A DNA stretch of 64,000 nt from assembly GCF_009495755.1 (NCBI RefSeq), contig NZ_WIBJ01000028.1, positions 21,588-85,587 on the forward strand, in the 5' to 3' direction. Source of the DNA: Flavobacterium sp. LMO8. Lineage in GTDB: Bacteria > Bacteroidota > Bacteroidia > Flavobacteriales > Flavobacteriaceae. Below the pieces are notes generated by a model, which saw only the letters and a list, made by a program, of their open reading frames with translations, made no database searches and was not told the origin of the DNA. Within the stretch, counting starts at the first letter, position 1, and every line of letters begins with the position of its first letter. Shown one piece after another: positions 1-64,000 of the stretch. A program made the position numbers and the translations under genes.

Positions 1-20
1 TGGACTGATTTAAGTCAAAA

Positions 21-77
21 CTAAGAGAGTGTTTTCAAAATCCTTAAATTTGAATTATTAACTAAATACTCTCTTAG
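21..77. repeat. Perfect 10-bp inverted repeat at the window's left edge
   Basis: CTAAGAGAGT at 21-30 is the exact reverse complement of ACTCTCTTAG at 68-77, with a 37-nt spacer. No T-run follows on the + strand, so it is not a clean intrinsic terminator, and no gene is visible before 233. It may belong to an element cut off by the window edge. The rest of 1-232 is AT-rich and I see nothing else in it. Confidence 0.5.
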
Positions 78-232
78 GAAAAGTTCACTTTAGTTTGAAG
101 ACGTACAATTTATTCGTTGTAGTGATAATTTATTTTGTAAACTTAGGTTTTTTTACTTTAAAAACTGAAAAAGAAAAATCATTGATAGAGGTAATAAATA
201 ATATTTACAACAAATAACTAAACAAATATAAT

Positions 233-559
233 ATGAAAATATCATTTTTAATCTTATTTATAGCCTACCTAATAACATATAAGTATGAGCCAAAAAGCAA
301 ATTAAAAGTTGTTTTAATCTCTATTATATTACCTATATTTTATTTTATTTTGACAATATTAATTTTATCAGCTAATTATGGGGGCTATTATGCTGGTTCA
401 AGGATTGCAGGAAGTGTTATCCCAATTTTTTTATCTGGTGTCTTGTTATATATTAATTTAAACAATAAACTAAAAAAAAGAGAAAAAAAGCCGTATGTTT
501 TGATAAGCTTGGTTATTATATTTTTCATCTTAGCTGTTGTTGAAACAGCTGTCAGTTAA
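233..559 (+). CDS. Small hypothetical membrane protein
   Basis: A 108-residue protein of unknown function. It is very hydrophobic, with about three membrane segments: residues 2-15, 25-46 plus a glycine/alanine-rich stretch to about 72, and 87-107. The loops KSKLK and NKLKKREKK are strongly basic and probably cytoplasmic. No lipobox, catalytic motif or named family is recognisable. It stands alone, with no neighbour on the same strand inside the window, and a terminator-like hairpin lies about 80 bp downstream. The start is the only ATG near the 5' end of the frame. It reads like an accessory or lineage-specific gene. I assign no function. Confidence 0.55.
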   Translation: MKISFLILFIAYLITYKYEPKSKLKVVLISIILPIFYFILTILILSANYGGYYAGSRIAGSVIPIFLSGVLLYINLNNKLKKREKKPYVLISLVIIFFILAVVETAVS

Positions 560-637
560 TATAATCAAAATATTATTTGTAAATAAATTAAACAATATCA
601 AACAACACAATACAAATACCGTACAACTTGTAAAATA

Positions 638-680
638 AAAAATCCTTAACTATCTTATTTAAAGCTAATTAAGGATTTTT
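638..680. terminator. Bidirectional terminator hairpin
   Basis: AAAAATCCTTAA at 638-649 pairs perfectly with TTAAGGATTTTT at 669-680. The A/T flanks give a U-run on either strand. It lies between the small membrane gene (+) and the 3' end of tRNA-Leu (-). The rest of the gap 560-684 shows no feature. Confidence 0.75.
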
Positions 681-684
681 AAAG

Positions 685-764
685 TACCCGGAGTGGGAAT
701 CGAACCCACACACCTAAGTACACGAGTTTGAGTCGTGCGCGTCTACCAATTCCGCCATCCGGGC
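685..764 (-). tRNA. tRNA-Leu (anticodon CAA)
   Basis: Read on the minus strand, the acceptor arms GCCCGGA and TCCGGGT pair with discriminator A. The D-loop contains AATTGGTAGA. The anticodon stem-loop CACGA-CTCAAAC-TCGTG places CAA at positions 34-36. The T-arm contains GGTTCGATTCC. The variable region is short for a class II tRNA, giving 80 nt overall. CCA is not encoded. A TAAATTTG promoter element lies about 35 nt upstream on the same strand. Confidence 0.95.
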
Positions 765-798
765 AATGGAAAATGATGGTTAAATCATTAAGTAGGTG

Positions 799-806
799 CA
801 AATTTA
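799..806 (-). promoter_or_regulatory. -7 promoter element for tRNA-Leu
   Basis: Minus-strand TAAATTTG matches the Bacteroidota -7 consensus TAnnTTTG and is followed by GCACCT. It lies 34 nt before the first tRNA base. The same 13-mer TAAATTTGCACCT recurs inverted in the prs promoter. Confidence 0.6.
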
Positions 807-871
807 AAAAATATTTCTGCAATTCATAAAAAAATAGTTAAAAATATCCTTTCAGAGTTCGATTTTATTTC

Positions 872-879
872 TAAATTTG
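872..879 (+). promoter_or_regulatory. -7 promoter element for prs
   Basis: TAAATTTG matches TAnnTTTG and lies 51 nt before the prs ATG. No exact -33 TTG is present. The interval 765-930 between tRNA-Leu and prs holds the two divergent promoters and nothing else that I can see. Confidence 0.6.
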
Positions 880-930
880 CACCTCGTTAACACGACACAA
901 CACTAACTAACTACTAAACAATAAATTAAC

Positions 931-1872
931 ATGCTGTATCAAGAACCAGAAGCAAAAATTTTTGCATGTTCTCAGAGTGTGTATTTAGCTGAACAAATTG
1001 CTGAAAAGTATGGTGTTACGCTAGGTAAAGTAACGTTCTCTAAATATAGTGATGGCGAATTTCAGCCTTCTTTTGAAGAATCAATAAGAGGATTGCGCGT
1101 TTTCCTTGTTTGTTCAACTTTTCCAAGTTCGGACAACTTAATGGAATTATTATTGATGATTGATGCAGCAAAAAGAGCATCAGCACGTCATATTACAGCG
1201 GTTATCCCTTACTTCGGCTGGGCAAGACAAGACAGAAAAGATAAGCCAAGAGTGCCAATTGGAGCAAAATTAGTTGCAAAACTATTAGAAACAGCTGGAG
1301 CAACCCGAATTATGACCATGGATTTACATGCTGATCAAATTCAAGGGTTCTTTGAAAAACCAGTAGATCACCTTTTTGCTTCTACTATCTTTTTACCTTA
1401 TGTGAGAAGTTTAAATTTAGAAAATTTAACTATCGCATCTCCAGACATGGGAGGTTCAAAAAGAGCTTATGCGTACTCTAAATTTTTAGAATCTGACGTT
1501 GTAGTTTGTTACAAGCAAAGAAAAAAAGCGAATGTAATTGACACAATGGAGCTAATCGGAGATGTAAAAGGCAGAAATGTTATTTTAGTTGATGACATGA
1601 TTGACACAGGAGGAACATTAGCAAAAGCTGCTGATGTCATGATGGAAAAAGGAGCATTAAGCGTAAGAGCAATATGTACACACCCAATTTTATCAGGTGA
1701 AGCATACGAAAAAATAGAAAACTCTCAATTATTAGAGTTAATTGTTACCGATTCAATTCCGTTACGAAAAGAATCAAAGAAAATAAGAGTGGTAAGTTGT
1801 GCCCCATTATTTGCAGAAGTAATGCACATGGTACAAAACAACAACTCTATTAGTGGTAAATTTTTGATGTAA
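931..1872 (+). CDS. prs: Ribose-phosphate pyrophosphokinase
   Basis: PRPP synthetase makes 5-phosphoribosyl-1-diphosphate from ribose-5-phosphate and ATP, feeding purine, pyrimidine, histidine, tryptophan and NAD synthesis in the cytoplasm. The 313-residue length is normal for the class I enzyme. Visible motifs are the ATP-binding flexible loop YFGWARQDRKDKPRVPI around residues 93-109, the divalent-metal segment DLHADQIQGFF around 131-141, and the PRPP loop VILVDDMIDTGGTL around 213-226. The gene starts at ATG 931 after a TAAATTTG promoter. It is followed 49 bp later by rplY on the same strand, a common Bacteroidota order (prs-rplY-pth), so the three may be co-transcribed. Confidence 0.97.
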   Translation: MLYQEPEAKIFACSQSVYLAEQIAEKYGVTLGKVTFSKYSDGEFQPSFEESIRGLRVFLVCSTFPSSDNLMELLLMIDAAKRASARHITAVIPYFGWARQDRKDKPRVPIGAKLVAKLLETAGATRIMTMDLHADQIQGFFEKPVDHLFASTIFLPYVRSLNLENLTIASPDMGGSKRAYAYSKFLESDVVVCYKQRKKANVIDTMELIGDVKGRNVILVDDMIDTGGTLAKAADVMMEKGALSVRAICTHPILSGEAYEKIENSQLLELIVTDSIPLRKESKKIRVVSCAPLFAEVMHMVQNNNSISGKFLM

Positions 1873-1921
1873 TCAAGAACAACCACCTAAATAAGTATTT
1901 ATTAATTATATATATTTTACA

Positions 1922-2524
1922 ATGAAATCAATTACGATTAAAGGATCAGAAAGAGAAAACGTAGGTAAAAAGGCAACTAAAGCCGTACGTGATGCTGGAA
2001 TGGTTCCTTGCGTTATCTACGGAGGAAATCAACCAGTTCATTTTGTTGCAGACGAAAGAGCATTTAAAGATTTGGTTTACACTCCAAACGCACACACTGT
2101 TGTAGTTGAGTTAAACGGAACGTCTTACGATGTAATTATGCAAGACATTCAGTTTCACCCAGTTTCTGACAAAATTTTACACATTGACTTCTTCCAATTA
2201 AGTGACGATAAAGAAATCGTTATGGAAGTGCCAGTTAAAATTACAGGAACTTCTCCAGGTGTTTTATTAGGAGGTGTTTTACGTTTAAACCAACGTCGTT
2301 TAAAAGTAAAAGCTTTACCTAAAAACTTACCTGACTTCGTTGAAGCTAATATTTCAGAATTACAAATGGGTAATAAATTGTATGTAACTAAATTAGAAGC
2401 AAACAATTTTAAATTAATGCATCCAGACAACACAGTTGTTTGTCAAGTAAGAATTTCTCGTGCTGCAATGAAAGCTGCTCAAGAAGCTGCAAAAGCAGAA
2501 AAAGGAGCAAAAAAGAAAAAATAA
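1922..2524 (+). CDS. rplY: 50S ribosomal protein L25/general stress protein CTC
   Basis: This is the 5S rRNA-binding large-subunit protein in its long (CTC/TL5) form of 200 residues. An N-terminal L25 domain covers residues 1-90 ([20 protein letters not shown] and VIYGG). A second beta domain covers 95-180. The tail from 181 is Ala/Lys-rich ([17 protein letters not shown]). The short L25 of E. coli lacks the second domain. The gene sits between prs and pth and ends in front of a clear hairpin-plus-U-run terminator at about 2,547-2,577, so pth downstream may depend on read-through or its own promoter. Confidence 0.96.
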
Positions 2525-2546
2525 TTTCTTTACAAACTATACAAAA

Positions 2547-2577
2547 GAAGCATCAGTTTTTACTGGTGCTTTTTTTA
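2547..2577 (+). terminator. Intrinsic terminator after rplY
   Basis: AGCATCAG (2549-2556) pairs with CTGGTGCT (2563-2570), with one G-U pair, and is followed by a T-run at 2571-2576. Confidence 0.8.
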
Positions 2578-2612
2578 TGCTTTCAACTTTCTAAACTTTA
2601 CACTACTTTTAC

Positions 2613-3236
2613 GTGATGAATTGGTTTTTAAACATTTTAAAGAAAAACAAACAAGAAGACACTATTCCAATGAAGAAATTCTTAATCGTTGGGCTTGGAA
2701 ACATTGGCTCAGAATATGCAAATACGCGACATAATATAGGTTTTAAAGTTTTAGATTACATTGCTAATCAGGAAGGAATTTCATTTCAAACAGTTAAACT
2801 GGGTGAAGTTTCCGAACTAAAAATTAAAGGAAGAACGCTATTATTATTAAAACCTAACACTTATATGAATTTGAGCGGGAAAGCGGTTAAATATTGGTTA
2901 GAAAAGGAAAACATTGAGAAAGAAAACATGTTAGTCATTACCGATGATTTGAATTTAGCTTTTGGAACTATCCGAATTAAAGCAAAAGGAAGTGATGGCG
3001 GTCATAACGGACTTAAGAACATTCAATTATTATTAAACTCGACTGAATATCCGCGATTTAGATTTGGCATCAGTGACGCCTTTAAAAAAGGGCAACAGGT
3101 AAACTATGTTTTAGGCGAATGGGATGCAGAAGAAAAAGAAAAGCTAAAAGAGCGTCTTGAAATAAGTTCAGAGATAGTAAAATCATTTGCGTTAGCAGGA
3201 TTAAATAATACCATGAATGAATTTAATAGAAAATAA
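2613..3236 (+). CDS. pth: Peptidyl-tRNA hydrolase
   Basis: Pth cleaves the ester bond of peptidyl-tRNAs released prematurely from ribosomes, recycling tRNA. Family motifs are VGLGNIGSEYANTRHNIGF (with the catalytic His in RHN), LLLKPNTYMNLSG, and the DD...KGSDGGHNGLKNI segment. The listed start adds 19 residues (MMNWFLNILKKNKQ...) before the canonical MKKFLIVGLGN. A second ATG at 2670 gives a 188-residue protein of the usual length. I keep the upstream ATG because similar basic leaders exist in flavobacterial annotations, but 2670 is equally plausible. It ends just before a strong bidirectional terminator and converges with the large metalloprotease gene. Confidence 0.93.
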   Translation: MMNWFLNILKKNKQEDTIPMKKFLIVGLGNIGSEYANTRHNIGFKVLDYIANQEGISFQTVKLGEVSELKIKGRTLLLLKPNTYMNLSGKAVKYWLEKENIEKENMLVITDDLNLAFGTIRIKAKGSDGGHNGLKNIQLLLNSTEYPRFRFGISDAFKKGQQVNYVLGEWDAEEKEKLKERLEISSEIVKSFALAGLNNTMNEFNRK

Positions 3237-3266
3237 AAAAAGGGAAGCTATATGCTTCCCTTTTTA
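3235..3266. terminator. Bidirectional terminator between convergent genes
   Basis: AGGGAAGC (3241-3248) pairs with GCTTCCCT (3254-3261), flanked by an A-run on the left and a T-run on the right. It serves pth (+) and the 3,284-6,601 gene (-). Confidence 0.85.
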
Positions 3267-3283
3267 GTATATTAAGATTGTTT

Positions 3284-6200
3284 TTATTGAACTACAATTT
3301 TCTTAACTTCTTTTCTGGCACCATCCTGAACAGTTACAAGATAAACACCCGATTGTACATTTTCTAATTGTAATGATTCATTAAATAATCCATTATTATT
3401 ATTATATGATTTGTTAAAAATCTCTCTTCCTCTTAGATCATGAACGTTAACTTTAATTTCATTACTTGAAGTAGAAGTAAATTGAATATTAAAATTACCG
3501 TTATTAGGATTTGGATAAATTGCTAAATCAGAAATTTTAATCTCATTATCTTCAGAACTCAATGGTTGAATTGTACAAATATTCAAACTCCAACTATTTA
3601 ATGAACCACCATCCTGATTAAAACTATCCAAAATACGTAAAGTCCAAGTTCCAGTAGAACTTTCGCCATTAAAGGCAGAAAGCAATTGAGACGATTTTAC
3701 TGTGCCCGAAATCCCAGGATTATTACCACATACCACATTGGTACCAGAATCATCAAAAGTCGCAACTATATCACTAATACTTGCGCTAGTACATGGTTGC
3801 GCAAATAATTGAACTTGCGTACCAGAAGGAGATATCAGCGTAGCCGTCATATCATTAATCCATGTGTGCGTAACATTCATCGTGATATTAACATCGCTAA
3901 TGGTTCCACCCGATGGAATATTTAAAGTTGAATTAATAGTCACATTAGCTGTAGTAGGAATATTAATAGGAACATTTGTAGAAGAAGTAGATCCAGGACA
4001 AGTTACAACACCTGTTGTAAATCTAAACTCCGGACTAAATGTACCGCTACAAGCCGTGTTTTTTGGTAAAATTCTCCAATAATATGTTGTTCCTTGAGAT
4101 AACCCAGAAACTGCAAAACTATTTGTTGTTGCATTACCACTCGATACAATATTTGTAAATGCTAAATCTGTAGCAACCTGAACATCATATGATGATGCAT
4201 TACTATCAGCTACCCATGTTAAATTCAAACTAATTCCTTGTCCAACTGAATTGTTTGCAGGAAAAGTTAAAGAACTTGTCGCAAAATTGGAATTTAATAA
4301 ATCTATGTAGAAAGGCGCTGTTTTAGTAACTGGTCCAGAAGTAGCTGTAACCGTAATTCCATAAAACCCTGGAGTTACACCAGTTGTGTTAGAAATTGTC
4401 ATAGTAACATTTCCATTCGCTGAAATTGATGTTGGCGAAAATGAAACTGTTGTCCCTACAGGATTTCCTGAAGCACTAAAAGTTGTTGTTCCTGAAAAAC
4501 CTGCTAATGCTTCATATTTAATAGTATAAGAAACAGATGCTCCTTGACAAATAACTTTGTTTTGTTCTCCTTCAACACCATTAAAAGCAATTGCCATAGT
4601 GCTTGATGGAGCAGTAATTGTAAAGTTAGCGTTAGAAACATCAAAAAAGATGTTATCCCAACCTTTAACCATAATTCTATTAGTAGTTCCAGCTAAATTT
4701 GGAACTGTGATAGTTTCTGATCCATCATTAGGAACTTTACTTCCTAGTAAAATTGGAAATGTTGTACCTCCATCTGTTGACAAAAAAATATCTACAAATT
4801 TCGCATTAATTCCATTAACATCTGTTCCAGCAACATCCCAAATAACTGATTGATTCGATCCTGCTGGCCAAGAAACAGCTGTGTTTGGTGCATTAACAAT
4901 AAATGGTCCCGCAACACCATCAACAGTAACTTTCATTAAATCTGTTACAGCTTGACCAATTCCTGAATTATTATCACGAACAGTTAATGAGAAATTTAAA
5001 TCTCTACCTATCGAAGGACAAACTTCCCAAGTATTAGAAGTTGCTCCTGTTAAAACAGTAGACATATTAGGCATTATTCTCGTATTAGAAGCCGTTCCCC
5101 AAATCGATCTAAACATAGGACCAACAGCTCTTGTCGAAATTGGAGCTGCTGTTGAATTAGGATTTCCTGGATCGTTTTGTTCCCATGTAAATGTTATTGG
5201 ATCATTTTCTGGATCCGAACCTTGACCTACTAGCATAAATGCTGTTGACCTTGGTATAACATAATCTCTACCTGCATTTGCCGTGGGAGGATTATTCGAA
5301 AGATTTGTCAGTGGTAGCGTAGGTTGGCTTATACCAAACTTCACATTCTCCATAATATCTCTAATATTCACATAAGTAAAATAAGCATCACTATTACTTT
5401 GAACATTAGTATTACAAATACCCGCATAAGCCATAATTGTTGAACCTGAACCTGGCTCTACTTCAGTAGCACCACTTCCTGATCGACAGTTTGAACTACT
5501 TTGTGTGTGAAACCCTCCAAATTGATGCCCCATTTCGTGAGCAACATAATCAATATCAAATGGATCTCCTGTAGGATTAGAACGCCCTGTATATCCAGTT
5601 CCCTTATGGTTTCCAGCAGGATTTGTATCGGGTCCACAAACGCAACCTATACAACCTGCATTTCCTCCTCCTGAAGTATTAAAATTATGACCTATATCAT
5701 AATTGCTAAATCCAATATTAGCATCTATTGTAACACCTGTTTGAGTATTAAACTCCCCATTCCATGGATCAGAATTTGTTGCACCTATATAGATTACAGC
5801 ATCATTATTTGCAACAAAAATCATAGTAATAGCTAAATCATTCTCATACACGCCATTAACACGAGTCATTGTAATTGCCATTTGAGCTTGCACTCTACCT
5901 TTTTGAGTAGCAATAGGATCTGCTGTATTTCCTCTAAATAAATTACCATATTCTGCTGTACAAGATTGAGCTAAGCGATAAGTTCTTAAAACTTTATCAT
6001 CACTATCGGCTCTGAAAAAAGCATTTGCTCTTCTATCGTTTTCTAATGAGGGTAAATGAGCAGCTTCATCTGTTAAACATTCAAAAGACTGTCCATCACC
6101 TACAAGACTAGCTCTGTTATACACTATATAATTCTGTCTATCCTCTGTGTAAGGATCTATAAAAGCAGTACTTTTTCCAGCAGACAAAGTCATGCTATGT

Positions 6201-6601
6201 AATCCAAACTCTGTAACTGAAAATCTTGCGGTAGCAGTAACATCATCAATTCCTTTACCAACATAAGATTTAATTGTTGGAAATTTTACCGCTAATCCTG
6301 GCTCCATGATAGAGGTTTCCAAAACTCGGAAACTTTCTAGTTGGCCATCTGAATTAGGTAGTTGAATAATCACATTAGAAATTCCGTTGAATTCACCTCT
6401 TACTGGGGCATTTATTAATTGATTTTTTAAATTTTGAACATCCAATTTCCATAATTTATATTCTAGAGGAAAAGAAGCTCTCTTAACTTTTGGTTGATTC
6501 TTAATAGAATTTTCGTCAATTTGCATCCACAAAGATTTACTTTGCGCCTTTAAAACAAAAGTATAAAACACCAAAACAACAATTAGTAATAGTTTTTTCA
6601 T
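3284..6601 (-). CDS. Secreted reprolysin-like zinc metalloprotease, T9SS type A cargo
   Basis: This is a 1,105-residue secreted protease. The signal peptide is residues 1-19 (MKKLLLIVVLVFYTFVLKAQ). The metzincin zinc site HEMGHQFGGFH is at 355-365, with its Met-turn STIMAY at about 390, which places it in the M12B/reprolysin-like group. After a linker rich in PKD/Ig-type beta strands come a fibronectin-III-like domain (about 775-865) and a proprotein-convertase P-domain-like module (about 870-1,020, with TWINDMTATLISPSG and GTWTLRILDSF). The C-terminal T9SS type A signal begins at IYPNPNNGNF and ends VKKIVVQ. The product is probably exported by Sec, moved across the outer membrane by T9SS, and trimmed at the tail. 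Its substrate is unknown. Its sorting tail closely resembles that of the neighbouring 6,718-9,546 gene. Confidence 0.9.
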   Translation of the reverse strand: MKKLLLIVVLVFYTFVLKAQSKSLWMQIDENSIKNQPKVKRASFPLEYKLWKLDVQNLKNQLINAPVRGEFNGISNVIIQLPNSDGQLESFRVLETSIMEPGLAVKFPTIKSYVGKGIDDVTATARFSVTEFGLHSMTLSAGKSTAFIDPYTEDRQNYIVYNRASLVGDGQSFECLTDEAAHLPSLENDRRANAFFRADSDDKVLRTYRLAQSCTAEYGNLFRGNTADPIATQKGRVQAQMAITMTRVNGVYENDLAITMIFVANNDAVIYIGATNSDPWNGEFNTQTGVTIDANIGFSNYDIGHNFNTSGGGNAGCIGCVCGPDTNPAGNHKGTGYTGRSNPTGDPFDIDYVAHEMGHQFGGFHTQSSSNCRSGSGATEVEPGSGSTIMAYAGICNTNVQSNSDAYFTYVNIRDIMENVKFGISQPTLPLTNLSNNPPTANAGRDYVIPRSTAFMLVGQGSDPENDPITFTWEQNDPGNPNSTAAPISTRAVGPMFRSIWGTASNTRIMPNMSTVLTGATSNTWEVCPSIGRDLNFSLTVRDNNSGIGQAVTDLMKVTVDGVAGPFIVNAPNTAVSWPAGSNQSVIWDVAGTDVNGINAKFVDIFLSTDGGTTFPILLGSKVPNDGSETITVPNLAGTTNRIMVKGWDNIFFDVSNANFTITAPSSTMAIAFNGVEGEQNKVICQGASVSYTIKYEALAGFSGTTTFSASGNPVGTTVSFSPTSISANGNVTMTISNTTGVTPGFYGITVTATSGPVTKTAPFYIDLLNSNFATSSLTFPANNSVGQGISLNLTWVADSNASSYDVQVATDLAFTNIVSSGNATTNSFAVSGLSQGTTYYWRILPKNTACSGTFSPEFRFTTGVVTCPGSTSSTNVPINIPTTANVTINSTLNIPSGGTISDVNITMNVTHTWINDMTATLISPSGTQVQLFAQPCTSASISDIVATFDDSGTNVVCGNNPGISGTVKSSQLLSAFNGESSTGTWTLRILDSFNQDGGSLNSWSLNICTIQPLSSEDNEIKISDLAIYPNPNNGNFNIQFTSTSSNEIKVNVHDLRGREIFNKSYNNNNGLFNESLQLENVQSGVYLVTVQDGARKEVKKIVVQ

Positions 6602-6670
6602 TAGGGTTAAGTTTAAAGATTATGGTATAAATATAATAAAAAAAAATTAAAAACATTTTAATACAAAAAA

Positions 6671-6692
6671 AGGGAAAGACTAGTCTTTCCCT
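6671..6692 (-). terminator. Terminator of the 6,718-9,546 protease gene
   Basis: AGGGAAAGACTAGTCTTTCCCT is a perfect 22-bp palindrome. On the minus strand it is followed by seven T residues (A-run 6664-6670 on +). It lies 26 bp past the stop codon. Confidence 0.85.
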
Positions 6693-6717
6693 AAATATTA
6701 AATTTTATAATATTAAA

Positions 6718-9546
6718 TTATTCTACAACAATTTTCTTAGTTAAACTTCTAGAACCATCTTGAATTTTTACTAAATAAACTCCTTGTTGAACATTATCTA
6801 ATTGAATAGTTTCGTTAAACAATCCATTGTTTTGATAATTTTTATTATAAATAACACGTCCTCTCATATCAAATACTGTAATTGCAAGTTTTTGAGCGCT
6901 TGGGGTAAATTGAACAGAGAAACTACCATTGTTTGGATTAGGATATAAATTCACGTTTGATAATTCAAAACTTTCAGTTGGTAAACTTTCTAATCTTGCA
7001 AACGAATAAACTCCTTGAATTCCAGTGGTAAATGTAGCTGTTAATGTAACACCTGATGCTCCAAAAGAACCTATAGATACTGGTTGAACTTCTCTTGTTG
7101 AGCCATCTCTAACTACGTGTAATAAAGATCTGTTATTTCCAGTAGCAGCTTCCCATCCAGCAATTTCTGCTTCAGTAAAGTAGAATGTAATTGTTGCATT
7201 TCCAGAGATAACTCCGATAGGAGTCACCGTAAATTGTTTGTCCATTCTATAATCTAAAACATTAGCAGAAGCACCATATTGTGTTGCGCCAGTTCCTGCA
7301 GAAGAAACATACATATCTGTACAATTGTAGTTAGAATTATCATTTACTTGAATAGTTCCAATAATATTTGAAGTTGCACTATCTCTAAAATTAGTTATTC
7401 CAGTACCTTTAACATTATTTTGACCAGCAGTTGCCATATCGACAGCTGTTTGAATAGCTACATTAATATCGCTCAATACCTGAACATCGTCTAACATAAA
7501 CACAAACTCATCTGAAGATACACATTGAATAGCAATATATACATTTTGATTGTTATATGCAGATAGATCATAAGTATATTCTGTCCATGTTAATGGTGGA
7601 ATTGTATATGGGAAAGGAGAAATTAGTGAGAAACTAGTCGTATTAGTATTCGTAGTTGAAATCAATACTTTAAATCTTTCACCACCATTATAATTAGTAG
7701 TCAAACTTTTAGCCCAAAATTTCAATTGAGAGTTTGTTCCTAAAGCTATTTGAGGTGTAATTGCCCAATCATTATTAGCGTAAGGCGCAACACTTTCATT
7801 GTAACAATAATACCCTTTACTTCCAGAATGAGCATCATATCCTTGTCCTGCAGCACTTGGAGTAGTTGCAGATGGGTTAAATACTATAAATGATCCTGTG
7901 TACCCTTCATTTGGGAAATCATAAGTGTCATCTGTATAAGTAGCATTATTATCTAAATCATAAGTTGTCCAACCACCTACATTTCCTAATGTAAAATCAG
8001 TATACGATTCGAAACCATCGTAAAACACTTGACTTTGTAACATAGTTGGGGTTACAGCTAAATCATCATTTGTTATGGTTAAGCTAAATGTATTTCCGTT
8101 TGGATTCATAATTGCATTTCCTCCAGTAGAAACCGTAAAAGCTATAATTAATTCTTCGTCCGCTTCTATAGCACCATCATTAAGAACTAAAAATTCTAAA
8201 TTTCTATCGGCTGTTGAACCTGAAGTAAATGTTACAGACGGAGTTGTTAAAACTATATCATTTAAATTTGCTGTAGAAGCTCCATCAATAGCAAATGTTA
8301 CTGTTGCATCTGCTGAAGGTGCAATATCTATACTTAATGGGATTGTAAAAATTGTGCCTGAACAAGCATTACCTTCAATCACAGATTTTGCTGCTCTTTG
8401 TTCACACGCTTGTCTTTTAAATTGAATATATGGTGCTGCAACAACATCACATACAGTTGATGTTAATAAATCATCTCGACGTGGTGAGTTCATTAACACA
8501 GCTAACATTCTATCTTTTTGATCTTGTGTAAAAATACTCATACAGGTATCATCTGTATAATCCATGTAGTTTTGAACTTGATCATTAACATCTACAGGAG
8601 TGTCTGTACAGCTATTTGTTGTAGGGCAACCAAAGTTTGCAGCATCAGATAATGGAGTATCTGCACAAAAATCATCTACTCCACAACCGCCATCACCCCA
8701 AATATGGCGTAAACCAAACATATGTCCTACTTCATGAGTCATAGTTCTTCCTTTGTCATAAGGCGCATTAAAAGATCCAGATGCGTAAGAACTTGATCCC
8801 CAAGTATCAAATGCACAAACAACACCATCTGTAGAAGCTTCACCTGTAATGCAATCTTCAGCAGGCATACCTTGTAATCCAGAACCAGTTGGGAATTGTG
8901 CATACCCTAAAACACCACTTAGATCACCGCCAAATCTAAATGTCCACATGTTTAAATACTTAGTTGGATCCCAAATTGTAGTTGCTTTAGCTGCTTCAAC
9001 AGCTGCACCATTAAAATTGGCTGTTCCTAAGTTTTGTCTGTCAATTCCATTGGTTGGATTCCCAGCTGGGTCAACTTGCGCCATACAAAACTCAATAGTA
9101 GTATCAACTCCAGCTCCATCACCGGGAGTTCCTGGCAATTTTCTGAAATCTTCATTAAAAACTTGTATTTGAGATAAAACTTGAGCGTTTGAAATATTTT
9201 CTCCTGAGCCTATTGCGTCTCCATTATGAATTACGTGAACTACAACAGGAATTCGAATAACAGAAGGTAATCTACCATCTCTTCTTTTTCTTTTGATTTC
9301 CTCAATTTTTGGAGCCAACCAAGCTTCAAACACATCGTCTTTTGGAGCAATAGCTCTAGCTTGTTTACTTTTCATGTACTCAGTAGTGGCACATCTCACT
9401 ATGCCATTTGGAGCAAAAGTTCTAGCAGTTGCTAAACCTTGTTCGAAAGTTTCACTATTTCTTGAGCTGACATTGTTTGCTGTTTTTTGAGAAAACATTA
9501 ATACGCCAGAAAAAAGAAATAATCCTGAAAGTAAAATTCTTTTCAT
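6718..9546 (-). CDS. Secreted M43 (pappalysin-like) zinc metalloprotease, T9SS type A cargo
   Basis: A 942-residue secreted protease. The signal peptide is residues 1-20 (MKRILLSGLFLFSGVLMFSQ). The zinc motif HEVGHMFGLRH is at 271-281, followed by IWGD, with its Met-turn Met at about 328 (QNYMDYTDDTCMS). Cys pairs such as GGCGVDDFCADTP resemble cytophagalysin-type M43 enzymes. A Calx-beta-like domain follows (about 380-500), then a choice-of-anchor/MAM-like beta domain (about 510-690). The T9SS type A tail starts at NLYPNPNNGSF and ends TKKIVVE. The promoter element TACATTTG lies 28 nt upstream. The catalytic half is strikingly close to the 17,167-21,459 gene, even at the DNA level around the zinc site, so the two are recent paralogues. 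Extracellular protein or peptide digestion is the likely role; the substrate is unknown. Confidence 0.9.
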   Translation of the reverse strand: MKRILLSGLFLFSGVLMFSQKTANNVSSRNSETFEQGLATARTFAPNGIVRCATTEYMKSKQARAIAPKDDVFEAWLAPKIEEIKRKRRDGRLPSVIRIPVVVHVIHNGDAIGSGENISNAQVLSQIQVFNEDFRKLPGTPGDGAGVDTTIEFCMAQVDPAGNPTNGIDRQNLGTANFNGAAVEAAKATTIWDPTKYLNMWTFRFGGDLSGVLGYAQFPTGSGLQGMPAEDCITGEASTDGVVCAFDTWGSSSYASGSFNAPYDKGRTMTHEVGHMFGLRHIWGDGGCGVDDFCADTPLSDAANFGCPTTNSCTDTPVDVNDQVQNYMDYTDDTCMSIFTQDQKDRMLAVLMNSPRRDDLLTSTVCDVVAAPYIQFKRQACEQRAAKSVIEGNACSGTIFTIPLSIDIAPSADATVTFAIDGASTANLNDIVLTTPSVTFTSGSTADRNLEFLVLNDGAIEADEELIIAFTVSTGGNAIMNPNGNTFSLTITNDDLAVTPTMLQSQVFYDGFESYTDFTLGNVGGWTTYDLDNNATYTDDTYDFPNEGYTGSFIVFNPSATTPSAAGQGYDAHSGSKGYYCYNESVAPYANNDWAITPQIALGTNSQLKFWAKSLTTNYNGGERFKVLISTTNTNTTSFSLISPFPYTIPPLTWTEYTYDLSAYNNQNVYIAIQCVSSDEFVFMLDDVQVLSDINVAIQTAVDMATAGQNNVKGTGITNFRDSATSNIIGTIQVNDNSNYNCTDMYVSSAGTGATQYGASANVLDYRMDKQFTVTPIGVISGNATITFYFTEAEIAGWEAATGNNRSLLHVVRDGSTREVQPVSIGSFGASGVTLTATFTTGIQGVYSFARLESLPTESFELSNVNLYPNPNNGSFSVQFTPSAQKLAITVFDMRGRVIYNKNYQNNGLFNETIQLDNVQQGVYLVKIQDGSRSLTKKIVVE

Positions 9547-9573
9547 TTTTAGGTTAAATTAAAGATTAATTAA

Positions 9574-9581
9574 CAAATGTA
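9574..9581 (-). promoter_or_regulatory. -7 promoter element for the 6,718-9,546 protease
   Basis: Minus-strand TACATTTG fits TAnnTTTG. It leaves a leader of about 20-25 nt before the ATG at 9546. Confidence 0.55.
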
Positions 9582-9750
9582 TAATATTATTTATTGGTTA
9601 TTGTGAAAAAACGTATTTTTTTTAGGAGAGTTGAATTAATACCGTAATATTTCGCTAATTTTTATTAAGAATTTAAGGTGTTAATTATCGTTAATTTAAT
9701 ATTTGATGTTTAAAATTTTAAAAAAAAAATTTTTTATGCTGAATTTTTGT

Positions 9751-9758
9751 TATTTTTG
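9751..9758 (+). promoter_or_regulatory. -7 promoter element for the 9,784 protease
   Basis: TATTTTTG fits TAnnTTTG and lies 25 nt before ATG 9784. It falls downstream of the in-frame ATG at 9703, which argues against that longer start. Confidence 0.6.
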
Positions 9759-9783
9759 CATATTAACCAAATTAAAACATAAA

Positions 9784-12588
9784 ATGAAAAAAATTACTTT
9801 ATTGTCGGTTTTTTTTCTGGGAGTGTTTTCTATACACTCTCAAAATATAGAAAAATCTGCTAAAAAATTTGGAAGAGGATTTTCTGCGGGGGAGACTACT
9901 TCTACTGAGATTTCAAGATGTTCTGCTATGGAATATGAAGCTTATTTAAAGTCTCAATATCCTTCAAGAGAAACTATTTCTGAATTTGAAGCTTGGTTAG
10001 CTCCAAAAATTGAACAATTTAAAGCCGATAGAGCAACAGGAAGAGCTCCTCAAGTTATTTACAATATACCAGTTGTTATACATATTGTTCATAACGGAGA
10101 TTGTTTAGGAACAGGAGAAAACATTACAGATGCACAAGCAGCTTCTCAAATCAAAGTAATGAATGAAGATTTCAGAAGAATGATGGGAACACCAGGTGGT
10201 GCAAACTCAACTGGCTTAGCTGTAGATTGTGAAATTAATTTTTTCTTAGCAAAAAGAGATCCTTTCGGAAATCCTACAACTGGAATAGTTAGACACAACA
10301 TTACTCCTTACTCAAATAATGTTGCTGATGGGGCAGGGGGTCCTGATTGGGAAACTAATGCTGATGTTCAAACTATGAAAACGAACACTATTTGGGATCC
10401 TACTAAGTATTTAAACATGTGGACTATTAGACCAGGAGGATTGCCATTAGCGAGTGGTGGTCTTGAAGGTTTATTAGGATATGCTCAATTTCCAAGTAGC
10501 TCAGGATTATCTGGATTAGCTGTAAATGGTGGTTCTGCAAATACAGACGGAGTTGTAGCTGGTTTTGATGCTATGGGAACTATAGCAGAAGATGATGGTA
10601 CATTTACTATGAACGGTACTTATAATTTAGGAAGAACTATGACACACGAAGTTGGTCACTGGGTAGGTCTTAGACATATTTGGGGAGATGGAAACTGCGC
10701 GGTAGATGATTTTTGTGCAGATACACCTGCTGCTGCTGCTGCAAATTATGGATGTCCTACAGGAACAAACTCTTGCCCAGCTGCAGGTAACGATATGATT
10801 CAGAACTACATGGATTATACTGATGATGCCTGCATGGATACATTTACAAATGATCAAAAGACACGTATGCAAACCGTTATGTCTGTTTCACCTAGAAGGA
10901 ATTCTTTTTCAGCAACTGAATATACAGTTCCTAGTGCAGGAATATTATTTGAGCCAGGTTTAGGTAAATGTGAAAATTTAGTTCAAGAAGGTACTAATTG
11001 TAGCTTTACTGATGTTAGTTTTCCTTTAGAAATAATGAAAGCTCCAACAGCAAATGCTTCTGTGACTTTTACTATAAGTGGTGCAAGTACTGCTTCTAAC
11101 ATGATAGATTATCAAATAATGACACCTACTGTTACCTTTAATACAGGTTCTACAGCAACACAAAATTTAACTATAAGAATATTTAATGATGGTATTTCTG
11201 AAGGATCAGAGACATTATTACTTCAAGCTGTTGTTAACGCTAATGGTGGAGACGCAACAATACTTTCAGATTATTCAACATTAAATATTACAATTATAGA
11301 TAATGACACGGCACCTACAGCTGGATTTAGTACGACTGTTTACTCGGAAAATTTTGATGGTACAATATCTATGAGTGTTAAAGATTTAGACGGAGACACT
11401 AATAATTGGGGTTTTGGAGCTACTGCAAATACAATTGGTTTTGATACAAATTTTGCTTTTTCAAGATCTTGGATATCACCATCTACAGCTCTTAATCCTG
11501 ATAACATTTTATACTCTACTTCATCTTTTACAATGCCAGCTACAGACTCTAATTTGAGTTTTTATGTTGGAACTACTCAAGGAGGGGCCTTTTATTTAGA
11601 GCGTTATTCAGTTTATTTAACTACTGTAAACCCTTCAACGTTAACTACGGCTTCATTAAATGCTATAACTCCTATTATTAATAATTCAGTTTTAGCTGGG
11701 CCAACGCAAAGAAATTTAATTAGTATTCCTGTTCCTTCTAGTTACAATGGGCAAACGGTGTATTTTGTTATAAGACATCACAACACTTTTGATATGAACT
11801 GGATCATGTTAGATGATATTTTAATTGAGAGTACTGGGACAACATTAGTACAAGCAGAAGTTAATACAGCTACAGCTTATCAAGCAACTGTTCCTTCTGC
11901 AGGTACATTTTATGCAAAAGACGCAACATCTGGTGATGTAATTGCTGATGGTACTGCTGATGCTTTCAATTACGGTTGTGTAAATGTTTCTGTAAGTAGA
12001 AGTGTTACTTCAGCTGGAGCTCCAGCAGTTGATTATGGTTCAAATACAGCAAATAACATGAAAGTTATGGCTAAAACAGTTACAGTAACACCAACAACAA
12101 ATAACCCTTCTGGTAATGCTTCATTTAAATTTTATTTTACCGAAGCAGAAATTGCTGCATGGGAAACTGCTACAGGAAATAGCAGAACGGCACTTAAAGT
12201 ATTTAAAGGTGGAGAAACTTCAACTTATACAACTTCTTTAGGAGCATTTGGAAGCAATGTAACACTTTCAGCTTCAACTTCAAGTGGTTTAGGTGGTGTT
12301 TATTATTTTGGTATTGATGCTACTCTTACATCAGATTCTTTTAATCCATTAAATGCTATTTCAATTTACCCTAATCCTACAAATGATATTTTAAATGTTA
12401 ACATTCCATCGGAATTAGGTTCAGATGTAAATTATCAAATTTTAAATTATCTTGGACAAGAAGTTAAATCTGATAGAGTATCTTCAAATAACTTTATGAT
12501 TACTACTTCAAATTTTTCAACTGGAGTGTATTTTATAAAAGTAAATATTGAAGGTTCTACAAAAACTTTAAGATTTATTAAAAATTAA
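9784..12588 (+). CDS. Secreted M43 (pappalysin-like) zinc metalloprotease, T9SS type A cargo
   Basis: A 934-residue secreted protease from ATG 9784. The open frame extends 27 codons further upstream, but that extension spans a TATTTTTG promoter element and would hide the signal peptide MKKITLLSVFFLGVFSIHSQ, so I trim it. The zinc motif HEVGHWVGLRH starts at residue 288. The Met-turn segment is QNYMDYTDDACM. A Calx-beta-like domain (about 395-512), a choice-of-anchor J-like domain and a beta-rich linker follow. The tail beginning SIYPNPTNDILNV is a T9SS type A sorting signal. It is divergent from the 6,718-9,546 paralogue with a 237-bp shared upstream region, so the two could be coregulated. 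It is more diverged than the 6,718/17,167 pair. Confidence 0.9.
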   Translation: MKKITLLSVFFLGVFSIHSQNIEKSAKKFGRGFSAGETTSTEISRCSAMEYEAYLKSQYPSRETISEFEAWLAPKIEQFKADRATGRAPQVIYNIPVVIHIVHNGDCLGTGENITDAQAASQIKVMNEDFRRMMGTPGGANSTGLAVDCEINFFLAKRDPFGNPTTGIVRHNITPYSNNVADGAGGPDWETNADVQTMKTNTIWDPTKYLNMWTIRPGGLPLASGGLEGLLGYAQFPSSSGLSGLAVNGGSANTDGVVAGFDAMGTIAEDDGTFTMNGTYNLGRTMTHEVGHWVGLRHIWGDGNCAVDDFCADTPAAAAANYGCPTGTNSCPAAGNDMIQNYMDYTDDACMDTFTNDQKTRMQTVMSVSPRRNSFSATEYTVPSAGILFEPGLGKCENLVQEGTNCSFTDVSFPLEIMKAPTANASVTFTISGASTASNMIDYQIMTPTVTFNTGSTATQNLTIRIFNDGISEGSETLLLQAVVNANGGDATILSDYSTLNITIIDNDTAPTAGFSTTVYSENFDGTISMSVKDLDGDTNNWGFGATANTIGFDTNFAFSRSWISPSTALNPDNILYSTSSFTMPATDSNLSFYVGTTQGGAFYLERYSVYLTTVNPSTLTTASLNAITPIINNSVLAGPTQRNLISIPVPSSYNGQTVYFVIRHHNTFDMNWIMLDDILIESTGTTLVQAEVNTATAYQATVPSAGTFYAKDATSGDVIADGTADAFNYGCVNVSVSRSVTSAGAPAVDYGSNTANNMKVMAKTVTVTPTTNNPSGNASFKFYFTEAEIAAWETATGNSRTALKVFKGGETSTYTTSLGAFGSNVTLSASTSSGLGGVYYFGIDATLTSDSFNPLNAISIYPNPTNDILNVNIPSELGSDVNYQILNYLGQEVKSDRVSSNNFMITTSNFSTGVYFIKVNIEGSTKTLRFIKN

Positions 12589-12610
12589 AGAGAAAATTGT
12601 TTTATATAAA

Positions 12611-12647
12611 AAAAGAGGACTAATTTTATGTTAGTCCTCTTTTTTTA
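12611..12647 (+). terminator. Terminator after the 9,784 protease gene
   Basis: AGAGGACTAA (12614-12623) pairs perfectly with TTAGTCCTCT (12631-12640), followed by seven T residues. Confidence 0.85.
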
Positions 12648-12659
12648 TATACTAATTTG

Positions 12660-12667
12660 TAGATTTG
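12660..12667 (+). promoter_or_regulatory. -7 promoter element for ribF
   Basis: TAGATTTG fits TAnnTTTG and ends 10 nt before the TTG start codon of ribF, so the mRNA leader would be only a few bases. Confidence 0.5.
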
Positions 12668-12677
12668 TAAAAAAAAA

Positions 12678-13610
12678 TTGAATTCACTTTCATCTATATA
12701 TTGTTTTAAATCAACAAAAAAAAACATTCTTACCCTAGGTACATTTGATGGGGTTCATCTTGGGCATAAATCTATTTTAGATATAATGAAGAAAGCAACC
12801 AAAAATGGCCTTTACGAAAGCATTGTGCTTACATTTTTTCCTCATCCAAGAATGGTATTACAACAAGACTCATCTATCAAATTATTGAATACTATTGATG
12901 AAAAAGCCAATTTGTTAGAAAAATTCGGAATTGATAACTTAATCATTCATCCTTTTGATACGATTTTTTCTAATTTATCAGCTGAGGAATTTGTTAAAGA
13001 AATTTTGGTTGACAAATTAAATATTCACAAAATTATTATTGGCCATGATCATCGTTTTGGGAAAAACAGAACTGCCGACATAAATGATTTAATTGCCTTT
13101 GGGAAAAAATACAATTTCGAGGTCGAGCAGATAGGCGCAAAAGAAGTTGATGAAATTGCTATTAGTTCTACAAAAATAAGAAAATCCCTTTTAGACGGTG
13201 ACATCAAACGAGCAAATCAATATTTAGGATATAATTATTTTATCTCCGGAAAAGTAATTGAAGGTAAAAAAATAGGAAGAACTATCGGCTTTCCAACTGC
13301 CAATATTGAAATTATAGAAGACTATAAATTGCTGCCAAAAAATGGAGTTTACATCGTGTCGAGTAAGATAAAAAACAATTTATATTATGGTATGATGAAC
13401 ATTGGAAACAATCCAACATTAGGTGAAAATGTGCAGTCAATAGAAGTTCACTTTTTTAATTTAGATGAAAATATTTATCAGGAAAATTTACAAATTTCCT
13501 TTTTAGAACATATTCGAGAGGAGCATAAATTTGATTCAATTACTGAATTAAAAAGCCAACTTGAAAACGACAAATCATTTTCAACTGACTATATTCAAAA
13601 ATTAAAATGA
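12678..13610 (+). CDS. ribF: Bifunctional riboflavin kinase/FAD synthetase
   Basis: RibF phosphorylates riboflavin to FMN and adenylylates FMN to FAD in the cytoplasm. The N-terminal adenylyltransferase domain carries LGTFDGVHLGH (about residues 20-30) and IIGHDHRFGKNR (about 128-139). The C-terminal flavokinase domain carries KKIGRTIGFPTANIE (about 197-211). The 310 residues are the normal length. The start is TTG at 12678; the next in-frame ATG is well inside the conserved domain, so a TTG start is the best reading. The stop overlaps the ATG of the next gene by 4 bp, which indicates translational coupling to the HTTM protein. Confidence 0.95.
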   Translation: MNSLSSIYCFKSTKKNILTLGTFDGVHLGHKSILDIMKKATKNGLYESIVLTFFPHPRMVLQQDSSIKLLNTIDEKANLLEKFGIDNLIIHPFDTIFSNLSAEEFVKEILVDKLNIHKIIIGHDHRFGKNRTADINDLIAFGKKYNFEVEQIGAKEVDEIAISSTKIRKSLLDGDIKRANQYLGYNYFISGKVIEGKKIGRTIGFPTANIEIIEDYKLLPKNGVYIVSSKIKNNLYYGMMNIGNNPTLGENVQSIEVHFFNLDENIYQENLQISFLEHIREEHKFDSITELKSQLENDKSFSTDYIQKLK

Positions 13611-14914
13611 AAAACCTATTTCGAGAAATAGATAACAGTCCGTTAATTGTTTTCCGAATATTTTTTGGGTTATTAGTTGCTTGTGAAAGTTTTGGTGCTA
13701 TACTTACAGGTTGGGTAAAACGGGTTTTAATAGACCCTGAGTTTACTTTTTCATTTATTGGATTGGAATGGCTGCAACCTTTGCCTGGTTTTGGAATGTA
13801 TTGCTACTTTTCTTTAATGGGCTTTTTCGGACTAGCCATTATGCTAGGATATCGTTACCGAATTGCCATCATTTCCTATGCCATTTTGTGGGCTGGCGTG
13901 TATTTCATGCAGAAATCTGCTTATAATAATCATTACTATTTATTACTTCTCATAAGTTTTTTACTTATTTTTCTTCCTGCAAATCGATATGCTTCATTAG
14001 ATGTAAAACAAAATCGCATTTCAGAAGAAAAAACAATGCCTTATTGGATAAGTCTTTTATTCATAATTCAAGTTGGGATTGTTTATGTTTATGCCTCTCT
14101 TGCTAAATTTTATCCTGATTGGTTAGATGGCACTTTTACGCGAAACTTATTAGTTGGTTCTACTGAAATAATTGCCTTGAAAAAACTATTTCTTCAAAAA
14201 TGGTTTTATCTGTTTATTGCTTATATGGGAATTATTTTTGATTTGTTAATTGTACCGCTATTGCTATTTAAAAGAACCCGAATAATAGCTTTAATTGCGT
14301 CATTAACTTTTCATATTTTTAATGCGATATTTTTAGAAATTGGGATTTTCCCTTTTTTTGCACTGACTTTTGCTTTATTTTTTTACGAACCCGAAACCAT
14401 TAGGAGAATATTCCTTAAAAAGAAACCAAGTGTTGAAAATGAAAATGTAAACCAAAATTTCTACGGAAAAAAAATTGTTTACTTTTTGATGATTCCGTAT
14501 TTGGTGATTCAGCTTTTACTTCCGTTACGTCATCATTTTATTGAAGGCGATGTACTTTGGACAGAAGAAGGTCATCGATTAAGCTGGCGTATGATGTTAA
14601 GAGAACGTAGTGGTTACATTGTTATTCGTATTAAAGATTTAAAAACTGGTGATGAATCATTTTATGATTACAGTAAAAACCTAACCGATAAGCAAGCCCA
14701 AAACTTAGCCACAAAACCCGATTTCATTTGGCAATACTGCCAACGAATTAAAAAAGAATACAAAGGAAAACCCATAGCAATTTACATTGATTGCAAAAAC
14801 AGCATCAACAGAAAAGAACTAAAAACTTTAATTGACCCAAAATTTGATATGGCTAAAGCCGAATGGGATTGTTTTGGACATAATGAATGGATTGTTTGGA
14901 ATAAAAAATTTTAA
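13607..14914 (+). CDS. HTTM-domain (vitamin K-dependent gamma-carboxylase-like) membrane protein
   Basis: A 435-residue integral membrane protein with about nine hydrophobic segments between residues 15 and 310, followed by a hydrophilic C-terminal domain. The pattern (N-terminal LIVFRIFFGLLVACESFG, the histidine-rich NNHYYLLLL, and LLPLRHHFIEGDVLWTEEGHRLSWRMMLRE) matches bacterial HTTM proteins related to vitamin K-dependent gamma-glutamyl carboxylase. Whether bacterial members carboxylate proteins is not established. It overlaps ribF by 4 bp, so the two genes are co-translated. No close metabolic link between them is evident beyond genome context. Confidence 0.85.
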   Translation: MKNLFREIDNSPLIVFRIFFGLLVACESFGAILTGWVKRVLIDPEFTFSFIGLEWLQPLPGFGMYCYFSLMGFFGLAIMLGYRYRIAIISYAILWAGVYFMQKSAYNNHYYLLLLISFLLIFLPANRYASLDVKQNRISEEKTMPYWISLLFIIQVGIVYVYASLAKFYPDWLDGTFTRNLLVGSTEIIALKKLFLQKWFYLFIAYMGIIFDLLIVPLLLFKRTRIIALIASLTFHIFNAIFLEIGIFPFFALTFALFFYEPETIRRIFLKKKPSVENENVNQNFYGKKIVYFLMIPYLVIQLLLPLRHHFIEGDVLWTEEGHRLSWRMMLRERSGYIVIRIKDLKTGDESFYDYSKNLTDKQAQNLATKPDFIWQYCQRIKKEYKGKPIAIYIDCKNSINRKELKTLIDPKFDMAKAEWDCFGHNEWIVWNKKF

Positions 14915-14950
14915 TTGCCTATAAAAGAAGACTTTTCAATAGAAATTTGT

Positions 14951-14958
14951 TAAATTTG
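14951..14958 (+). promoter_or_regulatory. -7 promoter element for the 14,985 lipoprotein
   Basis: TAAATTTG fits TAnnTTTG and lies 26 nt before the ATG. The adjoining AAATTTGTT word is tandemly repeated at about 14943-14959. Confidence 0.45.
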
Positions 14959-14984
14959 TTAAAACTATAAAAATTAAGGATATC

Positions 14985-15623
14985 ATGAAAAAAATTAAAT
15001 CTTCTTTATTTGTAATTGCTTGTGCAATTGCATTGTTTAGTTGTAAAGATGAAAAAACAGTTAAAGAAACAGTTAAAGAAACAGAGCCAACTATTGATTC
15101 AATTAAAAACGAAACCCTTTCAACAGCAACAGATTCAATAACAGAACTTCAATCATTTGCAGAAGGAACTACTGATGAAGCCATCGCAGGACAAATTAAA
15201 AACTTCCTAACAAATGTTTTCTTAAAAGATGATTTAGCAAATTTAACAGAAAGCGACAGAAAATTCCAGTTTCAAGTTATCGATCTAAATAATGACGGTA
15301 AAAATGAAATTTTTATAAATTTCATTTCTTCATATTTTTGTGGCTCTGGAGGGTGTTCTATCTTACTAATAGATAGTAATTGGAAAACAATTACATATTT
15401 TACTGTTACATCTACACCACTTTGGATTGAGAAAAAAGGTGCAAATGAATGGGCAACGATTATGGTAAAAAGCCAAGGAGAATTCAAAGAATTAGAAAAT
15501 AAAAATGGCAAATATCCTTCAAATCCTTCTGTTTTACCGAAGTCTAAAAATGATGCCCCAAGCGGAAGTGCACAATTGATTTTTTCAGATGATTTTGCTC
15601 CAGCTAAAACTTTTACTTTTTAA
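14985..15623 (+). CDS. Hypothetical lipoprotein
   Basis: A 212-residue lipoprotein of unknown function. The signal peptide ends in the lipobox LFSC, with Cys at residue 20. A low-complexity spacer containing KETVKETVKETE follows. The folded part contains DLNNDGKNEIFINF, a calcium-loop-like DxNxDGxxE segment of the kind seen in FG-GAP/EF-hand-like secreted proteins, and SYFCGSGGCSILL with two nearby cysteines. It probably resides in the periplasm or on the outer membrane. It has its own TAAATTTG promoter and ends at a bidirectional terminator shared with the M20 dipeptidase gene. I do not recognise a named family. Confidence 0.75.
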   Translation: MKKIKSSLFVIACAIALFSCKDEKTVKETVKETEPTIDSIKNETLSTATDSITELQSFAEGTTDEAIAGQIKNFLTNVFLKDDLANLTESDRKFQFQVIDLNNDGKNEIFINFISSYFCGSGGCSILLIDSNWKTITYFTVTSTPLWIEKKGANEWATIMVKSQGEFKELENKNGKYPSNPSVLPKSKNDAPSGSAQLIFSDDFAPAKTFTF

Positions 15624-15642
15624 TTTGTTTGAAAATAGAAAT

Positions 15643-15677
15643 AAAAAAAATCCCGATGAAAATCGGGATTTTTTTTA
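15643..15677. terminator. Bidirectional terminator
   Basis: AATCCCGAT (15649-15657) pairs with ATCGGGATT (15662-15670), with an A-run before and a T-run after. It separates the convergent lipoprotein and M20 dipeptidase genes and overlaps the dipeptidase 3' end. Confidence 0.85.
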
Positions 15678-17063
15678 TTTATTCATTTCTGTGAAATACT
15701 TGTAGAATAGTGGAATGGTTTCAATTCCTTTTAAGTAATTGAAAACTCCAAAATGTTCGTTTGGTGAGTGAATCGCATCACTATCTAAACCAAATCCCAT
15801 TAAAATAGTTTTACTCTTTAATTCCTTCTCAAATAAAGCCACAATAGGAATACTTCCGCCTGAACGAACAGGAATTGCAGGAACACCAAAAGTTTCAGTA
15901 TAGGCTTTGTTTGCAGCTCTATAACCAACGCTATCAATAGGCGTTACATAACCTTGTCCACCATGATGCGGTTTTACTACCACTTTCACTGATTTAGGAG
16001 CGATACTTTCGAAATGTTTTTTAAACAATTCTGTAATTTCTTCCCAATCTTGATTTGGCACTAAACGCATCGAAATTTTCGCAAAAGCTTTGCTTGCGAT
16101 AACTGTTTTAGCTCCTTCACCCGTGTAGCCACCCCAAATTCCGTTAACGTCTAATGTTGGACGAATAGAATTTCTTTCATTAGTAACATAACCTGTTTCA
16201 CCGTGAACATCTTCGATATCTAAGGCTTTTTTGTATTTCTCTAATGAGAACGGTGCTTTTGCCATTTCAGCTCTTTCAGCAGCAGATAATTCTTCTACTT
16301 TATCGTAAAAACCAGGAATCGTAATATGATTGTTTTCATCATGTAACGAAGCAATCATTTTGGTTAACACGTTAATTGGATTCGCAACTGCTCCACCGTA
16401 TAAACCTGAGTGTAAATCTCTGTTTGGACCTGTAACTTCAACTTCAACATAACTCAAACCTCTCAAACCTGTTGTGATTGATGGTTGTTGATTAGAAATC
16501 ATTCCGGTATCCGAAATCAAAATTACATCATTCGCTAATTTTTCTTGATTTCTTTCTACGAACCATCCTAAACTTTTTGAACCAACTTCTTCTTCGCCTT
16601 CAATCATGAATTTTACGTTACATGGCAAGCAATTGTTTTGAATCATGTATTCAAAAGCTTTCACGTGCATGTACATTTGACCTTTGTCATCGCAAGCACC
16701 ACGAGCAAAAATAGCTCCTTCTGGGTGAATTTCTGTCGTTTTAATTATAGGTTCAAAAGGTGGCGATGTCCATAATTCAATTGGATCTGGTGGTTGCACA
16801 TCGTAATGTCCGTAAACCAAAACCGTTGGTAAATTTTTATCGATGATTTTTTCTCCGTAAACAATTGGGTAACCAGGCGTTTCGCAAAGTTCTACAAAAT
16901 CGCAACCTGCTTTTTCTAGACTTGCTTTAACTGCTTCGGCTGTCAATACAACATCGTGAGCATAAGCGCTATCAGCACTTACTGATGGTATTTTTAAAAG
17001 TTCGATTAACTCGTTTAAAAAACGTTCTTTATTTTCTTGAACGTATTGTTTTATATTGTCCAT
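15675..17063 (-). CDS. M20 family dipeptidase (CNDP-like)
   Basis: A 462-residue cytoplasmic di-zinc peptidase of the M20 family, likely hydrolysing dipeptides or tripeptides. Visible sites are VLVYGHYDVQPPDP (first metal His plus Asp), ARGACDDKGQMYMH (bridging Asp), MIEGEEEVGSKSL (general-base Glu and metal Glu), LISDTGM, and a C-terminal HSPNEHFG metal His segment. No signal peptide is present. The length fits the CNDP/PM20 dipeptidase group rather than the shorter ArgE/DapE enzymes. It lies among secreted protease genes and could finish digestion of imported peptides. It has its own TATTTTTG promoter. Confidence 0.93.
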   Translation of the reverse strand: MDNIKQYVQENKERFLNELIELLKIPSVSADSAYAHDVVLTAEAVKASLEKAGCDFVELCETPGYPIVYGEKIIDKNLPTVLVYGHYDVQPPDPIELWTSPPFEPIIKTTEIHPEGAIFARGACDDKGQMYMHVKAFEYMIQNNCLPCNVKFMIEGEEEVGSKSLGWFVERNQEKLANDVILISDTGMISNQQPSITTGLRGLSYVEVEVTGPNRDLHSGLYGGAVANPINVLTKMIASLHDENNHITIPGFYDKVEELSAAERAEMAKAPFSLEKYKKALDIEDVHGETGYVTNERNSIRPTLDVNGIWGGYTGEGAKTVIASKAFAKISMRLVPNQDWEEITELFKKHFESIAPKSVKVVVKPHHGGQGYVTPIDSVGYRAANKAYTETFGVPAIPVRSGGSIPIVALFEKELKSKTILMGFGLDSDAIHSPNEHFGVFNYLKGIETIPLFYKYFTEMNK

Positions 17064-17083
17064 TGTGATTGTTTGATAAAGTT

Positions 17084-17091
17084 CAAAAATA
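17084..17091 (-). promoter_or_regulatory. -7 promoter element for the M20 dipeptidase
   Basis: Minus-strand TATTTTTG fits TAnnTTTG and lies 20 nt before the ATG at 17063. Confidence 0.55.
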
Positions 17092-17113
17092 CAAAATTGA
17101 TTTCATATGAAAT

Positions 17114-17146
17114 AAAAAAAGCCCAATCTTTAACGATTGAGCTTTT
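17114..17146 (-). terminator. Terminator of the 17,167-21,459 gene
   Basis: AAGCCCAATC (17119-17128) pairs with GATTGAGCTT (17135-17144), with one G-T pair. On the minus strand it is followed by a run of seven T residues. Confidence 0.75.
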
Positions 17147-17166
17147 AGTTAAAATATATTTTGAAC

Positions 17167-20100
17167 TTAAAAAATTATTTTCTTAGTTACTTTAGCTCCG
17201 TTTTCTAGCGTTACTTGAACAAATAAAGCAACGTTGTTTTTTTGAATTTTTGAATTTTCAAATTTAGTAACACTTACTTCGTTTGAATCTAAAAGCAATT
17301 GACCTAACACATTGTAAATTTTCACATTGCTTATTGAAGTCGTATTTGAAACCACTTGAATCGTATTGTTTGAAATCACCATTACCTCATCGTTAGCAAC
17401 AAAGTCAGTATTTCCTAACGTTTCATTATTGTATCGCAAAACAAATCTATCATTAAATTTACCCATTGATGCAGAAAACGAATAAGGGTTTTGTCTTAAA
17501 TCATGGATTATTCCTAAAACTTTATCTTCTAAATAAATTGGTAAGTCAGAAGCAACTCCATCTAATGCTGCAATTGCAATTGAGTAATTACCATCCGTTG
17601 TTATATTTACTCCTAAAGCTACTCTATCATTCGTATCCATAGGATACGACTTTCCTTGGATAGTTAGTAAATTATCTTCCAATACAGAATAAATTTTCAT
17701 CGAAAGTCCGGCAGCTGTTATCGCATCATAAAGACGGTCTTTCCCTGCGGTTGCTCCTTCAGTATAACCAACTAAAGTTCTATCAGAATTATTTCTACTA
17801 TCTACGATATCTAACCAAATTCTTGCTGCTACCACACTAGGATTTTCTTCTCCTTGAGCATTTCTATAAAACTGGTTATTTGCATAAGAAGCGCTTCGTA
17901 ATGAATTATTAAAAGTAACATTTTGAGTAGCTGCAGCTCCATCGTTCATTTGTACAAAGAAACCTTGTCCGCCTGCAATATATCCATTAAAACCTAGTGG
18001 ACCACTTACTGTTCCTAAACCATTATAGGTAATATAATCAGCAGGAGTATAATTAGATTGTGTAGTTCCATAAAAAGGTGAAGAAATTGCAGAAGATGGT
18101 AAATTAGCATGTGTCCACAAACGTATAGCTCCTTCAATATTAGTATTTAAATTTAAGAAATCTAAAGCACGAATAGCCGAAGGATAAGGATTTCCGACTA
18201 AATTCCAGTTATCATCCAATCTTGTAATTTGTGCGCCGTTAGTTCCGTTGTATGAACCTCCTGTAAAATTTCCTCTAGAAATTGCTGTTGTAATTACTCC
18301 GTTATTTGGTATTCCACTAACAAAATTCGCCGTATAGTTTTGCGCTGTATTAGTAAAATTATCTGGACCTCTAACGATATATCCAGTAGCTGGCATCATT
18401 ATTTCATTTGCAGCTGAAACCCAATCCCCAAATCCTGAATTTGCATTTGCAATAGTTGGATTCCATCTTAAGATATTTGCTGATGGCGTTAACGGAGAAA
18501 TAGCATTTACATTGAAGTTACTTATTGGCGATGACCAATAAACATAATCATTCATTCTAATTGAAACGCTTCGTTCGTAAGAAATATTTCCCGTATTAAC
18601 TGCTGTATCATCAATTTGAACTAATGAGCCATTATTCAATACATTTAAAGTACCATCTACTGTAATATTTCCGCCAACTGTTATATTTGTATTTCCGCCA
18701 ATAGTAGCAACTGCTCCTAAATTCACCACTAAACTACAACATGTTAAACTACCATTTGTTGTTGTATTATAATTTCCATTAATTACCGCAACTATCTTAT
18801 CGTAAGGCACACCATTACTCCATGTTGTTCCATTCCAAGTTGAAGTAACATCACCACAATTAACAACTGATTGAGGACCTAAAGTATATCCTCCTGATAA
18901 AGAAGAGGTAAAGGTTGCTTGAAAAACAACATTTGTTCCAAAAGAGCTTATGGTAACCGGTTGTGACTCGATAGTATAAGTAGCAAAATTTACTTGATTT
19001 ACAACACTTACAGGATTATTAACAACTTTAATAATAAATAAATCATTTCTTGATTTTCCAGTTGCGGTTTCCCATGCTGCCACTTCCGCTTCTGTATAAT
19101 AAAAAGAAATAGAATAACTTGCTGTTGGGCTGTCATTTTGAGGAATTACTCTAAATGTTTTAGACAAAATTGCATTAGCCGCAATAGCATCTGTAAAAGG
19201 TGACGTTGGGCTTCCGACTGAAGTATTACTTCTATCAACATAAACAGTTGTACAGCCATAATCAAAACTTGTGCTTGCATTGATACCAGACATTATTCTT
19301 CCTGTAGAACTATCCTTAGCATATAATTGCCCGCTAGATTTTAATGTAGTCGTATAAGCTGTTGCTACATTAAGCTCTGTTTGAACAGGGGTTTCAACTA
19401 CTGAAGTGATATTTAAATTATCTAAAAGTAATAAACCATCAGTTGCATTATTGTTAGTATGGCGAAAAACGATATGCCCAGTTTGACCAATAAAAGCTGA
19501 TAAATCATGTGTTCTTAGCACGGAAGTGTTTTGGGCTATAGTTGACGATGTTTGTAAAGTAGTTCCTGCTGTAATATTTGCTGCTGTTGTAGCATTTGTT
19601 GTAAAATAAACAATATAATTTCCTGCATCTGCACCAAATGCAGCAAATATATAGGACATACTAACCGAAGTGGCACTTGCAGGAATTGTTATTTGAGGTG
19701 AAATCAAATAATTATTTGGTGTGGCATTTCCCCCTCCGCCTAGATAAGCTCTGTTTTTTTCAGAATAAGCACATCTTCCTACAATTGTATTAGGCGCTGT
19801 TCCTATTCCTCCAGCTCCATTAACAATACCCCAAGTATCAGCATCTCCATCTATTAATAACCAACCTGTTAAGTCTTCAAAATCTTCAGTTAATAAATTA
19901 ATCGTTTGAGTTAATGTAGGAGCAAAGTCATCATTAACAATTGTAATCTTAAAAAGATTTCCTTCATTAGGATTTGCAATGGCATTACCTCCATTAGCGT
20001 TAACAGTAAAAGAAATTATTAATTCCTCATCTGGCTCTACATTACCATCGTTTAAAACTCTAAATACAAAATTTTGATCCGCTGTGACACCTGAATTAAA

Positions 20101-21459
20101 GGTTACAGTCGGGGTGATTATTTGAATATCTGATGCATTTGCAACAGAGGCTACATCAATACTAAAAGTTACAACTGCATTTTGGGAAGGTGCTCTATCA
20201 ATATTTAAAGGAATTGTATATTCTGCATAACTACATCCGTTACCTTCTAAAACACTTTTTGGTGCTCTAACCTCGCAAGCTGTTCTTTTAAATTGTATAA
20301 ATGGCGTTGCTACTGGATTACACACTGTTGAAACAAGTAAATCATCTCTACGAGGCGAATTCATTAATACCGCTAACATTCTGTCTTTTTGATCTTGTGT
20401 AAAAATACTCATACAAGCATCATCTGTATAATCCATGTAATTTTGAATTTGATCATTTCCTGGATTTGCAGGACACGAATCAGTACCAATTGGACAACCA
20501 AAATTTGCTGCCCCTGCAACAGGAGTGTCGGCACAAAAGTCATCAACTCCACATCCTCCATCACCCCAAATATGGCGTAATCCAAACATATGTCCTACTT
20601 CGTGTGTCATTGTTCTTCCTTTATCGTAAGAAGTTCCTCCATAATTTCCTCCCGGGAATAAAGTTCTAGAACCCCAAGTAGAATAAGCGCAAACAACTCC
20701 ATCGGTTGACGCTTCTCCTGTAATACAATCCTCTTCTGGCATTCCTTGTAACCCAGAACCTGTTGGGAATTGTGCATACCCTAAAACACTTGCTAAATCT
20801 CCTCCAAAATTGAATGTCCACATATTCAAATATTTTGTTGGATCCCAAATTGTAGAAGCTTTTGCGGCTTCTACAGCTGCGCCATTAAAAGATGCTGTAC
20901 CAAGATTTCTTCTATCAATTCCGTTTGTAGGATTTCCGTTGGGATCAATTTGAGCTAAACAAAATTCAATTGTAGTGTCAACTCCAATTCCATCACCTGG
21001 TGATCCAGCAATTTTTCTGAAATCTTCATTGAAAACTTGAATCTGAGACAATACTTGTCCATTAGCTATATTTTCATTTACTCCAATGGCGTCACCATTA
21101 TGAATAACATGTACTACAACTGGAATAGAAATAACTCCTGGAAGTCTACCTGTTTGACGTAATCGTTTAATTTCGTTAATTTTTGGCGCTAACCACGCCT
21201 CAAAAGCCTCATCAGAGGGCATTAATCCTTTTCCTTGTTTACTTTTTGTGTATTCTGTTGTTGCACAACGAACAACTCCATTTGGAGCAAACTGTCGGGC
21301 TTGACTCAAATGGTTTGAAAAATTGGAAGTTTTGTTTTTTTCTAATGTTTTAACGTTCGTTACTAAATCTGCCTTGTTTAGAGAAGTTGATTTATTTTGA
21401 GACCATAAATTGCTTTTAAATAAAAACACTAAAGATACAATTAGTATTCTTTTTTTCAT
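17167..21459 (-). CDS. Secreted M43 metalloprotease fused to a T9SS type C module (chimeric)
   Basis: A 1,430-residue secreted protein. The signal peptide is MKKRILIVSLVFLFKSNLWSQ. The M43 catalytic domain has HEVGHMFGLRH starting at residue 286 and the Met-turn QNYMDYTDDACMS. A Calx-beta-like domain and a choice-of-anchor J-like domain follow, closely matching the 6,718-9,546 protease. From about residue 870 the protein changes to a roughly 560-residue module ([11 protein letters not shown]-type start, [37 protein letters not shown]) that ends in a ChiA-like T9SS type C signal (VTKKIIF). The same module forms the C-terminus of the upstream 21,572-26,275 gene. The gene therefore looks like a recombination product of two local paralogues. 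It is probably exported and attached or released by T9SS. Its substrate is unknown. Confidence 0.9.
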   Translation of the reverse strand: MKKRILIVSLVFLFKSNLWSQNKSTSLNKADLVTNVKTLEKNKTSNFSNHLSQARQFAPNGVVRCATTEYTKSKQGKGLMPSDEAFEAWLAPKINEIKRLRQTGRLPGVISIPVVVHVIHNGDAIGVNENIANGQVLSQIQVFNEDFRKIAGSPGDGIGVDTTIEFCLAQIDPNGNPTNGIDRRNLGTASFNGAAVEAAKASTIWDPTKYLNMWTFNFGGDLASVLGYAQFPTGSGLQGMPEEDCITGEASTDGVVCAYSTWGSRTLFPGGNYGGTSYDKGRTMTHEVGHMFGLRHIWGDGGCGVDDFCADTPVAGAANFGCPIGTDSCPANPGNDQIQNYMDYTDDACMSIFTQDQKDRMLAVLMNSPRRDDLLVSTVCNPVATPFIQFKRTACEVRAPKSVLEGNGCSYAEYTIPLNIDRAPSQNAVVTFSIDVASVANASDIQIITPTVTFNSGVTADQNFVFRVLNDGNVEPDEELIISFTVNANGGNAIANPNEGNLFKITIVNDDFAPTLTQTINLLTEDFEDLTGWLLIDGDADTWGIVNGAGGIGTAPNTIVGRCAYSEKNRAYLGGGGNATPNNYLISPQITIPASATSVSMSYIFAAFGADAGNYIVYFTTNATTAANITAGTTLQTSSTIAQNTSVLRTHDLSAFIGQTGHIVFRHTNNNATDGLLLLDNLNITSVVETPVQTELNVATAYTTTLKSSGQLYAKDSSTGRIMSGINASTSFDYGCTTVYVDRSNTSVGSPTSPFTDAIAANAILSKTFRVIPQNDSPTASYSISFYYTEAEVAAWETATGKSRNDLFIIKVVNNPVSVVNQVNFATYTIESQPVTISSFGTNVVFQATFTSSLSGGYTLGPQSVVNCGDVTSTWNGTTWSNGVPYDKIVAVINGNYNTTTNGSLTCCSLVVNLGAVATIGGNTNITVGGNITVDGTLNVLNNGSLVQIDDTAVNTGNISYERSVSIRMNDYVYWSSPISNFNVNAISPLTPSANILRWNPTIANANSGFGDWVSAANEIMMPATGYIVRGPDNFTNTAQNYTANFVSGIPNNGVITTAISRGNFTGGSYNGTNGAQITRLDDNWNLVGNPYPSAIRALDFLNLNTNIEGAIRLWTHANLPSSAISSPFYGTTQSNYTPADYITYNGLGTVSGPLGFNGYIAGGQGFFVQMNDGAAATQNVTFNNSLRSASYANNQFYRNAQGEENPSVVAARIWLDIVDSRNNSDRTLVGYTEGATAGKDRLYDAITAAGLSMKIYSVLEDNLLTIQGKSYPMDTNDRVALGVNITTDGNYSIAIAALDGVASDLPIYLEDKVLGIIHDLRQNPYSFSASMGKFNDRFVLRYNNETLGNTDFVANDEVMVISNNTIQVVSNTTSISNVKIYNVLGQLLLDSNEVSVTKFENSKIQKNNVALFVQVTLENGAKVTKKIIF

Positions 21460-21483
21460 TTTATTATAGATTTGTTGGGATTA

Positions 21484-21491
21484 CAAATATA
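21484..21491 (-). promoter_or_regulatory. -7 promoter element for the 17,167-21,459 gene
   Basis: Minus-strand TATATTTG fits TAnnTTTG and lies 24 nt before the ATG at 21459, so this gene has its own promoter even though a same-strand gene lies upstream. Confidence 0.55.
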
Positions 21492-21522
21492 AAATGATTT
21501 TGTTAATTCCCTATTAAATCAA

Positions 21523-21556
21523 CAAAAAAAGCGACTATTTATAGTCGCTTTTTTTA
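21523..21556 (-). terminator. Terminator of the 21,572-26,275 gene
   Basis: AAGCGACTA (21529-21537) pairs perfectly with TAGTCGCTT (21542-21550). Poly-A on the left supplies a U-run in the minus-strand transcript. Confidence 0.85.
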
Positions 21557-21571
21557 AATAAATTATAATTA

Positions 21572-24500
21572 TTAGAAAATCAATTTCTTAGCTATTTTTT
21601 TACCATTAGTAAGTACAACTTGAATAATCAAAGGAGCATTATTTTTTTGTAGTGTATTTAATTCAAATGTGTTTGCGTTAACATTTCTCTCGGTTATTAA
21701 TAATTGACCAAGAACATTATGGATTTGAACACTTTGAATTGTTGTTGAATTTGAATAAACTTTAATTGCATCATGTGAAGAAATTAATACATCAAAATTG
21801 TTTTCAAAATCATCATTGCTTAAAGTTTCGTTAGTGTAACGTAACACAAATCTATCATTAAGAATTCCATAAGTTCCAGTAAACGAATATGGATTTTGTC
21901 TTAAATCATGAATAACGCCTAAAGATTTATCTTCTAAATAAATGTTTTGACCACTTTCAAATAAACCATCAACGGCCGCAATAGCAATTTTATAAATTCC
22001 ATTTGAAGGTGTTTTAACGCCTAATGGAACTCTATCTTCTTGTTCAAATGGCAAGCCTTTACCTTGAATAGCCATAACTTGATCATCAATTAAAGAATAG
22101 AAGTTTTGAGCTAATTTATAATCTGTAAACGCATCAAACATTCTATCTTTTCTGGCAGTTGCGCCTTCTACATAAGCCACTAAAGTTCTTGTTGTTTCAT
22201 TTGTTGGGCTTATTAAGTCTAACCAAATTCTATGACGCTCGGTGTTGCCACTAGGACCCGCATTCGTAGAATTTGCATTTCTATAAAAATGACTATTTGA
22301 ATAATTTTTACTTCGCATTGCATTGTTAAACAAAGCGGATGATGTAGTCGGAGTCCCTGGATTCATTAAAACAAAGAAACCTTGTCCTGCTCCAATTACA
22401 CCAGGCGCACCAGGACCGCTTGTAGCTCCAGAACCATTAAGTGCAATATAATCTCCAGCGGTATAATTTGAAACGAAATTATCATAAAAAGGATCTAATA
22501 TAGCTGTACTAGGCAATGTACCATGAGTCCAAAGCCTTATGAAACCATCAAGTTCTGTATTAGCGGTTAAGAATGAATTAATGCTTATTGATGATGGATA
22601 CGGATTTCCTAGTAAATTCCAGTTATCATCTGTAGCTAATCTCATTACACCATTTGGACCAGCAGTTCCTGCATTTAGATTTGATCCTCTTTCAATAGTT
22701 GGAGTATAAACGCCATTATTTGGAACGCCATTATTAAATGTAGCTATCCAGTTTTGATTTGCAGTATTACTAAAACCATTTGGCGCTCTTACTATATATC
22801 CATTACCACCCGACATTGTTGTGGATGCATTTACCCAATTTCCTTCTCCTCCATTTGGATTTAAAATAGTTGGATTCCATTGCCAATGATAATAAGCTGG
22901 TGTTAATGGTGAAATACTATTCACATCAAAACCACTTACTGGTGACGACCAATACACATAATCTTGAAGTTTTACCGATGCTATTCTTTGGTAAGAAATG
23001 TTTCCAGTGTTAACACCTAAATCGTTTACTTGTACTAATGAACCGTTATTTAAAATATTTAAAGTGCCATTATTTGTTATATCATTTTGAATTAAAACAA
23101 AATCATCTGTTTGAATATTTAATGTAAAACCTGGGTTTACAAATAAACTACAACATTCGAAATCGCCATGAGATGTTGTATCATAGTCACCGTTTATGAT
23201 TGCTAATTTACTTAAATCTGGAGTTCCATTTGACCAAGTTGTACCATTCCAAGTTGTAGCACTTGTATCTGTAATTTTCACAGCATTACTTGCTTTATAA
23301 CAAGTGGCTGTATTCTCTCTTATTTGACAGTAATATTGGTAATTTATAATTCCTGTAGTTGAAGAAATTGACAAAGAGGCAGTAGTTGCACCACTATAAA
23401 TTCCTCCATTTGTAACAGCTGTCCAAGTTGCGCTACCTGGTGCCGCAAAATACCATTGATAAGTTAATGCATTTCCTCCTGCAAATCCTTCCGTACCAGC
23501 TGTAGTTAAAATCGCTGATGTAGCACTACAAGAAGGTGTATATGTTGGATGCGCAGTTACAACTGGTGGTACGCCTGTATTAGGAAGAAGCAAACCAGCA
23601 CTTGGATAACATTCTCCAGCGGCTAATGGTATTGTAATCCAGTCTGCTGCAACGTATGATGGTCTTGCGTTTAAAGCCCCAACATCTCTAACCATATAAT
23701 ATCCTGGAGCCAATGGGTAAGTATCTACATCGTCAATTACTACAGTTCCTGCAGCATTTCTTAATTGAATTCCATCATTTTCATTAAATCCATTGTCAAT
23801 TGTGCCGTTTGTAGATGCAGGGCCACAACTACCAGTTGAAACTTTTAAAATCCCTAAAGTTCCTGGCGCTATTGTTCCTGTTAAAGTAGCGTAATCTACT
23901 TCATTTCCATCATCATGATTACTTGTTCTCCAAATGCTATAGTTAGTTAAATCAACTACAGCAGCTGTTCCATTATACAAAGTTATGAATCCTCCTGAAC
24001 CCGTTTTTTCATCATGAATATCGTAAATAATTAAATCGGTAGTAGCTGGAGTTCCTTCACAAGATGAATCATCTTCTTTAATTACTGAAAAAGTTAATAA
24101 AGGCAAACTACAACCTCCTGTATCCTGAATAAAAATACTACCTATAGAAGCATTATTGGGAACTATTACTTCCATTAATGTATTCGAGACTACTGTAAAA
24201 CTAGCTAATAAAGAATCAAACAAAACTGAAGTAGCAGAAGAAAACCCAGTTCCATTTATTGTTATTACAGTTCCAGGCGGACCTGATGTAGGTGTTATTG
24301 AACTTATCGAGGTAGAAGGCGAACAAACAGTTCCATTTCCTTGAATATTGAAATTATATGGATTTTCATCACTATCATTGTTTGCAATACTTAATGTTGC
24401 CGATCTTAATCCTGAAGCAGAAGGTTGAAATGTAATTTCAAAAGTTGTTGTTCCTGAAGCTGCAATTGAAGCACTTGGAATGATAGATACACTAAAATCC

Positions 24501-26275
24501 CCTGCATTTGCACCCGAAATAGAAACATATGGAGAAGCTGCTGTTAATACTAAAGGGTCAATACCCGAATTTTCGATAGTAAAAATAGTTGAACTACTAT
24601 TTCCAACTATAGTTGAACCAAAATCAGTATCATCTGTTAGATTTGGAGTTATATCACCATCTACGATTTCATTTCCGTTGCCCAAAACAATCATTTCTAC
24701 TGCTGCTGGTGTTCCACAGAAAACTTGGATGTCATCTAATCTCCATGGAGATGTTGTTCCTGACGATTTTCTGAATTTTATATAAACTGTCGAAAATGAA
24801 GTATAAGCTGATAAATCTATAGTACAGTTTGTAACTCCTCCAGAAATTGTATTTCCATGATTATAAGTTGAAACAGTTGTAAAGCCAGCTACTTGACTTG
24901 TTGTTGAGACTTCCACAATCAAATCTTTTGCAGTGGCGTTTGTTGTTCTAGCCAAATTAAAAGTCAATGAAAGAGGATTTGAAACCGAAACCATAGTTAA
25001 TTCACTATTATTACCTCCAAATTCAGCATAATTAGAAGTAAATGTAACAGTATTTTGAATCCATCCAGAAGGCAAAGTATTAACTGCAAATGCTTCACTT
25101 AAACAAGGACCTGTTCCTAAAGTCAAAACTAAAGTTTCGTTATCAGCACCTATTCCATTTGTAGCTGTAATAGTAATATTAAAACTTCCTGCAACCGTTG
25201 GCGTTCCAGTAATAATTCCTGTTGCCGTATCTATAGACAAACCAGCTGGCAATCCTGTTGCATTATAACTCGTTGGGGAGTTTGTTGCTGTAATTGTATA
25301 AGTAAAAGAAGAGCCTTGATTACCCGATGCTGATAGAGAACTTGTAATTACTGGCGCACTTATTCCATTTCCTTGAATAGCGAAAGTATATGGATTTTCA
25401 TTACTATCATTATTTGCAATGCTTATAGTTGCCGTTCTTAAACCATCTGCAGATGGGTCAAAAGTTACTTGAAAAGTTGTATTTCCTGAAACCGCAATAC
25501 TATTAGACGGAATTGCTGTAACTGTAAAATCAGCTGCATTTGCTCCTGAAATAGTCACATAAGGACTCACTCCTGTTAAGTTTAAGGCAGCAGTTCCTAT
25601 ATTTTGTATCGTAAATGTTCTAACAATTGTTCCTGAAGCAGTTGAAACAGCACCAAAATCAGTATGATCTGCTAAAGCTGGCGTTGCATCTCCACTAACT
25701 ATATCTATACTATTTCCTTGAAGGTTGATTTCAGGTGAAGCGGCTGTTGGAGTAACTGTACCATTTAAAGTGAAATCATCTAATCTAAACGTACCAGATC
25801 CTGTTGCTCCATTTAAGGACAAAATAACTGTTATCGTGCCCGTTTGGGATAAAACAGGACTTCCCACAACAACAGTACCTGTATTAGCTCCTCCTGTAGA
25901 GACAGATCCTGCACCAACACTTATTCCATTAATTGTCATTGACCAATTTTGAGCGCCAGTAGTGCTTCTTCTTGTCCAAAAACTAAAACTAGTTACATCT
26001 AATTGATAACCTCCTGCAACATTAAAAGTTAGTGTAACAGTTGGAGTTCCTGAAGAATTATTTAAAGAAATTGCTTGACCCGCACTTCCTGCAAAAGATG
26101 TCCATGCTCCAGTGCTATTTGACCATGAAGATACTGATAAATTAGCATCAATAATTCCTGGCGCAACATTGTAAGGATGAGCTGCAATAGCGGTTGTTCC
26201 AAAATCATGCTGATAAATCTGTCCCCAACTCGCAACCGAGCAAAATAACGCAACAATAAATAATTTTAATTTCAT
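21572..26275 (-). CDS. Giant multi-domain secreted protein, T9SS type C cargo
   Basis: A 1,567-residue secreted protein without a visible catalytic motif, probably an adhesin or surface/matrix protein. The signal peptide is [19 protein letters not shown]. The domain order read from the sequence is: an N-terminal lectin-like beta domain; a choice-of-anchor D domain (about 180-305, [12 protein letters not shown]); a putative Ig domain (about 305-390, [17 protein letters not shown]); a second beta domain and choice-of-anchor D (about 530-650); an IPT/TIG domain (about 650-730, [19 protein letters not shown]); a lamin-tail-like domain (about 740-880); an Ig-like stretch; and then from about 1,005 the same 560-residue module and type C tail (KKLIF) as the 17,167-21,459 gene. 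The two choice-of-anchor D copies are internal repeats (NNDSNENPY / NNDSDENPY). The function is inferred only from architecture. Confidence 0.88.
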
Positions 26276-26337
26276 AACTTTGAATGAAAATATTAGATTT
26301 GGTTAAATTTCGCCTTCTTTGATTAAAAAAAAGCCTA

Positions 26338-26345
26338 CAAAGATA
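26338..26345 (-). promoter_or_regulatory. -7 promoter element for the 21,572-26,275 gene
   Basis: Minus-strand TATCTTTG fits TAnnTTTG and implies a leader of about 60 nt, the longest leader I infer on this strand here. Confidence 0.5.
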
Positions 26346-26399
26346 AATCATAATTTTTTGATTATGAAATATTTATTGCATTATTAAATTGTTAACGAA

Positions 26400-26882
26400 T
26401 TGAAAACTAATAAATCCGCTTTTTCCTTAAAAGAAATCTATACCAAGATGGAATATTACTGTGCTTATCAAGAGCGCTGTTATAAAGAAGTGGAGGGAAA
26501 ATTGTATTCATTTTCGGTTAATTCTTCTGAAAAAGAGGAAATTCTGACTTATCTTATCGAAAATAATTTCATCAACGAAGAACGTTTTGCACAGAGTTTT
26601 GTTCGCGGTAAGCATAACTATAAATTTTGGGGTAAAAATCGCATTGTGAACGAATTGAAATTTCGAAATATTTCGTCTCGCATCATCACAATTGCGTTAA
26701 AAGAAATTCCAGAGGAAACCTATTTAGAAAATTTTCATCGTTTATCCGAAAAACATTGGGGCAACATCACCGAACAAAAAGGTCAAAAAAGAAATAAAAA
26801 ATTCGTTGATTTCTTACTTCGTAAAGGCTATGAAACTGGGCTAATTTATGAGAAGTTGAATGAGTTGGAAGCTGGAAGTTAG
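26400..26882 (+). CDS. recX: RecX family regulatory protein
   Basis: RecX binds RecA filaments and limits recombinase activity. The 160-residue protein shows the tandem three-helix layout of the family: YCAYQERCYKEVEGKL, then LIENNFINEERFAQSFVRGK, KFWGKNRIVNELKFRNIS and FLLRKGYETGLIYEKL. The start is TTG at 26400; the first in-frame ATG (26448) would remove the conserved first helix, so TTG is preferred. recA is not nearby. The last codons (ELEAGS-stop) lie in a GGAAG-CTGGAAG-TTAGAAG word repeat that continues past the stop, so the true C-terminus seems to have been overwritten or extended by repeat DNA. Confidence 0.88.
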   Translation: MKTNKSAFSLKEIYTKMEYYCAYQERCYKEVEGKLYSFSVNSSEKEEILTYLIENNFINEERFAQSFVRGKHNYKFWGKNRIVNELKFRNISSRIITIALKEIPEETYLENFHRLSEKHWGNITEQKGQKRNKKFVDFLLRKGYETGLIYEKLNELEAGS

Positions 26883-27062
26883 AAGTTATTACACAGAGAT
26901 ACACCGAGCAACTTAGAGATACACCGAGATTTAAAAAAACTTTATAAAGTTCTTTGTAAAACTTAGCGAAACTTAGCGCCCTTTTAAACCGTAGATTCGA
27001 AGATTTTAAAAATTTACTTTGCGATACTTTGTAAAAAACTTTGCGCTACTTTGTGTAACAAT
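26866..27062. repeat. Composite short-word repeat block between recX and thiL
   Basis: Four word families follow each other. First comes GGAAGCTGGAAGTTAGAAGTTA, overlapping the recX stop. AGAGATACACCGAG then occurs twice (26895-26908, 26915-26928; 20-bp period). ACTTAGCG occurs twice (26961-26968, 26971-26978; 10-bp period). ACTTTGCG or ACTTTGTG-type words occur at 27016, 27026, 27038 and 27048. No ORF or tRNA is present. It fills almost the whole gap up to the thiL promoter. Confidence 0.75.
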
Positions 27063-27069
27063 AAAACCG

Positions 27070-27077
27070 TACTTTTG
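27070..27077 (+). promoter_or_regulatory. -7 promoter element for thiL
   Basis: TACTTTTG fits TAnnTTTG and ends 15 nt before the ATG. A TTG at 27051-27053, inside the last repeat word, is 16 nt upstream and could act as the -33 box. Confidence 0.55.
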
Positions 27078-27092
27078 CAAAAAAAATAATCC

Positions 27093-28139
27093 ATGTTAGA
27101 AAATAAAGACCAATCAAGAACCAGTTTGTCGCAATTAGGTGAATTTGGCTTAATTAAACACTTAACTAAAAACTTTACCATTACTCACGAGTCAACACTT
27201 AAAAGCATAGGAGACGATGCTGCGGTATTAGATTTTGGAGATAAAAAAGCAGTAATTTCAACTGATTTATTAGTAGAAGGCGTTCATTTTGATTTGGCTT
27301 ACATGCCGTTAAAACACTTAGGATACAAAGCGGTTGTTGCCAATGTATCTGACATTTGTGCGATGAATGCTACTCCGACTCAAATTACGGTTTCGGTAGC
27401 GGTTTCGAATCGTTTTCCTTTAGAAGCTTTGGAAGAATTATTTGAAGGAATTACGTTAGCCTCAAAAATTTACAATGTAGACGTGATTGGTGGCGACACA
27501 ACATCTTCGCAAAAAGGATTAATCATTAGCATTACCGCTATTGGTGAAGCGAATTTAGAAGATATCGTATATAGAAACGGAGCGAAAGAAAATGATTTAT
27601 TAGTAGTTTCGGGCGACATTGGTGCGGCTTATATGGGATTACAAGTATTGGAACGCGAAAAACAAGTATTTCAAGTCAACCCAAACAACCAACCTGTTTT
27701 AGATGATTATACGTATTTAATCGAACGTCAATTAAAACCAGAAGCTCGCAACGACATTAAAGAATTATTAGAAAAATTAGAAATCAAGCCAACTTCAATG
27801 ATTGATATTTCAGATGGTTTATCGTCTGAGATTTTACATTTGTGCAAACAAAGCAATGTAGGTTGTAATTTATACGAAGAGAAAATTCCGGTTGATCCAC
27901 AATTGATTAATGTGTGCGAAGAATTTAATTTAGACATCACAACCGTAGCATTAAGCGGTGGCGAAGATTACGAATTGCTTTTCACCATTAAAATGGAAGA
28001 TTTTGATAAAATCAAAGGCAATCCAAATTTCACCGTAATTGGACACATGGTTGCCGCTACCGAAGGAAATCATTTAATCACAAGAGCGAATACGAAGATT
28101 GAATTAAAAGCAAGAGGCTGGAATGCTTTAAGTGAGTAG
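27093..28139 (+). CDS. thiL: Thiamine-monophosphate kinase
   Basis: ThiL phosphorylates thiamine monophosphate to thiamine diphosphate with ATP in the cytoplasm. The 348-residue protein has the PurM/ThiL-fold motifs ESTLKSIGDDAAVLDFG (N-terminal metal/ATP site), ISTDLLVEGVHFDL, VIGGDTTSS (about residues 132-140), VSGDIGAAYMGLQ and MIDISDGLSSEILHL, with LSGGEDYELLFT near the C-terminus. The start at ATG 27093 sits 15 nt after a TACTTTTG promoter element. The final codons AGT-GAG-TAG run directly into GTGTTCAGTGCTCAGT repeat DNA. No other thiamine genes are in the window. Confidence 0.95.
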   Translation: MLENKDQSRTSLSQLGEFGLIKHLTKNFTITHESTLKSIGDDAAVLDFGDKKAVISTDLLVEGVHFDLAYMPLKHLGYKAVVANVSDICAMNATPTQITVSVAVSNRFPLEALEELFEGITLASKIYNVDVIGGDTTSSQKGLIISITAIGEANLEDIVYRNGAKENDLLVVSGDIGAAYMGLQVLEREKQVFQVNPNNQPVLDDYTYLIERQLKPEARNDIKELLEKLEIKPTSMIDISDGLSSEILHLCKQSNVGCNLYEEKIPVDPQLINVCEEFNLDITTVALSGGEDYELLFTIKMEDFDKIKGNPNFTVIGHMVAATEGNHLITRANTKIELKARGWNALSE

Positions 28140-28169
28140 TGTTCAGTGCTCAGTTTCTAGTGTTCAGAA
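28132..28169. repeat. GTGTTCAGT short-word repeat after thiL
   Basis: AGTGAGTAGTGTTCAGTGCTCAG continues as TTTCTAGTGTTCAG. The word (A/G)GTGTTCAG occurs twice with degenerate intermediates and overlaps the thiL stop codon. The same word family follows recJ at 45,796. Confidence 0.7.
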
Positions 28170-28175
28170 TATAAG

Positions 28176-28208
28176 AAAACCCCAAATTTAATTGAAATTT
28201 GGGGTTTT
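28176..28208. terminator. Bidirectional terminator between thiL and glyS
   Basis: AAAACCCCAAATTT (28176-28189) and AAATTTGGGGTTTT (28195-28208) form a perfect 14-bp stem with a 5-nt loop. Confidence 0.9.
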
Positions 28209-28225
28209 TACTTTTTACTTATCGA

Positions 28226-29767
28226 CTACATTTTCATCAACCAGTTTCTCATTGAAACTTCGTTATTGATAATATCGCGTAATACTGAAATCTTCACTCT
28301 GTCTTGTTGCATAGAATCTCTGTGACGAATCGTTACCGTTTCATCTTCTAATGTTTGATGATCTACGGTAATACAGAATGGAGTTCCTAATGCATCTTGT
28401 CTTCTATAACGTCTTCCAACCGCATCTTTTTCATCATACGCTACGTTGAAATCCCATTTCAAATCATCGATGATTTTACGAGCTATTTCTGGCAAGCCGT
28501 CTTTTTTAACTAATGGTAAAACGGCAGCTTTTGTTGGCGCTAATACCGAAGGCAAACGTAAAACTGTTCTTGTTGAACCATCTTCTAAAACTTCTTCTTG
28601 TAAGGAGTTTGAAAAAACTGCTAAGAACATTCTGTCTAAACCAACCGAAGTTTCTACCACATAAGGCGTATAGTTCGAATTGGTGTCGTTATCAAAATAT
28701 TGTAATTTTTTACCCGAAAATTGTTCGTGTGCTTTCAAATCGAAATCGGTTCTTGAGTGAATTCCTTCTAATTCTTTAAATCCGAATGGAAAGTTGAATT
28801 CGATATCCGCAGCAGCATTTGCGTAATGCGCTAATTTTTCGTGGTCGTGGAAACGGTAATTTTCCTTCCCTAAACCAAGCGACAAATGCCAATTTAAACG
28901 TGTTGTTTTCCAGTATTCGTACCATTTCATTTCTTCTCCTGGTTTCACGAAAAACTGCATTTCCATTTGTTCAAATTCGCGCATACGGAAAATAAATTGC
29001 CTTGCTACAATTTCGTTTCTAAACGCTTTACCCGTTTGAGCAATTCCGAAAGGAATTTTCATACGGCCTGTTTTTTGAACGTTTAAAAAGTTTACGAAAA
29101 TCCCTTGAGCCGTTTCTGGACGAAGGTATAAATCCATCGCGCTTTCAGCTGAAGCACCTAATTTTGTTCCGAACATTAAGTTGAATTGCTTCACATCGGT
29201 CCAGTTTTTTGAACCACTTTCTGGACAAGCAATTTCTAATTCTTCGATTAATGCTTTTACATCTGCAAGGTTTTCTGTCTCTAAAGAACGCGCCATTCTT
29301 TCCAGAATTTCCTTCTTTTTAGACAAATATTCCATCACACGTGGATTAGTTGTTTTGTATTGCTCTTCATCAAATGAAGCACCAAAACGCTCACGAGCTT
29401 TATCAATTTCTTTTTGTGCTTTTTGATTTAATTTTTCGGCATAATCCTCAATTAAAACATCGGCACGGTATCTTTTTTTAGAATCTTTATTATCGATTAA
29501 TGGGTCGTTAAAAGCATCAACGTGACCAGAAGCTTTCCAAGTGGTTGGATGCATCAAAATTGCAGCGTCTAATCCTACAATATTTTCGTGCATTTGCACC
29601 ATAGATTGCCACCAGTATTCACGGATGTTCTTTTTTAACTCTACACCGTTTTGTGCATAGTCATAAACTGCACTTAAACCATCGTAAATTTCGCTTGACG
29701 GAAATATAAATCCGTATTCTTTTGCATGCGAAACTACATTTTTAAAAATATCATCTTGTTTTGCCAT
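28226..29767 (-). CDS. glyS: Glycyl-tRNA synthetase (alpha2 type)
   Basis: Class II synthetase charging tRNA-Gly. At 513 residues it is the homodimeric form, also called GlyQS, rather than the two-subunit bacterial form. Motifs are IYDGLSAVYDYAQNGVELKKN near the N-terminus, LRPETAQGIFVNF (motif 2 region, about 217-229), GKAFRNEIVARQFIFRMREFEQMEMQFF (about 246-273), VVETSVGLDRMFLAVF and a C-terminal anticodon-binding domain with GRRYRRQDALGTPFCITVD. The promoter element TACTTTTG ends only 4 nt before the ATG, which predicts a leaderless mRNA. It converges with thiL across a strong bidirectional terminator. Confidence 0.97.
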   Translation of the reverse strand: MAKQDDIFKNVVSHAKEYGFIFPSSEIYDGLSAVYDYAQNGVELKKNIREYWWQSMVQMHENIVGLDAAILMHPTTWKASGHVDAFNDPLIDNKDSKKRYRADVLIEDYAEKLNQKAQKEIDKARERFGASFDEEQYKTTNPRVMEYLSKKKEILERMARSLETENLADVKALIEELEIACPESGSKNWTDVKQFNLMFGTKLGASAESAMDLYLRPETAQGIFVNFLNVQKTGRMKIPFGIAQTGKAFRNEIVARQFIFRMREFEQMEMQFFVKPGEEMKWYEYWKTTRLNWHLSLGLGKENYRFHDHEKLAHYANAAADIEFNFPFGFKELEGIHSRTDFDLKAHEQFSGKKLQYFDNDTNSNYTPYVVETSVGLDRMFLAVFSNSLQEEVLEDGSTRTVLRLPSVLAPTKAAVLPLVKKDGLPEIARKIIDDLKWDFNVAYDEKDAVGRRYRRQDALGTPFCITVDHQTLEDETVTIRHRDSMQQDRVKISVLRDIINNEVSMRNWLMKM

Positions 29768-29771
29768 ACTG

Positions 29772-29779
29772 CAAAAGTA
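29772..29779 (-). promoter_or_regulatory. -7 promoter element for glyS, almost touching the start codon
   Basis: Minus-strand TACTTTTG is followed by CAGT and then the ATG. With the usual spacing from this element to +1, transcription would begin at or next to the A of the start codon. I see no exact -33 TTG. Confidence 0.55.
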
Positions 29780-29830
29780 AAAATAGGAATGAAATAAAGA
29801 AAAGAAATTGAAGAATAAAAATAAGAATTA

Positions 29831-30601
29831 TTAATATTCGAAAATGGTTGTGCCAATTTTAACAAAATCGTGGTAGATATTGATTTTGTATTTTCCTTTA
29901 ATTGTTTTGTTTTTTTCTAAATCTACATAGGTACAAACATCAGTATCCTTTTTTTGATAGTTTGCATTAACTGATGCGCTATATTGTAATTTAGTATTAT
30001 TGCTTGATTCTATAAAAGTATTACCAGAGGAAATAATTTGATTCTTTGGGTTTACCACTTGCACATAAACTGTTTTATTACCAGAATGTGCCATTTGATT
30101 TTCTTCTAAAGTAAAACAAACACGTAATTGTTGAATTTTCGACTCACTCATTTTGTATGAGTCAGAATAAATTTTAACACCTTTAGCAGTAACATTTAGC
30201 GCTGTTAATTGAGAAGTTTTAATTTTTGATATTGTATTGCGTTCAGCTTTTAGGACTGAAAGACCAATTGCTTTTTTGCTTTGCTCATTTTTAGCATTAT
30301 TTACAATTGCATCATCTATAGAATTAATTTTTGCGTTTTTTTGTGCAAATAAATTTGTTTGAGCTAACTTTAATTGTTCCTCAAAACGAAGGCTATCTAT
30401 TTTACTTTTTATGCTAATTGAGTCATATTTGTATAGTATTTCAGACAATTGACTCTCTAAAACTTTTTGTTCTAAATCAGAATTTTCAACATATTTGTCA
30501 AAATCAGTCGAAACTTTATAAAATTTAACACTTAGCAACAACGACAAAACCATCAATAATATGATGCTGATTTGAGCTATTTTTTTCTTTTTAAGTGTCA
30601 T
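29831..30601 (-). CDS. Membrane-anchored coiled-coil protein of unknown function
   Basis: A 256-residue protein with a single N-terminal membrane anchor (about residues 9-27, ISIILLMVLSLLLSVKFY). A coiled coil of about 70-90 residues follows (SDLEQKVLESQLSEILYKYDS...). The C-terminal domain is beta-rich, with GVKIYSDSYKMSES, LRVCFTLEEN, VYVQVVNPKNQII and DVCTYVDL. This matches a flavobacterial family that, as I recall, is often mislabelled as a chromosome-partitioning protein; nothing in the sequence (no Walker motif) supports that label. The two cysteines in CFT and CTY could pair in the periplasm. It is divergent from comF with a 61-bp gap. Confidence 0.7.
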   Translation of the reverse strand: MTLKKKKIAQISIILLMVLSLLLSVKFYKVSTDFDKYVENSDLEQKVLESQLSEILYKYDSISIKSKIDSLRFEEQLKLAQTNLFAQKNAKINSIDDAIVNNAKNEQSKKAIGLSVLKAERNTISKIKTSQLTALNVTAKGVKIYSDSYKMSESKIQQLRVCFTLEENQMAHSGNKTVYVQVVNPKNQIISSGNTFIESSNNTKLQYSASVNANYQKKDTDVCTYVDLEKNKTIKGKYKINIYHDFVKIGTTIFEY

Positions 30602-30662
30602 TTTATAAACTTTTTTATAAATTTATTCAAAATTGTTAAAGTTGATATAATTAATCGATAAA

Positions 30663-31346
30663 ATGCTTAAATATCTGATAAACTTACTTTTTCCAAAACT
30701 TTGCTTAGGTTGCAATGCTTTATTACTCAATAATGAGAAAATTATTTGTAGCGAATGCAATCATAATTTACCTATTACTAATCATCATCTTTTAGAGAGC
30801 AATGATACAACAAAAAAATTTTATGGCATAATTCCTATAGAATTTAGTGCATCAATGTTGTATTTTCATCATAAAGGTATTGTTCAAAATTTAATTCACA
30901 ATTTAAAATATAAAAATCATCAAGAAGTGGGCTCCTTGCTTGGAAAATGGTATGCCAAAGATTTAGAATCTGTTAGTCAAATACAAACTGTATCGGAAAT
31001 AATTCCGGTTCCATTACATAAAAAAAGATTAGAAGAACGTGGTTATAATCAGATTACTACTTTTTGTGATGCTTTGTCAAATGAACTTAAAATTCCTTAT
31101 AATCCAAATCTTTTATATCGTAGTCGCTATTCGAAAACACAAACAAAGAAAGACAAAGAAAACAGAAAAGATATTGCCAATTCCTTGTTTGATGTAAATT
31201 TCACCGAAGCTGACCACAACAAACATTTCTTGCTTGTGGACGATGTAATGACATCGGGCGCTACACTTGAAGCTTGTGCCAAAGCTTTGTTAAAAATTCC
31301 AAACAGCAAAGTTAGTATCGTAACCATTGCATACACGCTATCATAA
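30663..31346 (+). CDS. ComF family phosphoribosyltransferase-like protein
   Basis: A 227-residue ComF-type protein linked in other bacteria to DNA uptake. The N-terminal zinc-ribbon has two CxxC pairs (LCLGC and ICSEC, residues about 13-33). The C-terminal type I PRTase fold has the PRPP loop LLVDDVMTSGATLEAC (about 191-206), preceded by IIPVPLHKKRLEERGYNQ. The catalytic activity of the PRTase domain in ComF is unproven. Neighbours give no competence operon: the divergent gene is a coiled-coil protein and the downstream gene an Ig-like lipoprotein with its own promoter. Confidence 0.9.
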   Translation: MLKYLINLLFPKLCLGCNALLLNNEKIICSECNHNLPITNHHLLESNDTTKKFYGIIPIEFSASMLYFHHKGIVQNLIHNLKYKNHQEVGSLLGKWYAKDLESVSQIQTVSEIIPVPLHKKRLEERGYNQITTFCDALSNELKIPYNPNLLYRSRYSKTQTKKDKENRKDIANSLFDVNFTEADHNKHFLLVDDVMTSGATLEACAKALLKIPNSKVSIVTIAYTLS

Positions 31347-31362
31347 AAATTACTAAAAATTG

Positions 31363-31370
31363 TATGTTTG
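31363..31370 (+). promoter_or_regulatory. -7 promoter element for the 31,414 lipoprotein
   Basis: TATGTTTG fits TAnnTTTG and lies 43 nt before ATG 31414. It follows the alternative TTG start at 31360, which speaks against that start. Confidence 0.5.
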
Positions 31371-31413
31371 TACTAATTATAGTCGTTATTTTGTAACCAC
31401 ATTATTTGAAAAA

Positions 31414-33015
31414 ATGACAAAATTTAAATATCTAGCTTTTTTATTAGCAAGTCTTTTATTATTAACCAATTGCGCTAAGCGTGGAACAATTACTGGTGGT
31501 GATAAAGATACTATTGCTCCAAAAATTACGAGTAGTAATCCTGAAAATTTTACTACAAATTTTAAAGGAAACGAAATCAAGATTAGCTTTAACGAACTTA
31601 TTAAAATTAAAGACATCAACAAACAATTGATTATTTCGCCTCCAATGAAAAAACAACCTATAATTGTTCCTCAAGGAAGCGCAAGTAAATATATCTCAAT
31701 TAAAATTTTAGACACTTTACAAGAAAACACTACATATAGTTTTAATTTCGGACAAAGTATTACCGATAATAATGAAGGAAATCCGTATTCGCAATTCAAA
31801 TATGTTTTTTCGACAGGAAATTATGTGGATTCTTTAACTGTAGTTGGAAAAGTAAAAGATGCTTACGAACAAAAACCTGATAGTTTTGTTTCGATTATGC
31901 TTTATGATGCAAAAACATTTACTGATTCAACTGTTTATAAAGAAACTCCGTTATACATTACCAATACACTAGACAGTTTAAAAGTCTTTTCATTAGAAAA
32001 CTTAAAAGAAGGCTCTTATAAAATTGTAGCCATGAAAGACAAAGCTGGCAACAACAAATACAATCCAGCAACAGATAAAATTGGATTTATTGATTCTCCT
32101 ATAACGATTCCAACTTCAGACATGTTTGAATTAGAATTGTTTCAAGAAAAGCAACCTTTTAAAGCAGACAAACCAACACAGGAAAGCAACAACAAACTTT
32201 TCTTAGGATACGAAGGCGACTATAGAAACACTAAAGTTACCGCTTCTTATGGCAATACCGAAGTACCAATTAAAATAGGAAAATTCCCTGTAAAAGATAA
32301 AGATTCGGTTCAGATTTTTTATCCCAATATAAAAATGGATTCTTTACAAATTTCTGTTACTAACGGTACCTACTTTAAAAAATTCGTTTCTAAACTTAAA
32401 ACGTTAAAAGAAGCAGATTCGCTTGATATTGAAAATAAAACAGGAAATATTTTAGCCTTCAGAGATGCCTTTGTTCTTAAATCAACAACTCCAATAACTG
32501 CTATTGATGAATCTAAAATTGTATTACGAAGTAAAGATTCTACAACTGTAAAATTTACATCAAAATATATTGATTTTGAACAAGAAATTGTTTTTGATTT
32601 TGAGAAGAAAGAAGACGAAAAGTACACCATGGAATTACTTCCGGGTGCTATCAAAGATTTTTATGAGAAAGGGAACGATTCACTAAAATATAATTTTAGT
32701 ACCAAACAACTTTCCGATTATGGGAATTTAAAAATCAACATCTCAAATATCAAACGCTTTCCTTTTATAGTAGAGCTGCTAGATAAAAATGAAGTTTTAT
32801 ACAAAACAACTTCAAACAAAGAAACAAGTGTGTATTTTGAAACCATTGAACCAAGATTATACACCATTAGAATCATCTACGACGATAACTCTGACAACGA
32901 ATGGACAACAGGAAATTACTTGGCTAAAAAACAAGCCGAAGAAATAATTTACTTTCCGAAGCTTATTGATGTTAGGGCGAATTGGGATGTTGAACAAGAT
33001 TTTATATTGGATTAG
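31414..33015 (+). CDS. Lipoprotein with N-terminal Ig-like (Big_5) domain
   Basis: A 533-residue lipoprotein from ATG 31414. The frame extends 18 codons upstream to a TTG, but the promoter lies inside that extension and the signal peptide MTKFKYLAFLLASLLLLTNC begins at 31414. The lipobox Cys is residue 20. The next segment, AKRGTITGGDKDTIAPKI, is typical of Bacteroidota Ig-like-domain lipoproteins. It leads into a Big_5-type domain (about 35-135: SSNPENFTTNFKGNEIKISFNELI) and several beta-sandwich repeats. The acidic spacing after Cys is unlike a strong surface-export signal, so the location could be either face of the outer membrane. The role is unknown. Its 3' end overlaps the convergent hydrolase gene by 4 bp. 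Confidence 0.85.
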   Translation: MTKFKYLAFLLASLLLLTNCAKRGTITGGDKDTIAPKITSSNPENFTTNFKGNEIKISFNELIKIKDINKQLIISPPMKKQPIIVPQGSASKYISIKILDTLQENTTYSFNFGQSITDNNEGNPYSQFKYVFSTGNYVDSLTVVGKVKDAYEQKPDSFVSIMLYDAKTFTDSTVYKETPLYITNTLDSLKVFSLENLKEGSYKIVAMKDKAGNNKYNPATDKIGFIDSPITIPTSDMFELELFQEKQPFKADKPTQESNNKLFLGYEGDYRNTKVTASYGNTEVPIKIGKFPVKDKDSVQIFYPNIKMDSLQISVTNGTYFKKFVSKLKTLKEADSLDIENKTGNILAFRDAFVLKSTTPITAIDESKIVLRSKDSTTVKFTSKYIDFEQEIVFDFEKKEDEKYTMELLPGAIKDFYEKGNDSLKYNFSTKQLSDYGNLKINISNIKRFPFIVELLDKNEVLYKTTSNKETSVYFETIEPRLYTIRIIYDDNSDNEWTTGNYLAKKQAEEIIYFPKLIDVRANWDVEQDFILD

Positions 33016-33776
33016 ATGATTTTAAAATCATCTCTATCATTAAGAAAATTCAATTTTTGACGGGTTTCTTGTTGGGCATTTTTATCTAATTCGAAGATAA
33101 AAACCCCTAATTCATTTTCGCAATCCACAATTGTATTTCCTAAAAAATCAGTTGCCTTAGAATGTCCAGGATATTCTAATTTATTGGCATCTTCGCCTAC
33201 TCTATTGACGCCAATGGTGTAACACATATTTTCTATGGCACGTGCTTTTAAAAGAGCGTCCCATGCATTAATTCGTAGTTTTGGCCAATTGGCAACGTAC
33301 AACAACAAATCGTAATTTTCAACATTTCTAACAAAAACCGGAAAGCGCAAATCGTAGCAAATTTGTAGGCAAATGTTCCAATTATTATAGTTTACGATAA
33401 CTTTTTCTGTTCCTTTTGTATAGACTTTTTCCTCGCCAGCTAAGGTGAATAAATGTCGTTTGTTGTAATACTGTACTTCTCCAGAAGGAAAAACAAAAAC
33501 CATTCGGTTGTAGAAATTATCATTTTCTTTGATTACTAAACTTCCTGTTATGGCACAGGTTTTCTTTTTTGCTAAATCTTTTAACCAAGTCATTGTTTCG
33601 CCTTCCATGGTTTCCGCAACAGTAGATGGATTCATAGTAAAACCTGAAGTAAACATTTCAGGCAAGACAAATAAATCAAACGATTCATCTTCGTTTAGGA
33701 AATATTCTTCAATAAATGTTCGATTGATTTCTGGATTTTCCCAAGCTAATTTGGTTTGAAAAAGCGCAATTTTCAT
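33012..33776 (-). CDS. Carbon-nitrogen hydrolase (omega-amidase/YafV-like)
   Basis: A 254-residue nitrilase-superfamily enzyme. The Glu-Lys-Cys triad is visible in LPEMFTSGF (Glu about 39), YYNKRHLF (Lys about 109) and CLQICYDLRFP (Cys about 143). The size and the FTSGFTMNP segment fit the YafV/omega-amidase group, which hydrolyses alpha-ketoglutaramate and alpha-ketosuccinamate, products of glutamine and asparagine transamination. Specificity is inferred from family resemblance only. No terminator separates it from the convergent lipoprotein gene, whose stop codon it overlaps. Confidence 0.9.
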   Translation of the reverse strand: MKIALFQTKLAWENPEINRTFIEEYFLNEDESFDLFVLPEMFTSGFTMNPSTVAETMEGETMTWLKDLAKKKTCAITGSLVIKENDNFYNRMVFVFPSGEVQYYNKRHLFTLAGEEKVYTKGTEKVIVNYNNWNICLQICYDLRFPVFVRNVENYDLLLYVANWPKLRINAWDALLKARAIENMCYTIGVNRVGEDANKLEYPGHSKATDFLGNTIVDCENELGVFIFELDKNAQQETRQKLNFLNDRDDFKII

Positions 33777-33805
33777 TGGATAAAATTTTTATTAAAAGTA
33801 CCAAA

Positions 33806-33835
33806 AAACGCATCCAAATGAATGAATGCGTCTTT
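33806..33835 (-). terminator. Terminator of the sdh operon
   Basis: ACGCAT (33808-33813) pairs with ATGCGT (33826-33831) around a 12-nt loop. On the minus strand a T-run follows (A-run 33803-33808 on +). The stem is short, so confidence is moderate. Confidence 0.55.
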
Positions 33836-33857
33836 ATTATTTTGAAGATTCTATGAA

Positions 33858-34619
33858 TTACTTCACAGATGCTTTTAAAAATTCTCTGTTCATACGAGCG
33901 ATGTTTTCTAACGAAATACCTTTTGGACATTCGATTTCACATGCTCCAGTATTCGTACAATTTCCGAAACCTTCTTCGTCCATTTGGCGTACCATGTTTA
34001 ACACACGTTGCGTAGCTTCTACTTTACCTTGTGGTAATAAAGCATATTGCGATACTTTAGCTCCAACGAATAACATCGCAGAACCATTTTTACAAGTAGC
34101 CACACATGCGCCACATCCAATACAAGCTGCTGCTTCAAACGCTTTGTCTGCATCTACTTTAGGAACTGGAATAGAGTTAGCATCAATAGTGTTTCCAGAT
34201 GTGTTTACTGATACGAAACCACCTGCTTGCTGAATTCTATCAAAAGCCGTTCTATCAACAACTAAATCTTTGATTACTGGGAAAGCTTTACTTCTCCATG
34301 GCTCGATGAAAATCGTATCACCATCGTTAAACATTCTCATGTGTAACTGACATGTTGTAATTCCTGTATCAGGTCCGTGAGCACGTCCATTAATGTATAA
34401 TGAACAAGATCCACAAATTCCTTCACGACAATCGTGATCAAAGGCAACTGGCTCTTTTCTTTCGTTAATTAATTGCTCGTTTAATTGGTCTAACATTTCC
34501 AAAAACGAACTTGCAGTAGAAACATTATCTAATTTATAAGTTTCTATGCTACCTTTAGAACTAGCATTCTTTTGACGCCAAATTTTAAGGTTTATATTGA
34601 TATTTTTTGCTGCACTCAT
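33858..34619 (-). CDS. sdhB: Succinate dehydrogenase/fumarate reductase iron-sulfur subunit
   Basis: SdhB carries electrons from the flavoprotein to quinone in complex II. The 253-residue protein has all three cluster motifs: CREGICGSC plus a later Cys (2Fe-2S), [11 protein letters not shown] (4Fe-4S), and [15 protein letters not shown] supplying further ligands for the 4Fe-4S and 3Fe-4S clusters. The N-terminal [10 protein letters not shown] matches Bacteroidota members. It is the last gene of sdhC-sdhA-sdhB, 6 bp after sdhA. Confidence 0.96.
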
Positions 34620-34625
34620 AATATT

Positions 34626-36635
34626 TTATTTGTAATTTCTAGCTGCAATTTTAATTTCTTCGTATTTCAATTCTTCTTTGTGAAGTTCTTCTTTACTGAT
34701 GTCATCACCTTTGTATTCCCAAGCTCCAACAAATTTGAAATTTTCATCATCACGTAATGTTTCTCCTTCAGCATCTTGATATTCTTCACGGAAATGACCT
34801 CCACAAGACTCTTTACGTTGTAAAGCATCCATTGCCATTAATTGACCTAAATCAATAAAATCAGCGACTCTTAAAGCTTTTTCTAACTCAGGATTTAATT
34901 CATCTGCACTACCCGGAACATACACATCTTTGTAGAAATCTTCTTTTAACTGAGCGATTTCTGCAATAGCTTCTTTTAAGCCAGCTTCATTTCTTCCCAT
35001 TCCAACTTTATTCCACATAATTAAACCTAATTTTTTATGGAAATAATCAACCGATTTAGAACCGTTGTTGTTTAAGAATTTACTAATTGAATCTTTAACT
35101 CTAGCTTCTGCTTCTAAGAATTCTGGAGAATCTGTTGCGATTTTTCCAGTTCTAATTTCGTCAGCTAAATAGTTAGAAATTGTGTAAGGTAAAACGAAAT
35201 ATCCATCTGCTAAACCTTGCATTAAAGCCGAAGCTCCTAATCGGTTTGCTCCATGGTCAGAGAAATTTGCTTCTCCAGCAACAAAACAACCTGGAATTGT
35301 AGATTGTAAGTTATAATCAACCCAAACACCACCCATTGTATAGTGAACCGCTGGATAAATTTTCATAGGCGTTTCATAAGGATTTTCATCCGTGATTTTT
35401 TGATACATCGTAAACAAGTTACCATATTTCTCTTCTAACCACTGTTTTCCTAAAGCTGTAATTTCTTCTGGAGTAGGATTGTGATTTCCTTTTGCGTACG
35501 CTGATTGTTTTCCTTTTGTTTGAATTTCTGTAGAAAAATCTAAGTAAACTCCTTCGTTAGTGTCATTTGCTTCAATACCGTGTCCAGCATCACAAACTTC
35601 TTTTGCAGCTCTTGAAGCCACATCACGAGGAACTAAATTTCCAAAAGCTGGATATTTTCTCTCTAAATAATAATCTCTATCTTCTTCAGCAATTTGTGTT
35701 GGTTTTAATTTACCAGCTCTAATTGCTTCAGCATCTTCTTTTTTCTTTGGAACCCAAATACGTCCTGAGTTACGTAACGATTCAGACATCAACGTTAATT
35801 TTGACTGATTAGTTCCGTGAACTGGAATACAAGTTGGATGAATTTGAACATAACATGGGTTTGCGAATAACGCTCCTTGTTTATGAACTTTCCATCCAGC
35901 AGTTACATTACTTCCCATTGCGTTTGTAGAAAGGAAATATACGTTTCCGTAACCTCCAGAAGCTATAACAACAGCGTGAGCTGAATGTCTTTCGATTTCT
36001 CCTGTAATTAAGTTACGAGCGATAATTCCACGCGCTTTTCCGTCAACTTTTACTAAATCTAACATTTCGTGACGGTTGTACATTTTTACACGACCTAACC
36101 CGATTTGTCTTGATAAAGCAGAATAAGCTCCTAATAATAATTGTTGTCCTGTTTGTCCAGCAGCGTAGAAAGTACGTTGTACTTGCGTTCCACCAAACGA
36201 ACGGTTGTCTAACATTCCGCCATATTCGCGTGCGAAAGGAACTCCTTGCGCCACACATTGGTCGATAATATTTCCTGAAACTTCTGCTAAACGGTGAACG
36301 TTTGCTTCACGCGCACGGTAGTCACCACCTTTAATTGTATCATAAAAAAGACGGTAAATACTATCACCATCATTTTGATAATTTTTTGCTGCATTGATAC
36401 CTCCTTGAGCCGCAATTGAGTGCGCACGACGAGGAGAATCTTGAAAACAGAATGCTTTAACATTGTACCCCATTTCTCCAAGAGAAGCGGCAGCAGAAGC
36501 ACCTGCTAAACCAGTTCCTACCACAATAATATCGATTTTTGGTCGATTGTTTGGCGCAACTAATTTCAAGTGATTTTTATGATCGGTCCATTTGTCTTTT
36601 AACAGACCTGCTGGTATTTTAGAATCTAACTTCAT
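34626..36635 (-). CDS. sdhA: Succinate dehydrogenase/fumarate reductase flavoprotein subunit
   Basis: SdhA oxidises succinate to fumarate using covalently bound FAD. The 669-residue protein shows the FAD-binding [19 protein letters not shown] near residue 38, [17 protein letters not shown] with the His that normally carries 8-alpha-N3-[12 protein letters not shown] in the active-site region, and [10 protein letters not shown] near the C-terminus. The length and the long N-terminal lead match the B. subtilis/Bacteroidota-type enzyme that pairs with a single di-haem cytochrome b subunit. It sits 18 bp after sdhC and 6 bp before sdhB. Confidence 0.97.
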
Positions 36636-36653
36636 AATATATACTGATGTTGA

Positions 36654-37538
36654 TTATTTTTTAAAGTGTAAGATAACTGGAATAATTGCAAATAATAGTG
36701 GAACTATAATTGCGAATGCTCTTCCGAAAAACTTGATTGCTGGTGTTAATTTTGAACTAGTAGCTCCAAGCGATTGAAAAGCACTTTGAAAACCATGCCA
36801 TAAGTGAAATGCCAAAGCTAACATTGCTAAAACATAACCGATTGTAAAAAACAATCCGTATTTAGCATCTTTAAAAAAGTCTACAGTTAATTTATACAAA
36901 TCTTTGTAACCTTCAAAAACTACTTCACCTGTTTTTTTGTTTACGATTTTAGTCATGTCTTGCACTTCTAAATCGTATTGCCCTTGTGTTTGCATTTTGA
37001 TTGTCTCAAAAAATTCTTTAGATAATTTTCCGCTTTGATCCAATTGCATGTAAGGCATTTGAGAATCTTTTGTTCCCACTAACTGAATTTGTTTTTGTCC
37101 CATACCATTGTCCATTTCTTTTTGAACTAACGGCATGTTTTTGTCAAAATGCATTTTTGCCCAAAAATTTACCATGTGTGTAGCAATAAAAACCATAATA
37201 ACTGTTCCTAAAACTGCCATATTTCTTGAAGCTAAACTGCTTGAAGAACCATCTGTTTTAGCATAACCAACTGGTCTTGCCTTTTTGTTTTGGATTGTTA
37301 ACATGATTCCATCAATAGCATGGAATAAAATTGAAATGTAAGTAAGATAAGAAAGTAACTTAACTGCCGGATTGGTGGTCATGAATAATGCATATTCATT
37401 AAATTGCTTACTGGTTCCAAAAATCAATTGAAGATTTCCTGCCAAATGCCCCGCCAAAAACAAGCATAAAAATAAACCTGTAAGAGCCATCCAGTATTTT
37501 TTAACGATAGATGACTTTAATAGTGCCGATTTTGCCAT
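36654..37538 (-). CDS. sdhC: Succinate dehydrogenase cytochrome b subunit, with an extended central loop
   Basis: This is the membrane anchor of complex II, a single di-haem cytochrome b subunit with five predicted membrane helices (about residues 14-36, 62-82, 107-127, 225-250 and 268-291). Candidate haem ligands are H31, H73, H121 and H245. The 294 residues are long for the family, where about 220-230 is usual. The excess is a hydrophilic insert of roughly 70 residues (about 136-205) between helices 3 and 4, with several KDSQMPYMQLDQSGKLS-like charged stretches. The frame is continuous and flanking helices are intact, so this is not a frameshift. It heads the operon behind a good -33/-7 promoter. 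Confidence 0.93.
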   Translation of the reverse strand: MAKSALLKSSIVKKYWMALTGLFLCLFLAGHLAGNLQLIFGTSKQFNEYALFMTTNPAVKLLSYLTYISILFHAIDGIMLTIQNKKARPVGYAKTDGSSSSLASRNMAVLGTVIMVFIATHMVNFWAKMHFDKNMPLVQKEMDNGMGQKQIQLVGTKDSQMPYMQLDQSGKLSKEFFETIKMQTQGQYDLEVQDMTKIVNKKTGEVVFEGYKDLYKLTVDFFKDAKYGLFFTIGYVLAMLALAFHLWHGFQSAFQSLGATSSKLTPAIKFFGRAFAIIVPLLFAIIPVILHFKK

Positions 37539-37577
37539 AATTTTTATTTGATTGTACTAGTTTAATAAAAAATCAAA

Positions 37578-37608
37578 CAAAAATAAGGCTATTTGAAATT
37601 AACCACAA
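37578..37608 (-). promoter_or_regulatory. -33/-7 promoter of sdhCAB
   Basis: On the minus strand TTG (37608-37606) is separated by 20 nt from TATTTTTG (37585-37578), a good match to the Bacteroidota TTG-N(17-23)-TAnnTTTG promoter. It lies 39 nt before the sdhC ATG. Confidence 0.65.
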
Positions 37609-37717
37609 CCTTTTTGAGCTAATTTATAATGATTTTAAAATGAATTTAACTATCGTTGAATATCAGCAACTTAGATGCTTAAAATCATGTCGATAAATAA
37701 TATTTTAACAAATATAT

Positions 37718-38590
37718 TTATTTGACGTAAGTAGGAATCAATCCTCTTAAACCCATATCAACCACATTTTCACCTATTGAAGGCTCATATTTACCATCTG
37801 AAGTTACTTCTTGCCATTCAAAACTGTTATTAGAAGAAAGTGATAAAGTAATCACTACATCACGCGTTTCATTACCATTAATGATAAGATTTTGTGCAAA
37901 TTTCCCTGTTACTACACAAGAGCCCGTAGGTATTGGAGAAGTAGCCGCAATTGGGTTTGGAACCGTTGTAGCTCCAGCTGGTGCTTGCCCCGAAGTTGCA
38001 TAAGGAAAATCATTCAAGGCAAAAGCCCAGTAACCTTGTAGTCGATTTGCATTAACAGGAAAAGAGTTATTACCAATAGAATGTGTTGTGATGTATGAGT
38101 TATATCCAACAAAACTTGCTAATTTCCCTAGATAATCAGTCCCTGCATTTCTAACAGAAATAGTATATTCTTGGTAAGCCAAAGAAACGCGAACGTATTC
38201 ATAATTTCCTTGTGCTACTTGACTTAATGGAATTCTCAAAAATGCTTCGCCTTCGCCAACCACAACAGCTTTGCTAAAATCGATAGCTACAGCTCCACCT
38301 ACAGTTGTTTCATCTGCGTGATATAAAATAGCTCCATTACCGAGCTGCGTATAAGCCGTGGGTGCCAACTCAAAATAATGAGCACTAATTTTATTAAAAT
38401 CAGGTGATTGTGCTGCGTGACCAGATGGAATAGTAGCAGGTTGACCCAAATTATTCAATCGCACTTGATTAGGATCAAATTGAAATTTAACAATTAAATA
38501 CGGCTCATCCGATACATCGTCTGAATCCTCACAAGAGAAAAAGGCAAATGCACCAACTATTAAAGTGAATAAAACTACTAATTTTTTCAT
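37718..38590 (-). CDS. Hypothetical lipoprotein
   Basis: A 290-residue protein of unknown function. The signal peptide ends in a lipobox with Cys20 (FAFFSC), followed by the acidic EDSDDVSDEP, a pattern that in Flavobacterium often directs lipoproteins to the cell surface. The remainder is beta-rich, with few charged clusters and no recognisable catalytic motif. FKFDP-type opening strands and a closing WQEVTSDGKYEP segment suggest one or two immunoglobulin-like folds. It is a single gene. The structured repeat at 38,610-38,661 lies just upstream, between it and the ChaN-like gene. Confidence 0.7.
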   Translation of the reverse strand: MKKLVVLFTLIVGAFAFFSCEDSDDVSDEPYLIVKFQFDPNQVRLNNLGQPATIPSGHAAQSPDFNKISAHYFELAPTAYTQLGNGAILYHADETTVGGAVAIDFSKAVVVGEGEAFLRIPLSQVAQGNYEYVRVSLAYQEYTISVRNAGTDYLGKLASFVGYNSYITTHSIGNNSFPVNANRLQGYWAFALNDFPYATSGQAPAGATTVPNPIAATSPIPTGSCVVTGKFAQNLIINGNETRDVVITLSLSSNNSFEWQEVTSDGKYEPSIGENVVDMGLRGLIPTYVK

Positions 38591-38609
38591 ACTATCGATT
38601 GTTTTCTAT

Positions 38610-38661
38610 CCCTGATTGGAGTGATAGCTCCCGATTCATCGGGACTATAACGGAAAGCAGG
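38610..38661. repeat. Structured intergenic repeat element (nested hairpin)
   Basis: CCTG (38611-38614) pairs with CAGG (38658-38661). GTGATAG (38621-38627) pairs with CTATAAC (38645-38651) with one mismatch. CCCGAT (38630-38635) pairs perfectly with ATCGGG (38638-38643) around a 2-nt centre. The arms CCCTGATTGGAG and CGGAAAGCAGG resemble a dispersed element that I recall from several Flavobacterium genomes. No ORF is present. Confidence 0.7.
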
Positions 38662-38711
38662 AATCCAACATTAAACAAAACCCTAACGTTTGGTTTCAAA
38701 ATAAGACTATT

Positions 38712-39563
38712 TTAATACGTTTTTGTTACGTCTTCATCTATAACGAGAATAAAGTCCGCTTTATTGTAATGTTCGGCTTCTAATTTTGTAATATCTTTTT
38801 GTTCCACCATGGCAATTGTCACAATTTTTATGCCAGCATCTAACTTTCTTAAATACCAATTGATTCCTTCATAATTATCAGAATGATAGGTGCCGTTGTA
38901 ATGCACAAAAATGCTGTTTTCTTTTCTGTTTTTATTGATAAAATAAGCCATTGTAGCGTCTTTTATCGCTTGCGCTTTTGGCATTTTCTCACCAGCATGA
39001 CCGCCTTGCATACTCATCATGCTTTTATAACCTAGTAAATTAATATCAAATGCTATTGGCAACTGAGCAATCCAAGATTTTTCTTGAGCAGAAAGCGAAT
39101 CCAAAGCCACTAAATCTTTTTTAAATACTAACGAAGCGTATCTTCGAGGCACATTTGTAGCGATAAAATTAATTTTTTTCTCTTTGGCAAAATCAACTAA
39201 AGGCTTGTAATCGGTTTTATAATTTTTCCAAAGGCGAGCCGAAGAATCTAATTGTTTTTGATTGATTTTGCCTTTTAGATATTGGTCGAGTTGCTTTTGA
39301 TTATCAGCTTCAAGCATTTCGGCACCTAAAACTAATGACTTTCTTTGAGCCAAATCTTTTGTAAATTCTAGCTGCAACCAATGGACTAATGAATTGTCGT
39401 GAATTTCACCAAATAAAACTACATCAGTCTTTTCGCTGGCTTTCAAAACTTTTTCATAGGACGATTTTTTACCTTTTTTATCAAAAATTTGATAGGCTTT
39501 TTTGTCTTGAGCCATAGAAGACATGGATAAAATTATCGCCAAATACAGAATTAGATTTTTCAT
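38712..39563 (-). CDS. ChaN-like (haem-binding/Tiki superfamily) secreted protein
   Basis: A 283-residue exported protein with signal peptide MKNLILYLAIILSMSSMAQ and no lipobox. The ChaN/EreA-Tiki fold motifs are VVLFGEIHDNSLVHWLQLE (about residues 48-66), VLGAEMLEADNQKQLDQYL, ATNVPRRYASLV and FVHYNGTYHSDNYEGINWYL. In ChaN the conserved histidines bind haem and the protein is thought to help iron acquisition; Tiki relatives are metalloproteases. The GEIHD and GTYHSD motifs are intact here. It lies 3 bp after the large Asp-box gene and is likely co-transcribed with it. Confidence 0.88.
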   Translation of the reverse strand: MKNLILYLAIILSMSSMAQDKKAYQIFDKKGKKSSYEKVLKASEKTDVVLFGEIHDNSLVHWLQLEFTKDLAQRKSLVLGAEMLEADNQKQLDQYLKGKINQKQLDSSARLWKNYKTDYKPLVDFAKEKKINFIATNVPRRYASLVFKKDLVALDSLSAQEKSWIAQLPIAFDINLLGYKSMMSMQGGHAGEKMPKAQAIKDATMAYFINKNRKENSIFVHYNGTYHSDNYEGINWYLRKLDAGIKIVTIAMVEQKDITKLEAEHYNKADFILVIDEDVTKTY

Positions 39564-39566
39564 GTT

Positions 39567-42344
39567 TTATTTTTTTGGAGCTGAAACTTCAAATGATTTG
39601 CTTTCTGATACTTTATCTTTTGAAACTGTCATTTTGTATTTCCCAACAGGCAAATAAAACTTCTTGTTTTCAGCTTCTTTAATTTTGATATTTTTGTCTT
39701 TCTTATTCCACTTTTCAGCAACTTCTATTGAAAGCAAATAATCGTATGCAAACGAATTCAATCCTTTTTTAGCTTCCACTTTTTGAGTATGAACTACCGA
39801 TCCTGCTTCATTCGCAATCGAAACATTCACAATTCCATCAACATTTGAATAAAACCAAATTTCTTGCGAAGGCTCACTTGGTTTTTCCCAAGCGTAATTT
39901 TGAGTTCCCCAACGATCTGATTTTGTTCTATCATTCACATTAAATAAATGCAGGTTTTTAGCTAAAACATCTTTAGTTAATTCCTGAACTTTTGATATAT
40001 CCATTTTATAAATCGAACGACCGTGAGTTCCCACGATTAATTCTTTTGCTTTGGTTTGAATTACCGCATCATGAACTGCAACTTTTGGCATTCCGTTGGA
40101 GAAATCTTGCCAAGTTACACCTTTGTCTAACGAAATAAATAAACCATTATCAGTTCCCACATATAAAATATTCTCGTTTGCCGAATCTTCAACAATTACA
40201 TTCACAGCATTAGTTAATCCGTTTGAAATTGATGTCCAAGTCGCACCAAAATCTTCCGAAACATAAGCGTAGCTTTCAAAAATATCATTTCTATATCCGT
40301 TTAAAGTGGCATAAACTCTTTCTTTTTTGTGAGACGAAGCAACAACTCTTGAAACCCAAAAATTTTGTGGTAAATTACCCGAAATCAATTGCCAAGAAAC
40401 ACCACCATCTTTCGAAACATGAATTTTCCCATCATCTGAACCTGTGTAAAGTAATCCAAATTGGAATTTACTTTCTGAAATAGTTGTCAACGTTCCAAAA
40501 GCTACATTTCCTTCTTTTGCACCATTGGTTAAATCACCCGAAATTCGTTCCCAAGTTTCGCCTTGATTCATTGACCGGTGTAAAAACTCAGAACCCATAT
40601 ACAAAATATCTTGATTGTGCGATGATAACAAAATCGGCGTTTGCCAATTAAAACGATATGGTTTTTCTCCTTTTGGCGCTTTTGGCGTGATGTAATCAAA
40701 CTTACCTTCTTTCTGATTGATTTTGTAGTAATTCCCAAATTGATAACCTGTAAAAACTACATCTGGATTACGACTATCAATTTGGATTTGCATACCATCA
40801 CCACCAATTAACTCTTGATACGGATATTTCCCTTCTTGATGCCAAGCTACATTGTGTGAGTAATTATTAGGTCCAAACCAAACGCCGTTATCTTGCATCC
40901 CGCCATAGACATTATAATTTTCTTGATAATCTACATTTACTGCATATAATTGCCCTAATGCTTCATTATTACACTTGATCCAATGTGCTCCGTTGTCATA
41001 CGAAATATTCACACCACCATCGTTTCCGTTGATAATGTGATTTGGATTTTCGGGATTGACCCAAGTTACATGATGATCAGCGTGCACATTTTCTTTACTA
41101 ATCATTGCGAAGTTTTTTCCACCATCTTCAGAAAACAATAACGGAACTCCACCAATATAAACACGATTTTGATTTTTCTCATCTACCGAAATGTTCGCGA
41201 AATAATATCCGTAGGTATAAAACATATCGTCGATATAATTCTGATTCGCTTTTTTCCAAGATTTTCCGCCATCTTCCGATTTGTAAACTTCGCAACCAAT
41301 TACTTCGGTTTCAAATAACGCTTTATTTGCATCAGATAAAACGGCTAAAACTTCTTTTGGTTCCATGTTATTATCAGCAACCCAATTTTTAATGTTTTCC
41401 GCTCGATATTTATCTCTGAAACCACTTTCTTTCAAAGCAATATTCAGCTCTTTATTCGAGATTTCCATGAAATCAGCTCCCGGAGTTGATAACATTGTGG
41501 TCAATTTATTTTTTGAAGCGGTTTTTGGTCGTTTGTTTTGATTGTCCAAAACCGCATAAATCAAGTTTTCATTGAATAGCGTCAAACCAATTCTTCCTAT
41601 ACCTTCATTAGCCGGAAATCCACTTTCTTTTGTAGTGACTAATTTCCAAGACGTTCCACCGTCTTCACTTTTGTAAATGCCCGATTTTTCTCCATCGCCA
41701 TCAAAATGCCACGCTTTTCTATCTTTTTGCCAAGACGCCGCAAACATGATTTTTGGATTATTTTTCGAAACCGCTAAATCAATAATTCCAGTATCTTCAG
41801 CTACAAACAAGGTTTGTTTCCAAGATTTTCCACCATCAGTTGATTTATAAATACCACGTTCTTTATTAGTTGTATATAAATGTCCAACAGCCGCAACTAC
41901 AATTTCATTCAAATTGCTTGGGTTGACCCAAATTCGACTAATATGATGCGAATCTTTTAATCCTAAATTTTCCCAAGTTTTTCCTTTATCCGAAGATTTC
42001 AAAACACCAACTCCAGCATAAGACGAACGCGAAGCATTTACTTCTCCTGTTCCTACCCAAATAGTTCCCGAATTCCAATCTACCGTAACCGAACCACAAT
42101 TAACAGTTTCTGCCGAATCCATTACAGGCAAAAAAGAAGTTCCGTTATTATTAGTGTACCAAAGTCCGCCTGTAGCATAAGCGACATAAAATTCGGTTGT
42201 GTTTTTCGGATTTACTGCCAAATCTACCACACGACCACTCATGATGGTTGGTCCGATATTTTTTGCTTCCACTTGATTAAACAAATCTTTTTGAGCAATT
42301 GCAGATTGCACAATCAATAAAAACAGTAGCGTAATTTGCTTCAT
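39567..42344 (-). CDS. Secreted sortilin/BNR (Asp-box) beta-propeller protein
   Basis: A 925-residue exported protein with signal peptide MKQITLLFLLIVQSAIAQ. I can read ten Asp-box motifs of the form SxDxGxxW, among them SSDKGKTW, STDGGKSW, SEDGGTSW, SEDGGKSW, SYDNGAHW, SMNQGETW, SKDGGVSW, SEDFGATW and SLDKGVTW. They indicate one or two large beta-propellers as in VPS10/sortilin and glycosyl-hydrolase-like BNR proteins. The last 150 residues form an Ig-like domain (KKGLNSFAYDYLLS, YLPVGKYKMTVSK). No T9SS tail is present. Sialidase catalytic residues are not evident, so binding or scaffolding is as likely as hydrolysis. The ChaN-like gene follows 3 bp later. Confidence 0.88.
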   Translation of the reverse strand: MKQITLLFLLIVQSAIAQKDLFNQVEAKNIGPTIMSGRVVDLAVNPKNTTEFYVAYATGGLWYTNNNGTSFLPVMDSAETVNCGSVTVDWNSGTIWVGTGEVNASRSSYAGVGVLKSSDKGKTWENLGLKDSHHISRIWVNPSNLNEIVVAAVGHLYTTNKERGIYKSTDGGKSWKQTLFVAEDTGIIDLAVSKNNPKIMFAASWQKDRKAWHFDGDGEKSGIYKSEDGGTSWKLVTTKESGFPANEGIGRIGLTLFNENLIYAVLDNQNKRPKTASKNKLTTMLSTPGADFMEISNKELNIALKESGFRDKYRAENIKNWVADNNMEPKEVLAVLSDANKALFETEVIGCEVYKSEDGGKSWKKANQNYIDDMFYTYGYYFANISVDEKNQNRVYIGGVPLLFSEDGGKNFAMISKENVHADHHVTWVNPENPNHIINGNDGGVNISYDNGAHWIKCNNEALGQLYAVNVDYQENYNVYGGMQDNGVWFGPNNYSHNVAWHQEGKYPYQELIGGDGMQIQIDSRNPDVVFTGYQFGNYYKINQKEGKFDYITPKAPKGEKPYRFNWQTPILLSSHNQDILYMGSEFLHRSMNQGETWERISGDLTNGAKEGNVAFGTLTTISESKFQFGLLYTGSDDGKIHVSKDGGVSWQLISGNLPQNFWVSRVVASSHKKERVYATLNGYRNDIFESYAYVSEDFGATWTSISNGLTNAVNVIVEDSANENILYVGTDNGLFISLDKGVTWQDFSNGMPKVAVHDAVIQTKAKELIVGTHGRSIYKMDISKVQELTKDVLAKNLHLFNVNDRTKSDRWGTQNYAWEKPSEPSQEIWFYSNVDGIVNVSIANEAGSVVHTQKVEAKKGLNSFAYDYLLSIEVAEKWNKKDKNIKIKEAENKKFYLPVGKYKMTVSKDKVSESKSFEVSAPKK

Positions 42345-42518
42345 CTTGATAAAATTTGTTGAAAATTAGCCAAAATATTACGCTTCTACAAAATTTCTAT
42401 AGTATTTAACAACTTTTCATTTTTATCTTATTAATTTTGAACATAATTAGACTTTTGTAATGTTATTGTAGCTTGTTTCTTAGAGGGTCATTTTTATAGT
42501 ATTTTTTTTTAAAATTAA

Positions 42519-43196
42519 ATGAGTAAATTATATATCGTTCCAACGCCGATTGGCAATTTAGAAGACATGACTTTTCGTGCGATTAAAGTACTGAAAGAAG
42601 TCGATTTAATTTTAGCAGAAGACACGCGAACCAGTGGAAAATTGCTAAAACACTTCGAAATTGCTACGCACATGCACAGCCACCACATGCACAACGAACA
42701 CAAAACCGTTGAAAATTTGGTCAAGCGATTACAAGCAGGCGAAACCATTGCTCTTATTAGCGATGCAGGAACTCCAGCCATTTCCGACCCAGGTTTTTTG
42801 CTTACACGCGCTTGTGTAGAAAATGGAGTAGAAGTAGAATGTTTGCCAGGAGCAACTGCTTTTGTACCCGCTTTGGTGAATAGCGGTTTGCCTAATGATA
42901 AATTCGTTTTCGAAGGATTTTTACCCGATAAAAAAGGAAGACAGACCCGATTTTTAGCCTTACAAGAAGAATATCGCACGATGATTTTCTATGTTTCGCC
43001 ACACAAATTAAACAAAACCTTAGCCGAATTTGTCCAATATTTCGGAACCGACAGACCTGTTTCGGTTTCTAGGGAATTATCAAAATTACACGAAGAAACC
43101 GTAAGAGGAACTGCTGAAGAAGTTTTAAAGCACTTTGAAGCTAAACCAGCTAAAGGAGAAATTGTTGTGGTTGTGGGAGGGAAGAGTTTGAAGTAA
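42519..43196 (+). CDS. rsmI: 16S rRNA (cytidine(1402)-2'-O)-methyltransferase
   Basis: RsmI methylates the 2'-O of C1402 in 16S rRNA. The 225-residue protein starts at the canonical MSKLYIVPTPIGNLEDMTFRA, with LAEDTRTSGKLL, ALISDAGTPAISDPGFLLTRA (the SAM-binding region) and VECLPGATAFVPALVNSGL following. It ends close to VVVVGG, shorter than the E. coli protein, which has a C-terminal helical domain; this is usual in Bacteroidota. A TAATTTTG element at 42432-42439 is a possible promoter. The next gene starts 11 bp after its stop. Confidence 0.95.
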   Translation: MSKLYIVPTPIGNLEDMTFRAIKVLKEVDLILAEDTRTSGKLLKHFEIATHMHSHHMHNEHKTVENLVKRLQAGETIALISDAGTPAISDPGFLLTRACVENGVEVECLPGATAFVPALVNSGLPNDKFVFEGFLPDKKGRQTRFLALQEEYRTMIFYVSPHKLNKTLAEFVQYFGTDRPVSVSRELSKLHEETVRGTAEEVLKHFEAKPAKGEIVVVVGGKSLK

Positions 43197-43207
43197 AATA
43201 TTTAGTT

Positions 43208-43507
43208 ATGACTTATCAAAAATTAAACACAAATAATATTTTAATTAAAGTTAATAACGGATTGATTATTTTGTTGTTTTTTTTAGTTCTAAGAGTTTTT
43301 TTAATTTATAAACAAACACAATTTAATTTAACGAATCCATTAATTCCAAAAGACTTAGTTTGTGAGGTTTTTAATTCTTACGTTGATGGCGGAATTTTTC
43401 TTTTACTTGGATTGTTTTTGGGTTATATCTTAAAATCATTTAATCTAAATTTTATATCTTTTTTGGTTTCTTTATTGTCATTATCTCTTTACATAATATT
43501 TTTTTAA
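43208..43507 (+). CDS. Tiny hypothetical membrane protein
   Basis: A 99-residue, very hydrophobic protein of unknown function. Three membrane segments are visible: about 17-36 (GLIILLFFLVLRVFLIY), 57-75 (GGIFLLLGLFLGYIL) and 79-99. It is inserted between rsmI (11 bp upstream) and the OsmC-like gene, whose ATG follows its TAA with no spacer. That implies one transcript and possible translational coupling. I recognise no family. The absence of charged catalytic residues suggests a structural or accessory role. Confidence 0.6.
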   Translation: MTYQKLNTNNILIKVNNGLIILLFFLVLRVFLIYKQTQFNLTNPLIPKDLVCEVFNSYVDGGIFLLLGLFLGYILKSFNLNFISFLVSLLSLSLYIIFF

Positions 43508-43927
43508 ATGGAAACACACAACATAACCACCACCTGGAAAGGTAAAATGCAATTTGAGTCCACTAACCCTAGTGGCGATGTCATTTCTATTGATGCCGGT
43601 CCTGAAAATGGAGGCGAAGGAAAAGGCTTGCGTCCAAAAGCGTTGATGTTATCTGCTTTAGCGGGTTGCACAGGTTTAGACGTTGCTTCTTTAATGGGAA
43701 AAATGAAGTTAGAAGTAGCTGATTTCAAAATTGAAACTTCAGGCGAATTAACCGAAGAACATCCTAAAATCTATCGCACAGTAAAAGTTGATTACCATTT
43801 TTACGGCAACAATTTAGACGAGAAAAAGCTAGAAAAAGCGGTGAATTTATCCGTAGAAAAATATTGTGGCGTGATGGAAATGTTTCGTCAATTTGCAAAA
43901 GTTGAGGTAGCGATTTTTTATCATTAA
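43508..43927 (+). CDS. OsmC family protein (organic hydroperoxide resistance-like)
   Basis: A 139-residue OsmC/Ohr-fold protein. OsmC proteins are cytoplasmic homodimers that reduce organic hydroperoxides with a Cys pair. One cysteine is clear in LSALAGCTGLDVASL (about residue 58) and another in EKYCGVMEMFRQFA (about 118), so both redox positions are present. The size matches the YhfA-like branch. The gene starts immediately after the stop of the 43,208 membrane protein. Confidence 0.9.
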   Translation: METHNITTTWKGKMQFESTNPSGDVISIDAGPENGGEGKGLRPKALMLSALAGCTGLDVASLMGKMKLEVADFKIETSGELTEEHPKIYRTVKVDYHFYGNNLDEKKLEKAVNLSVEKYCGVMEMFRQFAKVEVAIFYH

Positions 43928-43939
43928 CAATAAATTTTT

Positions 43940-43997
43940 GCCACGGATTTCACAGATTTTCACGGATTTAATCCTTATAATCAATGCAATCTGTGGC
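43940..43997. repeat. CCACGGATT-type inverted-repeat intergenic element
   Basis: GCCACGGATT (43940-43949) and AATCTGTGGC (43988-43997) are inverted copies differing at one position. Between them lie further copies of the word CACAGATT and CACGGATT. There is no ORF. It sits between the OsmC-like gene and the recJ promoter. Confidence 0.65.
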
Positions 43998-44015
43998 TGA
44001 AATAAAAAATATTTA

Positions 44016-44023
44016 TACCTTTG
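44016..44023 (+). promoter_or_regulatory. -7 promoter element for recJ
   Basis: TACCTTTG fits TAnnTTTG and lies 82 nt before the recJ ATG. The intervening leader contains TTCTAATTTCTAAATTCTAA word repeats. Confidence 0.45.
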
Positions 44024-44066
44024 CCATTCAATAATATAAGCCAAAATAACAGAATTCAAAACTAGC

Positions 44067-44099
44067 ATTCTGAATTCTAATTTCTAAATTCTAATTTTT
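44067..44099. repeat. TTCTAA short-word repeat in the recJ leader
   Basis: ATTCTGAATTCTAA continues as TTTCTAAATTCTAATTTTTAAA: four degenerate copies of AATTCTAA directly before the recJ start codon. Confidence 0.6.
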
Positions 44100-44105
44100 A
44101 AAACT

Positions 44106-45794
44106 ATGCGTTGGAATCCAAAATCTAAGCCAAATCCAGAAAAAGTACAAGCCATTCAGCAAGCACTTCAAGTCGATGAAATTATTGCGACACTTTTAGT
44201 TCAACGAGGAATCGAAACCTTCGAACAAGCCAAAACCTTTTTCCGTCCCACTTTAGCCGATTTGCACAATCCGTATCTGATGAAAGATATGGACAAAGCC
44301 GTTGCTCGAATTGAAAAAGCCATTGCGAACAACGAAAATATCTTAGTTTTCGGTGATTACGATGTCGATGGAACAACTGCGGTTTCTTTAGTTTCGAGTT
44401 ATTTACGTAGTTTTTATCCGAATGTGGCGACCTATATTCCCGATAGATACGCAGAAGGTTATGGCATTTCCTATATGGGGATTGATTATGCTGAAGACAA
44501 CGATATTTCCTTAATTATTGCGTTGGATTGTGGTATCAAATCGATTGACCATGTCAATTACGCCAAAGCAAAAAACATTGATTTTATTATTTGCGACCAT
44601 CACCGACCAGGCAATATTTTGCCCGATGCGGTTGCAGTTTTAGATCCAAAACGAGAAGATTGTTCGTATCCGTATGATGAATTATGCGGTTGCGGTGTCG
44701 GATTTAAATTGATTCAGGCTTTAGCCGAAAATCGAAACCAAACCATTGAAGATTTAGTGGAATATTTAGATTTAGTTGCTACTGCGATTGCGGCTGATAT
44801 TGTTTCGATTACGGGTGAGAATAGAGTGTTGGCAAAATTTGGTTTGGAAGTGATTAATTCGAATCCACGACCAGGAATAAAAGCCTTGATTCAAAATGTA
44901 AAGAAAAAAGTCTTGACGATTACGGATGTAGTTTTTATCGTAGCACCAAGAATCAACGCTGCTGGAAGAATCAAACATGGAAATGAAGCGGTAGCTTTAT
45001 TAACCGAATACGATTTAGACCAAGCGGAGCAATTCGCCTCCGAAATCGAGCAACATAATTCCGATAGAAAAGAATTAGACAAACAAATTACGAAAGAAGC
45101 CTTACTTCAAATCGAAGAAAACAACGAGCAAAACCGATTTTCAACTGTCGTATATCAAGAAAATTGGCATAAAGGCGTTATCGGAATTGTGGCTTCTCGA
45201 TTGGTAGAAAATTACTATCGCCCGACGATTGTTTTTACGAAAAGTGGCGAAAAATTAGCCGCTTCGGCGCGTTCAGTAAAAGATTTTGATGTGTATAATG
45301 CGTTGGAAGCTTGTGCGGAACACTTGGAGCAATTTGGTGGTCACATGTATGCCGCTGGAATGACGCTTTTAGAAGAGAACTACGAAAATTTCAAAAATGC
45401 TTTCGAAAAAGTCGTGCAAGAAACCATTCATCCCGATTTATTGACACCAGAAATTTCATACGATGCCGAAATCGAATTGTCCGAAATCAATCCGAAATTA
45501 ATGCGCTTATTGAAGCAATTTGAACCTTTCGGACCCGAAAATATGACACCTTTATTTTTAGCGAAAGGAGTAACCGATTCAGGTTATGCAAAAGCATTAG
45601 GTTCTGATAACGAACATTTGAAAGCATTTGTAAAACAAGAAAATTCGGAAAGTTTTGGAGCGATAGGTTTTGGATTGGGAAATAAATTAGACTTGGTTAC
45701 CAACAAAAATAAATTTGATGCAATTTTCTCTTTGGAAGAAAATGAATGGAAAGATACTGTAACTTTGCAACTGCAATTGCGCGATATTAGATAA
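44106..45794 (+). CDS. recJ: Single-stranded-DNA-specific exonuclease RecJ
   Basis: RecJ is the 5'-3' ssDNA exonuclease of RecF-pathway recombination and mismatch repair. The 562-residue protein has the DHH-family motifs LVFGDYDVDGTTAVSL (DYDVDGT at 84-90), IALDCGIKS, FIICDHHRPG (the DHH signature) and the DHHA1-domain GGHMYAAGMTL at about 416-426, followed by a C-terminal OB-type domain. ATG 44106 matches the usual MRWNPKSKP start in flavobacteria. A word repeat occupies its leader, and another of the GTGTTCAGT family starts right after its stop. Confidence 0.96.
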   Translation: MRWNPKSKPNPEKVQAIQQALQVDEIIATLLVQRGIETFEQAKTFFRPTLADLHNPYLMKDMDKAVARIEKAIANNENILVFGDYDVDGTTAVSLVSSYLRSFYPNVATYIPDRYAEGYGISYMGIDYAEDNDISLIIALDCGIKSIDHVNYAKAKNIDFIICDHHRPGNILPDAVAVLDPKREDCSYPYDELCGCGVGFKLIQALAENRNQTIEDLVEYLDLVATAIAADIVSITGENRVLAKFGLEVINSNPRPGIKALIQNVKKKVLTITDVVFIVAPRINAAGRIKHGNEAVALLTEYDLDQAEQFASEIEQHNSDRKELDKQITKEALLQIEENNEQNRFSTVVYQENWHKGVIGIVASRLVENYYRPTIVFTKSGEKLAASARSVKDFDVYNALEACAEHLEQFGGHMYAAGMTLLEENYENFKNAFEKVVQETIHPDLLTPEISYDAEIELSEINPKLMRLLKQFEPFGPENMTPLFLAKGVTDSGYAKALGSDNEHLKAFVKQENSESFGAIGFGLGNKLDLVTNKNKFDAIFSLEENEWKDTVTLQLQLRDIR

Positions 45795-45795
45795 A

Positions 45796-45838
45796 GTATT
45801 CAGTGTTCAGTATCGAGTGTTCAGTTTGTTCAGTTTTT
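45796..45838. repeat. GTGTTCAGT short-word repeat after recJ
   Basis: GTATTCAGTGTTCAGTATCG, AGTGTTCAGTTTGTTCAGT: four copies of (G)TTCAGT in 40 nt starting 2 nt after the recJ stop. It is the same family as the block after thiL. Confidence 0.7.
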
Positions 45839-45865
45839 TTGTAAAATTTAATAATTAGTTCATTC

Positions 45866-47131
45866 GTGGCATCAAAACCCAAAAAAGACCCATTTTCATC
45901 TTTACGAATTCCCGAATTTCGCTGGTTTTTAGCCATGCGCTTGTTTATTGTATTGGCTTGGTCGATGCAATTTGTATTGATTGAATGGGAAGTGTATCGC
46001 ATCACAAAAGATCCATTATCATTAGGATTAATTGGTTTAATGGAAATTATTCCTGCAATAAGTATGGCATTGTTTGCCGGACACATTGTGGATCAAAATG
46101 AGAAGAAAGGTTTGTTAATCAAATGTTTTTCTGGATTGGCAACAATTAGTGCTTTGTTGTGTTTGTTGGTGCATCCGAATTTCATTGATTCTTTTTCAAA
46201 AGACACCATATTATACGGAATTTACGCTCTAGTTTTTGTGGGCGGAATTATTCGTGCGTTTTTAATTCCCTCAATTTTTAGTTTATTGGGATTGATTATT
46301 CCTAAAAAAGAACAACCAAATGCGGCGACATGGAGTAGTTCTACTTGGCAAGTGGCGGCTGTAATCGGACCAGCTTTGGCGGGATTTGCAATTGGTTGGG
46401 TTGGTGTTTTTTGGTCATTGGTTTTTGTGGTTTTTTGTGTGATAATGGCTTTAATAGTGCTAACACAAATTGAAAGAAAGCCGATTTTAAATCCAAAAAT
46501 TGGCGAACCTATTTTTAAGAGTTTGAAAGAAGGATTGTCGTTTGTTTTTCATTCGAAACCTATTTTGAATGCAATTTCGCTTGATATGTTTGCAGTTTTA
46601 TTCGGTGGAGCCGTTGCATTGTTACCGATTTTTGCTCAAGATATTTTAAAAGTGGGTTCGGAAGGATTTGGAATTTTAAGAGCAGCTCCAGCTATCGGCG
46701 GATTGCTTACAATGCTAATTGCGACATCGATTCCATTACATCAAAAAGCTGGTAAAAAGTTATTGTTGGCTGTTTTTGGATTTGGAATTTGTATAATTGT
46801 TTTTGGATTGTCGACCAACTTTTGGTTGTCAGTTGTTGCCTTGTTTTTAAGTGGCGTTACCGATGGAATTTCAGTAGTTATTCGTCAAACTATTCTACAA
46901 ATTTACACGCCTGACCATATGCGAGGACGTGTGTCTTCTGTGAATTCTATTTTCGTGGGTTCGTCTAACGAATTAGGAGCTTTTGAAAGTGGTTTAGCTT
47001 CCAAAATCATGGGAGTTGTTCCAGCAGTTGTTTTTGGTGGTATGATGACATTAGGAATTGTGGGAGTTACCGCAGTAGCTTCGCCAAAATTCAGAGAATT
47101 AGATATCGAAAAAGATTTGGAAACAATTTAA
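45866..47131 (+). CDS. MFS transporter
   Basis: A 421-residue major facilitator with about 11-12 membrane segments (for example MRLFIVLAWSMQFVLI and GPALAGFAIGWVGVFWSLVFVVF). It has the inter-helix LFAGHIVDQNEKKG between helices 2 and 3, which matches the MFS motif A pattern GxxxDxxxR/K, and MRGRVSSVNSIFVGSSNELGAF late in the protein. This is the layout of the enterobactin-exporter EntS-like/MFS_3 group, so an efflux role is likely; the substrate is unknown. The start is GTG 45866, since no ATG precedes the conserved RIPEFRWF segment. The stop overlaps the convergent lpxH stop by 4 bp. Confidence 0.88.
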   Translation: MASKPKKDPFSSLRIPEFRWFLAMRLFIVLAWSMQFVLIEWEVYRITKDPLSLGLIGLMEIIPAISMALFAGHIVDQNEKKGLLIKCFSGLATISALLCLLVHPNFIDSFSKDTILYGIYALVFVGGIIRAFLIPSIFSLLGLIIPKKEQPNAATWSSSTWQVAAVIGPALAGFAIGWVGVFWSLVFVVFCVIMALIVLTQIERKPILNPKIGEPIFKSLKEGLSFVFHSKPILNAISLDMFAVLFGGAVALLPIFAQDILKVGSEGFGILRAAPAIGGLLTMLIATSIPLHQKAGKKLLLAVFGFGICIIVFGLSTNFWLSVVALFLSGVTDGISVVIRQTILQIYTPDHMRGRVSSVNSIFVGSSNELGAFESGLASKIMGVVPAVVFGGMMTLGIVGVTAVASPKFRELDIEKDLETI

Positions 47132-47868
47132 TTTTCAAATTTTTTCAGTTCCATTTTTTCTCCATCGAAAACACCATAAGTGAAATAACCAATCCAATCA
47201 CCCAAGTTTACATATTTAGAATTTTCAGTCAATTCAATTTCCAATGGTAAATGGCGGTGACCAAAAACGAAGAAATTATATTCTTTAGTTTCTAATTTTC
47301 GTTTGCAATATTGTACTAACCATTCATTGTCTTCGCCTAAATATTTTACATCTTCTACGCCTGAAATTAGTTTGTTTTTTACCGATAAATATTGGGCTAA
47401 TTTCACACCAATATCGGGATGTAACCAACGAAATAACCATTTTGAAAATGGATTTGTGAAAACTTTTTTCATTCGTTTGTAACCCATATCACCAGGTCCT
47501 TTTCCGTCACCATGGCCAATTAAAAAGGTTTTACCATTAAACGTAAATTCTTGATTGTCGTGATAAACCGGAATGTTTAATTCTTTTTGAAAATAATCGC
47601 CCATCCATAAGTCGTGATTTCCTACAAAAAAATAGATTGGAATGCCTGAATCTTTAATTTCGGCTAATTTCCCCAAAACTCTTACAAATCCTTTTGGAAC
47701 AACGGTTTTGTATTCGAACCAAAAATCGAATAAATCACCCAATAAGAAAATCGCATCAGCATCTTGTTTAACAGCATCAAGCCATTGAATGAATTTTTGT
47801 TCCCTTGGGAAACTTAATTCTGGTGTTGGTGCGCCAAAGTGCTGATCGGATGCAAAATATACTTTCAA
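47128..47868 (-). CDS. lpxH: UDP-2,3-diacylglucosamine diphosphatase
   Basis: LpxH hydrolyses UDP-2,3-diacylglucosamine to lipid X in lipid A synthesis, at the inner-membrane face. The 246-residue calcineurin-like phosphoesterase has its metal motifs in order: FASDQHFG, LGDLFDFWFE, FVGNHDLWMGDYF, IGHGDGKGPGD and VFGHRHLPLE. The GNHD and GHRH sites and the helical cap region fit LpxH (or LpxH2) rather than a generic phosphatase. The promoter element TAGGTTTG lies 16 nt upstream of the ATG. It is convergent with the MFS gene. Confidence 0.93.
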   Translation of the reverse strand: MKVYFASDQHFGAPTPELSFPREQKFIQWLDAVKQDADAIFLLGDLFDFWFEYKTVVPKGFVRVLGKLAEIKDSGIPIYFFVGNHDLWMGDYFQKELNIPVYHDNQEFTFNGKTFLIGHGDGKGPGDMGYKRMKKVFTNPFSKWLFRWLHPDIGVKLAQYLSVKNKLISGVEDVKYLGEDNEWLVQYCKRKLETKEYNFFVFGHRHLPLEIELTENSKYVNLGDWIGYFTYGVFDGEKMELKKFEN

Positions 47869-47884
47869 TTTCTTTGATTTTTTA

Positions 47885-47892
47885 CAAACCTA
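47885..47892 (-). promoter_or_regulatory. -7 promoter element for lpxH
   Basis: Minus-strand TAGGTTTG fits TAnnTTTG and ends 16 nt before the ATG at 47868. Confidence 0.5.
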
Positions 47893-47942
47893 CGTATTTT
47901 TCGTAAATTATAGTAATGCTTATTTTAAAAAGCGAAAGATCT

Positions 47943-49142
47943 TTATTTAAATAATTTTTTATTGACAGTTCCCGAAGCAATCCATGAAGAAATTAAACCG
48001 AGTATAACAATAGTCATAATTACAATTGCCATGTTTTGCCACTCAAAAAGAACAGGATAGGGCATGGTAGGAGTAATCATAATAAATGAAAAATGTTGTT
48101 GAAGCAGAATTATTCCTATTGCTAATCCTAAACCAATAATCAAACCAAATAAGGTAATAATTATCCCTTGAGTAAAAAATATAGTACGAATTGATGTTTG
48201 TGCAACGCCAATATTGTATAATGTTTTAAGATTTTCTCTCTTGTCAATAATAATCATTACAATTGCTCCTGCTAGGCAAAAAAGTGTGAGTATAACAACT
48301 AGTGTGCTAAATAAGTAAATGAATAAGTTTTCAGATTGTAGCATTTTGTAGAGCGAGTCATTAAGCTGTGCTCTGTTTTTTATTTTGATAGTTTTGCCAA
48401 AAATTGAAGTTAGTTCTTCTCTAACTTGATTTTCCTTGGCTGTTGGTTTTAATTTGATTTCAAGATTAGTAATTTCATTGTTTTTTAAGCCTAAAAAGTT
48501 TTGGGCCAAATCAATAGAACAAAACACATATTTACCATCTAATTCCTCGTTTACAGAGTAAATTCCAGTAGGAAATAATAAAACTTTATTAAAAGCTTCA
48601 TTCGGATTTTCAATATTCCCTTTTCCAGGTTTTGGAGCATAAGCTTCTAAGCCGTTAGAATAATCAAATAAACCTAAACCTAATTTTCTACTTATATCAG
48701 CCCCAAAAACTACGTTTTCAGAATTATTTTCAAACCATTCTCCAGCGTACAAATGATTATTAAAATGGGTTACTTGAATAAAATTATTGTCTACTCCTTT
48801 TATGTGTGCTACTAATTCTTTGCTGTTATACATGAAATAAACACGTTCTTCGATAATTTTACTAAAGGAAGCAATATTGTTGCTCTTTTGAAGTAATTCT
48901 TCTTGTTTTGGGTTAACCAAAAATGTTTTACCGGTTGTAGTTTCAATTCGTAAATCAGGATCAGAAACATTAGCGAAATTTAAACTAAATTCTTTTAATC
49001 CACTAAATACCGATAAAAAAACGAAAAGCGCCATAGTACTAGCTATAATTCCAACAGAAGCAATTCCAGTGATAATGTTAATTGCTTTGTTTTTACTGAA
49101 ACTTACAGCATATCGTTTGGCTATGTAAAAGGAAAGGTTCAA
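47943..49142 (-). CDS. LolC/LolE-type ABC transporter permease
   Basis: A 399-residue permease with the LolC/E-MacB layout: a first membrane helix (about residues 21-48, INIITGIASVGIIASTMALFVFLSVFSGL), a large periplasmic domain (about 50-265), and three C-terminal helices (about 275-300, 325-350, 370-390). LolCDE proteins extract outer-membrane lipoproteins. No ATPase gene is adjacent, so the partner must be elsewhere. It starts 1 bp after the rbfA stop, so the two genes are probably co-transcribed from the rbfA promoter. Confidence 0.88.
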   Translation of the reverse strand: MNLSFYIAKRYAVSFSKNKAINIITGIASVGIIASTMALFVFLSVFSGLKEFSLNFANVSDPDLRIETTTGKTFLVNPKQEELLQKSNNIASFSKIIEERVYFMYNSKELVAHIKGVDNNFIQVTHFNNHLYAGEWFENNSENVVFGADISRKLGLGLFDYSNGLEAYAPKPGKGNIENPNEAFNKVLLFPTGIYSVNEELDGKYVFCSIDLAQNFLGLKNNEITNLEIKLKPTAKENQVREELTSIFGKTIKIKNRAQLNDSLYKMLQSENLFIYLFSTLVVILTLFCLAGAIVMIIIDKRENLKTLYNIGVAQTSIRTIFFTQGIIITLFGLIIGLGLAIGIILLQQHFSFIMITPTMPYPVLFEWQNMAIVIMTIVILGLISSWIASGTVNKKLFK

Positions 49143-49143
49143 A

Positions 49144-49536
49144 TTAGGATTTCTTTCTTTTTTCTATTAAATCTGGATTCTCAATAGGATTTTCATCGCC
49201 AGTTAAGGCTTTGTCAATTTTTTCAATGTAATCTAAACTATCATCAATATAGAAAATCAAATTCGGAACTTTTCGCAATTGATTTTTTACACGTTGAGCT
49301 AAATCGTGTTTAATAAGAGGAGCATTACTTTTAATTGCTGTTAAAATTTCTGTCGCTTTCTCTGTAGGGAATACACTTAAATGCACTTTTGCAATTGATA
49401 AATCAGAGGTTACATTAACTTTTGAAACCGATATTACTAAATTGTTAATGTTATTTTTACGGATTTCCCCTTGCAAAATCGAAACCAAGTCGTTTTGCAA
49501 AAGTGCTCCTATTTTTTTTTGTCTATTTGTTTCCAT
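49144..49536 (-). CDS. rbfA: Ribosome-binding factor A
   Basis: RbfA is a KH-like-fold 30S maturation and cold-shock factor. I start it at ATG 49536 (METNRQKKIGALLQNDLVSIL), giving 130 residues. The frame extends five codons further (MYFCI), but those codons contain the promoter element TATTTTTG, ending 4 nt before the chosen ATG, so the extension cannot be translated from that promoter. The core shows VSKVNVTSDLSIAKVHLSVF and a conserved KVPNLIFYIDDSLDYIEKI. The charged tail ends IEKRKKS. It is followed directly by the LolC/E-like permease gene. Confidence 0.93.
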   Translation of the reverse strand: METNRQKKIGALLQNDLVSILQGEIRKNNINNLVISVSKVNVTSDLSIAKVHLSVFPTEKATEILTAIKSNAPLIKHDLAQRVKNQLRKVPNLIFYIDDSLDYIEKIDKALTGDENPIENPDLIEKRKKS

Positions 49537-49540
49537 GATG

Positions 49541-49548
49541 CAAAAATA
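49541..49548 (-). promoter_or_regulatory. -7 promoter element for rbfA, almost touching the start codon
   Basis: Minus-strand TATTTTTG is followed by CATC and then ATG, the same 4-nt spacing as in glyS. A leaderless mRNA is predicted. No well-spaced -33 TTG is seen; the nearest TTG is 13 nt away. Confidence 0.55.
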
Positions 49549-49604
49549 CATAAAAATTAATCAAGGCGTATTTTTTTGGAACTATATATAAATGCCTTTA
49601 CTTC

Positions 49605-49631
49605 TTGCTTGGTCGTTTTTTGTTAACTTTG
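49605..49631 (+). promoter_or_regulatory. Promoter of methylmalonyl-CoA epimerase gene
   Basis: TTG (49605-49607) lies 16 nt before TAACTTTG (49624-49631), which fits TAnnTTTG and lies 22 nt before the ATG. Confidence 0.55.
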
Positions 49632-49653
49632 TTCGCGATTAAAATTAAATAAA

Positions 49654-50055
49654 ATGAGAAAAATTGAACATATAGGTATTGCGGTAAATAGTTTAAAAGT
49701 GTCTAATGCTTTGTTTGAAAAATTATTTGGACAACCACCATATAAAGAAGAAGAGGTAGCTAGTGAAGGAGTTAAGACTTCTTTTTTTATGAATGGACCA
49801 AATAAAATAGAATTGTTAGAAGCAACTAATCCAGAAAGTCCAATTGCTAAATTTATAGAAAAGAAAGGAGAAGGAATCCATCACATCGCTTTTGATGTAA
49901 ATAATATTAATGAAGAAATTATTCGTTTAAAAAAAGAAGGTTTTGTGGTTTTGAATGAGATTCCTAAGAAAGGTGCTGATAATAAATTGGTTGCGTTTTT
50001 ACATCCAAAAGGCACTAATGGTGTGCTAATAGAGCTTTGCCAAGAAATAAAATAA
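49654..50055 (+). CDS. mce: Methylmalonyl-CoA epimerase
   Basis: A VOC-fold enzyme that interconverts (R)- and (S)-methylmalonyl-CoA, linking propionyl-CoA to succinyl-CoA. The 133 residues are the usual length. Metal ligands are visible in KIEHIGIAVNSL (His5), GIHHIAFDVNN (His about 75) and VLIELCQE (Glu about 128), with GVKTSFFMNGPNKIELLE between them. The mutase genes are not in the window. It has its own TAACTTTG promoter, and the tRNA(CAU) gene follows 59 bp later on the same strand. Confidence 0.94.
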   Translation: MRKIEHIGIAVNSLKVSNALFEKLFGQPPYKEEEVASEGVKTSFFMNGPNKIELLEATNPESPIAKFIEKKGEGIHHIAFDVNNINEEIIRLKKEGFVVLNEIPKKGADNKLVAFLHPKGTNGVLIELCQEIK

Positions 50056-50074
50056 AGTTTTAAAAAAGATTTGG

Positions 50075-50101
50075 TTGCCATTAAAATTAGTGTTAATATT
50101 G
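50075..50101 (+). promoter_or_regulatory. Possible promoter of tRNA(CAU)
   Basis: TTG (50075-50077) lies 16 nt before TAATATTG (50094-50101), which differs from TAnnTTTG at one position. It ends 13 nt before the tRNA. Confidence 0.35.
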
Positions 50102-50114
50102 CAACTTCAATATT

Positions 50115-50188
50115 GGTCCTATAGCTCAGTTGGTTAGAGCACCTGACTCATAATCAGGTGGTCCCTGGTTCGAGCCCAGGTGGGACCA
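50115..50188 (+). tRNA. tRNA with CAU anticodon (elongator Met most likely; Ile2 possible)
   Basis: GGTCCTA and TGGGACC form the acceptor stem with one T-G pair; A is the discriminator. The D-loop contains AGCTCAGTTGGTTAGAGC. The anticodon arm CCTGA-CTCATAA-TCAGG gives CAT at 34-36. The T-arm has GGTTCGAGCCC. It is 74 nt, with CCA not encoded. CAU also occurs in tRNA-Ile2 with a lysidine-modified C34. The overall sequence looks more like elongator Met, but I cannot exclude Ile2. Confidence 0.9.
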
Positions 50189-50229
50189 CTTTTATTGAAA
50201 TAAATTATGTTAAAAATTCTTACAAATTT

Positions 50230-50252
50230 TAAATTTTAAGTTTTTTTTAAGT
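50230..50252. repeat. Tandem TAAGTTTTTTT, and AT-rich gap after tRNA(CAU)
   Basis: TAAGTTTTTTTT occurs twice in tandem. The surrounding 50189-50378 is almost pure A/T. Besides this and a palindrome at 50317-50333 I see no gene; it probably holds the tRNA terminator region and upstream control of the PID-CTERM gene. Confidence 0.5.
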
Positions 50253-50316
50253 TTTTTTTCAAAAATAGCTTGTAAAGTATAAAAATATTTATATTTTCGT
50301 GTTTTCTAATTATGTT

Positions 50317-50333
50317 ATGTTTAATATTAACAT
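50317..50333. promoter_or_regulatory. Palindrome upstream of the PID-CTERM gene
   Basis: ATGTT and AACAT flank TAATATT, forming a 17-bp interrupted palindrome about 45 bp before the TACTTTTG promoter. It could be an operator, but AT-richness makes chance palindromes common. Confidence 0.3.
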
Positions 50334-50378
50334 ATTATTAAATTACTATTTTTTTTAGTTTAAGAAAGAAGTAAATTA

Positions 50379-50386
50379 TACTTTTG
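50379..50386 (+). promoter_or_regulatory. -7 promoter element for the PID-CTERM gene
   Basis: TACTTTTG fits TAnnTTTG. It ends 6 nt before ATG 50393 and 18 nt before ATG 50405. The alternative TTG start (50384) lies inside it and can be excluded. Confidence 0.6.
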
Positions 50387-50404
50387 CGCCCAATGAGATT
50401 AATT

Positions 50405-50611
50405 ATGAATAGAATTATAACAATTTTAGTAGTACTTTTAAGTGTACAAGGTGTTTTTGCTGCAGGTCCAACAGATCCACCACCGCCAACACCACCACCG
50501 CCACCTGGTTTACCATTAGATGGGGGTTTGCTTATACTATTTGTTTTGGCATTGGTTTCTGGTTATTGTTTATCAAAAAAATATATATCTACAAAAAAAG
50601 GCTCTTTATAA
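50405..50611 (+). CDS. PID-CTERM protein-sorting-domain small protein
   Basis: A 68-residue precursor from ATG 50405 (72 residues if 50393 is used). The signal peptide is MNRIITILVVLLSVQGVFA. A very short mature part of proline repeats follows (GPTDPPPPTPPPPPG), then the sorting signature LPLDGGLLILFVLALVSGY with a membrane helix and basic tail (KKYISTKK). This three-part PID-type C-terminus matches the PID-CTERM family of Bacteroidota, whose members are thought to be cleaved and handled by an exosortase-like enzyme. No exosortase gene is in the window. With barely 20 residues left between signal and anchor, the mature product would be only a proline-rich peptide. It ends in a bidirectional terminator shared with ribE. 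Confidence 0.75.
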   Translation: MNRIITILVVLLSVQGVFAAGPTDPPPPTPPPPPGLPLDGGLLILFVLALVSGYCLSKKYISTKKGSL

Positions 50612-50623
50612 GAGCCTTTTTTT
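50594..50623. terminator. Bidirectional terminator
   Basis: AAGGCTCTT (50598-50606) pairs with AAGAGCCTT (50610-50618) around a 3-nt loop, with A- and T-runs outside. It overlaps the stop codon of the PID-CTERM gene and serves ribE on the other strand. Confidence 0.85.
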
Positions 50624-51212
50624 ATTTTCTTAATTCGTTTAAACGACTGACATATTTACCAATTACATCAAATTCTAAATTTACTTTCGTTCCAATTTTA
50701 AAAGTATTAAAATTTGTATGTTTAAATGTGTAGGGTATAATGGCTACACTAAAGTTGTTTAATCCTGAATTCACAACGGTCAAACTTGTTCCGTTCACCG
50801 TAATCGAACCTTTTTCAATGGTAATATTGTTTAAAGTGGCATCATATTCAAACGTAAAAACCCAACTTCCGTTTGCTTCCTTAATATTAGTGCAAGTTCC
50901 AGTTTGGTCAACATGTCCTTGAACAATGTGTCCGTCTAATCTGTCTCCAAGTTTCATCGCTCGTTCTAAGTTTACAATATCGCCTGTTTTCCAATTTCCA
51001 ATAGAAGTTTTGTCAATTGTTTCTTTAATCGCAGTTATCGTGTAGTTTTTGTTTTCAATTTTTACCACTGTTAAACAAATGCCATTATGAGCCACACTTT
51101 GATCGATTTTTAATTCGTGAGTAATTTCTGATTCTACTGTTAAGTGCAGGTTTTCCTGATCTTTTTCGATTTCTTTTATAATTCCGAGCGTTTCTATAAT
51201 TCCGGTAAACAT
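50622..51212 (-). CDS. ribE: Riboflavin synthase (alpha chain)
   Basis: Catalyses the dismutation of two 6,7-dimethyl-8-ribityllumazines to riboflavin. I use the canonical start MFTGIIETLG at 51212, giving 196 residues. The open frame runs 71 codons further but that part overlaps pdxA on the opposite strand and has no family motifs. The two lumazine-binding barrels are visible: residues 1-90 (SVAHNGICLTVV) and 95-190 (LDGHIVQGHVDQTGT, GSITVNGTSLTVV). The final helix ends YVSRLNELRK. The promoter element TACTTTTG lies 30 nt upstream, back-to-back with the pdxA promoter. Confidence 0.95.
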   Translation of the reverse strand: MFTGIIETLGIIKEIEKDQENLHLTVESEITHELKIDQSVAHNGICLTVVKIENKNYTITAIKETIDKTSIGNWKTGDIVNLERAMKLGDRLDGHIVQGHVDQTGTCTNIKEANGSWVFTFEYDATLNNITIEKGSITVNGTSLTVVNSGLNNFSVAIIPYTFKHTNFNTFKIGTKVNLEFDVIGKYVSRLNELRK

Positions 51213-51229
51213 AACTGATTTAATTTTAC

Positions 51230-51237
51230 TAAATTTG
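51230..51237 (+). promoter_or_regulatory. -7 promoter element for pdxA
   Basis: TAAATTTG fits TAnnTTTG and is followed by GCAC as in the prs promoter. It lies 33 nt before the pdxA ATG. Confidence 0.55.
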
Positions 51238-51242
51238 CACAT

Positions 51243-51250
51243 CAAAAGTA
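51243..51250 (-). promoter_or_regulatory. -7 promoter element for ribE
   Basis: Minus-strand TACTTTTG fits TAnnTTTG, 30 nt before the ribE ATG. It lies only 5 bp from the divergent pdxA element, so the two polymerases would exclude each other. Confidence 0.55.
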
Positions 51251-51270
51251 AGCAATAAATCACATTTGTC

Positions 51271-52320
51271 ATGGTTAAAAAAGCAGAAAATATAATTGTT
51301 GGAATTTCAATTGGAGATTTAAATGGTATTGGAAGCGAGGTTATTTTAAAAACATTTGAAGATACTCGAATGTTAGAATTGTGTACGCCTGTAATTTTTG
51401 CTAATGTAAAAATTGTCTCTTTCATAAAGAAAGAATTAAAGTTAGATGTCGCTATTCATGGAATTGATAAATTAGAGCAATTAGTTGTTGGAAAAATTAA
51501 TGTATTGAACGTTTGGCGTGAAGGTGTAAATTTAGAATTCGGAAAAAATGATGATGTTGTTGGAAGTTATGCTATAAAATCTTTTGTATCGGCTACTAAA
51601 GCACTGAAAGAAGGTTTGGTTGATGTATTGGTAACTGCACCTATTAATAAGTATAACATTCAATCAGAAGAATTTAAATTTCCAGGCCATACGGATTATT
51701 TAGATAAAGAATTAGAAGGCGATGCTTTAATGTTAATGGTGCATGATGATTTACGTGTTGGGTTGCTTACTGATCACGTTCCAGTAAATGAAGTAGCAAA
51801 ACATTTGAATGAAAAATTAATTTTGGGTAAAATTAAAACCATCATTCAAACCTTAAAACAAGATTTTGAAATTGAAAAACCAAAAGTGGCTGTTTTAGGA
51901 CTAAATCCACATTCTGGAGATAATGGCGTAATTGGTCAAGAGGAAGAAAAAATAATAAAACCAGCATTAAAAAAATTATTTGAAGCGGGAAATATGGTTT
52001 TCGGACCTTTTCCAGCGGACGGATTTTTTGGTTCGGCACAATATGAAAAATACGATGCGGTTATTGCAACGTATCATGATCAAGGATTAATTCCTTTTAA
52101 AACGTTGTCTTTTGGTAACGGAGTGAATTATACGGCTGGACTAAATAAAATTAGAACTTCTCCCGATCACGGGACTGCATATGAAATTGCAGGTAAAGGA
52201 GTTGCTAATCACGAGTCATTTAAAGAGGCCGTTTATTTAGCAATTGATATTTATAACAAAAGAAATGACTATCAAGAGCTGATTAAAAACCCTTTAAAAA
52301 CAAAAGAAAAACAGTTATAA
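51271..52320 (+). CDS. pdxA: 4-hydroxythreonine-4-phosphate dehydrogenase
   Basis: PdxA oxidises 4-phosphohydroxy-L-threonine in the DXP-dependent route to pyridoxal phosphate. The 349-residue protein carries the family segments VGISIGDLNGIGSEV (N-terminus), APINKYNI, FPGHTDYLDKEL (about residues 135-146), LNPHSGDNGVIGQEE (about 211-225), YHDQGLIPFKTL and IRTSPDHGTAYEIAG (about 295-309). The metal-binding His residues in GHTD, YHDQG and DHGT are all present. It is divergent from ribE. After its stop the next gene, yceD, has a separate promoter. Confidence 0.96.
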   Translation: MVKKAENIIVGISIGDLNGIGSEVILKTFEDTRMLELCTPVIFANVKIVSFIKKELKLDVAIHGIDKLEQLVVGKINVLNVWREGVNLEFGKNDDVVGSYAIKSFVSATKALKEGLVDVLVTAPINKYNIQSEEFKFPGHTDYLDKELEGDALMLMVHDDLRVGLLTDHVPVNEVAKHLNEKLILGKIKTIIQTLKQDFEIEKPKVAVLGLNPHSGDNGVIGQEEEKIIKPALKKLFEAGNMVFGPFPADGFFGSAQYEKYDAVIATYHDQGLIPFKTLSFGNGVNYTAGLNKIRTSPDHGTAYEIAGKGVANHESFKEAVYLAIDIYNKRNDYQELIKNPLKTKEKQL

Positions 52321-52343
52321 ACAAAAAAATGTTCACAACTGGT

Positions 52344-52371
52344 TTGAATTTATAAATATTTTATATCTTTG
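52344..52371 (+). promoter_or_regulatory. -33/-7 promoter of the yceD-rpmF block
   Basis: TTG (52344-52346), 17-nt spacer, TATCTTTG (52364-52371): the best-spaced Bacteroidota promoter in this part of the window. It is followed at once by the palindrome at 52375-52389. Confidence 0.65.
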
Positions 52372-52374
52372 CAC

Positions 52375-52389
52375 ACCTTTTAAAAAGGT
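52375..52389 (+). promoter_or_regulatory. Hairpin in the yceD-rpmF leader
   Basis: ACCTTTT and AAAAGGT form a stem in the short 5' leader, right after the predicted transcription start and 12 nt before the ATG. Confidence 0.45.
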
Positions 52390-52401
52390 AAAACTGTTGT
52401 T

Positions 52402-52944
52402 ATGAATGATTTAAAAGAATATTTAATACCATTCGTGGGATTAAAAACAGGGAAGCATCAGTTTGATTATCAAATGGATAATACGTTCTTTAAGAACTTT
52501 GATTATGACGAATTTAATGCCGTTTCGGTCAAAGTAGATATTGTTTTAGAGAAAAAAAGCACAATGCTTGAACTCGATTTTAAGCACAAAGGAACAGTAA
52601 ATGTACCTTGCGATGTGTCTGGAGAAGAGTTCGATTTGCCAATTAAAGGAAAATTAAAACTTTTAGTTAAGTTTGGAGATGTCTTTAATGATGAGAATGA
52701 GGAGTTGCTCATTTTGCCTCATGGTGAATTTCAAGTAAATGTAGCACAATATATATACGAGTCTATTGTGTTGTCAGTTCCTTTACGAAGAGTACATCCA
52801 GGAGTTAAAGACGGTTCTTTAACGGATGTAATTGAAAAATTGGAATCGCTTTCTCCAAGAGAAAACAAAAAAAAAGAAGAACAACAAAATAATGATATTG
52901 ACCCTAGATGGGAGAATTTAAAAAAACTATTAACGGATAAATAA
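52402..52944 (+). CDS. yceD: YceD/DUF177 family protein
   Basis: A 180-residue DUF177 protein. Members are almost always encoded directly upstream of rpmF (L32), as here, with a 9-bp gap; in plants and bacteria the family has been tied to 23S rRNA/large-subunit biogenesis. The VPCDVSGEEFDLPIKGKLKLLVKFG core (read here as residues about 69-93) carries only a single Cys. The HPGVKDGSL segment and the DPRWENLKKLLTDK end are typical of Bacteroidota versions. Its strong promoter and leader hairpin probably drive at least yceD and rpmF. Confidence 0.9.
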   Translation: MNDLKEYLIPFVGLKTGKHQFDYQMDNTFFKNFDYDEFNAVSVKVDIVLEKKSTMLELDFKHKGTVNVPCDVSGEEFDLPIKGKLKLLVKFGDVFNDENEELLILPHGEFQVNVAQYIYESIVLSVPLRRVHPGVKDGSLTDVIEKLESLSPRENKKKEEQQNNDIDPRWENLKKLLTDK

Positions 52945-52953
52945 AATAGAACA

Positions 52954-53148
52954 ATGGCACATCCTAAGAGAAGACAGTCGTCTACAAGAAGAGATAAAAG
53001 AAGAACACATTACAAAGCGACAGTTGCTCAAATCGCAACATGTCCAATAACTGGTGAAGCACACTTATACCACAGAGCTTACTGGCATGAAGGTAAAATG
53101 TACTACAGAGGTCAAGTTGTAATTGATAAAAATGAAGCAGTAGCTTAA
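52954..53148 (+). CDS. rpmF: 50S ribosomal protein L32
   Basis: A 64-residue large-subunit protein with the unmistakable start [19 protein letters not shown]. Only one cysteine is present (ATCPITGE), so the four-Cys zinc ribbon seen in some L32 proteins is absent; this is a zinc-independent (C-) form. The [17 protein letters not shown] segment is typical of Bacteroidota. It follows yceD by 9 bp and is closed by a hairpin terminator before fabH. Confidence 0.96.
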
Positions 53149-53168
53149 TTGCATCAGAAAAAATAGAG

Positions 53169-53197
53169 AAAACTCTCACATTGTGAGGGTTTTTTTG
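53169..53197 (+). terminator. Terminator after rpmF
   Basis: CTCACA (53175-53180) and TGTGAG (53182-53187), extended by AAC/GTT after a bulge, with a seven-T run. It partly insulates fabH; the 115 bp beyond it show no clear TAnnTTTG element. Confidence 0.7.
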
Positions 53198-53312
53198 TTA
53201 AGTACCCGTTCGTTTTAAATTAATAAAAACGAATAGGATTCGTTTGAAATTTTTTTTGTAATTTCCACCACTTTTTGAACTCTAAAAATTCAGAAGGAAA
53301 AATTAATCGAAG

Positions 53313-54302
53313 ATGAATAAAATAACAGCAGCAATTACGGCAGTAGGTTCTTATGTTCCCGACTTTGTTCTGTCGAATCAAGTATTGGAAACATTAGTAG
53401 ATACTAATGATGAATGGATTACCAGTCGTACCGGAATTAAGGAAAGAAGATTGTTAAAAGAAGAAGGGCAAGGCACTTCATTCATGGCAATTAAAGCCGC
53501 TCAAAACTTATTAGAGAAAGCTAATTTAGATCCTAAAGAGATTGATTTAGTGATTATGGCAACTGCTACACCAGATTTGCCTGTGGCTTCAACAGGAGTT
53601 TATGTGGCTACTCAAATTGGTGCTACAAATGCTTTTGCATATGATTTACAAGCAGCTTGTTCGAGTTTCCTATATGGAATGTCAACAGCAGCAGCTTATA
53701 TCGCGTCTGGAAGATACAAAAAAGTTTTATTAATTGGTGCCGATAAAATGTCATCAATTATTGATTATACTGACAGAGCTACTTGTATCATCTTTGGAGA
53801 TGGAGCTGGTGCAGTATTATTTGAACCTAATACTGAAGGATTAGGACTTCAAGATGAAATTTTAAAAAGTGACGGAATTGGCCGTGAATTTTTAAAAATT
53901 GAAAGTGGAGGATCTATTTTGCCTCCAAACGAGGACACTGTTAAGAACAAGCAACATTTTGTATATCAGGATGGAAAAACTGTTTTCAAATATGCAGTTT
54001 CTGGTATGGCAGATGTAAGTGAACAAATTATGCAACGTAATAATTTAAGTCAAGATGACGTAAATTGGTTAGTTGCTCATCAAGCAAATAGAAGAATTAT
54101 TGATGCTACCGCCAATAGAATGGGAGTAGACGAATCTAAAGTTTTAATCAATATTCAAAAATATGGTAATACAACTTCTGCAACATTACCATTAGTTTTA
54201 GCTGATTTCGAACATAAATTCAAAAAAGGAGATAATATCATATTCGCCGCTTTTGGTGGTGGATTTACTTGGGGTTCAATTTATTTAAAATGGGCTTACT
54301 AA
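53313..54302 (+). CDS. fabH: Beta-ketoacyl-ACP synthase III
   Basis: FabH condenses acetyl-CoA (or a branched acyl-CoA) with malonyl-ACP to start fatty-acid synthesis. In branched-chain-lipid flavobacteria the primer is probably branched. The 329-residue thiolase-fold protein has the catalytic triad Cys116 (LQAACSSFLYGM), His256 (VAHQANRRI) and Asn286 (YGNTTSATLP), and the DEWITSRTGIKERR N-terminal segment. It belongs to the yceD-rpmF-fabH-accB-accC block, with accB 32 bp downstream. It may rely on read-through of the rpmF terminator. Confidence 0.97.
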   Translation: MNKITAAITAVGSYVPDFVLSNQVLETLVDTNDEWITSRTGIKERRLLKEEGQGTSFMAIKAAQNLLEKANLDPKEIDLVIMATATPDLPVASTGVYVATQIGATNAFAYDLQAACSSFLYGMSTAAAYIASGRYKKVLLIGADKMSSIIDYTDRATCIIFGDGAGAVLFEPNTEGLGLQDEILKSDGIGREFLKIESGGSILPPNEDTVKNKQHFVYQDGKTVFKYAVSGMADVSEQIMQRNNLSQDDVNWLVAHQANRRIIDATANRMGVDESKVLINIQKYGNTTSATLPLVLADFEHKFKKGDNIIFAAFGGGFTWGSIYLKWAY

Positions 54303-54334
54303 AAACAAAAACAAACTAAACTAAATCAAATATT

Positions 54335-54820
54335 ATGGATATTAGAGAGATTCAAAACCTAATCAAATTTGTAGCTAAATCAGGTGCTACAGAAGTTAAA
54401 TTAGAAATGGACGATTTTAAAATCACCATAAAAACAACTACTGAAGGTACAGAAAGTACTACAACTTACGTACAACAAATGCCAATGCAAGCTGCGCCTC
54501 AAATGGCTGCACCTCAAGTAGTAGCGGCTCCTGCGGTTACTGATGCTCCAGCAGCTCCAGCAGCTGATGATAGTGCAAAATATATTACAGTAAAATCACC
54601 AATCATTGGTACGTTCTATAGAAAACCAGCTCCAGACAAACCAATGTTTGTGGAAGTAGGTTCAACTATCGGAAAAGGAGATGTTCTTTGTGTGATTGAA
54701 GCAATGAAATTATTCAACGAAATCGAATCAGAAGTTTCAGGTAAAATCGTGAAAATTTTAGTAGATGATTCTTCTCCAGTTGAATTTGATCAACCTTTAT
54801 TCTTAGTTGATCCATCTTAA
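54335..54820 (+). CDS. accB: Acetyl-CoA carboxylase biotin carboxyl carrier protein
   Basis: AccB carries CO2 on biotin between biotin carboxylase and carboxyltransferase. The 161-residue protein has a helical N-terminal part (DIREIQNLIKFVAKSGATEVKLE), a flexible Ala/Pro/Gln/Met-rich linker (about residues 45-78) and a C-terminal biotinyl domain with the acceptor Lys125 in VIEAMKLFNEIE. Dimer-thumb residues TFYRKPAPDK are present, as expected for AccB. It sits 32 bp after fabH. The 109-bp gap to accC is filled with repeat DNA. Confidence 0.96.
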   Translation: MDIREIQNLIKFVAKSGATEVKLEMDDFKITIKTTTEGTESTTTYVQQMPMQAAPQMAAPQVVAAPAVTDAPAAPAADDSAKYITVKSPIIGTFYRKPAPDKPMFVEVGSTIGKGDVLCVIEAMKLFNEIESEVSGKIVKILVDDSSPVEFDQPLFLVDPS

Positions 54821-54823
54821 TAA

Positions 54824-54922
54824 AGTTAGAAGTTAGCCCTTCGACGTAGCTCAGGATGACAAGAAGGTAGAACATCTATCTTTATAATTGTCTAATTGAC
54901 ACATTGTCTAATTATCTAATTA
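54824..54922. repeat. Composite repeat block between accB and accC
   Basis: Three units are visible in order: AGTTAGAAGTTAG (54824-54836), CCCTTCGACGTAGCTCAGG plus ATGACA (54837-54861), and a TTGTCTAATT word set (TTGTCTAATTG at 54888-54898, TTGTCTAATT again at 54904-54913, ATCTAATT at 54914-54921). No ORF or terminator-like U-run is present, so accBC co-transcription is still possible. Confidence 0.75.
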
Positions 54923-54929
54923 AAAAAAC

Positions 54930-56279
54930 ATGTTTAAAAAAATATTAATTGCCAATAGAGGGGAAATTGCACTACGTGTAATTAGAACTTGTAGAGAAAT
55001 GGGCATCAAAACCGTTGCAGTTTATTCTACAGCAGACGCAGATAGTTTGCACGTAAAATTTGCTGATGAAGCGGTTTGTATTGGACCACCTCCAAGTAAT
55101 TTATCCTACTTAAAAATGTCAAACATTATAGCTGCTGCCGAAATTACAAATGCAGACGCTATTCACCCAGGATACGGATTCTTATCTGAAAATGCTAAGT
55201 TTTCTAAAATTTGTCAAGAACATGGAATCAAATTTATTGGAGCTTCTCCAGAAATGATTGACCGTATGGGAGACAAAGCATCAGCAAAATCAACTATGAT
55301 TGAAGCAGGTGTGCCATGTGTACCAGGATCTGTAGGTATTTTAGATTCGTATGAAGAAGCCGAAAAATTAGCCGATGAATTTGGTTATCCAGTTATGCTT
55401 AAAGCAACTGCTGGTGGTGGTGGAAAAGGAATGCGTGCTGTTTGGAAAAAAGAAGATTTATTAAAAGCGTGGGAAGGTGCTCGTCAAGAGTCTGCAGCAG
55501 CATTTGGTAATGATGGCATGTACTTAGAAAAATTAATCGAAGAACCTCGCCATATCGAAATTCAAGTAGTTGGAGATTCGTATGGAAAAGCATGTCACCT
55601 TTCTGAAAGAGATTGTTCAGTTCAACGTCGTCATCAAAAATTGACAGAAGAAACGCCTTCTCCATTTATGACAGATGAATTACGTGAGAAAATGGGAACA
55701 GCAGCTGTTAAAGCGGCAGAATATATCAAATATGAAGGTGCTGGAACGGTTGAATTTTTAGTAGATAAGCACAGAAATTTCTACTTCATGGAAATGAATA
55801 CTCGTATCCAAGTAGAACATCCAATTACTGAGCAAGTAGTTGATTATGATTTAATTCGTGAGCAAATTTTAGTTGCGGCTGGTGTGCCAATTTCAGGTAA
55901 AAACTATTTTCCGCAATTACACTCAATTGAATGTCGTATTAATGCAGAAGATCCTTACAACGACTTTCGCCCTTCGCCAGGTAAAATTACGGTTTTACAC
56001 GCGCCAGGAGGTCATGGAGTTCGTTTAGATACTCACGTTTATGCTGGATATACAATTCCGCCAAATTATGATTCAATGATTGCTAAGTTGATTACAACAG
56101 CTCAAACTAGAGAAGAGGCTATCAATAAAATGAAGCGTGCTTTAGATGAGTTCGTAATTGAAGGAATCAAAACTACCATTCCATTCCACAGACAATTAAT
56201 GGACGAACCCGATTATGTGGCCGGAAATTACACTACAAAATTCATGGAATCTTTTGTAATGAAAGACCCTCAAGAATAA
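54930..56279 (+). CDS. accC: Acetyl-CoA carboxylase biotin carboxylase subunit
   Basis: AccC is the ATP-dependent biotin carboxylase. The 449-residue ATP-grasp protein has the N-terminal [18 protein letters not shown], the glycine-rich loop [12 protein letters not shown] (about residues 158-169), [28 protein letters not shown], the catalytic [14 protein letters not shown] (about 287-300) and a C-terminal barrel with ECRINAEDP. All are intact and the length equals the usual one. It ends the fatty-acid block at a strong bidirectional terminator. Confidence 0.98.
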
Positions 56280-56287
56280 AAACTAAA

Positions 56288-56316
56288 AAAGCGATTTCAA
56301 TTTGAAATCGCTTTTT
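56288..56316. terminator. Bidirectional terminator after accC
   Basis: AAAGCGATTTCAA and TTTGAAATCGCTTT form a near-perfect 12-13-bp stem with flanking A- and T-runs, between convergent accC and the 56,317 gene. Confidence 0.9.
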
Positions 56317-56832
56317 TTATCCTAAACTTTTAATTAATTCCTCAATTTCTATTTTCTGATTTTCATATTTCAATCGCAACGGATTGGCTTCTTTTTCAGA
56401 ACGATTGTAATAAATCATCGCTTTTTCTGCAAAAAACTTTTGATGATGCACAGAAGCCTTCGGAATCAAAGGAAATTCTTGGTGAAACAACATTTCGTAA
56501 TAGGCTTGCCATTCGCGTTCGTTTTTGTCTTGCATAGCAACTTCTGGTGCTTTTTGTTTTACGTGCATCATTTCATGTGCCAATAAATTCAACATCAAAA
56601 CCAACGGAAATTCAAACGTGTTTTCTGGAATGCGTATGATTTGTTTACCTCCAATTTCACCTTCGGCAGTCATTAAAATAAAATCGGGTTTTGCGACTTC
56701 TCTAAATTCAAAACCTGCAAAATTGGGATGTTCTAATTTATATACTTTTAAAAGCCATAGCGCTGCCTCTTTCGTTAAGCCATGCTTATGAAAGGTTTTG
56801 ATGGTGAGTTCTATGTTTTCGAAGGATATCAT
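56317..56832 (-). CDS. Hypothetical HExxH-containing protein
   Basis: A 171-residue cytoplasmic protein of unknown family. Its one strong motif is LLAHEMMHVKQK, a zinc-protease-like HExxH at residues 86-90 in a predicted helix. It is preceded by the strand-rich part (GGKQIIRIPE) and followed by a Tyr/Lys-rich helical C-terminus. The layout resembles small M48/ImmA-like or DUF-type metallopeptidases, but the third ligand is not obvious. I start at ATG 56832; the frame reaches a TTG four codons earlier, inside a TCAAA word repeat. The next gene upstream is the S9 peptidase on the same strand. Confidence 0.6.
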   Translation of the reverse strand: MISFENIELTIKTFHKHGLTKEAALWLLKVYKLEHPNFAGFEFREVAKPDFILMTAEGEIGGKQIIRIPENTFEFPLVLMLNLLAHEMMHVKQKAPEVAMQDKNEREWQAYYEMLFHQEFPLIPKASVHHQKFFAEKAMIYYNRSEKEANPLRLKYENQKIEIEELIKSLG

Positions 56833-56833
56833 T

Positions 56834-56896
56834 TTCAAGGTCAAAAATCAAATTCAAGAACAAGAACAATTTGAAAATAGAACTTGCTCTTTCCCT
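56834..56896. repeat. TCAAG/CAAGAACAAGAAC short-word repeat
   Basis: The stretch TCAAGGTCAAAAATCAAATT runs into CAAGAACAAGAACAATTTG, and then TTGCTCTTTCCCTTGAAC gives partly inverted words. It is a gene-free spacer directly after the S9 peptidase stop (-). Confidence 0.5.
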
Positions 56897-56903
56897 TGAA
56901 CTT

Positions 56904-58805
56904 TTAAAGCGTTTCTTTCAACCAACCAAAAAATTCTTTTTGCCAAACCAAAGCATTTTGAGGTTTTAATACCCAATGGTTTTCATCTGGGAACAATAAA
57001 AATTTACTTTTAATTCCTTTTAATTGTGCGGCTTGAAAAGCTTCTTGTCCTTGTCCAATGGGTACACGATAATCTTTTGCACCTTGAATAATTAAAATTG
57101 GGGTGTTCCAGTTGTTGATTAACTTAATTGGATTGAATTCGTTATACGTTTTTTGAGCAGTAGCATTATCTTTTTCCCAATAAGCGCCACCTGAATCCCA
57201 ATTTGTAAAGAAAACTTCTTCTGTAGTTCCATACATACTTTCTGTATTGAAAATTCCAGCATGAGCAATAAATGTTTTGAAACGATTTTTGTGAATTCCG
57301 GCTAAATAAAAAACAGAATATCCACCATAACTCGCTCCAACGGCTCCCAAACGTGTTTTGTCTACGTACGATTCTTTAGCCACATCATCAATAGCCGCTA
57401 AATAATCATCCATTACTTGTCCGCCCCAATCACCTGAAATTTGTTCGTTCCAAGCTGTTCCGTGTCCTGGCATTCCTCTTCGGTTTGGCGCTACAATTAC
57501 ATAACCTTGCGAAGCCATTAATTGGAAATTCCATCGGAAAGAATACGATTGTGTTAGTGCACTTTGTGGTCCGCCTTGGCAGTATAAAAGCGTTGGGTAT
57601 TTTTTTGTTTTATCGAAATTTGGAGGTAAAATTACCCAAACCAACATCTTTTTACCATCGGTAGTTGTAACCCATCGTTTTTCTGTTTTGCAAGAATTAA
57701 TTTTAGCGTATGCTTCATTATTTACTTTCGTAATTTGTTTCCAAGTTTTCTTCGCTAAATCATACGAATATACTTCTGGCGCATGGTTCATATCGTTTCG
57801 AGTTACTAAAACCGAAGTTCCCGAAAAACCAATAATTCCGTTTACGTCAAAATCACCATCGGTTAATTGTGTTACTCTAACAGCAATTTTAGTTAGTCCA
57901 GGAAAATTAACTTCAAAAAGTTGTTTAGTACCTTTTGTTGCCGCAATGAAATATACTTTTTTTCCATCGTTACTCCAAGTAAAACTATCTACTGTTCCAT
58001 CCCATCCTAAAGTTAAATTAATGTCTAATCCTTTATGGCGAACAATAATATTATTTTTATCGGCTTCATAGCCATCGCGTTTCATTTGTAACCAAGTTAA
58101 ATCGCCTTTAGGTGAAAATTGAGGAGCAATATCATAACCCAAATTACTCTCGGTAAGGTTTTTGGTAGTTTTTGTAGTTAAATCGTACTCGTATAAATCA
58201 GTATTGGTGCTCGTTGCGTATGCAGTTCCTACTTTCTTTTTACAAACATATATGATTTTTGTTCCGTCTGGAGACCAAATAAAATCTTCATCACCACCAA
58301 AAGGTTTTTGAGGTGCATCAAACGGTTCGTTTGGCATAATATCAATTCCAACAGCATCTTTTTTGTTTTCCGAATAGAAAACATGGTTGTGCGTTCCGTC
58401 GTTCCAAGTGTCCCAATGACGGTAATCTAAACCCGTATAAACTTGAGCGGTAGTTTTTGATAATTCTGTGTAAAGGTCTTTTCCTAATAACTTTTCTACT
58501 TTTACTTCTTGAGAAGATAATAAATGCTTTCCATCAGGAGAAACGTTTTTATCTGCTAATAATGATTTATAATCTTCCACCAAAGTAGCAGTTCCTCCCT
58601 GAACAGGAATAGTATAATATTTCGAATTGATTTTGTTTTCTTCCACAGAAGGCGTCCCCACTTTGAAAACCAATAGTTTTCCATCTTTTGAAATTCCTAA
58701 AGGAGTTACTCTTCCTAATTGCCATAAGGTTTCGGGAGTAAAGTTTTGTTGTGCTAATGTACTCATACTTATAATACTGAAAATGAGAAAAATGTAATTT
58801 TTCAT
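56904..58805 (-). CDS. Secreted S9 family peptidase (acylaminoacyl/dipeptidyl-peptidase-like)
   Basis: A 633-residue exported serine peptidase from ATG 58805 (MKNYIFLIFSIISMSTLAQ is the signal peptide; the frame runs 7 codons further upstream but that extension hides it). An N-terminal WD40/TolB-like beta-propeller (about residues 25-370) precedes the alpha/beta-hydrolase domain. The nucleophile is in GAVGASYGGYSVFYLA (GASYGG, Ser about residue 492). The acid lies in the QGAKDYRVPIGQG region and the His is in FPDENHWVLKP (about 613). It probably acts in the periplasm on peptides. The symporter gene is divergent. Confidence 0.92.
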   Translation of the reverse strand: MKNYIFLIFSIISMSTLAQQNFTPETLWQLGRVTPLGISKDGKLLVFKVGTPSVEENKINSKYYTIPVQGGTATLVEDYKSLLADKNVSPDGKHLLSSQEVKVEKLLGKDLYTELSKTTAQVYTGLDYRHWDTWNDGTHNHVFYSENKKDAVGIDIMPNEPFDAPQKPFGGDEDFIWSPDGTKIIYVCKKKVGTAYATSTNTDLYEYDLTTKTTKNLTESNLGYDIAPQFSPKGDLTWLQMKRDGYEADKNNIIVRHKGLDINLTLGWDGTVDSFTWSNDGKKVYFIAATKGTKQLFEVNFPGLTKIAVRVTQLTDGDFDVNGIIGFSGTSVLVTRNDMNHAPEVYSYDLAKKTWKQITKVNNEAYAKINSCKTEKRWVTTTDGKKMLVWVILPPNFDKTKKYPTLLYCQGGPQSALTQSYSFRWNFQLMASQGYVIVAPNRRGMPGHGTAWNEQISGDWGGQVMDDYLAAIDDVAKESYVDKTRLGAVGASYGGYSVFYLAGIHKNRFKTFIAHAGIFNTESMYGTTEEVFFTNWDSGGAYWEKDNATAQKTYNEFNPIKLINNWNTPILIIQGAKDYRVPIGQGQEAFQAAQLKGIKSKFLLFPDENHWVLKPQNALVWQKEFFGWLKETL

Positions 58806-58890
58806 GTCTGTTATTTTTAAAACCATGCTAAATGTAGTAATTTTTTAAAAAAATATGCCTATTTTCACAATCTTAAAAATTAAGTAAATA

Positions 58891-60153
58891 ATGAAAAAAC
58901 TAGCATTACATTGGCAAATTTTACTCGGAATGGTATTTGGGGTTTTATTTGCGTTTTTATTAATTCAATTTGAATGGGGAAAAGATGTAATTGTAGATTG
59001 GGTAAAACCATTTGGAACCATTTTTATTAATTTATTAAAATTAATTGCTGTTCCGTTGATTTTAGCATCATTAATTAAAGGAATTTCCGACTTAAAAGAT
59101 ATTTCAAAACTCTCAAAAATGGGAGGAAGAACTATTGGAATGTATGTTTTAACTACTATTTTAGCTGTTTCTATCGGATTAGTAATTGTAAATCTTATCA
59201 AGCCAGGAAGTTATATTTCAGAACAAACAAGAACAGAATTAGTTGCTAATTATACTTTAGACGCAAGTACTAAAATTGAAGCTGCTTCTAAGCAAAAAGA
59301 GGTTGGGCCTTTACAATCTTTAATTGATATAGTTCCCGATAATATTATTAAAGCTTCTGGCGATAATGGAAACATGTTGCAAGTTATTTTCTTTGCGGTA
59401 ATTTTTGGAATTGCTATGATTTTAATTCCGGAAGAAAATTCGAAACCAGTTAAAGATTTTTTTGATAGTTTTAATGAAGTGATTTTAAAAATGATTGATT
59501 TAATCATGTTGTTTTCTCCGTTTGGGGTTTTTGCTTTATTAGCTGCAATTGTAGCCGAATCACCGAGTTTAGATTTATTCAAAGCATTAGGAATGTATGG
59601 TTTAACCGTCTTGATAGGATTGGCTATTATGATTTTAGTCTATTTACTAATAGTAAAAGTTCTAACAAAAAAGAGTTCTAAATTTTTCTTTAACGGAATT
59701 GCACCAGCTCAATTATTGGCCTTTTCTACAAGTTCTTCTGCAGCAACATTACCGGTTACTATGGAGCGAGTTGTAGATAATTTGGGAGTGGATGACGAAG
59801 TAGCAAGTTTTGTATTGCCAATTGGAGCCACAATTAACATGGATGGCACAAGTTTATACCAAGCAGTTGCATCAGTTTTTATTGCACAAGCGTTTGGTAT
59901 GGATTTAACTTTAGGGGTGCAATTAGGAATTATTGTTACTGCTACTTTAGCGTCTATAGGAAGTGCTGCTGTTCCTGGAGCAGGAATGGTTATGTTAGTT
60001 ATTGTGTTAGCTCAGGCTGGAATTCCTGAAGCTGGATTAGCTCTAATATTTGCAATTGATAGACCTTTAGATATGTGTAGAACTACTGTAAATGTTACAG
60101 GAGATGCCGCTGTATCTATGGTTGTAGCAAAATCGGTAAATAAATTAGCATAG
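58891..60153 (+). CDS. Dicarboxylate/amino acid:cation symporter (DAACS family)
   Basis: A 420-residue inner-membrane Glt-type transporter importing acidic amino acids or C4-dicarboxylates with Na+ or H+. It has eight membrane helices plus re-entrant hairpins. Diagnostic segments are the serine-rich hairpin LLAFSTSSSAATLPVT (about residues 272-287), INMDGTSLYQAVASVF (NMDGT, about 313), GSAAVPGAGMVMLV (about 357) and DRPLDMCRTTVNVTGDA (about 391-407). Arg in MCRTT favours acidic substrates. It may import products of the neighbouring peptidases. The DedA-like gene begins 2 bp after its stop. Confidence 0.94.
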   Translation: MKKLALHWQILLGMVFGVLFAFLLIQFEWGKDVIVDWVKPFGTIFINLLKLIAVPLILASLIKGISDLKDISKLSKMGGRTIGMYVLTTILAVSIGLVIVNLIKPGSYISEQTRTELVANYTLDASTKIEAASKQKEVGPLQSLIDIVPDNIIKASGDNGNMLQVIFFAVIFGIAMILIPEENSKPVKDFFDSFNEVILKMIDLIMLFSPFGVFALLAAIVAESPSLDLFKALGMYGLTVLIGLAIMILVYLLIVKVLTKKSSKFFFNGIAPAQLLAFSTSSSAATLPVTMERVVDNLGVDDEVASFVLPIGATINMDGTSLYQAVASVFIAQAFGMDLTLGVQLGIIVTATLASIGSAAVPGAGMVMLVIVLAQAGIPEAGLALIFAIDRPLDMCRTTVNVTGDAAVSMVVAKSVNKLA

Positions 60154-60155
60154 AT

Positions 60156-60839
60156 ATGAACGATTTCCATTGGACCCAATTATTTAATCCCGAATTTTAT
60201 ATTACAATGGAAATCGGTGGAATTCCTGTTGGAATTTACATGGTCTTATTTATTGTTTTTGCAGAAACAGGTTTGTTTGCTGGATTTTTTTTGCCCGGTG
60301 ATAGTTTACTTTTTCTATCAGGAATTTACAGTCGGGAGTTAGTTGAAACGTTTTTCATGATTCCAAGTGATTTGTCAAACGTAACTATTTTAGCCTTATT
60401 AATTGCTACAGCAGCAACCTTGGGTAATGTTTTTGGCTATTGGTTTGGTTCAAGAAGCGGACAGTTTTTGTATAACAAAGAAGATAGTTTTTTCTTTAAG
60501 AAAAAATACTTGTATGAATCGCAAGCTTTTTTTGAAAAACATGGTGGTAAAGCCATAATTTTTGCTCGTTTTTTACCTATTGTAAGAACATTCGTCCCTA
60601 TTATTGCAGGAATTGTACATATGCCAAAAAGTAAATTCATGTTTTACAATGTGTTGAGTTCTCTATTATGGTCGTTTTTATTAATTTTTGCCGGACATTA
60701 TTTGTACGGTTTATTTAATGAAGAATTTGGCATTGATTTAAAGAAACATATTGAAACTATAATTTTAATTTTAATTGCTGTGACCTCGTTTCCATTGATT
60801 ATGAAAGCAATTAAAGCGAGAAAAAAGCCTAACGATTAA
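60156..60839 (+). CDS. DedA family (SNARE-associated) membrane protein
   Basis: A 227-residue integral membrane protein of the DedA/VTT family, which includes undecaprenyl-phosphate and lipid flippases. Family marks are ETGLFAGFFLPGDSLLFLSG (acidic residue plus GDS, about residues 38-57), the charged loop EKHGGKAIIFARFLPIVRTFVPIIAG with the paired Arg residues, and C-terminal helices. It starts 2 bp after the symporter stop, so both are one operon. The exact lipid substrate is unknown. Confidence 0.92.
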   Translation: MNDFHWTQLFNPEFYITMEIGGIPVGIYMVLFIVFAETGLFAGFFLPGDSLLFLSGIYSRELVETFFMIPSDLSNVTILALLIATAATLGNVFGYWFGSRSGQFLYNKEDSFFFKKKYLYESQAFFEKHGGKAIIFARFLPIVRTFVPIIAGIVHMPKSKFMFYNVLSSLLWSFLLIFAGHYLYGLFNEEFGIDLKKHIETIILILIAVTSFPLIMKAIKARKKPND

Positions 60840-60848
60840 TTATATTAA

Positions 60849-62303
60849 TTATTTACTTAGTAGTAAGGAATTAAACTCTTGCTTTATTTTTTCAGAATCA
60901 GGTGAAGCTGCTTTTGGATTTGATATTTCTCCATTGGAATTAATTAACACATATCTCGGAATAAAATCAATTGCCAGTTTTTTTAAGTATTCTGAAGTTT
61001 TTGGGTTTATGATGAAATAACTATTCTCTGTTATTTTTTCATATTGATTTGCTTTTTTCCATGCTTCAAAATTTGAATCTGTTGATAAATATAAAAATAG
61101 CACATTAGTATATTCAGCATGTAATTTTCTCGAACTTGGTAAAGCAGCTCTACAAGGTGCACACCAGCTGGCCCAAAAATCTATATAAATTATTTTGCCT
61201 TTATTAGCTTCAATAATGGCTGATAAGGTAGTTGCTTTTTTGTTTTCATCATATAAAATGACTTCAGAAGTATTTTGTTTTAAAGCTTCAATATCTACTA
61301 AAAATGCATTTTCAAAACCTTCTATTAATTTCGTATCATTTGAATATTTTTTAAAGATTGCAATGTAAGTAGATAGCTTTTGTGGTTCAGATTTTGCTAT
61401 TCTATTTAAATAGACATACAATAAATATTCTTTCGCTTTAGCAGAAAACAAGTCTGATTGTTTAATTTGAAGAAAGCTGTCTTCATGATCTTCATATTGC
61501 ATGCTAATATCTTTGGTTTTTGTTTTGTTATTAGCAGTTTTTAGTTCAACATCTTTAAGTTTTTTTTCGTATTTCTTGATTTTAAATTCCTTTTTTACAT
61601 AGGATTCTAAGAAAAAACGATATGGTTTTAACCAAATCATATCAGGTTTGTTCAAGTCTTTTTTGTATTCATCGAAGTTAGTGTCAGTATCGGTATTTAA
61701 AACGTAAAATGTTGTAGAATTAACTTGACATTCATATGTTTCTTTCGAAATTTCACCCGTTTGCAAAAGTAAATCTAGTTTTTCTTTGAAGTTTTTAAGA
61801 AAGTTATCAAGTTCAATTTTATATTCCTTTTCTTCTTTTGAATTTCTACTTCTTTTGTTGTTTTGAAAAAAGACATAATTATCAATCGGAAAACTAAGAT
61901 TTAGTTGCTTTTCTAAATTCAAATCATACGGTTTTACTTCACGGTTTACTATTTTGAAATTAGGATAACCATTCTCATAATCAATTTCAACTATGTCATT
62001 GGTATATAAAATAACTCGTGAACTTTTGTTCAATTCTTTCCAATTGTGGATTAAAAAAATCTTGTCCGATTCAATATTCAATTCTATTGTATCGTTTTTC
62101 TCTTTATTATTTGGCGATAGGTAAGTTTCCTTGTAAGAATTAAATTCAGAATAATTAATTAACGAATTCATTCTTTTAAATCCGGATGTTTCTTCAAAAT
62201 GATAATTACTTTTTTTAAAAATTAGCGTAATTTTTTTAGTCACATTTTGTGCTGAAAAAAGTTGGGTAACAAACAATGTTGTTAAAAGTAAATAAATTCT
62301 CAT
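60849..62303 (-). CDS. Secreted TlpA-like thiol-disulfide protein
   Basis: A 484-residue exported protein with signal peptide MRIYLLLTTLFVTQLFSAQ. A long, lysine/glutamate-rich helical N-terminal part (about 30-330) is followed by a TlpA/ResA-like thioredoxin domain (about 345-484) with IDFWASWCAPCRAALPSS. The redox pair WCAPC is near residues 380-384, and the cis-Pro region is DFIPRYVLINSNG. The predicted role is periplasmic reduction of protein disulfides. The big helical extension is common in Bacteroidota TlpA-like proteins and of unknown function. It is transcribed convergently with the DedA gene. Confidence 0.85.
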   Translation of the reverse strand: MRIYLLLTTLFVTQLFSAQNVTKKITLIFKKSNYHFEETSGFKRMNSLINYSEFNSYKETYLSPNNKEKNDTIELNIESDKIFLIHNWKELNKSSRVILYTNDIVEIDYENGYPNFKIVNREVKPYDLNLEKQLNLSFPIDNYVFFQNNKRSRNSKEEKEYKIELDNFLKNFKEKLDLLLQTGEISKETYECQVNSTTFYVLNTDTDTNFDEYKKDLNKPDMIWLKPYRFFLESYVKKEFKIKKYEKKLKDVELKTANNKTKTKDISMQYEDHEDSFLQIKQSDLFSAKAKEYLLYVYLNRIAKSEPQKLSTYIAIFKKYSNDTKLIEGFENAFLVDIEALKQNTSEVILYDENKKATTLSAIIEANKGKIIYIDFWASWCAPCRAALPSSRKLHAEYTNVLFLYLSTDSNFEAWKKANQYEKITENSYFIINPKTSEYLKKLAIDFIPRYVLINSNGEISNPKAASPDSEKIKQEFNSLLLSK

Positions 62304-62394
62304 TTTTCGATTTTAAATATCATAACGCAAATAACGAGATTTAATGTATAACTAAAAACAAATTACTACATTTACTTTTTGAAATTCTAGCAAT

Positions 62395-63507
62395 ATGCAA
62401 CTCAGTTATTGGGAAATAAAAAATTGGTTTTCAAACGTAGATTTTACTATCGTAGGTAGTGGAATTGTAGGTTTGCATACAGCATTAGCTTTGCGTGAAC
62501 GATTTCCAACGGCTAAAATTTTAGTTCTCGAAAAAGGCATTTTGCCACAAGGAGCGAGTACAAAAAATGCAGGTTTTGCTTGTTTTGGAAGTATTTCCGA
62601 AATTATCGATGATTTAAAAACCCATACCGAAGAAGAAGTTATTCAACTGATTCAAAAACGATATGCGGGTTTACAATTGCTTCGAAAAAACCTCGGAGAT
62701 GCTGTAATTGATTTGAAACCTTATGGTGGTTATGAATTATTTTTGAAAGAAGACGAATCGTTTTATAATGAGTGCATTCAAAAAATTCCATTCATCAACG
62801 ATATCATTAAACCACTTTTTAAAACCGATGTCTTTTCGAAAGAAGTAGATCGTTTTAATTTTGGTGGCATATTTGAAAATTTGATTTTCAATCCTTTTGA
62901 AGCACAAATCGATACCGGAAATATGATGCAAGCTTTGTTGAAAAAAGCACATCAAAACGACATCCTGATTTTAAACAGTCAAATCGTAACTAGTTTTCAA
63001 GAAGTAAACGATGGTGTTGAGGTTGAAACCAACGGAATTACATTCAAAACCAATAAATTATTATTCACTACAAATGGTTTTGCATCACAACTCACAAATA
63101 ATCAAGTAAAACCTGCAAGAGCGCAAGTTTTGATTACAAAACCAATTCCGAATTTAGATATTAAAGGCACTTTTCATTTAGACAAAGGCTATTTTTATTT
63201 TAGAAATATAAACGATAGAATTCTCTTTGGTGGCGGAAGAAATTTAGATTTCGAAGGGGAAACAACCACTTCTCACGACACCACAGAATTGATTCAAAAT
63301 CGTTTGGAAGAGTTGTTAAAAACAGTAATTTTGCCACATCAAACGTTCGAAATTGAGCACAGATGGAGCGGTACTATGGGCGTGGGAACACATAAAAAAC
63401 CTATTGTAGAACAACTTTCAAATAATGTTTATTGCGGTGTGAGAATGGGCGGAATGGGCGTTGCCATAGGCAGTTTAGTTGGACAAGAATTAGCAGATTT
63501 GATATAA
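62395..63507 (+). CDS. FAD-dependent oxidoreductase (DAO family)
   Basis: A 370-residue D-amino-acid-oxidase-like flavoprotein. The dinucleotide fold is FTIVGSGIVGLHTALALRE (about residues 18-36), followed by VLEKGILPQGASTKNAG, the usual FAD-binding second motif. LFGGGRNLDFEG and the C-terminal GTHKKPIVEQLSNNVYCGVRMGGMG close the FAD site. The substrate is unknown: glycine/sarcosine or other amines are possible. No partner gene is adjacent. Its stop runs into a short TTGAAAC word repeat that ends at the mtgA start. Confidence 0.9.
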   Translation: MQLSYWEIKNWFSNVDFTIVGSGIVGLHTALALRERFPTAKILVLEKGILPQGASTKNAGFACFGSISEIIDDLKTHTEEEVIQLIQKRYAGLQLLRKNLGDAVIDLKPYGGYELFLKEDESFYNECIQKIPFINDIIKPLFKTDVFSKEVDRFNFGGIFENLIFNPFEAQIDTGNMMQALLKKAHQNDILILNSQIVTSFQEVNDGVEVETNGITFKTNKLLFTTNGFASQLTNNQVKPARAQVLITKPIPNLDIKGTFHLDKGYFYFRNINDRILFGGGRNLDFEGETTTSHDTTELIQNRLEELLKTVILPHQTFEIEHRWSGTMGVGTHKKPIVEQLSNNVYCGVRMGGMGVAIGSLVGQELADLI

Positions 63508-63547
63508 ATTGTTTCAGATTTTAACTTGAAACTTTAAACCTGAAACT
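63508..63547. repeat. TTGAAAC/CTGAAAC short-word repeat
   Basis: TTTCAGATTTTAACTTGAAAC continues as TTTAAACCTGAAAC in the short gap after the oxidoreductase stop. It is a further case of a word-like repeat starting at a stop codon. Confidence 0.5.
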
Positions 63548-63568
63548 AAAAAAGCAAAGCTTTTATAT

Positions 63569-64000
63569 ATGGCAAAAAAAACTACTCCAAGTAAAAAGAC
63601 TTCAGCAAAAAAACCTGCAAAAAAAAGAACCACAGGTCAAAAGATATTTCGTTTCTTTTGGTTACTTTTTTTATGGTTTAATATTATCAGTTTTTCGGTT
63701 GTTTTGTTATTCAAGTTTGTTCCAGTTCCGTTTACACCATTAATGGGAATTCGTGCTATGGAACATAAAAAAGAGAATAGGGAAATGACTTGTAGCCACG
63801 AATGGGTGCCAATAGAAGAAATTTCATTAAATCTTCAAAAAGCTGTAATTGCTAGTGAAGACGGACGTTTTTTAGAACATTGGGGTTTTGATTTTGAAGC
63901 TATGCAAAAAGCATACAAAAATAATTCTAAAGGAAAAAGACTCAAAGGCGGAAGCACCATTTCGCAGCAAACAGCAAAAAATGTTTTCTTGTGGCAAGGT
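63569..64000 (+). CDS. mtgA: Monofunctional peptidoglycan glycosyltransferase, 5' part (cut by the window end)
   Basis: The first 144 codons are in the window. A basic, Lys/Thr-rich N-terminus (MAKKTTPSKKTSAKKPAKKR) leads to one membrane helix (about residues 30-50, RFFWLLFLWFNIISFSVVLL) and then the start of the GT51 domain: AVIASEDGRFLEHWGFDFE with the catalytic Glu, and the GGSTISQQTAKNVFLW motif with Gln and Asn typical of lipid II polymerases. The protein continues beyond 64,000. Absence of a transpeptidase domain cannot be shown from here, but the short N-terminus fits MtgA better than a class A PBP. Confidence 0.85.
   Translation, partial: MAKKTTPSKKTSAKKPAKKRTTGQKIFRFFWLLFLWFNIISFSVVLLFKFVPVPFTPLMGIRAMEHKKENREMTCSHEWVPIEEISLNLQKAVIASEDGRFLEHWGFDFEAMQKAYKNNSKGKRLKGGSTISQQTAKNVFLWQG

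Follow-up and report, generated by a model that had tools for sequence, protein, structure and literature searches.

Flavo-1 hairpins of flavobacteria: a longer unit, signs of mobility and a base-composition halo on one strand

Introduction

In the stretch of 64 000 nucleotides from Flavobacterium sp. LMO8 that we analyzed (hereafter, the window), a nested hairpin lies between the genes for a putative lipoprotein and a ChaN-like protein, and it raises the question of whether such a structure is an RNA or a DNA element. The initial annotation described a 52-bp unit whose arms look conserved and whose hairpin core looks variable, and suggested a small non-autonomous element or an RNA structure. 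We found that the hairpin belongs to Flavo-1, a family described in 2010 and classed as an ‘sRNA’, but still an orphan. Accordingly, the family itself was already known; what is new here is a composition halo on one strand around its copies and a redrawn unit, and these features, together with signs of mobility, make Flavo-1 more interesting than its database entry. If Flavo-1 is a DNA element, its annotations as an RNA gene mislead.

Results and discussion

The hairpin in the window is a copy of Flavo-1

A covariance search matched the hairpin to Rfam Flavo-1 (RF01705) over the full model at 44.3 bits. Because this score exceeds the curated gathering cut-off of 42 bits, the identity of the hairpin is settled; the consensus secondary structure and the covariation of the family were also found. 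The three stems first described (CCTG/CAGG, GTGATAG/CTATAAC with one mismatch and CCCGAT/ATCGGG) are all present at the positions given for them (Table 1); the mismatch in P1b is G·A, and the core stem folds as TCCCGA/TCGGGA (38629–38634/38639–38644) with a 4-nt loop. The initial annotation did not recognize that the family had already been catalogued (RF01705, Weinberg et al. 2010), and it missed a 3΄ tail and a closing helix, P0. Its 52-bp unit is too short, since the conserved tail and an empty site at another locus place the element at about 38607–38697. One pair of P0 is broken in the window copy (ATC against GTT), and the orthologs keep AAC/GTT.

Taken alone, the fold is modestly unusual. 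For positions 38605–38668, it was equalled by 4 of 200 shuffles on the + strand (z = –2.30) and by 8 of 200 on the – strand (z = –2.08), and the copy in the window is ordinary and unremarkable by itself.

Table 1. Features of the Flavo-1 locus in the window (window positions)
Feature	Position	Strand	Basis or remark
Whole element, redefined, from 5΄ T through 3΄ GTTTC	38607–38697 (about)	+	Conserved tail end in copies; empty-allele edges at another locus; ortholog intergenic regions
Match to Rfam Flavo-1 (RF01705), model 1–76/76	38604–38668	+	44.3 bits
P0 closing helix, 5΄ strand, ATC in place of the AAC of orthologs, which breaks one pair	38608–38610	+	
P0 closing helix, 3΄ strand, GTT	38693–38695	+	
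P1a stem, 5΄ strand, CCTG	38611–38614	+	Fold, covariation
P1a stem, 3΄ strand, CAGG	38658–38661	+	Fold, covariation
Conserved internal region, 5΄ side: A·G mismatch, T-A pair, covarying X (T), loop GGA	38615–38620	+	
Conserved internal region, 3΄ side: loop GGA, Y (A), A, G	38652–38657	+	
P1b stem, 5΄ strand, GTGATAG	38621–38627	+	Fold
P1b stem, 3΄ strand, CTATAAC	38645–38651	+	Fold
Variable core hairpin, TCCCGA-TTCA-TCGGGA	38629–38644	+	Fold; core turnover at another locus
3΄ tail, long type, mostly beyond the Rfam model	38662–38697	+	Tails of other copies
Flanking gene, putative lipoprotein, 290 aa	37718–38590	–	Start codon towards element; name from initial annotation
Flanking gene, ChaN-like, 283 aa	38712–39563	–	Stop codon towards element; name from initial annotation

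Flavo-1 is dispersed and its copy number varies widely

Further copies in the same genome, on which the first proposal had been made to depend, are present: 17 Flavo-1 matches were found at E ≤ 0.001, of which 15 lie above the cut-off. The exact 12-base arm occurs only once in this genome because the arms differ between copies, and with this single match it was dropped as a genome-wide probe in favor of the covariance model. Among 40 genomes (the own genome, 24 of the same genus and 15 of the same order), 26 contained a match, and no match was found in 14 control genomes. In a sample of the phylum searched with stricter filters, 44 of 296 genomes had one. The initial statement that similar arms occur in other Flavobacterium genomes is right, as Flavo-1 is scattered through Flavobacterium-like genomes. 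Within the genus, the number of copies ranges from zero (G018 and G020) to at least 88 (G004), with 44 matches in G011, 20 in G016, 14 in G025 and 12 in G012, the high counts being lower bounds, as no more than 89 candidates per genome were scored. In the single-contig genome G010, 17 of 59 copies fall within open frames that were called only roughly, and we take these frames to be mostly spurious. At L360 (467–639), two matches lie approximately 40 bp apart in opposite orientations.

The Flavo-1 unit extends past the Rfam model

The copies assembled for comparison numbered 137, of which the own genome supplied 17, relatives 21, G010 59 and a group of twelve genomes 40. We analyzed 135 of them, leaving out L240 (a duplicate of L031) and L203 (an incomplete match). 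Many of the copies from outside G010 lean to the consensus because they were drawn from best-scoring matches, as were most of the 40 from the twelve genomes, and the letters GAT and AGC are constant by construction because the parse was anchored on both. The pair X-Y, which follows GAT, was Watson-Crick in 134 of 135 copies, with four pair types, and the largest value among 1000 shuffles was 70; the pair Z-Z΄ (CCZG/CZ΄GG) was Watson-Crick in 130 of 135, again with four types (largest shuffle, 60). Two pairs of P1b were formed in 131 and 121 of the 135 copies (largest shuffles, 107 and 79, respectively). Base-pair covariation, whose absence would have refuted the initial proposal, is thus strong in the lower stem of Flavo-1, and the conserved arms and variable core that had been suspected from one copy recur in the family.

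The + strand looks like the folding strand, because both an excess of G-T and better core folding are found on it. Over the five counted pairs, G-T outnumbered A-C on the + strand by 15 to 2, although this excess may partly reflect selection, given that the covariance model used to pick the matches favors G-U; among 132 copies, the folding energy of the core was lower on the + strand in 92 and on the – strand in 29. Within the folded cores, G-U pairs were even (59 versus 57). The cores of L003 and L035 contain TTTCGACTTCGCTCAACTTGACA and similar sequences, presumably another dispersed flavobacterial repeat, as if one repeat had entered another.

Beyond the Rfam model, the unit comprises a 3΄ tail and the closing helix P0. 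Copies of the main type have such a tail. AGC directly precedes the lower stem in 119 copies; of these, 114 have GCTNC in the tail, at an offset of 4–6 in 91 copies and of 27–33 in 23, and the remaining five have GCT with other letters after it. A 5΄ triplet AAC goes with GTT in the tail, as seen in L012 and in five orthologs of the window locus (three in G012, G203 and G255, and two more distant ones in G083 and G013; G396 was left out of this count, being identical to G203 over that stretch). When C or T was accepted in the tail, the combinations were AGC-GCT in 113 copies, AAC-GTT in one copy and the five orthologs, AGC-GTT in one and AAC-GCT in none, and five copies with AGC had no detected tail end. 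Another 13 copies make up a second type, whose lower stem is reversed to GGG/CCC or to a variant; in 11 of them, GCGTN pairs with NACGC in the tail. The closing helix is supported by these base-pair exchanges (AGC/GCT, AAC/GTT and GCGTN/NACGC). We also considered a pairing of GAAG in the 5΄ arm with the tail end GCTTC, which exhibited no covariation by eye, and AGC/GCT was preferred. With the unit redrawn (tail, closing helix and second type), search models can be improved and the putative mover can be sought with a defined substrate.

The second type consists of L008 (1501–1588) and 12 copies in G010 (for example, L187, L228 and L239), with a longer closing helix, GCGTKA...TMACGC; several of these copies have a GACCC/GGGTC hairpin within the tail. 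A third form of the tail, near ACACGAGCGAAGCGAACTGACGAAGTAAATAGCTCC, is common to several species (L312, L309, L321, L328 and L033).

Presence and absence at orthologous loci

A search of 398 genomes of the genus for the window locus gave a match in 187, and both genes could be read in 27 of the best 30 of these 187. The element was found in seven of the 27 (the own genome, G012, G203, G396, G255, G083 and G013), and no recognizable element was seen by eye in the other 20, in 10 of which the gap between the genes is ≤30 bp. When 20 window loci, six of them element-bearing, were scanned with cmscan, five of the six scored above the cut-off and none of the other 14 did; the sixth, in G012, scored 34.4 bits, below the cut-off.

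A clean empty site was obtained at L005 only, the five other aligned loci being less clean. At L005, G255 has the gene pair without the element, and the own genome (G000), G012, G203 and G396 have it; the insert adjoins the stop codon, its final letters are GCTTC and its edges are sharp. No target-site duplication was evident at this one clean empty site, which might also have arisen by a precise deletion in G255. The copy of G396 at L005 keeps the outer arms but differs in the core and the X-Y pair, indicating that the core turns over in place. In the alignments of L014, L018 and L009, the differences are larger than the element alone; the relatives compared at L010 and L012 lack the hairpin but keep the tail. 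At L018, where G000 and G396 carry Flavo-1, a different small sequence, AGTTCAGAATGACAAA, is found in G012, G203 and G255 (L170, L171 and L173).

DNA element or functional RNA

Of the two readings offered at the outset, the evidence leans to the DNA element. Flavo-1 is probably a short (roughly 80–180 bp), non-autonomous, dispersed DNA hairpin element that folds on its + strand, is associated with a composition halo and appears to have spread by insertion. Its parts are an AGC·GCT closing helix, a CCNG·CNGG stem, a GA-type internal loop, a fast-evolving palindromic core and a tail; copies would be inserted, probably by way of a folded single strand, which may be handled by an enzyme encoded elsewhere. 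We prefer this reading because the published strandedness is mixed, the directions of neighboring genes in G010 are mixed and no replication-strand bias was found.

That Flavo-1 is instead a functional RNA (a small RNA or a 5΄ regulatory element), as implied by the Rfam type ‘Gene; sRNA’, we consider unlikely. The strong covariation and the fold preference for the + strand described above are what such an RNA would exhibit, but a folded DNA strand accounts for the same covariation. In Weinberg et al. (2010; PMC2864571), Flavo-1 is rated ‘probably’ an RNA and ‘probably not’ cis-regulatory. According to the transcriptome study of F. psychrophilum (PMC9723704), several 5΄ transcribed regions coincide with Flavo-1 matches; however, the same study indicates that matches are apparently sense or antisense alike and that many lie outside transcribed regions. 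In G010, the directions of the neighboring genes relative to the 59 copies were ‘– –’ for 30, ‘+ +’ for 13, ‘– +’ for 11 and ‘+ –’ for 5. This mixture, with half of the copies antisense on both sides, argues against an RNA; the antisense excess is also unexpected for a purely random DNA element. Replication strand is unsupported as a cause of the orientation in this genome: when 20 regions were sampled and the replichores assigned manually from them, 23 copies were oriented with replication and 27 against it, and 9 could not be assigned. Moreover, a range of zero to at least 88 copies in one genus poorly fits a single regulatory role.

Candidate movers and known systems

Compared with the Rfam family (Weinberg et al. 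2010), the copies described here agree in score above the cut-off, arms, nested stems and lineage. The Rfam entry, however, comprises 76 positions and is classed as an sRNA, whereas we observed a tail with a closing helix, a second type and the behavior of a dispersed DNA element.

As a DNA element, Flavo-1 could be a repetitive extragenic palindromic (REP) sequence moved by a RAYT/Y1 (HUH) transposase, a reading to which we assign little probability. Like REP/BIME sequences, Flavo-1 is a short, intergenic palindrome with many copies, the number of which varies by species; it also has a conserved foot, and a Y1 match was found in 22 of 29 genomes, with two Y1-domain proteins, one of 197 aa, in the own genome. 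Against this, the other seven of the 29 genomes lack a Y1 match, and these include the copy-rich G004, G011 and G016 as well as G025 and G012; neither Y1 gene of the own genome has a Flavo-1 match nearby. Flavo-1 further differs from REP elements in its conserved internal loop, covarying arms and rapidly changing core. Y1/RAYT was accordingly rejected as the mover for want of a consistent association with the copies, failing in G004, G011 and G016. The 197-aa RAYT-like Y1 protein is the one at C27:206780–207004 (L049) of the own genome. A reverse transcriptase (an RT-mobilized or DGR-like retroelement) was rejected as well, since its presence does not track the copies: RVT_1 matches were found in 11 of 17 genomes, including four in G020, which has no copies, and none was found in the copy-bearing G013, G001, G000 and G012.

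Flavo-1 also resembles MITEs in being short and non-autonomous and in its inverted-repeat architecture and presence/absence differences, but it has no visible target-site duplication at the one clean empty site. With integron attC sites it might share, by analogy only, a folded single strand with a conserved lower stem and a variable terminal stem. In the open-licence literature on REP and other repeats, we found nothing on Flavo-1.

Least probable is a transcription terminator or mRNA 3΄-end stabilizer that has spread for such use: 30 of 52 distances to a gene 3΄ end in G010 are ≤35 bp (genes being called crudely, as uncurated longest open frames) and some long tails are terminator-like on the – strand (L010: AAGCCCATTCGTTTGGGCTTTTTTT), but in many cores, whichever strand is read, a T-run comes before the stem and an A-run after it, opposite to the layout of an intrinsic terminator, copies also lie near gene 5΄ ends (66 distances in G010), and the relatives at L010 and L012 have a tail without a hairpin.

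A composition halo on one strand around the copies

We compared the G content of the two strands at third codon positions of genes within 400 bp of each copy. In G010, the strand richer in G locally was the + strand of the copy at 55 of the 59 loci (sign-flip test, P = 5 × 10–5, the floor of the test). Among 19 copies from other species this was the case at 15 (P = 0.006). The halo was weak in the own genome, where 11 of 17 loci agreed (P = 0.035).

The shift decreased with distance. In G010, genes <300 bp from a copy were shifted by +0.188 relative to the region (23/27) and those at 300–1500 bp by +0.111 (15/21), and the 254 genes further out gave –0.040 to +0.001 per bin. The corresponding shifts were +0.242 (27/28) and +0.114 (15/22) in G013, followed by 0.010, –0.002 and –0.106, and +0.137 (15/20) and +0.096 (12/18) in G004, followed by –0.004, –0.067 and –0.032. 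Slightly negative values at a distance are in part to be expected, as the shifted genes themselves enter the regional reference. No comparable peak was observed around two control sets, 64 terminator-like hairpins and 297 random intergenic points.

Because pooled figures mix genomes in unequal shares, near and far values are given per genome. Within 600 bp, third-position G/(A+G) on the + strand in sense and antisense genes was 0.403 and 0.435 in G010 (far, 0.290 and 0.245), 0.330 and 0.352 in G013 (far, 0.205 and 0.242) and 0.270 and 0.316 in G004 (far, 0.218 and 0.228), although downstream sense genes of G004 exhibited no rise in G. Near the copies of these genomes, C/(C+T) was unchanged or up to 0.055 lower, and G/(A+G) at first and second codon positions changed by only –0.03 to +0.07. 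This concentration at third positions is what would remain of a mutational bias after selection on the proteins. Thus, in three copy-rich genomes (G010, G013 and G004), the halo consists of more G and less A on the + strand of the element over approximately ±1.5 kb, and as an association it is well supported.

The enrichment was stronger after C or T (per-genome odds ratios of 2.52, 2.05 and 1.63) than after A or G (1.61, 1.34 and 1.18). Mutations of the mismatch-repair type have the context 5΄-NAC; this context was not seen. A Chi-like motif was likewise rejected as the source of the G excess, as no single k-mer dominates.

Origin of the halo

As an effect of the element, the halo is suggestive, and the cross-species tests were mixed. 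Tentatively, we propose that Flavo-1, as a mobile single-strand hairpin, may nucleate strand-specific mutagenesis over approximately 1–1.5 kb on both sides, with A → G changes on the + strand, preferably after a pyrimidine, and so reshape the codon usage of its neighbors where copies are abundant. Recurrent strand-specific handling of DNA at the hairpin could produce such changes, whether by exposing a single strand, by deamination or by error-prone resynthesis. Were the element its cause, the halo would amount to a mutation bias that is local and directed by sequence, and we found no earlier report of such a bias in the open-licence literature.

Alternatively, the element may not be the cause, and copies may insert or survive in a preferred orientation where one strand is already G-rich, which we regard as possible though rather doubtful. 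One locus of G010, followed through 50 genomes, bears on both explanations: the skew of the downstream gene was 0.113 in the 21 genomes with the element and –0.036 in the 15 without it (P = 0.009), and the upstream gene exhibited no clear difference between full and empty alleles (P = 0.30). The 14 intermediate alleles at this locus (decayed or with other inserts) had a downstream skew of 0.129, matching that of the element-bearing genomes, which favors a pre-existing skew. In the 15 nearest full/empty pairs on the tree, the downstream gene followed the expected direction in 11 (P = 0.03) and the upstream gene in 8 (P = 0.39).

Skew also varies naturally from gene to gene, with a residual standard deviation of 0.16 versus 0.11 expected from sampling, as a pre-existing skew would require. 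However, the natural skew in 223 distant genes of G010 trades G against C, whereas genes flanking a copy gain G if sense and C if antisense while the other base hardly changes, and total GC3 rises from 0.265 to 0.325/0.345. The lack of a replichore bias in G010 also argues against a pre-existing skew. At the window locus, + strand G/(A+G) of the downstream ChaN gene was 0.268–0.296 in five close species with the element versus 0.178–0.254 in the four nearest without it, which again points away from a pre-existing skew, although the contrast pooled over all loci was small (0.304 full versus 0.280 empty) and the lipoprotein gene went in the reverse direction (0.195 full versus 0.248 empty).
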